Source: Ignavibacteriae bacterium HGW-Ignavibacteriae-4
Lineage (GTDB): Bacteria > Bacteroidota > Ignavibacteria > Kapaibacteriales > UBA2268
Reading direction: 5' to 3'
DNA: 45,021 bases
Assembly (NCBI GenBank): GCA_002839765.1
Contig: PGYR01000005.1
Location: 64,001-109,021 of the forward strand
The notes beneath the pieces were generated by a model. It was not told the origin of the DNA. It worked only from the letters and a program-made list of their open reading frames with translations, and searched no databases. Both the position numbers and the translations under genes were made by a program. Shown here in pieces: positions 1 to 45,021 of this stretch (position 1 is its first letter; every line of letters begins with the position of its first letter).

Positions 1-2
1 AT

Positions 3-2105
3 GAAAATACACCTAGATTAAAAGCTAACGTAACTGATAAACTTAGATTCCAAATCGACATCAATACTGATGACGAAATTGAAGATGCATTTGCTGCTTC
101 AGTTCATGGATGGGATTTCAGATATGGTAGAACTGCTTATGGTTTCATGAACAAGGTAATATCTGCTGGTGATACAGTAGTTATTGATACTGTAACTGTA
201 ACTAATGAACAAGGTGGTACTGACACATTTATCGATCAAGAAAGACCTATCTGGATGGCTGATAAATATATCTACAGATATGATGGTGAAACTGATAAAG
301 ATGAATTTGCAGCTGACTTCACTACATTTGGTAAATTGAATATAAGAATCGATAGTGCAACTGTTGATAATATACTTAAGCCACTTGATAGACAAAATGA
401 AGAATTCAATACTGATACAGCATTTGTATTTGTTGTAAATGATGGTCATGGTGGAAGATTAGAACGAAAACTTGAAGTTTTTGTAAACTTTGCTCCAACT
501 ATCTTAACAACATCTTTAGAAAATGCAGTAGAAGGCTTTGATTATAACAATCAATTATTGAATACTGATAGAGGAATCAAAATTAAAGATCCAAACTTCC
601 ATCAAGAACATACTTATGAGCTTATTTATTCAGGAAGAGGTCCTATTGCGATCGATCCTTGTTATACTGAAGCTGGTACTTGGGACGAAGGAGTTCATTA
701 TGGTGTTGATAATAAATATACTCCAGAGTGGTTGAAAATTAATCCGGAAAGTGGTTTATTATACGGTACTCCAGAAGTGGGCGATGCTCTTAAAGATGAA
801 AAAGTTATAGTATTAGTAACTGATGAAGATGGTCTTCCAGCATTAAGAGTATTTGATCTTAGAGTTGAAGCAAATAATCAAGGTCCTAAACTAGCACTTG
901 CTCCAGATGTTGATTGTATCGATCCTAATAGTTCTTTATCAACAAACAACTTTATATATGTTGTTGACAAAGATTTCGAAAGAGATAATGATGTAACACC
1001 ACAAGAAAAAGTTACTCTAGTTGTAGAGCTACCTGTTTCAGGTGTTGAATTAGACCAATATGTATTAGATGGTTCTGTAATTGATAATGATTCAGTTAAA
1101 GTTAACCTAATCTTTACAGCAGACATTGCTAACGTACCTGTAGATGCTGACGGTAGAATTACTGTTCAAATTAAAGCTACAGATGCTGAAGGTGAAACTA
1201 CAATAATGAGATTTAGATTGAAATTATCTGATGCTACTAACTTTACTGCTCCTATAACAGTTACTAACTCTGTTGGTTCATTCCAAATTCTTGAATTTGG
1301 TGTTGCTAATTCAAATGTTAGTACTGGTGATGGTAGAGATGGTGATGATATTGGTAAACTAGATCATAATTTCTGTGAATATGAATTACCTCCTTATCCA
1401 CAACAAGATGTATTCGATGCAAGATGGACATTACCTACAATTAATGGTATCTTGAGAAGTATATATCCAACAAGTGGTAATAATAGTGATTTGATTTATG
1501 TTGCTCAAATACAAGCTGGTGGTGAAAGTGGTCAAACTGCTATCAATTATCCGGTAACTGTATCTTGGGATATTACAACTATTCCTGATATTGATGATGC
1601 AACAAGAAATCCACAAGGTTCTACTTGGTATTTAAGAGATCCTATCTCTGATGGTTCTTACTTCCATATCAAGATGAATGATCCTTCTGTTAGATCAGTT
1701 TCTCCTACACACGCTACGTTCGACTTACAAGGTAACATAGCTACATTGACTATAACTAATGCAACTATTAAAGCATTCGTTATTTACAACGATGTAATGA
1801 GTGATGTAGAAGATACTCAACTTACTACTACAAATTCTATTACTAGCGTATCACCTAACCCTGTAAATGGTGAAAGTGTTATCAAGTTTAACTTAAACAA
1901 AGCATCTAATGTTGAGTTTGAATTAATCGATGAAGTTGGTAAAGTAATTGGTATAGTTGGAAGTGATTATTATGGTGCTGGTGAACATACACTTAACTGG
2001 AATTCTAGAACTGATTTTGGTTCTGAATTATCAAGCGGTGCTTACAGTATTAGAATGAATGCTGACGGTAATTCTGACTTCATTAAAGTCATAATTGTTA
2101 AATAA
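3..2105 (+). CDS. T9SS-sorted surface protein with Ig/cadherin-like domains (5' truncated by window edge)
   Basis: The reading frame is open back to base 3, so the true start lies outside the window; the first internal ATG (147) is mid-domain. About 700 residues are visible. Residues downstream of 147 show beta-rich Ig/cadherin-like repeats, including a putative-Ig (He_PIG-type) stretch with 'TPEWLKINPESGLLYGTP', a hallmark of that family. The last ~80 residues form a type A T9SS sorting domain: 'SVSPNPVNGES' followed by 'SSGAYSIRMNA' and a basic end 'KVIIVK'. The product should be exported by Sec, moved across the outer membrane by T9SS and anchored or released. It heads a run of similar genes. 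Base composition and codon use (AAT, ACT, GGT rich) match its neighbours. Function beyond surface location is unknown. Confidence 0.85.
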   Translation, partial: ENTPRLKANVTDKLRFQIDINTDDEIEDAFAASVHGWDFRYGRTAYGFMNKVISAGDTVVIDTVTVTNEQGGTDTFIDQERPIWMADKYIYRYDGETDKDEFAADFTTFGKLNIRIDSATVDNILKPLDRQNEEFNTDTAFVFVVNDGHGGRLERKLEVFVNFAPTILTTSLENAVEGFDYNNQLLNTDRGIKIKDPNFHQEHTYELIYSGRGPIAIDPCYTEAGTWDEGVHYGVDNKYTPEWLKINPESGLLYGTPEVGDALKDEKVIVLVTDEDGLPALRVFDLRVEANNQGPKLALAPDVDCIDPNSSLSTNNFIYVVDKDFERDNDVTPQEKVTLVVELPVSGVELDQYVLDGSVIDNDSVKVNLIFTADIANVPVDADGRITVQIKATDAEGETTIMRFRLKLSDATNFTAPITVTNSVGSFQILEFGVANSNVSTGDGRDGDDIGKLDHNFCEYELPPYPQQDVFDARWTLPTINGILRSIYPTSGNNSDLIYVAQIQAGGESGQTAINYPVTVSWDITTIPDIDDATRNPQGSTWYLRDPISDGSYFHIKMNDPSVRSVSPTHATFDLQGNIATLTITNATIKAFVIYNDVMSDVEDTQLTTTNSITSVSPNPVNGESVIKFNLNKASNVEFELIDEVGKVIGIVGSDYYGAGEHTLNWNSRTDFGSELSSGAYSIRMNADGNSDFIKVIIVK

Positions 2106-2117
2106 GACAAAACTTGC

Positions 2118-2139
2118 GGTACCCTTGTAAAAGGGTACC
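2118..2139 (+). terminator. Perfect 9-bp stem with GUAA tetraloop after the first T9SS gene
   Basis: A GGTACCCTT arm, GTAA loop and AAGGGTACC arm form a perfect 9-bp hairpin 12 bases after the stop codon. The loop is a GNRA-type tetraloop. What follows is only weakly T-rich (ACAATTATT), so it may act as an attenuator or a 3'-end stabiliser rather than a complete intrinsic terminator. Confidence 0.55.
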
Positions 2140-2186
2140 ACAATTATTAAAAGAAAAATAATTTATAATATAATAGAGGTTTTATA

Positions 2187-4061
2187 ATGAGACTTACAAA
2201 AAGCATAATAGCCGCGATGACAGTTGCAGTAATAGCGCTTTCTAGTAGCTTAACGCTAAAGTCTGATGTACCGGGTGAGTTTAAATCTCTGCATTTAGTA
2301 CAAAAGAACTACGAACCAATTGTTGGTGGTACTATACTTGACGCAGTAGATTTTATCAAACCACCTGCTATTCAAGATGCGGATGATGGATATGCTAAAA
2401 TTAGCATTGGATTCCCATTTGAATATAATGGAGAGGTATATACAGAATTATGGATCTGTGTGAATGGTTTTGTTACATTTGACAGTCCTAACTTTTTGAA
2501 ACAAGCAAACCCTACTGGTTTGTTTAAAGATTTACCTTCTACTTATCAGCAAAATGTAATTGCTCCTTTTTGGGGTGACCACGTTTACAGAACTGATATT
2601 GAAGCGTTACAAAAGTACACACGTACAAGAATTCTCTACAAAAGAGAGTCAGACAAATTGACTATCGAGTGGAGAGATTTGAATATAATGGACAAAACTA
2701 AACCATCAAGTATTGCTGATTTTCAAGTAATCCTATATAAATCTAATGATGCGGCTACGCCTCAAGGTGATATAGAATTTGCTTACGGCCAAATTGGTGG
2801 TAATACATTAACACCAGAAACTACAGTTATCACTAAAGGTGCTTCTGTCGGTATAAAAGGTGAATTTGATGACTTTATCAATGGTTTATGGCCTTGTACT
2901 AATGATCCAGCTGATTTAGATTTTTGTGTATTACCTCAGGCAACTGATAGTACTACATTATCAAACGCATGGCAACCATCTGGTGCTTCTAACTATAGAA
3001 TTCTTTTCACTGCTCAAAAAACGTTGAATATTGAAGAGTTCTGGGGTGATGGAGATGTTGATTTTTCTAAAACTCCGTCAGAAAGACACTTTGGTTTACC
3101 ACAAAACAGATATGTTACTTTCAATGATGTTAGATTAATTCTTAAATCTATGGCTACTCAAATTCCTTTGGATAGTGTTAGAAGAAGAGCTGCTTATCAT
3201 GGTGATGTAAATCACAGTGGTAGATATTTCTATAGAAATATTTCTCCAGGTGTAGTTCAGAAAGTAGAAGTTACTACTCGTAGTATCAACTATTTTGATG
3301 ATTTACCTTCTGAAGTAACTTCTTTGAAGAAAGTATTCTATCAAGTAAATGAGCACGATGCTGCTTGGATTATGAGCTATTTGGCTGCACAAGTTTCTTA
3401 TTTACCTTGGGTACTAGACACTAATGTAACTAAAGGTAAGACAGCTGATATGTTTGCTGATAATATTGTTTTAGGTGAAAGAGTCATCCATAATGGTATT
3501 ACAAGCATACCTGTTTATATCAACAATAATCACTCTGGTCCTTTATCATTCTCTTTTGATATTAATGGAACTGTTGAGAATATTGAATTAAATATAGATA
3601 ATGAAATTAAATTAGCTAACAAATCTACTAATGGTGTTTACTTTGCTAGTACAGGTGAATTCACTTCATCTGAGCCAGTATTATATGTAGATGTTACTAA
3701 TTTAGACGGTAACTTACAATTAAACAATATCAGAGTTAATGATAATCAAGTTGGTTCTATAGTAGAACAAACTGATGTAGTTAACGCTAGTCTTTCTATA
3801 TCTACTAATCCTTATGTAAGTGGTTTTACTTCATATAGTGTTGCAGTAGAAAATAGTGGTTCTTATTCACTTTCAGTATATGATGCTGTTGGTAATAAAG
3901 TAGCAACTGTATTCAACGAAGAATTGAGAGCTGGTGAATCTATTCAAAGACCTTGGTCAGCGAATGATTTCAATGGTAATGAACTTAGCTCAGGTGTTTA
4001 CTTCTTGAAATTAGAAGGTAACAATGTAAATAAAGTTCAAAAAGTTATTATCAATAGATAA
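2187..4061 (+). CDS. T9SS-sorted secreted protein, nidogen-like domain and dockerin-like stretch
   Basis: 624 residues. An N-terminal signal peptide (basic MRLTK, then a hydrophobic stretch to about residue 25) is followed by a nidogen-like beta-sandwich at about 50-230: 'GFPFEYNGEVYTELWICVN', then 'NVIAPFWGDHVY' and 'FQVILYKSND'. Around residues 285-350 a dockerin-like stretch has two acidic loops ('GDGDVDFSK' and 'HGDVNHSG') separated by 'FNDVRLILKSM'. An Ig-like region follows and the last ~80 residues are a T9SS sorting domain ('SVYDAVGNKVATVF', 'SSGVYFLKLEG', end 'KVIINR'). AGAGGT six bases before the ATG is a good ribosome binding site. The next gene starts 2 bases after the stop, so they are probably co-transcribed. 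The dockerin call is tentative. Confidence 0.8.
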   Translation: MRLTKSIIAAMTVAVIALSSSLTLKSDVPGEFKSLHLVQKNYEPIVGGTILDAVDFIKPPAIQDADDGYAKISIGFPFEYNGEVYTELWICVNGFVTFDSPNFLKQANPTGLFKDLPSTYQQNVIAPFWGDHVYRTDIEALQKYTRTRILYKRESDKLTIEWRDLNIMDKTKPSSIADFQVILYKSNDAATPQGDIEFAYGQIGGNTLTPETTVITKGASVGIKGEFDDFINGLWPCTNDPADLDFCVLPQATDSTTLSNAWQPSGASNYRILFTAQKTLNIEEFWGDGDVDFSKTPSERHFGLPQNRYVTFNDVRLILKSMATQIPLDSVRRRAAYHGDVNHSGRYFYRNISPGVVQKVEVTTRSINYFDDLPSEVTSLKKVFYQVNEHDAAWIMSYLAAQVSYLPWVLDTNVTKGKTADMFADNIVLGERVIHNGITSIPVYINNNHSGPLSFSFDINGTVENIELNIDNEIKLANKSTNGVYFASTGEFTSSEPVLYVDVTNLDGNLQLNNIRVNDNQVGSIVEQTDVVNASLSISTNPYVSGFTSYSVAVENSGSYSLSVYDAVGNKVATVFNEELRAGESIQRPWSANDFNGNELSSGVYFLKLEGNNVNKVQKVIINR

Positions 4062-4063
4062 TA

Positions 4064-5227
4064 ATGAATTGTTCTAGATTATATTTGATTTTTGCTTTGG
4101 GGTTGCTTTTTATAAGCAACTCCATAGCTAAATCAAAAACTTACAACCTAGAGATATTGGACAAAAGCTCAATAGATCTTTGCGGTAAGGAATATCAGAA
4201 AGAAGTAATTATTGCCCCTTATTTAGGTAATATTATAAAGTCTGATTCTTTGGTTGGATTCGAAATAGTAATTGAATACAACCCAGATGTAGTAGAAATG
4301 AATCAGAAATTATTCACCAATACTATGTCTCAGTTCTTTAAATTTAAAGATGCCACTTTTGATAAAGTAAGAGGTGAAATTATAATGGAAGGTTATGTTA
4401 GCTTTGACGCATATCCTAATCCAGTAAGTGGAGATTTACCTTTAGTTGCCTTTGCAGGTACTTTTATCGGTGAATGTGAACAGGATGCTAATTTTAAAGT
4501 TAAATACTTTTATCCTATTGATGGTTTCAAAGGAACAGTTGATACGATAAAAGACATAACTATAAAAGGTACAATTGCAAACAAGCCTGAAAGAAAACTA
4601 GGATATGAAGTTAATAAATCTAAAAAGTTTATTAAGTCAGATAGTACATTGGCGATAAATGTAGGTGTTAATCTTGGGATTATGGAATCCTTAGATTATT
4701 GGCAGACTAGAATTACTATTGAGAATGATAGTTTAAGTTTATTAGAAGTGATAGGTACTGAATCGGTAATTATCGATAAAGTACTCCCAGAAGAAGGAAA
4801 CAGTTATTTAATCGATTTAAAAGTTCTTAATAAAGATAATTTGAATTTTACTATAAAGGTAAATTCAAACAAGAAAGATTCTGCAATTGTGAGTGTGAAT
4901 TTGGAAACAGTTGAAAGTACAGATTGTATATGTGCTACAAACTTTCCAAAAAGTTCTTTTGAAATAGAAAATATAGCAACGATAAAAGATACTATAATAA
5001 TAGCATCAGTAAATATTATAAGTGATTTAGTATATAGTAATGGTGTTATAATGAGTAAAGATAAGCAACTAAATTTAGAAGTTTATAATTACACTGGTTT
5101 ATTGTTAGATTCGCAGGTATGTAATTTTAATAAAGTATATGATACAAAGCAGTTAAAGCAAGGTATATACTTCATTAAAGTTACTGATGGTAACAATACA
5201 AAAATATTGAAAATAATAAATAATTAA
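4064..5227 (+). CDS. T9SS-sorted secreted protein with cohesin-like domain
   Basis: 387 residues. The signal peptide is MNCSRLYLIFALGLLF and on to about residue 22. Residues about 30-165 match the cohesin fold pattern: 'GFEIVIEYNPDVVEM', then a GEIIMEGYV strand and 'LPLVAFAGTF'. A second beta-sandwich covers about 185-300, with a CIC pair near 285. The C-terminus is a short T9SS sorting domain ('KQLKQGIYFIKVTDG', end 'KIINN'). No Shine-Dalgarno is visible. The ATG sits 2 bases after the upstream stop, so translational coupling is likely. Domain assignment is by pattern only. Its neighbour carries a dockerin-like stretch, so a binding pair is conceivable but unproven. Confidence 0.75.
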   Translation: MNCSRLYLIFALGLLFISNSIAKSKTYNLEILDKSSIDLCGKEYQKEVIIAPYLGNIIKSDSLVGFEIVIEYNPDVVEMNQKLFTNTMSQFFKFKDATFDKVRGEIIMEGYVSFDAYPNPVSGDLPLVAFAGTFIGECEQDANFKVKYFYPIDGFKGTVDTIKDITIKGTIANKPERKLGYEVNKSKKFIKSDSTLAINVGVNLGIMESLDYWQTRITIENDSLSLLEVIGTESVIIDKVLPEEGNSYLIDLKVLNKDNLNFTIKVNSNKKDSAIVSVNLETVESTDCICATNFPKSSFEIENIATIKDTIIIASVNIISDLVYSNGVIMSKDKQLNLEVYNYTGLLLDSQVCNFNKVYDTKQLKQGIYFIKVTDGNNTKILKIINN

Positions 5228-5255
5228 TTTTTTATAAATAATTTAAGGTGTCCTA

Positions 5256-8200
5256 ATGTATAGAAATAATACAAAAGTGAAGGGCGTAAACAAACTAACA
5301 AGTCTAGCAATAGCAGCCCTGCTGTTTATTGTCGGCTTTGGTAACTCTTACGCACTAAATCCTACTTATCCTAATTTACCTGTCCTTTCGTTGACGGGTC
5401 AAGAGGCTTCGTACAATGATTTATGGTTCCAAAATGGTAGAATCATAATGCCTAAGAATACAGAATACGAACGTGAGTTCGTAGTACCTGTATTTATTGA
5501 TAATAGATGGGCGGTAAACAGAGACAGATATTCTGTTGATTTACCTATAAATCCTATAAAAAGCTTTCAATTTAAGCTTTTTTATGACTCAGCTTCGGTA
5601 ACTCCAGTAGGGGTCGAAACTACACATCCAAAATATGCTCCAAATTCAGCTAAATTGAGAGATCCTTTAGCTAAAGGTTTCACTATTAATTGGGATGATG
5701 TAGTTGACAAATCATTTTACTCACATATCAACAACTCTCCTACTGTTTCTAACAGAGGTCACGCTGTTGTTATTACTGCTAGTAGCAATAAACCATTGCC
5801 CAATACTAGTTTAACTTTCCAAGATTTTGATGTCTTGTTATATGTTAGATTTAAAGCAGTTATCGATGTAAATGAGCAAGCAGCAAATTTAACTTATACA
5901 TATCTTCATATCGGAAGAGATACTATTATGTATAATGATTTGAATATATTACAAGAAGCTCCATTTGTAGATTATAGAGATTATGATCCAATAGTTGCTC
6001 AAGATTTTCCTAATCCACAAAGACCAAATTGGGAATCAAATCAAGGTGCTTGGTTTACTGGTTTAGCAGGTATGGATAATAGAACTCAATTTGATCCACT
6101 TAACAGAATTCTTCCTGGTGGTATTTGGTTCCAATATATGTCTAAACAACCGACATTTGGTTTTCAAGTTAATAGACAAATTGGTCAACAACCTCCTATC
6201 AAGTTAATTGATGGTCGTGATGATTTGTATGAATTAGTTGACCCTATGACTGTGGATTTAAATCCGAATAGAAATCCAAATCCATTCCCAAGTACTGCTA
6301 CAAGAACTGTAGAAGTATTGAATGTGGAAGCGGGTACTATATTAAAAGACATTGAAGTTGTTTCTGATCAACCTTGGTTACAATTCAGAACTATTGCTGG
6401 ACAAGGTAATCAAAACCCAATATCATCATTAACTACTGAAGGATATATTCCTTACATAGATAATGGTATGTTAGGTGAAGCTTCAGAAAGAGATGAATTA
6501 AATGATATTCCTAATGATGAAGGCGGGATTTCTTTACAAATATCTTGTGACCCAGCAAAAATTCAAGCTGGTGATGACGCTACTGATAATCCTGAAATTG
6601 AAAAAACTGGTATTTATACTGGTTACATTACTTTCAAATCAGAATTTGCTGAACTTTCTCCTGTAAGAATCAAAGTTACATTTATTTACTTTAGACCACC
6701 TTTAGAAGGTCAAGACCCTCAAGGTAGAAAGCTTAATGGTATTCCTATAACAGTATCAAATAGAGACGGTGAAACTGATACTCTTATCTTTGGTACTGGT
6801 GATAGAGCTACTATTGGTGTAGATTCATTATTCGGTGAAACTGAATATAATGTTCCATTACTACAAAGTAAATTGGATGCTAGATTTTTCCCTATTGACG
6901 CTAATGGTAAAGAAATTCCAGGTCTTGCACCTTTTGGTATGAGTGACTTTGCTACTAATGATGAACAAGTAAAAGCAAACTCTAGAGATATTAGAAGTTC
7001 AGATGATACTACTCGTTCATTACTATTCAAAGTTAAATTCAACCCAGGTAAAGACAATAAAGATCAAAGATATCCTATCATTATCACTTGGAATAGAAAA
7101 GATTTCATCGATGGTTCTTCTTTATTTATAAGAGATACTGAAAATGGTCAATCTTTTGATCCAGTAGATATGGTGAATGAAGGTACTAACATAAATCCTA
7201 ACACTTATTCAATGAAAATAGACGATCCTAGGATTAGAGAATTCATAATAGAATATACTCCTGCTAAGATAATTGAATATGTAGATGATGAAGGAAATCC
7301 AATAATCAATGTTGGATGGAACTTACTATCATTGCCAGTACAACCTTTGGGTAATTTGAATCCTTGGACTGGTGCATTGAATCAATATCCATATTATTTC
7401 TTTTTAAGTTCTTATTTACAAGAAACAAGTAATAAAGTAAGACCTGGTGTTGGATATTTCTTAAAATATAGCTCAGCAGCACAAATTAATAAAGTATTCA
7501 AAGGTACAAATATCTTTGAAGTTAGTCCTGAAATAAATCCTGTAAGAGTATATGTTGCTGAAGAAGCAAGAGGTGGTTGGAACGCTGTTGGTGCTCCATC
7601 TATCCCTATCAATGTTGAAGCATTAGATTTCAGAGCTATCGGTAATGGTGTTAGACCAGACAAAAACTATATGCTTGAGCATGGTGTTTGGAAATATGTT
7701 ACTAAAGAAGGTTACAAAGAAGTAAATGAATTACGTCCAGGTTTAGGTTATTGGATAAAAGTTAATGAAGAAGGTTACTACTACTTCAATACTGCAAATC
7801 CAAAACTTTCTGAAGGTATTTCTACTTCATTAACTTATAGAAATGAATTAAAAGCTATGTCAACTGAGATCGTTGTTTCTGACAACAATCAAAGTGCTAA
7901 GTCACTATTTGTTTCAAATAATACAAATGTAAACTCTATCGAATTACCACCACTTCCTCCATCATTTGATGTTAGATTTGAAGGTAATACTGAATTGACA
8001 AATAATAACACAGCGGTAATCCAATTAACTAACGTAGAATACCCAGTTTCAATCTCTGCTAAAGGATTGAACGGTACATTTGAATTATCAGATGCTGCTA
8101 CTGGTGAATACTATGGTACTATCAGTTCTGATAACTACTCTTCAGTAGAAATCAATAGTTCTTCTAATTCAATCAAATTGAATAAAGTAGAAACTTCTGA

Positions 8201-8462
8201 AGTAGCTACAGTTAATTCTGTTTACCCTAACCCAGTACTTAACAATGCAACTGTTAACTTTAATTTGCCAGAATCTGGTAATGTTAACATTACATTGATT
8301 GACGCTGTTGGTAATAATGTTGCTACTATTTTCAATAGTAACTTGAATGCTGGTGTAAACCAAGTACCTTTCCAAGCGAATGGTATAGCTTCTGGTAACT
8401 ATTTCGTGAAAATAGCAGGTAATTCATTCAACAAAGTTATGAGACTACAAATAGTTAAATAA
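5256..8462 (+). CDS. Large T9SS-sorted secreted protein (cohesin-like, BACON-like and repeated GWN..GYW modules)
   Basis: 1068 residues. The ATG at 5256 is preceded by AAGGTG with good spacing. A signal peptide spans about residues 13-34 and ends near 'NSYA'. Residues about 60-230 are cohesin-like ('IKSFQFKLFYDSASVTPVG', 'LLYVRFKAV'). About 350-500 resembles a BACON-type Ig domain ('VVSDQPWLQF', 'GYITFKSEF'). About 685-850 holds two related modules seen in many Bacteroidota secreted proteins ('VGWNLLSLPV...RPGVGYFLKY' and 'GGWNAVGAP...RPGLGYWIKV'). The T9SS sorting domain occupies the last ~85 residues ('SVYPNPVLNNATVNF', 'ASGNYFVKIAG'). It closes the 2.2-8.5 kb run and is followed by a strong terminator. 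Substrate or partner cannot be read from sequence. Confidence 0.8.
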   Translation: MYRNNTKVKGVNKLTSLAIAALLFIVGFGNSYALNPTYPNLPVLSLTGQEASYNDLWFQNGRIIMPKNTEYEREFVVPVFIDNRWAVNRDRYSVDLPINPIKSFQFKLFYDSASVTPVGVETTHPKYAPNSAKLRDPLAKGFTINWDDVVDKSFYSHINNSPTVSNRGHAVVITASSNKPLPNTSLTFQDFDVLLYVRFKAVIDVNEQAANLTYTYLHIGRDTIMYNDLNILQEAPFVDYRDYDPIVAQDFPNPQRPNWESNQGAWFTGLAGMDNRTQFDPLNRILPGGIWFQYMSKQPTFGFQVNRQIGQQPPIKLIDGRDDLYELVDPMTVDLNPNRNPNPFPSTATRTVEVLNVEAGTILKDIEVVSDQPWLQFRTIAGQGNQNPISSLTTEGYIPYIDNGMLGEASERDELNDIPNDEGGISLQISCDPAKIQAGDDATDNPEIEKTGIYTGYITFKSEFAELSPVRIKVTFIYFRPPLEGQDPQGRKLNGIPITVSNRDGETDTLIFGTGDRATIGVDSLFGETEYNVPLLQSKLDARFFPIDANGKEIPGLAPFGMSDFATNDEQVKANSRDIRSSDDTTRSLLFKVKFNPGKDNKDQRYPIIITWNRKDFIDGSSLFIRDTENGQSFDPVDMVNEGTNINPNTYSMKIDDPRIREFIIEYTPAKIIEYVDDEGNPIINVGWNLLSLPVQPLGNLNPWTGALNQYPYYFFLSSYLQETSNKVRPGVGYFLKYSSAAQINKVFKGTNIFEVSPEINPVRVYVAEEARGGWNAVGAPSIPINVEALDFRAIGNGVRPDKNYMLEHGVWKYVTKEGYKEVNELRPGLGYWIKVNEEGYYYFNTANPKLSEGISTSLTYRNELKAMSTEIVVSDNNQSAKSLFVSNNTNVNSIELPPLPPSFDVRFEGNTELTNNNTAVIQLTNVEYPVSISAKGLNGTFELSDAATGEYYGTISSDNYSSVEINSSSNSIKLNKVETSEVATVNSVYPNPVLNNATVNFNLPESGNVNITLIDAVGNNVATIFNSNLNAGVNQVPFQANGIASGNYFVKIAGNSFNKVMRLQIVK

Positions 8463-8491
8463 CCTAAAGTTAAATTGAATTAGATTATAAG

Positions 8492-8530
8492 TAGGGATAG
8501 TTACAGTTATGTACTATCCCTATTTTTATT
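8492..8530 (+). terminator. Intrinsic terminator after the T9SS gene run
   Basis: A 10-bp perfect stem (TAGGGATAGT at 8492-8501 with ACTATCCCTA at 8513-8522), an 11-base loop and a run of five T from 8523 form a textbook rho-independent terminator, 29 bases after the upstream stop. The next gene's ribosome binding site follows directly. Confidence 0.85.
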
Positions 8531-8547
8531 TATAAATAGAGGTGATT

Positions 8548-9309
8548 ATGAAAAAATTAGTACTAATATTATTTTTGTGCATTACGGCTAGCACATTTTC
8601 TTTAGATTTTACTCAGTTCACATTGAATGTAAACTATGATGGTAATGGAACAATTCTCAAAGCAGGGTATTCAGATTCCACTACAAAGTACTTTGATGTA
8701 AAGTATGAGAAAGATTTACCTTCATTTCCTCCGCCGGAGGGTATAGTGCCTGGATTTAGAATATTAAGGAAGTATGAAGACTTACCAGATGAGTTAATAT
8801 ATACTGATAGTGATTACAGAGAAACACCAACTGAAAATATATCAAATGTGCAATATCAGTTAGATATTCTTGGTAAAAGAGAAGATGGAAAGGATTTTTA
8901 CTTTTTTGTACCAAAAGGGACGAAATCAGAGAAGGTTACGGAAGTAAGAATAATAGATGGTATAACTATGGGAGATTTAATTGACACTAATATTATAGAT
9001 GGTCAAAGATTCTACGTTAAAAACAGATTCATTGAAAATTTCTTTGTTAAAGTAACCTATAATCAAGATCCTACTAGTGTTGTAGAACCTGTAACTGACA
9101 ACTCCATTTACTACGCAGCAGGGATTATTAATATTAGCAATAAAATATACCAAAAGTTTCAGTTATACGACTTAACTGGTAATATAATTAAAGAAAATGG
9201 CTATATAGGCAATCAGATAAATATTCAAAATTTGCAAAGTGGTGTCTATTTTGCCTATATTTATGAAAGTGATTTAGTGATTAGAATGCTAAAGATTATT
9301 AAATTGTGA
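8548..9309 (+). CDS. Small T9SS-sorted secreted protein of unknown function
   Basis: 253 residues from the ATG at 8548. An in-frame GTG at 8542 lies inside the ribosome binding site AGAGGTG and is rejected as the start. A signal peptide covers residues 1-18 ('MKKLVLILFLCITAS'). The central region has no domain I recognise, apart from a proline-rich segment ('LPSFPPPEG') and beta-strand-like alternation. The last ~75 residues are a T9SS sorting domain ('KFQLYDLTGNIIKENG', 'LQSGVYFAYIYES', end 'MLKIIKL'). The strong terminator upstream implies its own promoter or read-through. Confidence 0.75.
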   Translation: MKKLVLILFLCITASTFSLDFTQFTLNVNYDGNGTILKAGYSDSTTKYFDVKYEKDLPSFPPPEGIVPGFRILRKYEDLPDELIYTDSDYRETPTENISNVQYQLDILGKREDGKDFYFFVPKGTKSEKVTEVRIIDGITMGDLIDTNIIDGQRFYVKNRFIENFFVKVTYNQDPTSVVEPVTDNSIYYAAGIINISNKIYQKFQLYDLTGNIIKENGYIGNQINIQNLQSGVYFAYIYESDLVIRMLKIIKL

Positions 9310-9450
9310 AATGAATTGTAATTAAATGCGAAAATAACTGTTATTAGATTAACAAGAATATACAACTAGGATAAAGTTATAGAAACGAATAATAATATAA
9401 ATCCAGATAATACCCCATCTGAAGTAAAGCGAGATCGACCTGAACCAAAG

Positions 9451-10737
9451 GTGGATCGTCAAGAACAGAAACAATCACGTCCTGAACCTGTCGATGATTT
9501 AAGTATCAAAGACACGGGTTCTAGAAGAAATCAACCTAGAGTTGAGAGACCTTCTGTTGAAAAAAGTGATGCCAAAGATGAAGGTAAAAGAGATAAAAGA
9601 CCTAGGAGAAAACATCCTAGACCTGATAGAACACCTGTTGCCAAAACCGATAGTAATGCTACTAGTGAAACTAACACAGAAAAAGTACCAGGCAATAGAC
9701 CAAAGAAAAAGCCTCATAGAAGAGAAGAGATCGAAAGTCCTGATAAAGTAAATGCTAGTAAAGTTGAGAGAGTTAATAGAAATAAGGTAAAACCAAAATA
9801 TTCTAATAAGCCTCTAATAACAGTAGTTATTCCTACTTATAATGAGGAAGGATCATTAATTGAGCTTAGTAATTCACTAGAGAGAGTTCTATCTAGAGAG
9901 ACTAAGAACAACTACGAAGTCCTTTTCATAGATGATGGCTCTACAGATAGTACATTCTCAGTTATGAGAGAAATCAATAAGAAGAATCCAAAGTTCAAAG
10001 CAATTCGTTTTAGAAGGAATTATGGCAAATCTGCTGCTCTATCTGTAGGATTCAAAGAAGCTAAAGGTGCCGTCATAATAACGATGGACGCTGATCTGCA
10101 AGACGATCCTATGGAAATACCTAATCTAATGTCTAAAATTAGAGATGGTTATGATGTAGTATCCGGTTGGAAGAAAAAAAGAAATGACCCAATTAATAAG
10201 ACTTTACCTTCTAAGTTCTTTAATTATGTAACAGCTAAAGCAAGTGGTTTGAAATTACACGATTTCAACTGTGGGTTGAAAGCATATAGGTCGGAAGCAG
10301 CTAAGTCCTTAGATATATATGGTGAAATGCACCGCTATTTACCAGTATTAGCTAATTGGAATGGATTTAGAATTACAGAAATACCTGTTAAACATCATCC
10401 GAGAAAACATGGTAAGACAAAATTCGGTGCATCTAGATACCTAAAAGGATTTCTAGACTTAATAACATTGTTATTCACAACAAGATACTTAAAAAGACCT
10501 TTACATTTCTTCGGAACTTTAGGTATGTTGATGGGGCTTGTTGGTTTCAGTATAGATGCATGGTTGACTATAGAGTGGTTGATGGGTGATACATTCCTGA
10601 GTAATCGTCCAATCGCTTTGTTAGGTATAGCGTTAATAATAGTAGGTGTTCAATTAGTTTCGCTTGGTTTATTGGGCGAAATGATAGTTAAAAACTTTAA
10701 AAGAGATGAAGAATATCAAATCAGAGAAAATTTATAA
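9451..10737 (+). CDS. DPM1-like GT2 polyprenyl-phosphate glycosyltransferase with basic N-terminal extension
   Basis: 428 residues from the GTG at 9451, but coding character extends upstream to about 9379 (see findings). Residues 1-120 are a low-complexity, Arg/Lys/Pro-rich extension, probably disordered. The GT-A domain starts at about 125 with 'VVIPTYNEEGS', then 'FIDDGSTDST', 'RNYGKSAAL' and the metal-binding 'MDADLQDDP'. A basic stretch 'HHPRKHGKTKFG' precedes two C-terminal membrane helices (about 350-372 and 386-410). This matches DPM1/GtrB/ArnC-type enzymes that move a sugar from a nucleotide donor to a polyprenyl phosphate at the inner membrane. It overlaps the next gene by 32 bases and sits with a GT9 enzyme, which suggests surface-glycan work. 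The sugar is unknown. Confidence 0.85.
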   Translation: MDRQEQKQSRPEPVDDLSIKDTGSRRNQPRVERPSVEKSDAKDEGKRDKRPRRKHPRPDRTPVAKTDSNATSETNTEKVPGNRPKKKPHRREEIESPDKVNASKVERVNRNKVKPKYSNKPLITVVIPTYNEEGSLIELSNSLERVLSRETKNNYEVLFIDDGSTDSTFSVMREINKKNPKFKAIRFRRNYGKSAALSVGFKEAKGAVIITMDADLQDDPMEIPNLMSKIRDGYDVVSGWKKKRNDPINKTLPSKFFNYVTAKASGLKLHDFNCGLKAYRSEAAKSLDIYGEMHRYLPVLANWNGFRITEIPVKHHPRKHGKTKFGASRYLKGFLDLITLLFTTRYLKRPLHFFGTLGMLMGLVGFSIDAWLTIEWLMGDTFLSNRPIALLGIALIIVGVQLVSLGLLGEMIVKNFKRDEEYQIRENL

Positions 10738-11500
10738 TAGTATAGCAGTGGCAATATTACTAGTTGTGATAATGCTAATGCCTTCCCAAGCGAAAGCCGA
10801 TGTATATGACTATGATTATAGTTTGGGCGTAGCATTTACTACGTCAAAAATACTTGGAGACAATCCCGCTATTAACACAATGAGACTAATAAACTCAAGT
10901 GTTCCAGGTGGTAGTTTTAATGGTGCCATGCCCGGGGTAGAACTCGTAGGTCAATACAAATTAGATGATATTGGTGATTGGCGTTTAGTTGGTGGTCTTA
11001 ATTACACTTTTTATAGTGCAAGAGAAAGATTCCCTAGTGACCTTTCTGAGAATAGATTAACACATACAGTGAATATATTGACTCCACTTGTAGGTATTAA
11101 TTACACTATTTTCAGATTCCCGTCTGCAATGTCCTCATTCTATGCAGGATTACAGCTTAGGTATAACTATATACATGGTTCTGAGTTTACTTTTACAGAA
11201 ACTTTAAATAGTACTGGAGAAATAGTACCTAGGAAACCTAGAGACATAGGTAAAGAGAATACTGGTAGAGTTGGTGGATTATTAAAGCTCGGTATAGAAG
11301 GTGAAATATCAGAAAATTATATGATAAATGTAAGTTGGGGCATAGATGTATTAAATGCATTTGGTAGAGATAATGGACGTGGCCAATTATTGACTCCATT
11401 TCAACAAAAGGACTTTGTCATTGTAGTACCTTCTGAATTAAAAGAAGACCTTACTTACAATTTCTACTTTTCTTTGATGATTCAGTATCGACTAGACTAA
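10706..11500 (+). CDS. Outer-membrane beta-barrel protein
   Basis: 264 residues. The start overlaps the 3' end of the glycosyltransferase gene by 32 bases. It is supported by a well-formed signal peptide (MKNIKSEKIY, hydrophobic core, 'PSQAKA' cleavage site near residue 31). The mature part has alternating amphipathic strands with aromatic girdles ('WRLVGGLNYTFYSA', 'FYAGLQLRYNYIHGS', 'YFSLMIQYRLD'), typical of an 8- to 10-stranded barrel such as the OmpA-N/OMP_b-brl type. The last residue is D, not the usual aromatic. The next gene begins at the base after its stop. The role is unknown; the flanking glycosyltransferases hint at envelope structure. Confidence 0.7.
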   Translation: MKNIKSEKIYNSIAVAILLVVIMLMPSQAKADVYDYDYSLGVAFTTSKILGDNPAINTMRLINSSVPGGSFNGAMPGVELVGQYKLDDIGDWRLVGGLNYTFYSARERFPSDLSENRLTHTVNILTPLVGINYTIFRFPSAMSSFYAGLQLRYNYIHGSEFTFTETLNSTGEIVPRKPRDIGKENTGRVGGLLKLGIEGEISENYMINVSWGIDVLNAFGRDNGRGQLLTPFQQKDFVIVVPSELKEDLTYNFYFSLMIQYRLD

Positions 11501-12577
11501 ATGACAGATAAAACAATTTATCATAGCGATTGCAAGCATTTTTTAGGACATATACCTTGCAAACCTCACAAACAAAACGGTGTGCATTGCGATAATTGTA
11601 AGTATTACGATAAGAAACCAGGTAAATTGCTTATCGTAAAGTTAGGCGCAATTGGTGATGTAATACGTACAACTCCCCTACTTCACAAATTGTGGATAGA
11701 GCATAGCAATAAGGAAATATGGTGGATAACTGAATTCCCAGATATATTGCCCAAATCCGTTGATAAAATACTCAAGCTAGATCATAAATCTATATTGCAA
11801 TTGCAGAATACAGAATTCGACATAGTTATAAATCTAGATAAAGACTATGAAGCTTGTGCATTAACAAGTTCAATAACTGCAAAAGAGAAGATTGGCTATA
11901 CATTGAAAGATGGAAAGCCATCGCCGATAGATGAAAGAGCTTTACCAAAGTTCCTAACGGGTTTATTTGATGATGTGAGCAAAGCCAATACTAAATCATA
12001 TCCAGAAGAGATATTTGAGATTTGTGGTTGGAAATTCGAGAAAGAAGAATATCTAATAGACGTAGCTGACCACTATTGGCGAATAGCAAATGATGGCAAG
12101 AAAATAGTCGGCTTGAATACAGGCTGTGGTGATAGGTGGACTAGCCGTCTAATCCCGGATAGTACGTGGATAGAGCTAATAAAGAAATTACAGAAAAAGG
12201 GCTATTATCCTTTGCTTTTGGGTGGTTCGCAAGAAAACCACAGGAACGAGTACTTAGCTGATGTAACTAAGGCAGCGTACTTAGGTCATTTTTCGCTCGA
12301 TAAGTTCATCTCATTGATAAATAAATGCGATTTGGTAGTTAGTGTCGTCACTATGGCATCGCACCTCGCTATAGGGCTTAAAAAGCCAATCGTACTAGTT
12401 AACAATATATTCAACTCTAATGAGTTTGAACTATATGGAAGAGGAGAAATAGTAGAACCTACAAAAGAATGTAGATGCTATTTCAGCCCAAAGTGTACAA
12501 ATGATGAGTATAGCTGTATAGAGTTAATAACTGCAGATGCGCTATACGAAGCAATTAAAAGAAATTTACCAGCATAG
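11501..12577 (+). CDS. Glycosyltransferase family 9 (heptosyltransferase-like) with N-terminal Cys cluster
   Basis: 358 residues, beginning exactly at the base after the previous stop. Residues about 11-37 hold four Cys and two His in a zinc-ribbon-like layout (C11, C20, then 'HCDNC'). The GT9 core starts at about 43 with 'LLIVKLGAIGDVIRTTPLL', the family signature, and continues with 'GLNTGCGDRWTSR' and 'CDLVVSVVTMASHLAIGLKKP', the nucleotide-sugar site. A second Cys-rich stretch near the end ('ECRCYFSPKC', 'YSC') may pair with the N-terminal cluster. Family members add heptose or related sugars to lipopolysaccharide core at the cytoplasmic face. The donor here is unknown. Confidence 0.88.
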   Translation: MTDKTIYHSDCKHFLGHIPCKPHKQNGVHCDNCKYYDKKPGKLLIVKLGAIGDVIRTTPLLHKLWIEHSNKEIWWITEFPDILPKSVDKILKLDHKSILQLQNTEFDIVINLDKDYEACALTSSITAKEKIGYTLKDGKPSPIDERALPKFLTGLFDDVSKANTKSYPEEIFEICGWKFEKEEYLIDVADHYWRIANDGKKIVGLNTGCGDRWTSRLIPDSTWIELIKKLQKKGYYPLLLGGSQENHRNEYLADVTKAAYLGHFSLDKFISLINKCDLVVSVVTMASHLAIGLKKPIVLVNNIFNSNEFELYGRGEIVEPTKECRCYFSPKCTNDEYSCIELITADALYEAIKRNLPA

Positions 12578-12587
12578 GTATAAGATT

Positions 12588-12908
12588 ATGGAAGCAAAGA
12601 ATTTTAATATATTAAAGCATTTTATGATAGAGATTAAAATGCCAGTAAACCCTCCGACTGAGTTCTACACTTTGGTAGCTGCTCAGAGGGACTATGTAGT
12701 GGATATGATGGACAAAGGCGTTATACTCAGCTATGGATTGTCAGATGACAGAACTTGCCTTTGGGTAGTGGCTGTCGCTGGTTCCAAAGAAGAAGTTAGG
12801 GCTATTACGGAACAATTCCCTATGTTCAAATATATGACTTTTAGGATAGAAGCACTTATGTTTTACAATAACTCGAAGCATAAATTGCCAGAGCTATCAC
12901 TGAATTGA
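12588..12908 (+). CDS. Small MIase/YciI-like ferredoxin-fold protein
   Basis: 106 residues from the ATG at 12588. An upstream in-frame ATG at 12537 would run 41 bases into the glycosyltransferase and add a poorly conserved basic leader, so it is rejected. The pattern resembles muconolactone isomerase-like/YciI-like dimeric alpha-beta barrels: an early strand 'FMIEIKMP', a helix ending 'VVDMMDKGVI', a strand 'CLWVVAVAGS' and 'FPMFKYMTFRIEAL'. Classical MIase catalytic residues cannot be confirmed. It lies 10 bases after the GT9 stop and is followed by a terminator, so it is probably the last gene of that transcript. Confidence 0.65.
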   Translation: MEAKNFNILKHFMIEIKMPVNPPTEFYTLVAAQRDYVVDMMDKGVILSYGLSDDRTCLWVVAVAGSKEEVRAITEQFPMFKYMTFRIEALMFYNNSKHKLPELSLN

Positions 12909-12939
12909 GAAACTAGAAATATAAATTAGTACAACCCTA

Positions 12940-12976
12940 AGCATTAATCTAATATTGATTAGTGCTTGTTTTATTT
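12940..12976 (+). terminator. Intrinsic terminator between the MIase-like gene and rlmD
   Basis: AAGCATTAATC (12940-12950) pairs with GATTAGTGCTT (12958-12968) over 11 bp with one U-G wobble and a 7-base loop, followed by GTTTTATTT. The stem covers an in-frame GTG at 12962, which argues against that codon as the rlmD start and for the ATG at 12986. Confidence 0.75.
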
Positions 12977-12985
12977 AGAAATACA

Positions 12986-13951
12986 ATGAAAAAAGAATAC
13001 AAACAAAATATAGAGCTGACCATCGAATCTATCGGATTCGAAGGAAAAGCAATAGCCAGACTAAACGATAAAGTCCACTTCATAAAGAAAGTAGTTCCAG
13101 GTGATGTGGTGGAGGCTTATGTCCGCAAAAAGAGAAAGAGCTACAACGAAGCAGGGTTCGTAAAGCTAATAAAGCCAGGTCACGAGAGAATAGAGCCACG
13201 TTGCGATTACTTCGATGATTGTGGTGGATGTAGTTGGCAAAATATGAACTACGAAAACCAACTAAAATGGAAGAAACAACACGTAATAGACGCTTTCCAA
13301 AGAATTGGGAAAATAGAAACGACAATACTAGATGTTGTTCCTTGTCCTGATGAGTTCAACTATCGTAACAAGATGGATTTCACGTTCAGTGCAAAGCGCT
13401 GGGTGACTAGAAAAGAAGTCGAATCGGAAGATGAGATTGATGATAAAGAGTTTGCTCTTGGACTACACACACCAGGTGCTTATGAGAAAGTATTGGATAT
13501 CAAAGAATGTCATATACACCCCAAAAATGGAAATGAGATTCTATCAATTGTTCGTGATTTTGCTTTAGAAAATGAATTAACAGCATTCGATAAGAGAGAA
13601 AAAACTGGTTATTTGCGAGAGCTGATCATACGTCATAGTGGTTCAAACGATGACATAATAATAGTGCTAACTACTAACGCTACTGACGATGAACACGATG
13701 CTAAAGTAGATGAGCTAGCTCATTTATTAGCTGAAAAGATAGATGGAAATATTAACTTCATTCACGCTATAAACGCTGGACCTTCGCCAGTTAATATTGA
13801 TTCTAAAAGATTGATTATTGGTAAAGAATACCTGATGGATAATATACTCGGAGTTGACTTCAAAGTATCTCCTTTTTCATTTTTCCAAACAAATAGAATT
13901 CAGCTCAATAATTTTATACAGAAGATAATAGACTCAGTTGAATTAGACTAG
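12986..13951 (+). CDS. rlmD: RlmD-type 23S rRNA uracil-C5 methyltransferase, N-terminal part, ended by in-frame UAG
   Basis: 321 residues before a UAG at 13949-13951; the same frame resumes at once with the methyltransferase domain (13955-14395). Residues 1-65 form the TRAM domain. The iron-sulfur ligands are C73, C79 and C82 ('CDYFDDCGGC') and C175 ('KECHIHP'), the arrangement of the RlmD/RumA group. The central domain follows ('FNYRNKMDFTF', 'SPFSFFQTNRIQ'). The family normally runs to about 430-470 residues, so this part alone lacks the SAM site and the catalytic Cys. Either the gene is freshly inactivated, the base is an assembly error, or the codon is read through. RlmD versus RlmCD specificity cannot be told. 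Confidence 0.85.
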   Translation: MKKEYKQNIELTIESIGFEGKAIARLNDKVHFIKKVVPGDVVEAYVRKKRKSYNEAGFVKLIKPGHERIEPRCDYFDDCGGCSWQNMNYENQLKWKKQHVIDAFQRIGKIETTILDVVPCPDEFNYRNKMDFTFSAKRWVTRKEVESEDEIDDKEFALGLHTPGAYEKVLDIKECHIHPKNGNEILSIVRDFALENELTAFDKREKTGYLRELIIRHSGSNDDIIIVLTTNATDDEHDAKVDELAHLLAEKIDGNINFIHAINAGPSPVNIDSKRLIIGKEYLMDNILGVDFKVSPFSFFQTNRIQLNNFIQKIIDSVELD

Positions 13952-13954
13952 AAT

Positions 13955-14395
13955 ATGGTAGCTTGGGATTTGTACTGCGGTACTGGCTCTATAGCTTTAC
14001 CAGCAGCCAAGAGAGTGAAGGAAATGCACGGAGTGGAGCTAGTTGAATCATCTATTTCTGATGCTAAAGTGAACGCTGAGCTAAATGGAATAAAGAACAC
14101 GACGTTCCAAGTTGCTGATTTGCACGCAAAAGATACACCTGAATTGTTGGATAAATTACCGAAGCCAGATGTTATATTCATAGATCCTCCTAGAGCTGGT
14201 ATGCATACTAATTTGGTTGAACATTTGCTTACAGTAAATGCTCCGAAAATAGTATATGTGAGCTGTAATCCATCTACTCAAGCTAGGGATTGTCAGCTAT
14301 TGGGTGAGAAATACAAAGTAGTTAGTGTATTACCAGTTGATATGTTCCCACAAACTTATCACATAGAATCTATTGCAGTATTAGAAAGAATTTAG
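13955..14395 (+). CDS. rlmD: RlmD-type methyltransferase, C-terminal catalytic part (same frame, after UAG)
   Basis: 146 residues from an ATG two codons after the UAG. It holds the whole Rossmann-type SAM domain: 'WDLYCGTGSIALPAA' (SAM binding), 'GVELVESS', 'FIDPPRAGM', the nucleophile region 'VSCNPST' and the general-base region 'HIESIAVLER'. No ribosome binding site precedes the ATG; the sequence just upstream encodes SVELD of the first part. It is therefore most simply the second half of one gene. Every motif is intact, so the interruption looks recent or artificial. A 30-base spacer separates it from queE. Confidence 0.85.
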   Translation: MVAWDLYCGTGSIALPAAKRVKEMHGVELVESSISDAKVNAELNGIKNTTFQVADLHAKDTPELLDKLPKPDVIFIDPPRAGMHTNLVEHLLTVNAPKIVYVSCNPSTQARDCQLLGEKYKVVSVLPVDMFPQTYHIESIAVLERI

Positions 14396-14425
14396 TAATT
14401 TTATAATTGTTAATGTGTTAATAGA

Positions 14426-15094
14426 ATGAACAAAGACGAAATAAAGTACAACGTAAACGAGATATTTTACTCAATACAAGGAGAGGGCAGCCGAAGCGGT
14501 AAGCCCTGCGTTTTTGTTCGTATGCAAGGCTGCTTGCTCCGATGCACGTGGTGCGATACGCCGTATGCACTGGAAAGAAAGCAAACAGAGAAGCTAATGA
14601 GTATAGCGGAAATACTCGCTGAAGTAGAGAAACATAATTGTAAATTCCTAATGCTGACAGGCGGAGAACCGCTGGAGCAAAAGGAAATAGGTGTACTTGT
14701 AGAAGAAGCTCTAGACCAAGGGTACGAAGTTGTTATAGAGACTAATGGACAACAAGACATAGGCAAAGTTCCAAAAGAAGCTGTGAAAATACTTGACCTA
14801 AAGTGTCCAGGCTCAGCTATGCACAAAAAGAATGACTATTCTAATATGCCGAAGCTTGATGCAAAAGACGAAGTAAAATTCGTAATTAAAGATAGAGCTG
14901 ACTATGATTGGGCAATAGAAAAATGCCGCGAATACTATTTATTCAACAGGGTAAGCGAAGTTCTGTTCTCCCCTGTTTTTGGAGAAATAGAGCCGATAGA
15001 ATTAGCAAACTGGATATTGGAAGATAAATTACCTGCGAGAATGCAAATGCAGATGCACAAATTTATATGGGAACCAAATACACGAGGAGTGTAA
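14426..15094 (+). CDS. queE: 7-carboxy-7-deazaguanine synthase (radical SAM)
   Basis: 222 residues. QueE converts 6-carboxytetrahydropterin to 7-carboxy-7-deazaguanine in the queuosine pathway, in the cytoplasm. The opening 'NEIFYSIQGEGSRSGKPC' is diagnostic. The CxxxCxxC cluster (C36, C40, C43 in 'GCLLRCTWCDTPYA') binds the radical-SAM [4Fe-4S] centre, and 'LTGGEPL' follows. Length is normal for the family. The stop overlaps the next ATG (TAATG), so the T9SS protein downstream is probably translated from the same message despite an unrelated job. No other queuosine genes are in the window. Confidence 0.95.
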   Translation: MNKDEIKYNVNEIFYSIQGEGSRSGKPCVFVRMQGCLLRCTWCDTPYALERKQTEKLMSIAEILAEVEKHNCKFLMLTGGEPLEQKEIGVLVEEALDQGYEVVIETNGQQDIGKVPKEAVKILDLKCPGSAMHKKNDYSNMPKLDAKDEVKFVIKDRADYDWAIEKCREYYLFNRVSEVLFSPVFGEIEPIELANWILEDKLPARMQMQMHKFIWEPNTRGV

Positions 15095-16608
15095 TGAAAG
15101 CTACGATATCTTTATTAGCATTTTTTACGGCACTCTATGCTGTTTTTCCCCAGATACCAATCAATCATTCAGTAACTTCATCAAAAGGCAATATAGAGCT
15201 TACAGTCACTAATAATGGCATGGTTGGTCATAACCCTGCGACTAAGAAATCTGGTTTTATCTGGCCTCGTGGCTCTAATGCACAGTACCTATTTGGTGGC
15301 GGGTTTATTTTCTTAAAAAAAGCTGTAACTCAAGCATTACCATATTATACACCTGAATATTCGTATAATTTTATGGATGTAACTAGTTCGTTTGTACCGG
15401 GTGCTTTAGCAGACGGGAATAGCTTAGATACGAACTTGGCTAGTAAATACAGAGTATATAGTTCTAATAGCTATGATAAATATTCAGGGCAGGACTTATC
15501 TGATCAAGCTGCTCCTAGATGGCCTATATGGACTGATACTGATTATCTGGGTTCTTACTATGGCGATTATAAAGTAGATGAATCAGAAAGAACTCGTTCA
15601 CTGAGTAAACCATTATTCAAGTCAGACGAAGATATAGTAGCAATCTATAAGGATACGGACACAACTGTAAATTTAATTAGAAATTATTTCGGAAAACACT
15701 TGCCAGCTGGCATAGAAGCCGAGACAAGAGTTTATAGCTATGATAATGAAGCTCAAAAAAACGTAGTATTTATTAATTGGATAATTACAAATACTGAGGT
15801 TAATGAAGCTAGTCTTTTTTCATTCGCCCCCGTTTTTGATATTGATATTACGAAGATTACAAATGCTTTCACAGGTATTGATAACGACATTATTCTTTTT
15901 CCAGAAGATAGCTCTTATGTCTCATTTGCCACGGAGATGGAAGAATATGAAGAGGGCGAAGACTTTGGTTATATCAGTTTCAAATGGGTACAACGTCCTT
16001 TTATTAGGAATTATTATTTAACGAATGATTCTTCACTTAGCAATTATGAGTTAGAAGAATATGGATATAAGCAATTACCAAATGATAACGACTACAAATC
16101 TTATGAATATGGATTATTTGAATGGACTCAAGGTTTTGAATCTAAGACGGATCAAAAATTCTTTATGCCAACCTATGATTTTCGGATACCTGCTAATCAA
16201 TCTGCTAGCTTTGTAATGCAGATAAATATGACTCCTCCGAATAAGGACTACCCGAATATGGACGATGACAATAGAAAGAAAATAGAAGCTGAATTAGAGG
16301 CAAACGAAATCTTTTTCAAAGAGCGACTAACTAGCGTAGAAGTTACTGAAGAGCAAAGCCAAATCTCTGTTTACCCTAACCCTACAAAAGATGGTAAAAT
16401 CAATGTAGAACTTGATGTTCCTCTCGGTGAGCAGATGACAATCGAGTTATTCGATTTAGCGGGGAATACCCTGTCAACAGTCTATCAAGGGTTGCACCAC
16501 AAACAACTATATGAGCTTCACCTCGGCATAAATGCTGCTGGAACTTACCTCCTTCGTTTTACTATTGGTGATAAGATTTACTCGAAGAAGTTTGTATTTA
16601 GTGGATGA
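15094..16608 (+). CDS. T9SS-sorted secreted protein, unknown function
   Basis: 504 residues from the ATG at 15094. GAGGAG five bases upstream is a strong ribosome binding site and the ATG overlaps the queE stop, so an in-frame ATG at 15067 is rejected. The signal peptide covers about residues 1-19 ('MKATISLLAFFTALYA'). The body is beta-rich and acidic with many Tyr/Trp, for example 'PRWPIWTDTDYLGSYYG' near residue 150, and I recognise no named domain in it. The T9SS sorting domain is at the end ('SVYPNPTKDGKINVE', 'AAGTYLLRFTIG'). Confidence 0.75.
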   Translation: MKATISLLAFFTALYAVFPQIPINHSVTSSKGNIELTVTNNGMVGHNPATKKSGFIWPRGSNAQYLFGGGFIFLKKAVTQALPYYTPEYSYNFMDVTSSFVPGALADGNSLDTNLASKYRVYSSNSYDKYSGQDLSDQAAPRWPIWTDTDYLGSYYGDYKVDESERTRSLSKPLFKSDEDIVAIYKDTDTTVNLIRNYFGKHLPAGIEAETRVYSYDNEAQKNVVFINWIITNTEVNEASLFSFAPVFDIDITKITNAFTGIDNDIILFPEDSSYVSFATEMEEYEEGEDFGYISFKWVQRPFIRNYYLTNDSSLSNYELEEYGYKQLPNDNDYKSYEYGLFEWTQGFESKTDQKFFMPTYDFRIPANQSASFVMQINMTPPNKDYPNMDDDNRKKIEAELEANEIFFKERLTSVEVTEEQSQISVYPNPTKDGKINVELDVPLGEQMTIELFDLAGNTLSTVYQGLHHKQLYELHLGINAAGTYLLRFTIGDKIYSKKFVFSG

Positions 16609-16644
16609 TTAGAAGTAAGAAATGCTGTTGGATAAAACCCTTGT

Positions 16645-16803
16645 AATCCCGTCACTCCTGAACGAAACTAAGTGGAGTGAAGAGGCTGCATAAAAAAGGT
16701 AGACCCTCCGCAGCGCGCAGGGTGACGGGGTTATTTCCTACCAATATTGAACTGCTCTGCAGTTCTTCTGGACTCTTCTTTCACTTCGCTCCTCGATGTG
16801 ACA
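16645..16803 (+). repeat. Imperfect inverted-repeat element filling the spacer after the T9SS gene
   Basis: The 332-base spacer 16609-16940 holds no gene. AATCCCGTCACTCCTG (16645-16660) is an imperfect inverted copy of CAGGGTGACGGGGTT (16718-16732). From about 16764 to 16803 lies a reverse-oriented relative of the sequence at 31603-31632 (CGTCACTCTGAGCGAAGCG...). This looks like a composite of short non-coding dispersed elements. The remaining ~135 bases before the next gene are AT-rich and show nothing I recognise. Confidence 0.55.
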
Positions 16804-16940
16804 AAGTTTGTGTCAGATAAGAGGCGTTTACGTAATGTCACTACAAAATTTGAAATATCTAGTAATTAATACTATTATTTCTTCAAATTTCACTAAATTA
16901 TTGTCAACTAATTCGTCAATAATTACATAATAGTTTACAA

Positions 16941-18032
16941 ATGGACAATATGATAAAAAAATTAGTGCTTGCGTTAATACTAATAACTTTAGTTTCTTGT
17001 GGGAAAGAAGAGGAATCGGTAAAACCAGAAGTTCAAACTCTAACAGAGTCAGTCTATGCCTCAGTAACCGTGCAACCAAAAGATATGTACGATGTGTATG
17101 CTTCTGCTTCGGGTATAATTAGCAAAATTTATCTTCATGAAGGGGATACTATAGCTAAAAACCAAGTGCTCGCAGAGGTTACTTCTGATTTGTCTAAGTT
17201 GAACAAAGAGAACGCTCAACTAAATATGGATTTGGCTCGCAATAAGTACAAAGGTGATGCAAATGTTTTGGACAGATTAAAAGATGAAATAGAGGCAAAT
17301 CAAGATCAGCTATCGCAAGATTCTATAAATTACGCGCGTCAAAAAAGATTGATGGACAAGGGTGTTGGTGCAGTAGCAGAGTTAGAAGCTAAAAAGTTGA
17401 AATTTGATTTGACTAAAAAGCAAAGGGCAATATTACAAAAACAATATGAGCAAACGGAAGTAGAGCTAAAGAGTAATTACCGACAATCAGAAAATGCAGT
17501 TGAAAAAGCGTTGAGTAATCTTAGCGATTTCTCTATCAGATCTAATATTGATGGTATGGTTTATTCTATATTGAAAGAGGAAGGTGAGCTCATAACTCAA
17601 CAATCACCATTTGCTAGAATTGGATTGCGAAACTCATTTATAATCGAAATGAGAATAGATGAAGTTGATATAGCTTCTGTTCAACTAGGGCAGAAAGTTA
17701 TTATAACACTAGATGCTTTCAAAGGCAAAACGTTCGAAGCAAAAATATCAAAAATTTATCCAGTTAAAGATGATAAAACGCAAACTTTCAAAGTAGAAGC
17801 AATATTCGTGAACCTTCCTACTGCACTCTACGCAGGGCTTTCGGGTGAGGCAAATATAGTTATCACACATAAAGATAATGTAATGACTATACCTTTGGAA
17901 TACCTAACAGAAGACGGGAAAGTAATAACAGATGATGGGGAAATAGAAGTTAAAACTGGAATGAGAAACCTAGAAAGAGTGGAGATCGTGTCTTCAAAAA
18001 TAGATTCATCCACAAAGATTATAAAGCCATAA
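16941..18032 (+). CDS. Lipoprotein membrane-fusion (HlyD/MacA-like) adaptor of an ABC exporter
   Basis: 363 residues. The lipobox 'LVSC' puts the lipidated Cys at residue 20; an in-frame ATG at 16950 would make it 17 and either start is possible. The layout is typical of periplasmic adaptors: a lipoyl/barrel-sandwich half ('ASGIISKIYLHEGDTIAKNQ'), a coiled-coil hairpin at about 85-195, then the second lipoyl half ('IRSNIDGMVYSILKEEGEL') and a beta-barrel domain ('QLGQKVIITLDAFKGKTFEA'). The permease starts 1 base after its stop and the ATPase gene follows, forming a three-gene exporter operon. No TolC-like channel gene is adjacent. Cargo is unknown. Confidence 0.88.
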   Translation: MDNMIKKLVLALILITLVSCGKEEESVKPEVQTLTESVYASVTVQPKDMYDVYASASGIISKIYLHEGDTIAKNQVLAEVTSDLSKLNKENAQLNMDLARNKYKGDANVLDRLKDEIEANQDQLSQDSINYARQKRLMDKGVGAVAELEAKKLKFDLTKKQRAILQKQYEQTEVELKSNYRQSENAVEKALSNLSDFSIRSNIDGMVYSILKEEGELITQQSPFARIGLRNSFIIEMRIDEVDIASVQLGQKVIITLDAFKGKTFEAKISKIYPVKDDKTQTFKVEAIFVNLPTALYAGLSGEANIVITHKDNVMTIPLEYLTEDGKVITDDGEIEVKTGMRNLERVEIVSSKIDSSTKIIKP

Positions 18033-18033
18033 G

Positions 18034-19296
18034 ATGACCAATTACAAAGTAATATTTGATATCACTAGAACTCACTTGCAAACTCGGTTGAAACAAACGA
18101 GTGTTGCTGCTTTGGGGGTGACATTTGGTATCGGTACGTTTATTATTATGATGGGGTTTATGACTGGTCTGAATGGGCTTTTGGATGGGTTAGTACTCAA
18201 TCGGACTCCCCATATTCATATATATAATGAGATAAAGCCGACTGATGACCAACCAATTGAATTAGATGAAGCCTTTGCAGGAAATTTCAATATAATACAT
18301 AACGTAAAGCCGAAGGAAAGTCTCGTTAGAATACATAATGCACTTCCGCTGATAGCTGAATTACAAAAAGACAAAAGAGTAAAAGGTGTAACTTCGCAAG
18401 CTATAGCTAGAGTATTTTACGTAGCTGGGTCTATACAGCTTAACGGTATAGTGAACGGTATAGATGTAATGGATGAAATCAAGCTATTCAACTTTGGAGA
18501 TTATATAGTAGAGGGTTCGGGGGAAAGCCTTTTAAAAAGAACTAATGGGATACTATTGGGTGCCGGAATAGCAAAGAAAATGTCGCTGGATTTAGGTGAT
18601 AAGATTAATGTATCTTCGGTAAATGGTGGCGTCTTCCCACTCAAAATAGTAGGCATATATCAAAGCGGATTAGCAGAAGTTGACAATACACAGAGTTTCG
18701 TGAATGTAAAAACTGCTCAACAGCTATTAGGTGAAGGAAGCAATTACATCTCAGATATAAATGTAAAGCTAAACAATATGGATTTAGCACCAGAAATGGC
18801 AAAGGAGCTAACTAAGAGCTTTGATTTAACTGCAACAGATATACAAACAGCTAACGCACAATTTGAAACTGGTACTTCAATTAGAAATCTGATAACTTAT
18901 GCTGTTTCTATAACTTTACTGATAGTGGCTGGATTCGGGATATATAATATCCTTAATATGCTAATCTATGAAAAAATGAATGATATAGCCATACTCAAAG
19001 CAACTGGTTTTTCGGGTTCCGATGTTAAAAAGATATTCATAAGTCAGGCCGTCATCATCGGTTTCATAGGGGGTATGCTTGGATTAATATTAGGCTTTGT
19101 TGGATCTGTGATTATCGATCATACTCCTTTTAATACGGAAGCATTACCTACTATCAAGACTTATCCAATCAACTTTAATCCATTGTTCTATATAGTTGGA
19201 ATCACATTTGCGATGATTTCTACTTTCCTTGCAGGGTATCTACCCGCTCGTAAAGCTGAAAAAATAGATCCAGTAGAAATAATCAGAGGGCAGTAA
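18034..19296 (+). CDS. FtsX/MacB/LolC-family ABC permease
   Basis: 420 residues. One N-terminal membrane helix (about 24-45), a periplasmic MacB-PCD domain of about 210 residues, then three C-terminal helices beginning at about 288. The FtsX domain includes 'YEKMNDIAILKATGFSGSDV' and ends 'PARKAEKIDPVEIIRGQ', the standard end of MacB/LolC/LolE proteins. Unlike MacB, the ATPase is a separate gene, as in LolCDE. The partner adaptor is unlike Lol, so the system is best described as a MacAB-like exporter with split subunits. The gene lies 1 base after the adaptor and 1 base before the ATPase. Confidence 0.88.
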   Translation: MTNYKVIFDITRTHLQTRLKQTSVAALGVTFGIGTFIIMMGFMTGLNGLLDGLVLNRTPHIHIYNEIKPTDDQPIELDEAFAGNFNIIHNVKPKESLVRIHNALPLIAELQKDKRVKGVTSQAIARVFYVAGSIQLNGIVNGIDVMDEIKLFNFGDYIVEGSGESLLKRTNGILLGAGIAKKMSLDLGDKINVSSVNGGVFPLKIVGIYQSGLAEVDNTQSFVNVKTAQQLLGEGSNYISDINVKLNNMDLAPEMAKELTKSFDLTATDIQTANAQFETGTSIRNLITYAVSITLLIVAGFGIYNILNMLIYEKMNDIAILKATGFSGSDVKKIFISQAVIIGFIGGMLGLILGFVGSVIIDHTPFNTEALPTIKTYPINFNPLFYIVGITFAMISTFLAGYLPARKAEKIDPVEIIRGQ

Positions 19297-19297
19297 T

Positions 19298-19969
19298 ATG
19301 ATAGTATTGGAAACCAAAAATATCAATAAGCACTTCCACAATCCTATTGATTTTCATGTATTGAAAGATATTACTTTGTCAATCGACCAAGGGGAATTCG
19401 TTTCTATAATGGGGAAATCTGGTTGCGGAAAATCAACTCTGCTCTATATACTTTCGACTATGGATACGGACTATACTGGCGAGTTGCATTTAGCTGGAAA
19501 AATAGTCTCTGGCAGACCGCAACAAGAACTAGCAGTTATAAGAAATGAGCACATTGGATTCGTTTTTCAGTTTCACTACTTATTACCAGAGTTTTCGGTG
19601 ATAGACAATGTGATGCTACCAGCTAGGAAGTTAGGTAAGAAAAGCTATAAAGAAATAAAACAAGACGCCTACGACAAACTCGAATTACTCGGAATAAAGG
19701 AGCAAGCTGATAAAAAAGCATCTATGCTGTCGGGTGGACAAAAGCAGAGAGTATCTATAGCACGAGCATTGATAAACGATCCAGCTATAATAATGGGCGA
19801 TGAACCGACAGGTAACCTAGACTCTAAAAACTCCGAAAATGTATTCAATATATTCAAAGATTTGAGCTCACAGCAAAACTTGTCATTACTCATTGTTACC
19901 CACGACCAAGACTTTGCCAATAAAACCGACCGTATAATAGAGATGGAAGACGGTAAGATAATTGTTTGA
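19298..19969 (+). CDS. ABC transporter ATPase (LolD/MacB type)
   Basis: 223 residues. Complete nucleotide-binding domain: Walker A GKSGCGKST (39-47), Q-loop Q91, signature LSGGQ (144-148), Walker B 'IIMGDEPTG' with catalytic E169, H-loop H202. It powers the adjacent permease in the inner membrane, driving substrate movement through the periplasm by the mechanotransmission mechanism established for MacB. It is the last gene of the three-gene operon; no obvious terminator follows in the spacer. Confidence 0.92.
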   Translation: MIVLETKNINKHFHNPIDFHVLKDITLSIDQGEFVSIMGKSGCGKSTLLYILSTMDTDYTGELHLAGKIVSGRPQQELAVIRNEHIGFVFQFHYLLPEFSVIDNVMLPARKLGKKSYKEIKQDAYDKLELLGIKEQADKKASMLSGGQKQRVSIARALINDPAIIMGDEPTGNLDSKNSENVFNIFKDLSSQQNLSLLIVTHDQDFANKTDRIIEMEDGKIIV

Positions 19970-20189
19970 GTTTTCTGAGATATTGCAATTAACTAACTTC
20001 TCAAACTCGATTTAATCAACTAGAATCAACACAAGTACCTTAAAATAGAATATCCGTGTTTCAGAAGAATTTCGAATTGAGATTCACCCCAAAAGTACTA
20101 CCAATTCGATTATCTCCAAATTCATGTTGTTTTACAATCTAATTAAGGTTAAATTTCGTGTTTATTTATATAATTTTTCAAGAATAAAT

Positions 20190-21206
20190 ATGATAAAAGT
20201 CTCGAGATTTATTACTTTAGATAACTTTATAACTAAGCAAGAAAACCACCACGTCGATGCGACAGGAGAATTCACTTCGTTTATGCATGATTTGACTTTT
20301 GCTGTTCGACTAATAGCAAGGGAAGTGCGAAGTGCTGGTATCAACGATATAATCGGGCTTACCAACGATGTAAATGTACATGGTGAGCAAGTAAAAAAGC
20401 TAGACATGATTGCCAATGAGATTATCATAAAATCTATGAACCACACAGGCAAACTAGCAGTGATGGCTTCAGAAGAGAATGAAGAATTAATCCAAATTCC
20501 AAGTAAGTATCCCAAAGGGAAGTATGTACTAGTATTTGATCCACTTGACGGCTCGTCTAATATAGATGTGAATGTTACTATCGGTACTATTTTTGGACTT
20601 TATAAAAGAGTATCCGAAGGTGAGGATAATGATGGGAACACAGAAGATGTGTTGCAACCTGGATACAAGCAGATAGCTGCTGGTTACGCACTTTATGGTA
20701 GTAGTACTGTGTTCGTATATACTACTGGTAATGGTGTGAATGCCTTTACTTATGACCCAACTGTGGGTGAGTTTATTCTATCTTACGAAGGAATAACTAT
20801 TCCAGAGAGAGGTAAGTATTATTCTACTAATGAAGGAAACACTTACAAGTGGTCTCAGGAATTCAAAAATTACATAAATCATCTAAAAGAAAAATCAGAA
20901 GACGGGTTTAGACCTTATTCTGCTAGGTATATAGGGTCTGGTGTAGCAGATATTCACCGTACTTTACTTTATGGAGGTATATTCGCTTATCCGGCAGATG
21001 TAAACAGTCCAAATGGGAAATTGCGATTGGTTTACGAGTGCAATCCATTAGCTATGCTAATAGAGCAAGCTGGCGGTATGGCAACTAACGGAAAAGATAG
21101 AATATTGGATTTACAACCAAAGAATATACACGAAAGAAGCCCATTATTTTTGGGTAGTAAATATGACGTAGAGGAATGTATGGCGTTCCTAAATGGCACA
21201 AAATAA
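20190..21206 (+). CDS. fbp: Fructose-1,6-bisphosphatase class I
   Basis: 338 residues from the ATG at 20190. A 22-residue extension to an ATG at 20124 is possible but has no family counterpart; the family begins just before a 'TLDNFI' helix, seen here at residues 9-14. The enzyme hydrolyses fructose-1,6-bisphosphate to fructose-6-phosphate in gluconeogenesis, with Mg2+. Active-site segments: 'MASEENEE' (92-99) and the metal-binding 'FDPLDGSSNID' (116-126), then 'RYIGSGVADIHRTLLYGG' for phosphate binding. Length agrees with the bacterial enzyme. tatC starts 3 bases after the stop. Confidence 0.95.
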   Translation: MIKVSRFITLDNFITKQENHHVDATGEFTSFMHDLTFAVRLIAREVRSAGINDIIGLTNDVNVHGEQVKKLDMIANEIIIKSMNHTGKLAVMASEENEELIQIPSKYPKGKYVLVFDPLDGSSNIDVNVTIGTIFGLYKRVSEGEDNDGNTEDVLQPGYKQIAAGYALYGSSTVFVYTTGNGVNAFTYDPTVGEFILSYEGITIPERGKYYSTNEGNTYKWSQEFKNYINHLKEKSEDGFRPYSARYIGSGVADIHRTLLYGGIFAYPADVNSPNGKLRLVYECNPLAMLIEQAGGMATNGKDRILDLQPKNIHERSPLFLGSKYDVEECMAFLNGTK

Positions 21207-21209
21207 AAA

Positions 21210-21998
21210 ATGTTTAAAAAGAAGAAATTAGCAGAAAAAGTAGAACCTGAAGAACCGTCCAGAAGTGCGGATATGGGATTCATGGATCACCTAGGCGAGC
21301 TCAGAAAACGGCTTGTTTATATAGTACTTAGTATTATCGGTGGTGCTGCAGTAGCTGGGTATTATATAGACCCAATTATGAATGGAATACTGCTAAAACC
21401 TGCAGTTGATGCAGGATTGGATTTGCAAAACCTTAGAGTGTTCGGAATGCCGATGCTCTATTTCAAAGTTGTTCTTATAGCAGGTGTTATAATAGCGATT
21501 CCATTTATATTATACCAACTATGGAAGTTCGTAGAGCCAGCATTATACCAAGCCGAGCGAGGTTGGGCTAAGCGGATTACGTTCTTCACAACGCTTTGCT
21601 TTGTGTGTGGTATTTGTTTTGCATATTTTGTTATGATACCATCTATGCTAGAATTTTCAGCAAATTTCGGTAGCATTAATGTAAAGAATTTGATTGATAT
21701 AAATGAGTACTGGGGATTTATATTACTGATGATATTAGCGGCTGGTATCTTTTTTGAGATGCCGATGGTTGCATTTGTTTTAGCGAGATTTGGGATGTTA
21801 ACACCTAGATTTTTACGCAAATATAGAAGACACGCTATTATCATAATACTTATTATTGCAGCAATATTGACTCCGAGTCCTGACCCGTTTAATCAACTCG
21901 TTGTAGCAGTGCCAATATATATATTATACGAGATAAGCATTATAGTAGCTGCTGTCTCAATTAGGAAGTACTATCAGAAAGAAGAGACTGAAGAATAA
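21210..21998 (+). CDS. tatC: Twin-arginine translocase subunit TatC
   Basis: 262 residues with six predicted membrane helices. The N-terminal cytoplasmic motif 'FMDHLGELRKRL' (about 24-35) is the twin-arginine receptor signature of the family, and the loop around 'FVEPALYQAERGWAKR' with the conserved FxxPALY-like Glu is present. It binds Tat signal peptides and forms the inner-membrane translocon with TatA/B-type proteins, none of which are in this window. It begins 3 bases after fbp and ends directly at the polyprenyl synthase ATG, so the genes are probably one transcript. Confidence 0.95.
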   Translation: MFKKKKLAEKVEPEEPSRSADMGFMDHLGELRKRLVYIVLSIIGGAAVAGYYIDPIMNGILLKPAVDAGLDLQNLRVFGMPMLYFKVVLIAGVIIAIPFILYQLWKFVEPALYQAERGWAKRITFFTTLCFVCGICFAYFVMIPSMLEFSANFGSINVKNLIDINEYWGFILLMILAAGIFFEMPMVAFVLARFGMLTPRFLRKYRRHAIIIILIIAAILTPSPDPFNQLVVAVPIYILYEISIIVAAVSIRKYYQKEETEE

Positions 21999-22973
21999 AT
22001 GAGTTTACAAATCATTAGCACTCCAATAAAGGACGAACTAGAAGAATTCGATAAGTACTTCAAGAGTTTGATGAAAACTGATGTTGCACTTCTTGATTTA
22101 GTACTGCGCTATTTGACAAAGAAAAAAGGCAAAAGAATCCGTCCTATTTTAGTGTTTCTGACTGCTCATATACTCGGTGAAATAAACGAACGTACATACC
22201 AAGGTGCGGCCATGGTGGAGTTATTACACACTGCTACACTAGTGCACGACGACGTAGTGGACAGAGCCGAAACTAGACGTGGACTTCTCTCTATAAATGC
22301 TAAATGGAACAATAAAATTGCTGTTTTAGTTGGTGATTTCTTGCTTTCGAAAGGACTATTAATAGCTACCGAAAATCAAGAATATGGTTTCTTAGATATT
22401 ACTAGCGATGCCGTTCGTAGGATGAGCGAGGGTGAGCTACAAGCGATAGAAGTGATCAAAAAACGCGAAATAACTGAAGAAATTTACTACCGAATAATCT
22501 CAGATAAAACGGCAGCGTTAATATCTACTTGTACCCAGATAGGTGCGGCTAGTGTAACCGATGATAAAGAACTAATCCGTAAGATGAAAGATTTCGGTGA
22601 GAATATTGGAATGGCTTTCCAACTGAAAGATGATCTATTCGATTATTTGTCGGAAAGTAGTCTGATTGGCAAGCCAGTAGGGAATGATTTAAGAGAGAAA
22701 AAGATTACACTTCCGCTAATTCACGCTTTCGAGAATAGTGATAAGAGCGAAGCGAAGAAAATCAAGAAAATGATAAGTAAGGGCGACCTTACTAACAAAG
22801 ATGTAAAGTATATAGTAGATTTCACAAAACAGCACAAGGGTATAGATTACACTATCAATGTATCTAACGAATATAAGCAAAGAGCAGTTGATATACTTGA
22901 TAGTTTACCAACAAACGCAGATAGACAAACCTTAATAGATTTGGCAGAATTTGTGATAAACAGAGAAAATTAA
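21999..22973 (+). CDS. Trans-polyprenyl diphosphate synthase
   Basis: 324 residues. The first aspartate-rich motif is DDVVD (84-88, in 'LVHDDVVDRAETRRG') and the second is DDLFD (211-215, in 'FQLKDDLFDY'). Both bind Mg2+ and diphosphate. 'KKKGKRIRPIL' (41-51) is the isopentenyl-diphosphate site. The family builds C30-C45 all-trans chains for menaquinone or ubiquinone. Two small residues precede the first motif by four to five positions (A79, T80), consistent with long-chain products, but chain length is not determinable here. The start directly abuts the tatC stop. Confidence 0.9.
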   Translation: MSLQIISTPIKDELEEFDKYFKSLMKTDVALLDLVLRYLTKKKGKRIRPILVFLTAHILGEINERTYQGAAMVELLHTATLVHDDVVDRAETRRGLLSINAKWNNKIAVLVGDFLLSKGLLIATENQEYGFLDITSDAVRRMSEGELQAIEVIKKREITEEIYYRIISDKTAALISTCTQIGAASVTDDKELIRKMKDFGENIGMAFQLKDDLFDYLSESSLIGKPVGNDLREKKITLPLIHAFENSDKSEAKKIKKMISKGDLTNKDVKYIVDFTKQHKGIDYTINVSNEYKQRAVDILDSLPTNADRQTLIDLAEFVINREN

Positions 22974-23016
22974 TTATTTTTGATAATTGGAAAAATTTTA
23001 AAAAGAGCAGCATAAT

Positions 23017-24279
23017 ATGGATAAATTAGTAATCGAAGGCGGTACGAGATTAAAAGGAAGAGTAAAAATTTCTGGTGCAAAGAACGGCTGTTTGGCTATT
23101 ATGCCAGCTTGTTTGCTTGCTCCTGGAGTTTATAATCTAAGTAATACTCCTAATCTAACGGATGTTTGGAGTATGTCACGATTACTAAACGCTATGGGGG
23201 CTCACTCCGAGCTGAATGGCGATAATCTTTTCTTAGACACAAGAGACGTAAATAGCTGGGAAGCACCCTACGAATTTGTGAAAACAATGCGTGCTTCGTT
23301 CTATGTACTTGGTCCACTATTAGCTCGATTCGGTAAGGCAAGAGTCTCGCTTCCGGGTGGTTGTGCATGGGGTCCTAGACCAGTTGATTTGCATATAAAA
23401 GGATTGCAAAAACTAGGTGCTGAGATAGAAATAGAAAATGGTTATATAGTAGCCGATGCGACCAACCTAACAGGTGGTAGATTCAACTTTGATATATCTA
23501 GTGTTGGTGCTACTGGGAACGTTCTAATGGCCGCTGTGAAAGCAAAAGGAACTACAATGCTGACTAACGCAGCAATCGAACCAGAGATAACTGCACTTGC
23601 TCGTTTTCTTGTGAAAATGGGTGCAAAAATAGACGGAATAGGCACTACTCAATTAGAAATAGAGGGAGTAGATGAACTAAAAGCTGTTGATGAAGATATA
23701 GTTCCAGATAGAATAGAGGCTGCTACTTTCATGATAGCTGCTGCAATGACAAAAGGAGACGTAGAGCTAACGAATGTCAACCCTTACCATCTTGCTGCCG
23801 TTATAGGTAGAATGGAAGAGACAGGGGCCGTTATAGACGTAAACGGTAATACTATCCGAGTGACTATGAACGAAGATATACAACCTGTGGATATCACCAC
23901 TTCAGTTTATCCAGGTATTCCTACAGATGTACAGGCGCAATGGACAGCATATATGCTAGCCGCTCAAGGCACTTCAAAAGTAGTAGATAATATATACACA
24001 GACCGATTCAAACACATTCCAGAGCTACAACGATTAGGAGCAGATATATCTGTATCAGATAATACCGCAATAATAAAAGGCGGAAAGTCACTTTCTGGAG
24101 CACAGGTAATGTCATCTGACTTAAGAGCTAGTGCTTCTCTTATATTAGCCGGACTTATTGCAGAAGGAAGAACAGAAGTTCTACGTGTTTATCACCTAGA
24201 CCGTGGCTACGAAAACATAGAGCAAAAACTATCAGCTCTGGGTGCCAACATCAAGCGTGAAAAAGCTAATTTGGTGTAG
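23017..24279 (+). CDS. murA: UDP-N-acetylglucosamine 1-carboxyvinyltransferase
   Basis: 420 residues, the normal family length. MurA transfers enolpyruvate from PEP to UDP-GlcNAc, the first committed step of peptidoglycan synthesis, in the cytoplasm. K22 and N23 in 'SGAKNGCLA' and the catalytic/fosfomycin-reactive C116 in 'LPGGCAWGPRPVDLHI' are present. 'VYPGIPTDVQAQW' and 'DLRASASLILAGL' are the other family blocks. The presence of Cys rather than Asp at 116 predicts fosfomycin sensitivity of this copy. The gene starts 43 bases after the polyprenyl synthase stop. Confidence 0.96.
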   Translation: MDKLVIEGGTRLKGRVKISGAKNGCLAIMPACLLAPGVYNLSNTPNLTDVWSMSRLLNAMGAHSELNGDNLFLDTRDVNSWEAPYEFVKTMRASFYVLGPLLARFGKARVSLPGGCAWGPRPVDLHIKGLQKLGAEIEIENGYIVADATNLTGGRFNFDISSVGATGNVLMAAVKAKGTTMLTNAAIEPEITALARFLVKMGAKIDGIGTTQLEIEGVDELKAVDEDIVPDRIEAATFMIAAAMTKGDVELTNVNPYHLAAVIGRMEETGAVIDVNGNTIRVTMNEDIQPVDITTSVYPGIPTDVQAQWTAYMLAAQGTSKVVDNIYTDRFKHIPELQRLGADISVSDNTAIIKGGKSLSGAQVMSSDLRASASLILAGLIAEGRTEVLRVYHLDRGYENIEQKLSALGANIKREKANLV

Positions 24280-24561
24280 TGGGGGGACTATAGTCTGAAC
24301 TACGGAATGCAAAGAGTAATTTGTATTTAGCACTACTCTTGTGTCAAACCTCGAATCTCTGATAAAGCTGCAACTGCTAGAATAATACTTGAGTATTAGT
24401 CTTGATTTCATTAATCCCAATTCTATATGACTAAAATAATTGTCGTATTTAGCCTATGTATTTGTCGCAAGTACACTGTCATATAAATATAACTATTTGC
24501 GAGATTTGTGATGAAATAGAGCTACTATTTAAAGAATAAATAAAAATAATGAGGACAGAAT

Positions 24562-24999
24562 ATGGCAAATATCAATCCATATCTAAACTACAACGGTAAT
24601 GCTGAAGAAGCATTCAATTTTTATAAATCTGTATTCGGCGGTGAGTTTGAGAGAATTGTTCGTTTCAAAGACCTTTCTGGTACAGAAGTTTCATTTGAAG
24701 ACCATGAAGTAGATAAAATAATGCATATTTCTCTGCCAATCGGGAATACCATATTAATGGCGAATGACGTACCTGAAAGTATGGGTAGAACAAATGAGAA
24801 CGAAAACAGATCTAAAATATATATAAAAGCTGAAACTCGTGAAGAAGCAGATAAAATATATAACGGACTTTCGGCAGATGGTCAAATTGAAGTACCTATA
24901 TCTGATAGCCCTTGGGGTACATATTTCGCGATGTTTAGAGACAAATATGGAATAGAATGGATGGTGGATTTTAATCCATCAAAAGAAGGTCAGATTTAA
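24562..24999 (+). CDS. VOC-superfamily (PhnB-like glyoxalase fold) protein
   Basis: 145 residues. 'NPYLNYNGNAEEAFNFYKSVFGGE' (positions 5-28, key residues NPYL and FYKSVFGG) is the standard opening of PhnB-like proteins; 'MHISLPIGNTILMANDVP' and 'DKYGIEWMVDFNP' give the second babbab module. The fold usually binds a metal ion between modules, with a His and Glu here at 'MHISL' and 'GIEWM'. Substrate is unknown in this family. GAGGA before the ATG is a good ribosome binding site and a strong terminator follows, so it is probably monocistronic. Confidence 0.88.
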   Translation: MANINPYLNYNGNAEEAFNFYKSVFGGEFERIVRFKDLSGTEVSFEDHEVDKIMHISLPIGNTILMANDVPESMGRTNENENRSKIYIKAETREEADKIYNGLSADGQIEVPISDSPWGTYFAMFRDKYGIEWMVDFNPSKEGQI

Positions 25000-25041
25000 C
25001 TAAAATTACAACAAGTGTTTTATGTTGGTTAATATACGTTA

Positions 25042-25077
25042 GGTTGCTCTTTATCATAGAGGGCGACCCTTTTTTTT
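25042..25077 (+). terminator. Intrinsic terminator after the VOC gene
   Basis: GGTTGCTCTTT pairs with AGAGGGCGACC (11 bp with U-G wobbles, 5-base ATCAT loop), followed directly by C and a run of eight T. It closes the plus-strand transcript before the convergent minus-strand genes. Confidence 0.85.
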
Positions 25078-25123
25078 CTAAATAGCTTCTATTGGTTTAT
25101 TTGATTTAGCCGACTAACTTAAA

Positions 25124-25531
25124 TCATTTCTTCGGACTATCTTTCTCCCTCAATATAATCCAAAGTAAAAACACAAATAGAAGAGTAATAATAGAAAAGA
25201 ACTTCTCGAAAGTAGTCTCTGCAAAGGCATTCCCAACCGTGTTTAATCCAAAAAGAACCAGAAACAACCATAGGAAAATATCAACTATTTTCAGTGGTAT
25301 TAGACCTTTTACAAATTCTCCTTTTATCAGTAGCACATAACATAACAATAGGTTTATGAAGACCGAAATTATCTCAAAAACATACATCTCATTGTCATTG
25401 GTTAGGTTTCCACCCCAAGCAATATCATAGGGTATAAACTTCAAGATTATACATAAGTGAAATATAATCACAGCCACTAGTAGCCCAAGCATAATCTTTA
25501 TGGAAGTTTGTTTATTTATTATGTTTTTCAA
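25124..25531 (-). CDS. Small four-helix membrane protein, unknown function
   Basis: 135 residues with about four hydrophobic segments (roughly 13-33, 50-68, 76-96 and 108-126). The N-terminus is basic (MKNIINKQTSIK) and the C-terminus basic ('REKDSPKK'). No conserved catalytic residues stand out. It is the last gene of the minus-strand accessory stretch and faces the VOC gene tail-to-tail. Similar small integral membrane proteins are common and unnamed in Bacteroidota. Confidence 0.6.
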   Translation of the reverse strand: MKNIINKQTSIKIMLGLLVAVIIFHLCIILKFIPYDIAWGGNLTNDNEMYVFEIISVFINLLLCYVLLIKGEFVKGLIPLKIVDIFLWLFLVLFGLNTVGNAFAETTFEKFFSIITLLFVFLLWIILREKDSPKK

Positions 25532-25592
25532 AACTTGTTATCTAATTTGATTAGTTTCTTTTTAAATTTATTTATCTAGTTTTAACCCTACC

Positions 25593-25662
25593 AACTCCGT
25601 CAGGAGTTGAATATTAGTAGCTCATTAATTCCAACATAACCTCGCCTACCCCGTAGGGGTAG
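25593..25662 (+). repeat. Pair of REP-like palindromes sharing a GAATATTA tail
   Basis: Two short hairpins sit in the spacer. AACTCC-GTCA-GGAGTT (25593-25608) is followed by GAATATTA, and CTACCCC-GTA-GGGGTAG (25646-25662) is followed by AATATTAA. Both have a CCGT..GG core and the same tail but different arms, typical of covarying dispersed palindromes. They lie downstream of a membrane-protein start and of the TIMP-like stop. Confidence 0.6.
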
Positions 25663-25676
25663 AATATTAAATACAA

Positions 25677-26195
25677 TTACTCTGCTCTTGATTCTAATAA
25701 TTTTAAATACTCTTCTATTACTTTCTCTTCCTTCATATTATATCTCTGAGTTCTTGTACAAATAAATGTCCAATATTTATTATGCCCAACTGGAAATACA
25801 TTTTCAGAGCTTAAAATTCTATACATTCCATAAATAATCCATTCTTCGTTTTCAAGAAAATGAACACCACAATCCCCGCCTCCAAACCCAGTATAAATAT
25901 TTAAAGTGTCACTAGTTGGTTGACCTTTAAATAACTTTGTTACATTAACAATAACTTTCTTAAAAAGGGAACTATCTAAATTTTTGTCATTACTTTCAGT
26001 TTCAATAGGCAGTTTAGTCATCTCTTTAATTCTTGTTGAATCTGGTAATAGTTCGGTCTCAATTCTAATTATCTTACCTTTAATAACTATGTCAGAATAT
26101 TCAGCTCCTGCATACTTAGCACATTTACAAGCGGTTGCATTTTGAATTGTTATTCCAAAGAAGAGGAACACGATTAGCATCAACAAATTTTTCAT
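25677..26195 (-). CDS. Secreted TIMP/NTR-like domain protein
   Basis: 172 residues. A signal peptide (MKNLLMLIVFLFFGITIQ, cleaved near 'NATA') is followed at once by 'CKCAKYAGAEYSDIVIKGKI', the N-terminal Cys-x-Cys layout of the TIMP/netrin (NTR) OB-fold. 'VTKLFKGQ' and 'GGGDCGVHFLENEEWIIYG' match the later strands and the partner Cys. A second Cys late in the chain ('FICTRTQ') may close a disulfide. The bacterial members have no defined function. A degraded copy of the last 23 codons lies at 27226-27297. Confidence 0.65.
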   Translation of the reverse strand: MKNLLMLIVFLFFGITIQNATACKCAKYAGAEYSDIVIKGKIIRIETELLPDSTRIKEMTKLPIETESNDKNLDSSLFKKVIVNVTKLFKGQPTSDTLNIYTGFGGGDCGVHFLENEEWIIYGMYRILSSENVFPVGHNKYWTFICTRTQRYNMKEEKVIEEYLKLLESRAE

Positions 26196-26238
26196 TTCAA
26201 ACTCTATCTTTTTCTAAATATACGAAAATTCTACTTTT

Positions 26239-26346
26239 ACTCCGCCTTCGACTCCGCTCAGGCATCGTTCATTGTGCATCTTACTTTCCCGTTGGCTGAG
26301 CGTACTTCGGCTCCGCTCAGTAGGAGTATTTGAAGCCATAAGGGTG
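26239..26346 (+). repeat. Dispersed repeat, copy A
   Basis: Begins ACTCCGCCTTCGACTCCGCT and contains CTGAGCG ... CGCTCAG arms (26297-26320), then a GAGTATTTGAAGCC tail. Copies B (27308) and C (27741-27866) share these blocks in the same orientation. It fills most of the spacer between the TIMP-like and MORN-like genes and encodes nothing. Confidence 0.7.
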
Positions 26347-26434
26347 CACTCAGGACTAGTCTTTGAAGCCAAAAGGGGCTCGCATAGTATGAGAATTCGA
26401 AGCTAATAATATATTGTTGATTTAAAAAAAAATT

Positions 26435-27229
26435 CTATATAATTTTATCTATTATGGCTATTAAGAATGAAACAAAAAATATTCCCAAAAGCAGCGCCAA
26501 ACTAATAGCTGAATAAATGTTACTTACTTTAGCCCTTGATTTGTTTTCATCTTTTAAAGTATTAATTTTCCATTTAAATTTAAATAAACAGTTCATGAAA
26601 TGATTGAACTCTTTAGCTGCTTTAAAAGGAGAGAAATAGAATAGAGCGACATTAGTATTATTCTCAATATTATAAATCTTATTGTTAATTGTAAACTTTT
26701 TAAAGAAACAAAATGCACCAATTAGATTTATTATTATGTAATACTTTAAATAAAAACGGTATAACCAAGGATCATCACGAATGACGAACTTCTCTCCATT
26801 TTTATAGTCAATCTCTTCTACTTTCACAATATCATTTAAAGTTTTTACGTACTCTATCTTTTTAATCAATTTACCATTTGAATCAAATGACTTCCATACA
26901 CCATCACGGTTTCCATCGTCATTATAATAACCTTTATCAATTGTTTGGTCGTCATTATAGATTATCCATTTACCAACTCTTGAACAAGCTTTATTAGTAT
27001 AATTTATATTTTCACCTTTGACTTTTTCAAACGTCTCGCAAGTATGTGTAAAGCTAGTATCACCTGGCAGAAATGTATGATTATTCATGGTAACAGTATC
27101 ATCATAGATATTATTAATTGACTTTTTAAACAAAAGTGTATCTCCCTCAACAATCATAAACTTTTGGGAATATGCTACTTCTAAGTTTATAGAATATATT
27201 ATTATTAATATTGTAAGTACTTTTATCAT
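26435..27229 (-). CDS. Membrane protein with extracytoplasmic MORN/YwqK-like repeats
   Basis: 264 residues. An N-terminal hydrophobic segment (signal peptide or anchor, residues 1-21) precedes a Cys pair and two MORN-like units at about 85-125 ('GKWIIYNDD', 'DGVWKSFDSNGKLIKK'), the pattern of YwqK/toxin-antitoxin-type MORN proteins. Two further hydrophobic segments follow: one near 155-180 and one at the C-terminus (about 240-262). The start codon overlaps the stop of a truncated TIMP-like fragment (ATGA). Very AT-rich. Function unknown. Confidence 0.6.
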   Translation of the reverse strand: MIKVLTILIIIYSINLEVAYSQKFMIVEGDTLLFKKSINNIYDDTVTMNNHTFLPGDTSFTHTCETFEKVKGENINYTNKACSRVGKWIIYNDDQTIDKGYYNDDGNRDGVWKSFDSNGKLIKKIEYVKTLNDIVKVEEIDYKNGEKFVIRDDPWLYRFYLKYYIIINLIGAFCFFKKFTINNKIYNIENNTNVALFYFSPFKAAKEFNHFMNCLFKFKWKINTLKDENKSRAKVSNIYSAISLALLLGIFFVSFLIAIIDKII

Positions 27230-27297
27230 TCCTTCTCTAAATTTTTTAAATACTCTTCTATTACTTTCTCTTCCTTTATATTATATCTCTGAGTTCT
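27226..27297 (-). pseudogene. Remnant of a second TIMP-like gene (last 23 codons)
   Basis: On the minus strand the 23 sense codons before a TGA closely match the end of the TIMP-like gene at 25677-26195, in the same frame ('KEEKVIEEYL' identical; an ATG-to-ATA change gives I for M). The match stops at 27297, just before an in-frame TAA and repeat copy B. The TGA overlaps the start of the MORN-like gene. It reads as the tail of a duplicated gene whose body was lost. Confidence 0.7.
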
Positions 27298-27307
27298 TTA
27301 TCTAAAA

Positions 27308-27403
27308 ACTCCGCCTTCGACTCCGCTGATGCTTTCAGCTTCACAGGTCAGGTATCGTGCATCGTGCCCGTTGGCTGAGCGGAGCCGAAGCCAAAAGGGC
27401 TAA
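27308..27403 (+). repeat. Dispersed repeat, copy B
   Basis: Same opening block as copy A (ACTCCGCCTTCGACTCCGCT), an internal variant segment, then CCCGTTGGCTGAGCGGAGCC and GAAGCCAAAAGGG. It separates the TIMP-like remnant from the GIY-YIG gene and ends 1 base before the GIY-YIG stop codon complement. Confidence 0.7.
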
Positions 27404-27404
27404 T

Positions 27405-27719
27405 TCAACAGTCTTTTCTAAAGCTAACATGGCTTGATTCATTCAAACACTTTGCTAATTCATGTAGCTCATCTGAAAAGCCACTAATCAATGCTTCCTT
27501 CTTCTTTCTATTCCAACCCTGTACTTGTTTCTCTCTGTAGAATGCATCATCAATACGGTCATATTCTTCAAAATATACCAACTCAACTGGTAATCTTTTT
27601 CTTGTATGGTTTGCTCCCTCACCATTTTGGTGTTGATACAAACGAGATTCAAGGTCTTTTGTGCTTCCAGTATAGTAGCTATCATCACTGCATTTTAATA
27701 TGTACAAATATCCTTTCAT
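27405..27719 (-). CDS. GIY-YIG endonuclease-domain protein (UPF0213/YhbQ-like)
   Basis: 104 residues. 'GYLYILKCSDDSYYTGST' is the GIY...YIG pair in the variant form of this family; R26 in 'LESRLYQHQNG' and the metal-binding Glu in 'FYREKQVQGW' complete the active site. The 80-residue core plus a short tail is the usual length of stand-alone GIY-YIG proteins, whose physiological substrate is mostly unknown. It is bracketed by dispersed repeats B and C, which suggests exchange or recent insertion. Confidence 0.9.
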   Translation of the reverse strand: MKGYLYILKCSDDSYYTGSTKDLESRLYQHQNGEGANHTRKRLPVELVYFEEYDRIDDAFYREKQVQGWNRKKKEALISGFSDELHELAKCLNESSHVSFRKDC

Positions 27720-27740
27720 AAGTTTTCCTTATTCTATTTC

Positions 27741-30029
<2,289 letters not shown>

Positions 30030-31430
30030 ATGGCAAATCATTCATGTGATGTAGTAATAATCGGTTCTGGCCCTGGTGGCTATGTTGCGGCTAATAGAGC
30101 TTCGCAATTAGGATTCAAAACAATTTGTGTAGAGAAAGCTGAACTAGGTGGAGTATGTTTGAATTGGGGTTGTATCCCGACTAAAGCATTATTGAAATCT
30201 GCTGAGTATGCTCACTTCCTAGCTCATACGGAAGATTACGGGTTTGAAGTAACTAACGTAAAAGCAAACTTCGGTAAAGTAATTGAAAGATCAAGAGGAG
30301 TTGCTAACCAAATGTCTGGCGGTATCAAATACCTTTTCGGCAAATACAAAGTTGAAAAAGTAGAAGGTCACGGTAGAATAGCTGCCAAAGGAAAAGTAGA
30401 AGTACTTGACCCCAAAGGTAAAGTAACAGATACTATCACGGCTAAACACATAATAATAGCTACTGGTGCAAGACCAAGAGAAATGCCAGGTATTGAAGTA
30501 GATAGAAAGAACATATTAACTTCGAAAGAAGCGATGATACAAAACAAAGCTCCTAAAGATATGATTATCATGGGTGCTGGCGCTATTGGTATCGAGTTTG
30601 GTTATTTCTTCAATGCATTCGGTACTAAAGTAACTATCGTAGAATATCAAGATAGAATATTACCAATCGAAGACAAAGACGTATCAAGAGAATTAGCTCG
30701 AAGCTTCAAGAAAGATGGTATCGAGATGCTAACTTCTGCTAAAGTACTAAGCGCTAAGCCAACTAAAACTGGCGTAGAAGTAGTAATAGAAAGAGACGGA
30801 AAAAAAGAAACACTAAAAGCTGAGAAAGCTATAAACGCAATCGGAATACAAGCAAATATCGAAGGCATTGGCTTGGAAACTGTAGGCGTAAAAGTAGAAA
30901 AAGGTTCTATAGTAATCGATGCACTTTGCCGTACAAACGTAGAAGGCATATACTCTATCGGTGATGTAGCTGGTGCTCCTTGGTTAGCTCACAAAGCATC
31001 TGCTGAGGGTATCGCTTGTGTAGAAGCAATAGCTGGTCATTCTGATAAAGGAATTGATTATAACAACATCCCTGGCTGCACTTACTGTATCCCGCAAGTT
31101 GCATCTATCGGTATGACTGAAGAGAAAGCGAAAGAAGCTGGACACAAAGTAAAAGTCGGTAAATTCCCATTCACAGCGAACGGAAAAGCTCACGGTATTG
31201 GCAAAACACAAGGATTTGTGAAGCTAGTATTCGATGAGAAATACGGCGAAGTATTAGGCGCACACATGATAGGCCCAGACGTAACTGAACTAATCGGTGA
31301 AATAGCTCTAGCGCGTTCACTAGACGCAACGGCACACACAATAATGAAGACTATACACGCTCACCCTACTCTTGGCGAATCTATTATGGAAGCGTCAGCA
31401 GCAGCCTACGGCGAAGCGGTGAATATATAA
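30030..31430 (+). CDS. lpdA: Dihydrolipoyl dehydrogenase
   Basis: 466 residues from the ATG at 30030, chosen for its AAAGG site and because the FAD motif follows directly; a TTG 81 bases upstream would add a non-family leader. It is the E3 flavoprotein of 2-oxoacid dehydrogenase or glycine-cleavage complexes, reoxidising dihydrolipoamide with NAD+. Motifs: FAD-binding 'IIGSGPGGYVAA' (10-21), redox disulfide C43/C48 in 'GGVCLNWGC', NAD site 'GAGAIGIEFG', second FAD block 'YSIGDVAG', and the interface His-Glu pair in 'HAHPTLGESIME'. No E1/E2 genes are adjacent. Confidence 0.95.
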   Translation: MANHSCDVVIIGSGPGGYVAANRASQLGFKTICVEKAELGGVCLNWGCIPTKALLKSAEYAHFLAHTEDYGFEVTNVKANFGKVIERSRGVANQMSGGIKYLFGKYKVEKVEGHGRIAAKGKVEVLDPKGKVTDTITAKHIIIATGARPREMPGIEVDRKNILTSKEAMIQNKAPKDMIIMGAGAIGIEFGYFFNAFGTKVTIVEYQDRILPIEDKDVSRELARSFKKDGIEMLTSAKVLSAKPTKTGVEVVIERDGKKETLKAEKAINAIGIQANIEGIGLETVGVKVEKGSIVIDALCRTNVEGIYSIGDVAGAPWLAHKASAEGIACVEAIAGHSDKGIDYNNIPGCTYCIPQVASIGMTEEKAKEAGHKVKVGKFPFTANGKAHGIGKTQGFVKLVFDEKYGEVLGAHMIGPDVTELIGEIALARSLDATAHTIMKTIHAHPTLGESIMEASAAAYGEAVNI

Positions 31431-31449
31431 GATTAGAATATTCCTTCCT

Positions 31450-31485
31450 AAGTCCCTCCTTGAGGAGGGATTTAGGGAGGTGTCA
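31450..31485 (+). repeat. CCCTCCTTGAGGAGGG palindromic repeat (partial element)
   Basis: TCCCTCCT-TG-AGGAGGGA (31453-31470) followed by TTTAGGGAGGTGTCA. The same arrangement recurs at 38870-38900, and a variant with TCCTCCCT arms is at 31700-31717. Part of the repeat-filled, gene-free spacer 31431-31888. Confidence 0.7.
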
Positions 31486-31517
31486 TTGCCGTAAAATCGA
31501 AGGCGGAATGAAGATAT

Positions 31518-31546
31518 GAGACGTGTGTAAACCCGTCTCTTTTTTT
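31518..31546 (+). terminator. GAGACG/CGTCTC hairpin with T7 tail after lpdA
   Basis: GAGACG (31518-31523) pairs with CGTCTC (31534-31539) across a 10-base loop and is followed by seven T. The arms belong to the dispersed GAGACGT...ACGTCTC palindrome family, so a degenerate repeat copy appears to serve as the lpdA terminator, about 90 bases past the stop. Confidence 0.6.
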
Positions 31547-31602
31547 ATGTCTGAAATGTAGATTGTAGAGACGTCTTCAAATCCCCCAAACCCCATGTAA
31601 AA

Positions 31603-31717
31603 CCGTCACTCTGAGCGAAGCGAAGAGTCCAGGAAAATTATTCTGAATCACGGATTAATTGGATTTATGGATTTCACGGATGACTTATTCAGCATATAGT
31701 CCTCCCTTGAGGGAGGA
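31603..31717 (+). repeat. Further dispersed repeat fragments in the lpdA-LRR spacer
   Basis: CCGTCACTCTGAGCGAAGCG (31603-31622, continuing AAGAGTCCAG) is related, in opposite orientation, to 16764-16803. A CGGATTAATTGGATTTATGG-type stretch follows (31651 on), and TCCTCCCT-TG-AGGGAGGA closes at 31717. The rest of the spacer to 31888 shows nothing I can name; a 76-codon frame on the minus strand here is judged spurious. Confidence 0.55.
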
Positions 31718-31888
31718 TTTAGGTGGGTGTTGGTCGAAGTCGGAATAATTATAGAATAGCTAACCGTTCTATGGTTGCTGAGTCTGTAGAAGTACTCTTT
31801 CGCTATGACCGTATTCCCATCACCCCCACCTCTTGCACTAACAACCCCAACACTAATCAAAAGACGACAAACACTCACCCTTTTTTAA

Positions 31889-34444
31889 TTACCAAATAAT
31901 TTCTGTACCAGGTAACCATTCTTCAACTTTTGCTCTTTCTTCTTCAGAAAAATTATTACCCTCTAAATGCAATAAACGTAGACTGCTTTTTAAGTTTTTA
32001 ATCGATTCGGGTAAACTAGTTAATTTATTATCAGAAAGCCAAAGTTCATTTAAGCGCTTTAAATCTCCGAAGTTTTCAGGCAAATTAAGTATTTTATTAG
32101 ACACAAGGTGTAACACTTTTAAATTTTGAAGACTGCTAAAACTCACTGGCAGACTTGTCAATTGATTATTGTCAAGATGAAGATCTCTTAAGGTTTCAAG
32201 ATCACCAAAATTTTCAGGCAAATTAGTCAATTGATTATCATTAAGTTCAAGATGACCTAACTTTATAAGATTACCAATGAATTCAGGTAAACTATTTATT
32301 TGATTATCATTAAGTTCAAGATGACCTAACTTTATAAGATTACCAATACTTTCTGGTAAACTCGTCAATTGATTATTGCTGAAGTAAAGAAACTTTAAGT
32401 TCTGAAGACTACCAAAACTTTCTGGCAAAGCTGTTAATTGATTACCATTAAGGGAAATTACTCCTAAATTAACCAATCTACAAATACTTTCGGGTAATCT
32501 ACTAAATCTATTAGACCCAAGATAAATAGAATATAAGCTCTGAAGATTACCAAAGCTTTCGGGCAAACTAGTCAATTGATTTTTGTGAAGATTAAGAGTT
32601 TGTAAACTCTGAAGATTACCAATGCTTTCAGGTAAGGTGGTTAATTGATTATAATTTAAGTTTAACTCTTGTAAACGCCCAAGACCCTCAAGACCATTGG
32701 GTAATGAGCTTAAGTTGTTATTTTCAAAGGAAACCGTGAGCAAACTCTGAAGATTATCAAAGCTTTCAGGTAGAGTAGTTAATTTATTATAACCAAGATT
32801 AAGATTTGCTAAGTTTTGAAGATTACCAATGCTTTCAGGTATGGTGGTTAATTGATTACTATTAAGTTCAAGCCCTCTTAAATTTTGAAGATTACCAATG
32901 CTCTCAGGCAAAGAGATTAATTGATTGTCACTTAGTAATATCCGTTCTAAATTGTTTAGATTCTCGATACAATTTGGAATTTCTTGAAGTGATTTCCTTG
33001 CTAGGAATAACGTATATATGCCTGTAAATAATGTGGTTGGCAGGTCATTATTATCATATATTATACCATCTATCTCACAAGTCCAATCACCTTCTTTATA
33101 ATTTACTATTCTGCTTAATACTCCATCTCTATCAATTTGAATAGTTCCTTCTACTGGTATTCCGTTTGGAACAACAAATTCAATTAGGTCATTCTGCCAA
33201 GTTGTGGTTTCTACTTCATTGCCATTTAATAGTAGCTTATAGCCGGCTCTTTTTTGTTCACCAAAATAGTTGCCATTGATTTTTGCTGTTTGATCTATTG
33301 TGATGTTAAGAACATTACTCGACACAAATGGTGGTATGATATTATCAAAATTCACATTGATTTTAATATCACCTATATTATTAACTTGCCCTTTATTTGG
33401 TGATGTTGTATAGTTGATTATTGTTGAGCCATAAATATCGAATTGTGCTTCAATTTTTGATCCAAAATTTTCTAATGTAAACATCTCAAATGTTCCATCA
33501 TCAATTGACTTAGTTGATAATTGAAAATATTTGTTTTGGCCAGATTGAACTAATTTTGCTCCTTCAATAGGCTTACCAGTATTATCTACTATCCTACCAA
33601 CAATTCTAGATCGGAGTTCAATTGGTCTATCCCAATTCCATTTAGTGAAGTGTCTGACCTCTGCAGTATAAAATCCATCAACTAAACTGCCAACCCCGTC
33701 TTCTATCCACTTTGCATCATTTTCATAATAAAACCACATAGGGATTGTAGTTGGAGAATTCTGAGGTGCTTTAATCTTGATTATTGCTGTTACACCATCT
33801 GCTAGTTGAACTGGTTCGCCAGAGGCAACTTTTAACACAACATCAATAAATCCGAAAGATTCGATTGCTGTTTCAGTTCCATTTACTCTAGTTCCTCGGA
33901 ATTCACCGGGGAAAGCATCTAAAAACTCGTCTTCACTTGTTAAAAATGTGGTTACCTCTACGATAACATCTACTTCAACAGGTCTGCCATCAGAGTAAAC
34001 AAACCCACCAGGTTTAATTTCTACAGAGAAATCTTTCCCTTCTATTTTACCACCATCGCTATTCATTTTATCTGTTTTATCAATCGGGAATAGGCTAGCA
34101 TCTATTCTATTCGGCAAATCTTCTTTTATGTCAGCTAATTTTTGAGTGGAGGCATATCCCGATTTCTGAAACCAAATTCTTTTATTAGATCCGGCAGATA
34201 GGGTGTTTAATTGATAACCACCATCAGAGCCAGTTAGTGCCTTTTCTTCTCCAAAAAATACTGTAACACCCGAAAGCGGGTTTCCAGACTTATCGTTGAC
34301 AAAGCCAACTAGCTTTGCTGTGCCATAATTTTCGGTAATAATTTTAGGAGTATATTCATTACCGGGTGCAACTATATCGCCTTCATCTTTTTTACAAGAG
34401 CTTATGACAAGTATAAATAGTAATAGAAATAGTATTTTTTTCAT
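31889..34444 (-). CDS. Leucine-rich-repeat lipoprotein with N-terminal CarboxypepD-reg-like domain
   Basis: 851 residues. The lipobox is in '[11 protein letters not shown]' (lipidated Cys about 17). Residues about 45-110 form a carboxypeptidase-regulatory-like beta-sandwich ('[20 protein letters not shown]'), a second copy of this fold begins near 275 ('[16 protein letters not shown]'), and an IPT/TIG-like domain lies near 370-450. From about 486 to the end there are about 15 leucine-rich repeats of 23 residues with the [11 protein letters not shown]/LxLxxNQLTxLPE consensus of the 'Shoc2/typical' bacterial class. It is anchored to the outer or inner membrane by lipid, with the LRR solenoid as a likely binding surface. 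Two neighbouring repeats are identical over 48 bases. Monocistronic. Confidence 0.85.
32231..32347 (-). repeat. Recent tandem duplication of one LRR unit
   Basis: Bases 32231-32278 and 32300-32347 are identical over 48 bases at an offset of 69 bases, exactly one 23-codon LRR. Other units in the array are more diverged. This indicates recent slippage or unequal crossing-over within the coding array. Confidence 0.85.
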
Positions 34445-34562
34445 GTTTTACTCGAAGTTGAAATTTTCTAACTGAATAAATTAGTAATAATAGTGTAATA
34501 ATAAAAATTCTAAAGTTATAATCTTAGGCTAGTATTTAGCCTCATTATATAGTTTTACGTCT

Positions 34563-36422
34563 CTACACCGCCTCTACCGCTTTACTCCCCATAAAGAACG
34601 TCTTCATCTTGCCCTTGCCTTTGACTTCCATTTCGCCTCTTGCTTCAAATTCAAACACCTTAAACTCAGCTACTGCCACTTTGAAGCGTTCTGATATATG
34701 TACTGAACCTGATTGACCCGTTGATTCCATACGGCTAGCAGTGTTTACTGCATCAGACCACATATCATAGATGAACTTCTTCTCTCCAATTACTCCGGCT
34801 ACTACAGGTCCACAATCAAGTCCAATCCTAACATCTAACTTGAATCCGTGGTCAGTATAGTAATCAACCATATAGTCTCTAACTTCTATCGCCATTCTAG
34901 CTGCTCTTAGAGTGTTGTCTTTTTGGATAACGGGGATTCCTGCTGCTGCCATATAGCAATCACCGATGGTCTTGATTTTTTCCAAACCGTGCTTACTTGC
35001 AATAGAATCATAGTGCGTAAATACCTTGTTCAATGCCTGAACAATATCAGTTGGATCCGAGTCTTTTGACATTGCTGTGAAGCCAACAATGTCTATGAAT
35101 ATAATGGACGCTTGCTCGAAGTGGTCAGATATCGGGTGTTCTTTTTTCTTCAATCGTTTAGCTATTGAAATAGGCAATACATTGTACAATAGTTTATCAG
35201 ATTTCTTTCTTTGATATGCTATAAGCACCAAGATAGATATTACAAACGCAATTATTCCTATTCCTGAATAGATTATAAACATCTTCTCACTTTCTTGGGC
35301 TAATAATTGTACTTCTTGCTTTTCTATTTTTATGCGGTTTACGTCATTTTCTCTTGCCTTTTCAAGGGCAGCTATCTTTTTATTATTCTCTTGAGAAAAC
35401 ACGGAGTCTTTTTTTAATTGAAATTTCTTGTGATATTCTAAGGCTTTTCCAAGTTGTCCTAGTCCTTCAAAAGCTGTAGAAATTTCCTTAAAAATAACAT
35501 GTTGCAATTGTCCAAGTCCAATTGAATCAGCTAGGTCTTCTGCACGAATTCCAAACTCCAGTGCTTTTTTATAATTTTGATCTTTATTTATAAGTCTAGA
35601 ATTTGATGAAGTTTCCCCTTTGCTTTGTAATTTATCTATTTGCTTAGCTCTCGCAATATAGTTACCTGCTAACATAAAATAGGTATAGGTAACTTGTCTT
35701 GTATCACCAATCTCTTCATTTAGTATTAAACCTCTTGTTAAGTAATCTAAAGACTTATCAAGTTCATTTATAATTGTATAAAGTGAACCTATATTAATTA
35801 AATTATTAGCGACACCAGATTTTTTTCCTAACTCTTCATTTATCTTTAATGCTTTTTGATAATATTCTATGGCTTTGGGATAGTTGAATTGATAATCATA
35901 AATAATTCCAATATTGCCTAGATTACTAGCAATACCATCTTTATTTCCTAACCCTTCATTTATCTTTAATGCTTTTTGATAATATTCTAAAGCTTTTGGA
36001 TAGTTGGATTGAGCCTCATAAACATTTCCTATATCATTTAAAGATTCTGCATATTCAAATTTCAGCTCATATTTTGTGAAAATCTTTATCGCCTTATGAT
36101 ATACTTCAATAGCCACAGGGTAATTAGATTTAACCAGATTATTCTCAGCTATGGAATAATAACACCATCCTTTTCCTTTTTCCCAATCGATTTGTTTAGC
36201 TAATGATAAAGCTTGTTCACCATATTCTAACCCAATCTTCGGGTTAATCATACTCATTTGATCTCCAAGTTGTGCCAAAAGCTTCACTTCATTCGTATCA
36301 CCTTTTGCATTGGGTAGCTCTGCTATGAGCGAATCTAGTTTGGCTTGACTGGAGAGGGGTTCGGTTTTTAGGTTTGTGCTAATTAGCATAAAAGCTATTA
36401 GGGAAAGTAGTATATATTTCAA
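34563..36422 (-). CDS. TPR-containing transmembrane class III adenylate cyclase (short paralogue)
   Basis: 619 residues. A signal sequence (1-20) places the N-terminal TPR array (about 60-335, four to six units such as 'YPKALEYYQKALKINE') in the periplasm. A coiled segment leads to one membrane helix (about 380-402), then the short 'LLYNVLPISIAKRLKKKEHP' transducer and a cytoplasmic cyclase domain (about 435-600). Catalytic features: metal-binding Asp in 'FIDIVGF' and 'GLDCGPV', substrate-selecting Lys in 'KIKTIGD' and Asp in 'MWSDAVN', and the Asn/Arg pair in 'NTASRME'. These predict ATP as substrate and cAMP as product. Its paralogue lies upstream at 36702. The stop codon sits at a half copy of the GAGACGT repeat. 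Confidence 0.9.
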   Translation of the reverse strand: MKYILLSLIAFMLISTNLKTEPLSSQAKLDSLIAELPNAKGDTNEVKLLAQLGDQMSMINPKIGLEYGEQALSLAKQIDWEKGKGWCYYSIAENNLVKSNYPVAIEVYHKAIKIFTKYELKFEYAESLNDIGNVYEAQSNYPKALEYYQKALKINEGLGNKDGIASNLGNIGIIYDYQFNYPKAIEYYQKALKINEELGKKSGVANNLINIGSLYTIINELDKSLDYLTRGLILNEEIGDTRQVTYTYFMLAGNYIARAKQIDKLQSKGETSSNSRLINKDQNYKKALEFGIRAEDLADSIGLGQLQHVIFKEISTAFEGLGQLGKALEYHKKFQLKKDSVFSQENNKKIAALEKARENDVNRIKIEKQEVQLLAQESEKMFIIYSGIGIIAFVISILVLIAYQRKKSDKLLYNVLPISIAKRLKKKEHPISDHFEQASIIFIDIVGFTAMSKDSDPTDIVQALNKVFTHYDSIASKHGLEKIKTIGDCYMAAAGIPVIQKDNTLRAARMAIEVRDYMVDYYTDHGFKLDVRIGLDCGPVVAGVIGEKKFIYDMWSDAVNTASRMESTGQSGSVHISERFKVAVAEFKVFEFEARGEMEVKGKGKMKTFFMGSKAVEAV

Positions 36423-36516
36423 GGTTTACCTGATGAGTATATTTAAGGTTGCTTCAACTTAATGAAAATAATTGGAATAGGGGTATGCTTTTTTGGATGA
36501 GCTGTCAGAACGAAGA

Positions 36517-36610
36517 TGTCATAGCGAGCGAAGCGTGGCTATCTCTTTTTTGCCTAGATTGCCCATGCCTTTGGCTTGACAGGCGCGTCCTTTCAGTCCT
36601 CGCAATGACA
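36517..36610 (+). repeat. 94-bp inverted-repeat element between the two cyclase genes
   Basis: Ends TGTCATAGCGAG (36517-36528) and CTCGCAATGACA (36599-36610) are inverted copies with one mismatch. The interior has the AGCGAAGCGTGGC motif seen in many dispersed bacterial repeats and no coding potential. It occupies most of the 279-base spacer between the paralogues. Confidence 0.7.
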
Positions 36611-36681
36611 GAATTTAAGCTGAAATAGACTCTTTACTTCGACGTCGTTCAGCACAGGCACTTCACTACTATCTTATTTTT

Positions 36682-36702
36682 GAGACGTATGCAATACGTC
36701 TC
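36682..36702 (+). repeat. GAGACGTAT-gca-ATACGTCTC palindrome touching a cyclase stop codon
   Basis: A perfect 9-bp palindrome with a 3-base centre. Its right arm shares base 36702 with the TAG stop (complement CTA at 36702-36704) of the long cyclase paralogue. On the minus strand it is followed by A-rich sequence, so it is not a classic terminator for that gene. Related copies: 31518-31539 (degenerate), 34556-34565 (half) and 39008-39052 (split by an insert). Confidence 0.75.
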
Positions 36703-38795
36703 TACAATGCCTCTACCGCTTTACTCCCCATAAAGAAAGTCTTCATTTTGCCCTTGCCTTTTATCTCTATTTCACCACGTTCTTCGTAGTCGAATTGCTC
36801 ATACTCTGTAACAGCCTCTTTGAAGCGTTCGGAGACGTGTACTTCTCCAGCGATTGATGATGATTCCATTCGGCTAGCTGTGTTCACGGCATCCGACCAC
36901 ATGTCGTAGATGAACTTGTTTTCGCCGATTACTCCAGCTACTACTGGTCCACAATCTAGTCCTATACGAACCTCTATCTTGGTTCCATCGGTAGTGTGGT
37001 AGTCTTCCATCATCGACTTTACTTCGAGTGCCATTTGGGCGGCTCTGTGGGTGTTGTCTTTTTGTACTTCTGGGATGCCGGCTGCAGCCATATAGCTATC
37101 ACCTATGGTTTTGATTTTCTCTAGTCCGTACTTTTTAGCAATTGTATCAAATTTTGTAAAAATAGTATTTAGATTTGAAACTAGTGCTTGTGGGTCTGCA
37201 TCTTGTGCCATTTCTGTGAAGTTTACAATGTCAATAAACACAATAGATGCCTGTGTGAAATAGTCTGATATTGGATGTTCTTTCTTTTTCAATCGCTTGG
37301 CAATAGAGACTGGAAGTACGTTGTATAATAACTTATCTGAGCGTTTTAGTAGTCTATAAATAACAAGCATCACAACCGCCATTAGTAGTACTAGTCCGAT
37401 AGAAAAGTAAAGTATCAACTTTTCTCTTTTTTCCTGTTCAACTATTCTTATCTTCTGTTTTTCTATTTCCTTTTGTTTTAGGTCATCTTCTCTTGCTTTT
37501 TCTAAGGTGGCTATTTTGTCTGTGTTTTCTTGTGAAAAAACAGAGTCTTGGAGTTCTTTATGTTCTTTATATGACTCAAATGCTTTTTTATAATCACCTT
37601 TTAGTTCATATGCTTCTGAAAGGGTTTTTAAACTGCTACTTCTTTGATCAAGTTCACCCATTTCTTCATATAATAATATTGACTGGGTAGTGTATTCAAT
37701 TGATTTGTTTAAATTAACTTCCCTATTTACTAGTAAGCCAATTTTATCATCACTATTATTAATAATAGAATCTTGTGAAATTGTTAAATAAAGATAGCCA
37801 ATACCTGCATAATTATATGCAAGACCGATTTTGCTACCAACTTCTTTATTTATATTTATTGCTTTTTCAAAGTATTCTAATGCCTTAGGGTAATTAGATT
37901 GATAAGTATAGATACTAGCTATATTCCCAAGCTTAATGGCAATGCTCGTTTTATTTCCAAGTTCTTCGTTGATTCTTATGGATTTAAAATAACATTCCAA
38001 AGCTTTTGGATAATCAAGTAGTGAAGTGTATATATTTCCCAAATTTCCAAGGTTGAGCGCAAAACTTGATTTATTTCCTAATTCTTCAAATATTTTTACT
38101 GACTTTTGAGTGTATTCTAACGCCTTTGTGTGATTAGAAAGATTATTGTAAATAGTTCCAATATTACCAAGGTTAAGTGCGATACTATTTTTGTTCTCTA
38201 TCCTTTCATTTATTTTTAATGCCTTTTGATAGTATTCCAATGCCATTGGATAATTAGACTGATAGGTATAAACATTACCTATATCCCCTATATTAAGTGC
38301 AAGATTAGTACTATCACCCGTTTCAAGGTTAATTTTAATTGCCCTTTGATAGTACTCTATTGCTTTAGAGTAGTTCAATTGATAAAAATAAATAGTCCCC
38401 ATATTTCCGAGATTATATGATATACCCTTTTTATCTTTTAACTTTTCATTTATTACTAGTGCCTTTTTAAAGTATTCTAATGCCTTGGGAAAATTATTTT
38501 TTCCACCTAAATAACAAGTTCCAAGAGAATTATAACAATTAGCTTTTCCTTTTTCCCATTTTATTTTATTTGATAATTTTAAACCTTTTAAACCAAAAGC
38601 TATACTTTCGTCAACATTCGTAGAATAATTTTCAAAGGATAGAGAGGCTAATAATTTCACCTTATTAGTATCCCCTTTTGCTTTGGGTAACTCGGCTAGT
38701 AGTGAGTCTAGTCTTTCTTGACCTTGTAGCTTTTCGGCTTTTAGGTTAACAGTTGTTATAGTTAGTGCGAGTAGAATTAGAAGTAGTGTTTTCAT
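36702..38795 (-). CDS. TPR-containing transmembrane class III adenylate cyclase (long paralogue)
   Basis: 697 residues, the same architecture as the 34563 gene with more TPR units. A signal sequence (1-20), about eight TPR motifs in the periplasm ('YPMALEYYQKALKINE', 'LGNKTSIAIKLGNIASIY'), a charged coil, a membrane helix (about 459-482), the 'LLYNVLPVSIAKRLKKKEHP' transducer and a cyclase domain from about 515. Catalytic Asp ('FIDIVNF', 'GLDCGPV'), Lys ('KIKTIGD'), Asp ('MWSDAVN') and Asn/Arg ('NTASRME') are all present, as in adenylate cyclases. It is the upstream member of the pair on the minus strand; a 279-base repeat-filled gap separates them, so co-transcription is uncertain. Confidence 0.9.
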   Translation of the reverse strand: MKTLLLILLALTITTVNLKAEKLQGQERLDSLLAELPKAKGDTNKVKLLASLSFENYSTNVDESIAFGLKGLKLSNKIKWEKGKANCYNSLGTCYLGGKNNFPKALEYFKKALVINEKLKDKKGISYNLGNMGTIYFYQLNYSKAIEYYQRAIKINLETGDSTNLALNIGDIGNVYTYQSNYPMALEYYQKALKINERIENKNSIALNLGNIGTIYNNLSNHTKALEYTQKSVKIFEELGNKSSFALNLGNLGNIYTSLLDYPKALECYFKSIRINEELGNKTSIAIKLGNIASIYTYQSNYPKALEYFEKAININKEVGSKIGLAYNYAGIGYLYLTISQDSIINNSDDKIGLLVNREVNLNKSIEYTTQSILLYEEMGELDQRSSSLKTLSEAYELKGDYKKAFESYKEHKELQDSVFSQENTDKIATLEKAREDDLKQKEIEKQKIRIVEQEKREKLILYFSIGLVLLMAVVMLVIYRLLKRSDKLLYNVLPVSIAKRLKKKEHPISDYFTQASIVFIDIVNFTEMAQDADPQALVSNLNTIFTKFDTIAKKYGLEKIKTIGDSYMAAAGIPEVQKDNTHRAAQMALEVKSMMEDYHTTDGTKIEVRIGLDCGPVVAGVIGENKFIYDMWSDAVNTASRMESSSIAGEVHVSERFKEAVTEYEQFDYEERGEIEIKGKGKMKTFFMGSKAVEAL

Positions 38796-38869
38796 AAATC
38801 ACCTGTTTGGAGAAAATATTAACCGTACAAGTTAATAAAAATAATTGGAATAGGGGGGGATAATCAATT

Positions 38870-38953
38870 AAGTCCCTCCTTGAGGAGGGAGTTAGGGAGG
38901 TGTCAAGTAGAAAGGTATAACACCCCCCCTAAATCCCCCCTGTTAGGGGACTT
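38870..38953 (+). repeat. 84-bp CCCTCC/GGGAGG inverted-repeat element
   Basis: The element starts AAGTCCCTCCT and ends AGGGGACTT; inside are TCCCTCCT-TG-AGGAGGGA (38873-38890) and a C-rich inverted block CACCCCCCCTAAATCCCCCC. It lies between the long cyclase start and the phage portal gene. It is the most complete copy of the family also seen at 31450. Confidence 0.7.
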
Positions 38954-39007
38954 GCAAAGGAAGACTAACTCTTTGCTAACTGTGTTTACTATGAGTAACA
39001 AGATTGA

Positions 39008-39055
39008 GAGACGTATGCACTTCGACGCCGCTCAGTGTAAACAATACGTCTCTAC
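39008..39055 (+). repeat. GAGACGTAT...ATACGTCTC palindrome with a 27-base insert
   Basis: The same 9-bp arms as at 36682 (39008-39016 and 39044-39052) are separated by a segment containing CACTTCGACGCCGCTCAGTG, which itself resembles the CTTCGACTCCGCTCAG repeat family. A nested arrangement. It lies 35 bases past the end of the phage portal gene. Confidence 0.65.
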
Positions 39056-39089
39056 GATTCATTTTAACTCAAAAATAATTCTTGAAAAT

Positions 39090-40193
39090 CTAGTCCAAAT
39101 CCTCTCTCGAGTAGCCATATTGCTTTATCCAATAATCACTGCTGAAAGTGATACCACCGAAGCGTTGGATTTTCAGGTCTCGATCTAGCTTAGTGTGTAG
39201 GTTTTCTTGTTCGGTAATGTATCTGAATTGTGTGCCGTCTGTATGTCCGAAGTTGAGCTTTACTATGTATCCGATTAGTGTATTGATAGCTGATTCGACT
39301 AATCGCATATCTGATCTGATAATCTCGTTTCTTATCTTGTAGTGAGTTTCTGCTGCTGCTTTGCTACCACTACTAACTTCCGTTGTTAGTGTTTGTGATA
39401 GTATTGCTTTCGAGACTTCACTATTCGATAGTTTAATCATCTCACTGTATAGCCGAACAGAGCTATAACGATGGGGTTCTTCCATTGATATTTCTATGTC
39501 GTTCGGGGTTACTATTACGCTGTCTTCGGTCATTCCGGCTAGCTCCTCAGCTAATCTTTCGGACTCGGCTTTGCTTGCTCCTCGCGAGTATTTGCCTATT
39601 AGTAGTGGCATTCCGTATCGTTCCATGAAGTTTACCCAGAACCTAATACCTCCATTTTTGAACTTAATCGGCCAATAGCATTTCGATAATAAGGCAGTTC
39701 CGTAAGGTGCAGAATGGCTCGGTTTATTACGGATATCGAGGAACTTCATTTCGGGTAGTTTTACGCCTTTTGCTTGTCCGTTCGGTTTGTACCTTAGTTT
39801 GCCCTCAGAATCTATGTAAAATAGCTCTTGTGGCTTTGAAACGGCCTTATATGGTATGGTGAAATCTCCTTCGTTCTTCCAATATATTTCTATTGGCTGG
39901 AAACCGTAAAGTAGTGAGTCGAGTATATCCTCGGCTAGTTGTTGAATATCCAGTTTATTGAATACCTCCGTTATGAATTGGCTATTAGCACCTACTAGTT
40001 CATATTGCGTTGATAGTGTTCCGCTTTTTCTAGATTGTATGCAACTCCAAAGATGAGCATCGTAAAGCAGATCGCGATAACCAGCATAAGTGCTTCCAGA
40101 CTTCCTAAGCACTGTATCGGGGTTTGGGATAGCGTCCATTAATGAGCCAAATCCATTCCCGAATTTCACTATTTCATTATATATTTTTGTCAT
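39090..40193 (-). CDS. Phage portal protein, Mu gp29-like (DUF935)
   Basis: 367 residues from the ATG at 40193, which follows the upstream stop by one base; an ATG five codons earlier overlaps that gene and is less likely. The DUF935 pattern is clear: 'LRKSGSTYAGYRDLLYDAHLWSC' (split here: GYRDLLYDAHL near 45), 'DILDSLLYGFQPIEIYW', 'RFWVNFMERYGMPLLIGKY' and 'LTTEVSSGSKAAAETHYKIR'. In Mu this protein forms the portal ring through which DNA enters and leaves the head. Mu gp29 is about 510 residues, so this one is short at the C-terminus. No terminase or capsid partner lies nearby. Confidence 0.85.
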   Translation of the reverse strand: MTKIYNEIVKFGNGFGSLMDAIPNPDTVLRKSGSTYAGYRDLLYDAHLWSCIQSRKSGTLSTQYELVGANSQFITEVFNKLDIQQLAEDILDSLLYGFQPIEIYWKNEGDFTIPYKAVSKPQELFYIDSEGKLRYKPNGQAKGVKLPEMKFLDIRNKPSHSAPYGTALLSKCYWPIKFKNGGIRFWVNFMERYGMPLLIGKYSRGASKAESERLAEELAGMTEDSVIVTPNDIEISMEEPHRYSSVRLYSEMIKLSNSEVSKAILSQTLTTEVSSGSKAAAETHYKIRNEIIRSDMRLVESAINTLIGYIVKLNFGHTDGTQFRYITEQENLHTKLDRDLKIQRFGGITFSSDYWIKQYGYSREDLD

Positions 40194-40194
40194 T

Positions 40195-40605
40195 TTATTT
40201 GCTCGCATTTGATAATAAATAACCTAGTACTAGGCCACCTGTAGCTATCAGTGGGTCTTCCCACCAGGGCTCTTTTAGTGGCTCGCTAGCTGCGATTACT
40301 CGTTCTTTATAGATTGTGTCAGTCGCCATTCGGATAGCCAGCTTCATCTCATTTTCTGGGTAATCATATCTCACTTGTATAGTGTCGTATTTGTAAATAG
40401 TATCCACCCAAGCTGTGAATGGGCGTGTTTGTATAATCGTGTCTGATTTGTATATTAGCTTTGGTTTTATTTTTTCTATCACTATTGGCTCTTGCACTAT
40501 GGTAAGAGTGTCAGTCGTGTGATTGATAATTTGATTTGGGTAATAGATTTTTGTGATAGACATTCCTATCAACAAAGCTAGTATCACCAGTATTATGTCT
40601 TTCAT
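40195..40605 (-). CDS. Membrane-anchored phage protein, spanin-like
   Basis: 136 residues from the ATG at 40605, chosen because GAGG lies seven bases upstream; ATGs 12 and 36 bases earlier are in frame but overlap the tail-fibre gene end. An N-terminal helix (about 3-20, 'IILVILALLIGMSITKIYY') is followed by a periplasmic-type stretch rich in DTI/YKSDTI repeats and a short hydrophobic C-terminus ('ATGGLVLGYLLSN'). Similar single-anchor proteins accompany holin/endolysin genes in Bacteroidota phages. The spanin role is inferred from context only. Confidence 0.55.
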   Translation of the reverse strand: MKDIILVILALLIGMSITKIYYPNQIINHTTDTLTIVQEPIVIEKIKPKLIYKSDTIIQTRPFTAWVDTIYKYDTIQVRYDYPENEMKLAIRMATDTIYKERVIAASEPLKEPWWEDPLIATGGLVLGYLLSNASK

Positions 40606-40618
40606 ATTGTTCCTCATA

Positions 40619-41929
40619 TTATATTTCCGCGGAGCATACATAATGTCCGCTAATTGAATTTGTACTCACCGTAAATCCTGCATCGTTTTTGATTGAGAAA
40701 GAATTCTCTGAAATATTATCAGCGATAACCGGGATATTCGTTCCCGTGCTAACTTGCCATTTACCCAACTCGGGTGGGTTATTAGCACCAATCAAACTAA
40801 TGAGTGGCGGCTTATACATCGGGGTAATACTCACACTACCGAAAGCACCGCCACTATCTGTACCGAACGAAGTAGGGAATACAATTTTACCATTTTTGCT
40901 AATAGTTGTGGGTGCGAATCTATTCACATAGCTTTTCTGATAGAATTTCAAACACTCATCCAAATCAAATTGATATGTATTCGGAATGAATTCCAAGGCA
41001 GAATTATTGGGTAATAACTGAGCTTCATTTATAGTGATATTCTCTCCAGCGGTAACACCATCAAACCACACAAAAACAGCGATATTTGTAACATCACTTG
41101 TTGATATTTCAATGTCTTCTAACTTGATTTTTGTTTGAGTTTCGCTTAACTCTATTGAATCACTAACACCCTCATAGTGCCAATTAGTAGCGAGAGTGGG
41201 GTTTGTACCTTCACTATTCCAAGAGCTAACTACGTCATTTGTTGTTGAGTCGCTTACCCCGTTCCATGATAATATTGCCACTTTTACAGAAGCATTACTA
41301 TTACTAGAAAGCTGAACAGAAGTAGAGAATTTCCCTACAAGAGAAGGGCTCAAATACAGATTAGGAACTATCTGAATGAAGCCAAATTTCGTATCATCAA
41401 TTGATTCTATTTGCATACCCGTTTGTTCTGTCGTAGTTGCTATGAGGGTATTAGCATCGCTTAAAGCAATCCATCTATCAGCGACGAAAGTACTATCAGT
41501 CGCTACAATAGAAGTTCGGTTAGTAATTATGCATTTACCATCCGCTTCGCTTGTCTCCGATTCATCACTACCAGAGCTGTAATATCTAAAGCTAGTGTCA
41601 TCGACTACTATTATCGTTTCACCACTTGTAGTATCATAGCTACTATCGCTCATCTGAGTTACTTGTGCAACATCCGTAGTCTGGAAGCCATGTGGTACGC
41701 TTGTCTCCAAGGTTGCAACATTCGAGAGTCGGCTTCTGTTCACTATCTCAAATTCATTTGCTACTCTCTGCCAAATCTTAAAATTTGGATTGATGAGTAG
41801 GTTGTTTCTTTTATTAGTTTCTTCTAATTTATTATCAATTAGTTCTATCAAATCCGATTGAATCTCTATGTTTCCGCCGATGTTACCCCAGATATTCTCG
41901 GGGAGTGGTGGGAAATAACTAAATGGCAT
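40619..41929 (-). CDS. Phage tail-fibre / appendage-like protein
   Basis: 436 residues from the ATG at 41929, preceded by AAGGGGG; an ATG 33 bases earlier lacks such a site. After a short head-proximal segment with a helix (about 30-45, 'LIELIDNKLEETNKR'), the chain reads 'LLINPNFKIWQR' and later 'FVADRWIA', the opening of many phage fibres and appendage proteins with jelly-roll carbohydrate-binding domains. An insertion of about 90 residues separates these blocks. The last ~100 residues resemble a distal fibre domain ('DECLKFYQKSY', a recurrent fibre motif). It probably contacts the host surface. Confidence 0.7.
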   Translation of the reverse strand: MPFSYFPPLPENIWGNIGGNIEIQSDLIELIDNKLEETNKRNNLLINPNFKIWQRVANEFEIVNRSRLSNVATLETSVPHGFQTTDVAQVTQMSDSSYDTTSGETIIVVDDTSFRYYSSGSDESETSEADGKCIITNRTSIVATDSTFVADRWIALSDANTLIATTTEQTGMQIESIDDTKFGFIQIVPNLYLSPSLVGKFSTSVQLSSNSNASVKVAILSWNGVSDSTTNDVVSSWNSEGTNPTLATNWHYEGVSDSIELSETQTKIKLEDIEISTSDVTNIAVFVWFDGVTAGENITINEAQLLPNNSALEFIPNTYQFDLDECLKFYQKSYVNRFAPTTISKNGKIVFPTSFGTDSGGAFGSVSITPMYKPPLISLIGANNPPELGKWQVSTGTNIPVIADNISENSFSIKNDAGFTVSTNSISGHYVCSAEI

Positions 41930-41939
41930 TTTTGCCCCC

Positions 41940-42278
41940 TTATTTATAATACAAATGGGCACTAATCTGACCTGAGATTATGCCCACGGGTATATATTCT
42001 ATTTTGAAATATTTGAAAACTTGTCGGATAACTATTAGCTCCGAATCATCGAAATTGTTCGATGAATTTATCCTATACATTTTCCTGTAGCCTGCGTTGC
42101 TCTGGTCGTTCGAACCGATTAGCATTAGGTGTCCAGTCATTGGCCCTGCTATACCAGACCAGCTAATTTGGAGTGAGACAACTTTCTCGTTTCGCCCTTT
42201 CATCTCTGGTGCTACGTCCACCCATTTGCTTGAGAAAGGAGTGTTAGCAGTGTGGTTGTTCATTAATCTAATTATCAT
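41940..42278 (-). CDS. Small phage-cassette protein, unknown
   Basis: 112 residues. GAGGTG lies four bases before the ATG, and the start overlaps the endolysin end by 11 bases. The chain looks like a small beta-sandwich ('VVSLQISWSGIAGPMTGHLML', split: QISWSGIAGPMTG near 38-50; 'KYFKIEYIPVGIISGQISAHL'), a pattern common in phage baseplate or fibre accessory proteins. I do not recognise the family. It sits directly upstream of the fibre gene, so a structural role is likely. Confidence 0.55.
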   Translation of the reverse strand: MIIRLMNNHTANTPFSSKWVDVAPEMKGRNEKVVSLQISWSGIAGPMTGHLMLIGSNDQSNAGYRKMYRINSSNNFDDSELIVIRQVFKYFKIEYIPVGIISGQISAHLYYK

Positions 42279-42855
42279 CTTTCACCTCGAATTTTATAAC
42301 ACCTCTGAGCATTAGTTTGCCAAGTGGATGGCTTAGGTATCTCGTCTTTATGCCAACACCCTCGCCATCACTCAGTTTTACATTAAAGGCAATAGTTTTG
42401 ACTATTCCCCTGCTCTTTGTTTCTATGACTCTCTCTATGTGACCTTGCCAACTTGACTTCGACTTCCAAACTAATAAGTCGTGCCGAGTAATTGGTTTAT
42501 CAACTCTTTTTCCTCGACTAATAGCATCATTCAAAATGGCATTGGCAACGGCAGTTCGTCTGATTGGTATTTCCGATTTACTAAGATTCAGCTTCACTGC
42601 TGCCTTACTGAACCCCCAGTATACACCAGCCGCACAGTAGGGATGACCTTCACCCAATCCCACCGAAGCGAGGTATTTTACCACCTCACCCCTATTGTTC
42701 CCAACCTCTCTTACTCCGATTTGCGATAGAGCAACCCTCTCGGATTCTATTAGCAAATCGCTCTTGCAGGGCAATTCGTACATAGTATAGGAGCAGAGAA
42801 GAATACTTAGGAGAACTGCACCAAATAAACGCCCAGCACTGATAGACCTACGCAT
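42268..42855 (-). CDS. Endolysin: CHAP/NlpC-like peptidoglycan hydrolase with N-terminal membrane segment
   Basis: 195 residues. A hydrophobic segment (about 10-27) could be a signal-anchor or signal peptide. The catalytic domain starts near 38 with 'ALSQIGVREVGNNRGEVV', then the nucleophile C74 in 'HPYCAAGVYW', H139 in 'WQGHIERVIE' and a late 'FNVKLSDGEGVGIKTRY' block, matching CHAP-like amidase/endopeptidases of Bacteroidota phages. It would cut peptidoglycan once across the membrane. The start overlaps the holin-like gene by 49 bases, with GGGTG five bases upstream. The holin-endolysin order is typical of lysis cassettes. Confidence 0.8.
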   Translation of the reverse strand: MRRSISAGRLFGAVLLSILLCSYTMYELPCKSDLLIESERVALSQIGVREVGNNRGEVVKYLASVGLGEGHPYCAAGVYWGFSKAAVKLNLSKSEIPIRRTAVANAILNDAISRGKRVDKPITRHDLLVWKSKSSWQGHIERVIETKSRGIVKTIAFNVKLSDGEGVGIKTRYLSHPLGKLMLRGVIKFEVKDDN

Positions 42856-43082
42856 ATATGCACCCCCATAAATATGTGACCGAGATTATTAGTTTCTAGC
42901 TCGTGAGTGAAGTCGATTTTGGTATATGAATAAACGGCGAGTGCCGATAGTCCAACAGCCAGCACCTCTATCATCACAATTATCAGCAGAGTATGTAGCT
43001 CTTCAATTCCGGGTAATAGGAAGACCCAAGCGAAAAGTAGAACGGACGCCAATAGTCCATATCTCAAGCAATTTCTATACAT
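42807..43082 (-). CDS. Holin-like small membrane protein
   Basis: 91 residues from the ATG at 43082, which has a near-perfect GGAGGT four bases upstream; a longer frame to 43115 lacks one. Three hydrophobic helices (about 8-26, 31-51 and 68-88) with few charges fit a class I holin. It overlaps the gp36-like gene by 8 bases and the endolysin start by 49 bases. The function is inferred from topology and position next to the endolysin. Confidence 0.6.
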   Translation of the reverse strand: MYRNCLRYGLLASVLLFAWVFLLPGIEELHTLLIIVMIEVLAVGLSALAVYSYTKIDFTHELETNNLGHIFMGVHICVGLSVLGVYLVQFS

Positions 43083-43527
43083 CTGTACCTCCGAAATAAG
43101 AGTCGAGCACATCACCGGAATAGAGGCGATTACCCTTCGATTTAGTGCTGATGATTGTGGGTGGTGCGTCTATGCCGGCGGTGTAGCCACCCAAGTATAA
43201 CTCACCTGTGCGGATGTCATCAAGCAACTGCATAGATTCCTCGTAGTAACCGTTAATCTCCGATGGGAGCGGCAACTCACCATACTCTATTCGATAGAGA
43301 TGATAGACAGTGAGGTCAATCGAAAGTGAGATAATCAACGCATCTGGGTCGTCGAATGGAACGCTGTATCTGCCATGCAAAGTAGCATCTATTGTGGCAT
43401 CTGCCAAATCGCGAGCTACGTCCGTTCTGTCTGTGTCTATCGTTGTACCTGTGTCATCGCCTGTTAGCTTAGCTAACTCCGATGAGGTGAACCTCTTTAA
43501 TAGGTCTGTATTAGATGAATAAGGCAT
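43075..43527 (-). CDS. Mu gp36-like protein (DUF1320)
   Basis: 150 residues, preceded by GGAGG. It matches the DUF1320 pattern: 'YSSNTDLLKRFTSSELAKLT', 'VARDLADATIDATLHGRYSVPF' (key: a helix ending LHGRYSVPF near 50-58), 'DLTVYHLYRIEYGELP'. In Mu-type phages gp36 lies in the head/connector cluster. It is the first gene of the cassette and faces away from the SBBP gene; the promoter must lie in 43528-43718. Its base composition is more GC-rich than the flanking host genes. Confidence 0.85.
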   Translation of the reverse strand: MPYSSNTDLLKRFTSSELAKLTGDDTGTTIDTDRTDVARDLADATIDATLHGRYSVPFDDPDALIISLSIDLTVYHLYRIEYGELPLPSEINGYYEESMQLLDDIRTGELYLGGYTAGIDAPPTIISTKSKGNRLYSGDVLDSYFGGTDV

Positions 43528-43718
43528 CTATTCCTCCGCTATTTATATTGTTATGAAATAATATCAAAAGCGAAAGTAATAGGTCAGACGAGGGTCTGCA
43601 TTAAAACGGAAATGAAAGTATTCCGAAATAGTATTGGAATGGTGTGGGGTAGTAAATAAGTTATGAATTGAATCTACTTTTTTCTATTTTGCGATATATG
43701 AAAATAAAGAGGTTCAAT

Positions 43719-45021
43719 ATGAAATACTTAATAACTATATTACTACTATCATTAACATTCAATATTTACTCTCAAGAAGAGAATCTACTCTATTCAAGTT
43801 ATATAGGTGGTAATAACAATGATGAAATAAAGAATGTACTATCTGATAAAGATGGAAACATCTATGTTATGGGTTTCACAAAAAGTACAGATTACCCAAC
43901 TACTATCGGTGCTTATCAAAAATCACATGGTGGTGATATAGATATCTTTATCACTAAGTATGATAAATATATGACCGTTGTTTGGAGTACTTTTATAGGT
44001 GGAAATAGTAGAGATATTGCTCATAACATGGTTATTTCTGATGAAGCAATTTGGATTGTTGGCGAGACTTTATCAAATAATTACCCAACTACTTATAATG
44101 CAATAGCACGAAACTTTTTCGGTGGTTCTGGTGATATTATAATTACTAAATTTTCTCTTAATGGAGAATTGCTCTATTCTACATATTTTGGTGGTGAGGG
44201 ATATGACCCTGCCGCTGGAGTGACTATAGATTCGGATAAGAATATATGGGTATTAGGAAGAACAAATAGTACTAATTTTAGAACAACTTCTAATGCATCA
44301 AAATGGGATTTAGATGGAGCATATGACTCATATATTCTAAAAATTTCAGATAATGGTAAGCTACTTTATAGTTCCTTAATTGGTGGCGAAAATTCTGATT
44401 TTGGATTAAGTATCTCGTATTCAAAAGTTGATAATCAAGTGGCTATAAGTGGGTTTACAGACAGTAAATATTTCCCATTAAAAGGTACACCACTACAAGC
44501 TATTAAAATAGGGGGTAATGATCAATTTGATAACTATCTATCTGTATTTAATATAGACGGTGGTTTAGAATGGTCTAGTTATTTCGGTGGAAATGGACAG
44601 GACTATCCTGTAACTATTAAATATGATAATAAAGGCAATCTTGTAGTTCATATTTACACAACTAGTGTTAATCTAGTAACAGATAACAATTCTTATTTCA
44701 GATATAATGCTGGAAAAATAGACAATTATTTGATGAAACTCGACCGTAATAAAAAGATTGCTTGGTCTAGTTACTATGGAGGCACAAATGTAGATGGTCA
44801 GGATAATATCTTCCATAAATATGGAGATATGGCTATTGATAAGAATGATAATATTTATTTGAGTGCATTTACAACCAGTAATGATTTACCAATTACTCAA
44901 AATGCCAAATTTAATAAACTAAATGGTTCTGAGGATGCTTACTTTGCTAAGTGGAGCTATGAAGGGGAGCTATTATATAGTAGTTACTTAGGCGGTAGTA
45001 ATATAGATGAGGGGAGGAGCG
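43719..45021 (+). CDS. SBBP-repeat secreted protein (3' end beyond window)
   Basis: The ATG at 43719 has AAGAGG seven bases upstream. The frame stays open to the window edge (434 codons). A signal peptide ('MKYLITILLLSLTFNIYS') is followed by beta-propeller-like SBBP repeats of roughly 55-60 residues: 'LLYSSYIGGNNNDE', 'VVWSTFIGGNSRD', 'LLYSTYFGGEGYD', 'LLYSSLIGGENSD', 'LEWSSYFGGNGQD', 'IAWSSYYGGTNVD', 'LLYSSYLGGSNID', each followed by a DxxGNIY-type strand. Such proteins are often large T9SS or autodisplay adhesins; a C-terminal sorting domain would be expected outside the window. Confidence 0.85.
   Translation, partial: MKYLITILLLSLTFNIYSQEENLLYSSYIGGNNNDEIKNVLSDKDGNIYVMGFTKSTDYPTTIGAYQKSHGGDIDIFITKYDKYMTVVWSTFIGGNSRDIAHNMVISDEAIWIVGETLSNNYPTTYNAIARNFFGGSGDIIITKFSLNGELLYSTYFGGEGYDPAAGVTIDSDKNIWVLGRTNSTNFRTTSNASKWDLDGAYDSYILKISDNGKLLYSSLIGGENSDFGLSISYSKVDNQVAISGFTDSKYFPLKGTPLQAIKIGGNDQFDNYLSVFNIDGGLEWSSYFGGNGQDYPVTIKYDNKGNLVVHIYTTSVNLVTDNNSYFRYNAGKIDNYLMKLDRNKKIAWSSYYGGTNVDGQDNIFHKYGDMAIDKNDNIYLSAFTTSNDLPITQNAKFNKLNGSEDAYFAKWSYEGELLYSSYLGGSNIDEGRS

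Follow-up and report, generated by a model that had tools for sequence, protein, structure and literature searches.

The window analysed here, a stretch of 45,021 nucleotides from Ignavibacteriae bacterium HGW-Ignavibacteriae-4, contains seven intact phage genes with neither a capsid nor a terminase gene in the segment that they occupy (39090-43527), and the question it raises is what such a set of genes could be for. Comparison of the sequences suggests that the cassette is probably one operon of a domesticated, multi-locus system of the gene transfer agent (GTA) type, which derives from a FluMu-like phage and is perhaps tailless; bacteria of the family may package DNA into virus-like particles. 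Searches of the open-licence literature returned no report of such a system.

The seven-gene cassette and its flanks

The seven overlapping open reading frames are all on the minus strand and lie exactly where the initial annotation had placed them; given the starts assigned to them, consecutive frames overlap by 11-49 bases. The first gene of the operon encodes a gp36-like head-tail adaptor of 150 aa (43075-43527; PF07030, E 8.9e-22; phrog_195, connector) and the last a short-class Mu-type portal of 372 aa (39090-40208; PF06074 Portal_Mu, E 1.3e-84). Between them are encoded a holin-like membrane protein of 102 aa (42807-43115), an endolysin of 195 aa that resembles Cys/His peptidases (42268-42855), a small, predicted all-beta protein of 112 aa, p112, which the initial annotation left without a name (41940-42278; AlphaFold model pLDDT 87.7), a fibre-like protein of 447 aa (40619-41962; phrog_4492, E 6.9e-11) and a spanin-like protein (40195-40641, the start possibly at 40617). 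The names holin and spanin are putative and come from homology and position: neither protein had an informative match in the domain and PHROG library searches, and homologs in a larger prophage precede the lysin (holin-like, E 3.4e-36) or come after it (spanin-like, E 5.4e-49). The lysin itself matched CHAP weakly, below the cut-off (E 7.7e-4), and 95% or more of 37 homologs keep its residues C74 and H139. Fold searches with p112 returned small, uncharacterised proteins from tailed phages (TM 0.4-0.66, best E 2.9e-5) and nothing beyond loose beta-sandwich matches. The fibre position is the most variable between genera, and elsewhere it holds other proteins or none.

Both flanks are of host type, as first annotated, with a TPR and adenylate/guanylate cyclase gene 3' of the portal and, on the gp36 side, one for an SBBP beta-propeller protein. 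Upstream of gp36 lies a block of the form TACTTTCGC N7 ATTATTTCATAA (43551-43578, minus strand), and a similar-looking block, read by eye from alignments as was the first, lies 5' of the separate protease-capsid operon in the genus. Comparison with sibling genomes, a check proposed at the outset, revealed that two of the three share neighbours with the window: in G003 homologous genes flank the cassette on both sides, and in G001 the same kind of neighbour precedes gp36, the contig stopping just beyond the portal. In the third, G002, the neighbours differ, and an S24 gene of the CI/LexA type adjoins the cassette. Because two of the three siblings share its neighbours, a chimeric contig or an assembly fragment of a larger prophage was rejected as the source of the cassette.

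Distribution of the head, packaging and lysis genes

The absence of capsid and terminase genes noted in the initial annotation is true of the segment but not of the genome. A search elsewhere, which had also been proposed, located protease, capsid and decoration genes on contig C106, a large terminase on C59 and, by profile search, a small terminase behind umuC on C100. In total, four loci on separate contigs (C45, C106, C59 and C100) make up the set in the window's genome (G000), with host-type neighbours wherever neighbours were searched.

The same genes are widespread in the family, nearly all the genomes compared being drafts. Short portals, defined as open frames of less than 420 aa, were found in 48 of the 54 genomes of the family, the G012 copy being a fragment and the G027 copy split, and are missing from six; in other families a portal match was found in 5 of 46 genomes, and the best matches were all of the long class. 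A capsid of the same class (E 2.5e-110 or lower) was found in 29 of the 36 family genomes, the copy on C106 among them, and a PF03237 terminase in 36 of 36 as against 5 of 24 genomes from elsewhere, with some of the copies lying in prophages. Small-terminase profile matches were obtained in 30 of 54 genomes, several of them prophage copies. Genome G019 alone has 21 such matches, some fragments, and the C-terminus of the small terminase in the window's genome is shorter than in two siblings.

Most of the loci read across genera share one order, protease-capsid-decoration-gp36-holin-lysin-p112-(fibre)-spanin-portal, so the terminal portal, for which a circularly permuted integration was one of the initial suggestions, is the usual arrangement in the family loci read and not a local permutation. 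In the 41 loci examined, with gene presence taken from a six-frame matrix, the lysin is present in 39, the holin in 37 and spanin-like homologs in 38. Neither gp36 nor p112 was found in genomes G020, G033, G043 and G053 or in IMG/VR contigs L154 and L157, where the decoration gene is directly followed by the holin. No member of the cassette families was found near any of 17 mapped terminase loci within the stretch fetched around each. Elsewhere the parts are joined: family member G034 has terminase, capsid and portal within a 6.4-kb span of a single contig, and IMG/VR contig L153 unites terminase-protease-capsid-decoration-holin. Scanning IMG/VR with the portal as query gave no match, and a scan with the L155 capsid recovered L155 itself and one ordinary-looking phage contig, L188.

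Selection and phylogeny

Within the genus the genes are under purifying selection, with dN/dS of 0.016-0.205 for ten genes at synonymous distances of 0.08 to >2. Values were 0.03-0.04 for gp36, 0.03-0.12 for the small terminase and 0.08-0.19 for the fibre. In an alignment that left out G014 and short rows, the terminase residues of Walker A, Walker B and the acidic nuclease site are conserved across 26 non-prophage copies.

The 40 short portals in the tree form one clade apart from the portals of larger FluMu-like prophages (SH-aLRT 99), and the portal tree recovers the genus groups of the RpoB tree. With all genomes included, correlation with RpoB was seen at 0/2000 permutations for nine of the ten genes (Mantel 0.68 for portal, 0.70 for capsid and 0.82 for holin), and for the terminase only after removal of two rows, G014, which groups with prophages, and the partial G010. 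When each genus was represented by one genome, agreement with RpoB was found for portal, capsid, holin and decoration (4 of 10 genes) and not for terminase, lysin, gp36, spanin, p112 or protease.

A shared upstream repeat

An 11-bp repeat is enriched across genera 5' of both the head operon, at the protease, and the distant terminase. The 57 target sites have a mean score of 14.12 versus 12.44 in 255 intergenic controls of equal AT content (p=1.6e-11), and with one value per genus the enrichment is p=4.8e-5 for the protease and p=3.3e-4 for the terminase, G014 being left out of the test. Scores are weak in the window's own genome, at 14 for the protease, 14 for the large terminase and 10 for the small terminase, of a possible 18. 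In some genera the repeat is also found 5' of dispersed small-terminase genes; once prophage copies and seed genomes are left out, the remaining 17 sites have a mean of 13.29 versus 12.44, which is not significant (p=0.12), and thus the link to small terminases comes mostly from the seed genera. A score of 16 or more is reached at 4 of these 17 sites versus 6 of 255 controls. In G048 the site precedes an S24 gene, two genes beyond which lies an integrase, and it may therefore be part of a different element. The repeat may also be explained by phased A-tracts, as a feature of promoters in general, although the G019 sites do carry conserved G/C letters.

Search for a tail

Sheath, tape-measure and tail-region queries revealed no recognisable tail in the window's genome. 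The PF04984 sheath was found in 3 of the 54 family genomes, this one not among them, which leaves a contractile-tail form of the initially suggested phage-derived weapon without support. Neither the tape measure PF10145 nor Mu F was found in the window's genome, and the tape-measure query was without a match in 38 of the 54 genomes of the family. Seven prophage proteins were also joined into one query, made up of the small terminase, a neck-type protein, the product of the first gene in the left operon and those of four genes called tail region by position, these four having no PHROG name; it was unmatched in the four genomes of the genus. Matches came from 7 of 28 genomes, for the most part ones that carry larger prophages; in addition, weak ones at or near the small-terminase part appeared in G020, G024 and G038 and clearer ones in G048. 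Because the flanks are of host type, the terminase and capsid lie on other contigs and the tail queries are unmatched, the head genes do not form, with packaging genes and a tail module, the contiguous unit of a Mu-type prophage.

Larger prophages with tape-measure genes are present in some family members, and larger same-family prophages carry homologs of the portal, terminase, protease, capsid or decoration, gp36, holin, lysin and spanin. No integration genes were identified in these larger prophages; a pair of large genes that precede the G035 prophage, considered as its transposase, proved to be of host type.

Alternative explanations

The homologs of head, terminase and lysis genes in larger same-family prophages, together with a few broken-looking copies (split portals in G051 and G027, a two-piece lysin in G040 and remnants in G012), could suggest a FluMu-type prophage that has lost most of its genes and whose remainder is disappearing. 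This is very improbable given short portals in most of the family, dN/dS of about 0.02-0.2 over synonymous distances that range from 0.08 to >2, a gene order that is the same across genera and upstream repeats shared by distant loci. The recent prophage deletion considered in the initial annotation is likewise contradicted, as is an assembly fragment, by the widespread short portals, low dN/dS, separate portal clade and neighbours shared with two of three siblings; the first three of these support selection for a retained role, where the annotation had suggested selection for a new one.

A phage satellite that builds heads itself and takes its tails from other phages in the same host would account for head, packaging and lysis genes with no recognised tail, and the larger prophages of some family members could supply the tails. 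Capsid-forming phage-inducible islands make heads without tails of their own from one mobile island. The system here resembles them in having no recognised tail of its own and differs in its several loci and its lysis genes; given these differences and a tape measure unmatched in most family genomes, a satellite appears quite unlikely. Capsids might also serve a use other than gene transfer, such as DNA release or the killing of kin by lysis. The lysis genes are among the best retained and no delivery tail is recognised; the conserved motor and nuclease motifs of the terminase and the many small terminases of G019, however, point to DNA packaging as something that matters, and such a use is therefore considered unlikely.

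Proposed origin and mechanism

The domesticated GTA-type system proposed above would go back to a FluMu-like phage that an ancestor of the bacterial family had captured. Recognisable tail genes would have been lost and the portal, capsid, protease, decoration, terminase and lysis genes retained, now in several host-flanked loci with a common control element. A signal, perhaps DNA damage, would switch the loci on together; the protease would mature the capsid around the portal, the small and large terminases would cut host DNA and pump it into the capsid, and holin, lysin and spanin would lyse the cell and free particles that other cells may take up.

A more specific form of this proposal is a tentative possibility: the family may keep a tail-free, DNA-packaging head under a dedicated operator, in which capsid, motor and lysis genes would suffice for DNA-filled heads, dispersed small terminases would choose the cargo and uptake would follow a host route and not injection. 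Such a tail-free unit is supported by the six genomes and contigs in which gp36 and p112 were not found. The absence of a recognised tail lowers the likelihood of DNA delivery to other cells but does not exclude it. If the proposal is true, it would add a GTA-like element built on a FluMu-type head in a bacterial group where the searches made found none, with genes so dispersed that any single locus resembles a scrap. The shared upstream repeat would then be a sequence handle for locating further parts, and the missing tail raises the question of whether DNA can be moved by a particle that has none.

Comparison with known systems

Among phages, the FluMu-like Pseudomonas phage Komp_PAO1_1 (PQ287647) shares 33% identity with the window in its portal and 40% with family member G046 in its capsid. 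Unlike the cassette, it has a tail, with tape measure and baseplate annotated, and its portal gene stands before the capsid match.

As described in the cited part of PMC9662315, GTAs have proteins derived from tailed phages, tailed-phage-like particles and full endogenization, often in several loci; further criteria are mostly vertical inheritance, packaging of mostly random host DNA, a gene set that cannot be packed whole and delivery to cells. The proteins here appear to be of tailed-phage origin, with matches to Portal_Mu, Mu gp36, capsid E, Terminase_6 and phrog head proteins, and the four loci in the window's genome correspond to full endogenization. RcGTA, BaGTA and BhGTA (PMC9662315, in the same part) likewise have structural genes derived from tailed phages, several chromosomal loci, lysis genes and agreement with host groups within genera. 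In contrast to them, the system proposed here has a FluMu-type head, another host group and no recognised tail; its dispersed small-terminase paralogs are a feature for which that part of PMC9662315 contains no mention in GTAs.

GTA-like elements outside Alphaproteobacteria are few, and new ones are hard to distinguish from defective prophages, according to the cited part of PMC12946183. One of them, FpGTA of Faecalibacterium, is podovirus-like in form and therefore a long tail is not needed; it differs in its host phylum and in that packaging of host DNA was shown for it (PMC12946183), a step that is proposed here. The Caulobacter GTA has the LexA-like repressor RogA, and a role in DNA repair was proposed for it in the cited part of PMC9632790. 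Whereas the regulatory link here comes from gene position alone, a LexA-like regulator is a point of likeness between the two, represented in this family by the S24 gene beside the G002 cassette.

Cassette genes and their prophage relatives

All seven open reading frames that the initial annotation placed at window positions 39090-43527 are present, on the minus strand, and among their products library searches identified the portal, gp36 and fibre proteins and, weakly, the lysin. The draft genome comprises 110 contigs totalling 3.36 Mb, and the window is the terminal part of one of them, C45. Cassette-family profiles match genes of a larger prophage in family member G035 (portal 9.7e-129, lysin 1.3e-75, spanin 5.4e-49, holin 3.4e-36, gp36 4.8e-23), whose gene order is gp36, holin-like, lysin, spanin-like and which carries head, packaging, lysis and tape-measure genes; no integration genes were identified in it, and two large genes nearby are host-type. 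Directly downstream of the cassette lie two adjacent TPR-plus-adenylate/guanylate-cyclase genes (34563-36422 and 36702-38795), and pieces homologous to these come after the portal in the sibling genome G003. Intergenic inverted repeats of the CCTCCTTGAGGAGG type and of the form GAGACGTAT...ATACGTCTC occupy the left edge of the cassette (38860-39060), and the CCTCCTTGAGGAGG type is also present upstream of umuC in locus L269.

Head and packaging genes at separate loci

The initial annotation had found no capsid, packaging or replication genes in the segment and proposed a search for Mu-type genes elsewhere; that search located a protease-capsid-decoration operon, a large terminase and a small terminase at other loci of the same genome. 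The operon has its own locus throughout the genus, on contig C106 in the window's genome beside genes for glutamine synthetase III, a ferritin-like protein and a class II tRNA synthetase. The large terminase is on C59, near histidine kinase, glycosyltransferase, deaminase and RsmB genes, and no cassette families were found near it in the fetched stretches of 17 mapped terminase loci; one exception is the G034 genome, in which a single contig carries terminase, capsid and portal in this order on one strand. The small terminase is on C100 directly behind a umuC-type polymerase gene, whose copy in G003 has IMS domains. The window genome's small terminase (L269 3993-4409) ends early, at 138 aa versus 164 aa in two siblings, either because the gene has truly changed or because the assembly is wrong there. 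Because terminase-protease-capsid-decoration-holin stand in one row on IMG/VR contig L153, and the portal of L157 is immediately followed by umuC, the comparison suggests that the now-separate loci were formerly together.

Distribution and descent

The portal query matches 50 of 54 genomes of the same family, and matches with an open frame shorter than 420 aa were counted from the search table in 48, of which G012 has a fragment and G027 a split portal; in G016 and G029 the match is of the long class only. In other families 5 of 46 genomes match, all with long-class best hits. Related loci occur in records titled Ignavibacteriota, Ignavibacteria, Bacteroidetes, Candidatus Kapaibacterium (assigned to Bacteroidota by NCBI) and one Desulfobulbaceae. 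The last shares its cassette with G047 on contigs of 143,817 bases in both (L023 and L048), a contig that is probably mis-binned.

A six-frame census of the window and 40 fetched loci found the portal at all 41, lysin at 39, spanin at 38, holin at 37, p112 (the 112-aa predicted all-beta protein) at 32 and gp36 at 31, with capsid for 35 at the same or another fetched locus; some absences are due to contig ends. The usual order runs protease-capsid-decoration-gp36-holin-lysin-p112-(variable fibre)-spanin-portal. Flanking genes vary from one genus to the next, and members of one genus often share theirs. In G046 the head proteins match phrog_976 (protease, 2.6e-64), phrog_1005 (capsid, 2e-88) and phrog_673 (decoration, 1.5e-22). 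The IMG/VR contigs L155 and L156 hold a more distant cassette, protease-capsid-membrane protein-decoration, which in L155 runs on with gp36-92 aa-p112-portal; contig L155 opens with what is presumably the end of an M15 endolysin.

Forty short portals form one clade (SH-aLRT 99) separate from six prophage portals. The portal tree recovers the RpoB groups G046/G038/G051/G015, G022/G036, G011/G048/G042, G035/G021/G044, G040/G047 and the window's genus, as well as G017/G033/G020, joined by two genomes absent from the RpoB tree. The non-prophage terminases form a clade (SH-aLRT 81), with G014 grouping with prophages under a long-branch warning. Over all genomes, nine of the ten genes have distances that correlate with those of RpoB (0/2000 permutations), the terminase correlation not being significant (284/2000); when G014 and G010 are omitted it is 0.398 (3/5000). 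With one genome per genus the correlation remains significant for four of the ten genes only, portal, capsid, holin and decoration. Descent within genera is supported by these comparisons, and deep vertical descent is likely, at least for part of the gene set.

Selection

The proposed comparison of synonymous and non-synonymous change was carried out by the Nei-Gojobori method within the window's genus, and every dN/dS value for the cassette, head and terminase genes was at most 0.205, with synonymous distances from 0.08 to >2, the highest saturated. Values were 0.016-0.021 for capsid, 0.029-0.041 for gp36, 0.030-0.053 for p112, 0.067-0.096 for portal, 0.037-0.077 for terminase, 0.029-0.111 for holin, 0.054-0.158 for protease, 0.114-0.205 for lysin, 0.091-0.190 for spanin, 0.08-0.19 for fibre, 0.03-0.12 for small terminase and 0.095 for decoration (the other pair being saturated), with RpoB at 0.02-0.03 as a yardstick. 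These ratios indicate that head, packaging and lysis genes are kept by selection within the genus. In 26 non-prophage terminases PPRHGKS, VDDP, D304, E363, D432 and D436, which we take to be the ATPase and nuclease motifs, are at least 95% conserved.

Upstream repeats and small terminase genes

Direct repeats of 11 bp (AAANNNTTTNN) lie upstream of protease and terminase genes and are absent at the starts of operon-internal genes. Repeat scores (best three-unit match, maximum 18) averaged 14.12 in 57 targets versus 12.44 in 255 control intergenic regions of equal AT (p=1.6e-11), and when each genus contributed one value p was 4.8e-5 across 15 genera for protease and 3.3e-4 across 22 for terminase; these p-values are optimistic because the motif was first noticed in the very regions later tested. 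The best period of 9-14 was 11, periods 10 and 12 being enriched too (2.1e-7 and 2.1e-5). A genome-wide search of 13 genomes (at most one mismatch, overlapping units counted singly) gave, relative to the reversed pattern, 63/9 sites in G019 (many close to contig ends), 33/5 in G038, 28/2 in G024, 22/1 in G051, 18/12 in G052, 12/7 in G048, 11/2 in G046, 8/5 in G011, 6/3 in G042, 5/2 in G030, 3/4 in G031, 2/2 in G015 and 0/0 in G028. The repeat is weak in the window's genus, where gp36 and protease promoters have, by eye, a common TACTTTCGC...ATTATTT block.

Small-terminase-like genes lie downstream of many sites; of six tested, five match phrog_6299, which the prophage small terminase also matches (1.4e-18, 1.5e-17, 9.6e-15, 6.8e-9 and, weakly, 0.0066 for the five), and one does not. 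A profile built from them matches in 30 of 54 genomes (E up to 0.01), including several prophage genes and a doubtful match in G027. The G019 draft (e.g. L207-L219) has 21 matches, which make up an amplified gene family; some are fragments lying at the ends of contigs, and of those whose upstream region was read several have the 11-bp repeat there. In genus g22, L197, L199, L200, L227, L229, L231, L235, L236 and L237 have the repeat and a TTGACATATCACTCCCACATCCTTATCTTTGC-type promoter with no clear open reading frame after them, and may be decayed copies or non-coding RNA. The one-contig genome G048 has a full repeat array before an S24 (UmuD-like) gene (L281 5408-5943), with an integrase two genes beyond.

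Nature of the system

Among the 54 family genomes Mu F matches in 19, tape measure PF10145 in 16 and sheath PF04984 in 3, and none of the three was found in the window's genome; seven prophage proteins, joined into one query, had no match in any of the four genomes of its genus, and no tail gene was noticed on the short contigs L155 and L156. A head that packages DNA and has no tail is a tentative reading of these gene sets. Neither gp36 nor p112 was found on two IMG/VR contigs or in four genomes belonging to two genera. A diverged or unrelated tail may lie elsewhere. The preferred reading is that it is probably a domesticated multi-locus system derived from a FluMu-like phage and resembling a gene transfer agent (GTA). 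It is filed as GTA-like, and not as a GTA, because two of the six criteria of PMC9662315 hold as far as sequence can show, the comparisons above divide by gene on another, mostly vertical inheritance, and three need experiments. Among the matches listed in the open-licence literature, none describes a system of this kind in this bacterial group.

The gene before gp36 in the sibling G002 encodes a CI/LexA-type repressor (Phage_CI_repr and Peptidase_S24), and a near-identical gene lies upstream of umuC-small terminase in G003. These neighbours, together with the umuC link, suggest by gene position that DNA damage may trigger the system. The Caulobacter GTA is controlled by RogA, a LexA-like repressor (PMC9632790); for the system described here the evidence of such control is positional.
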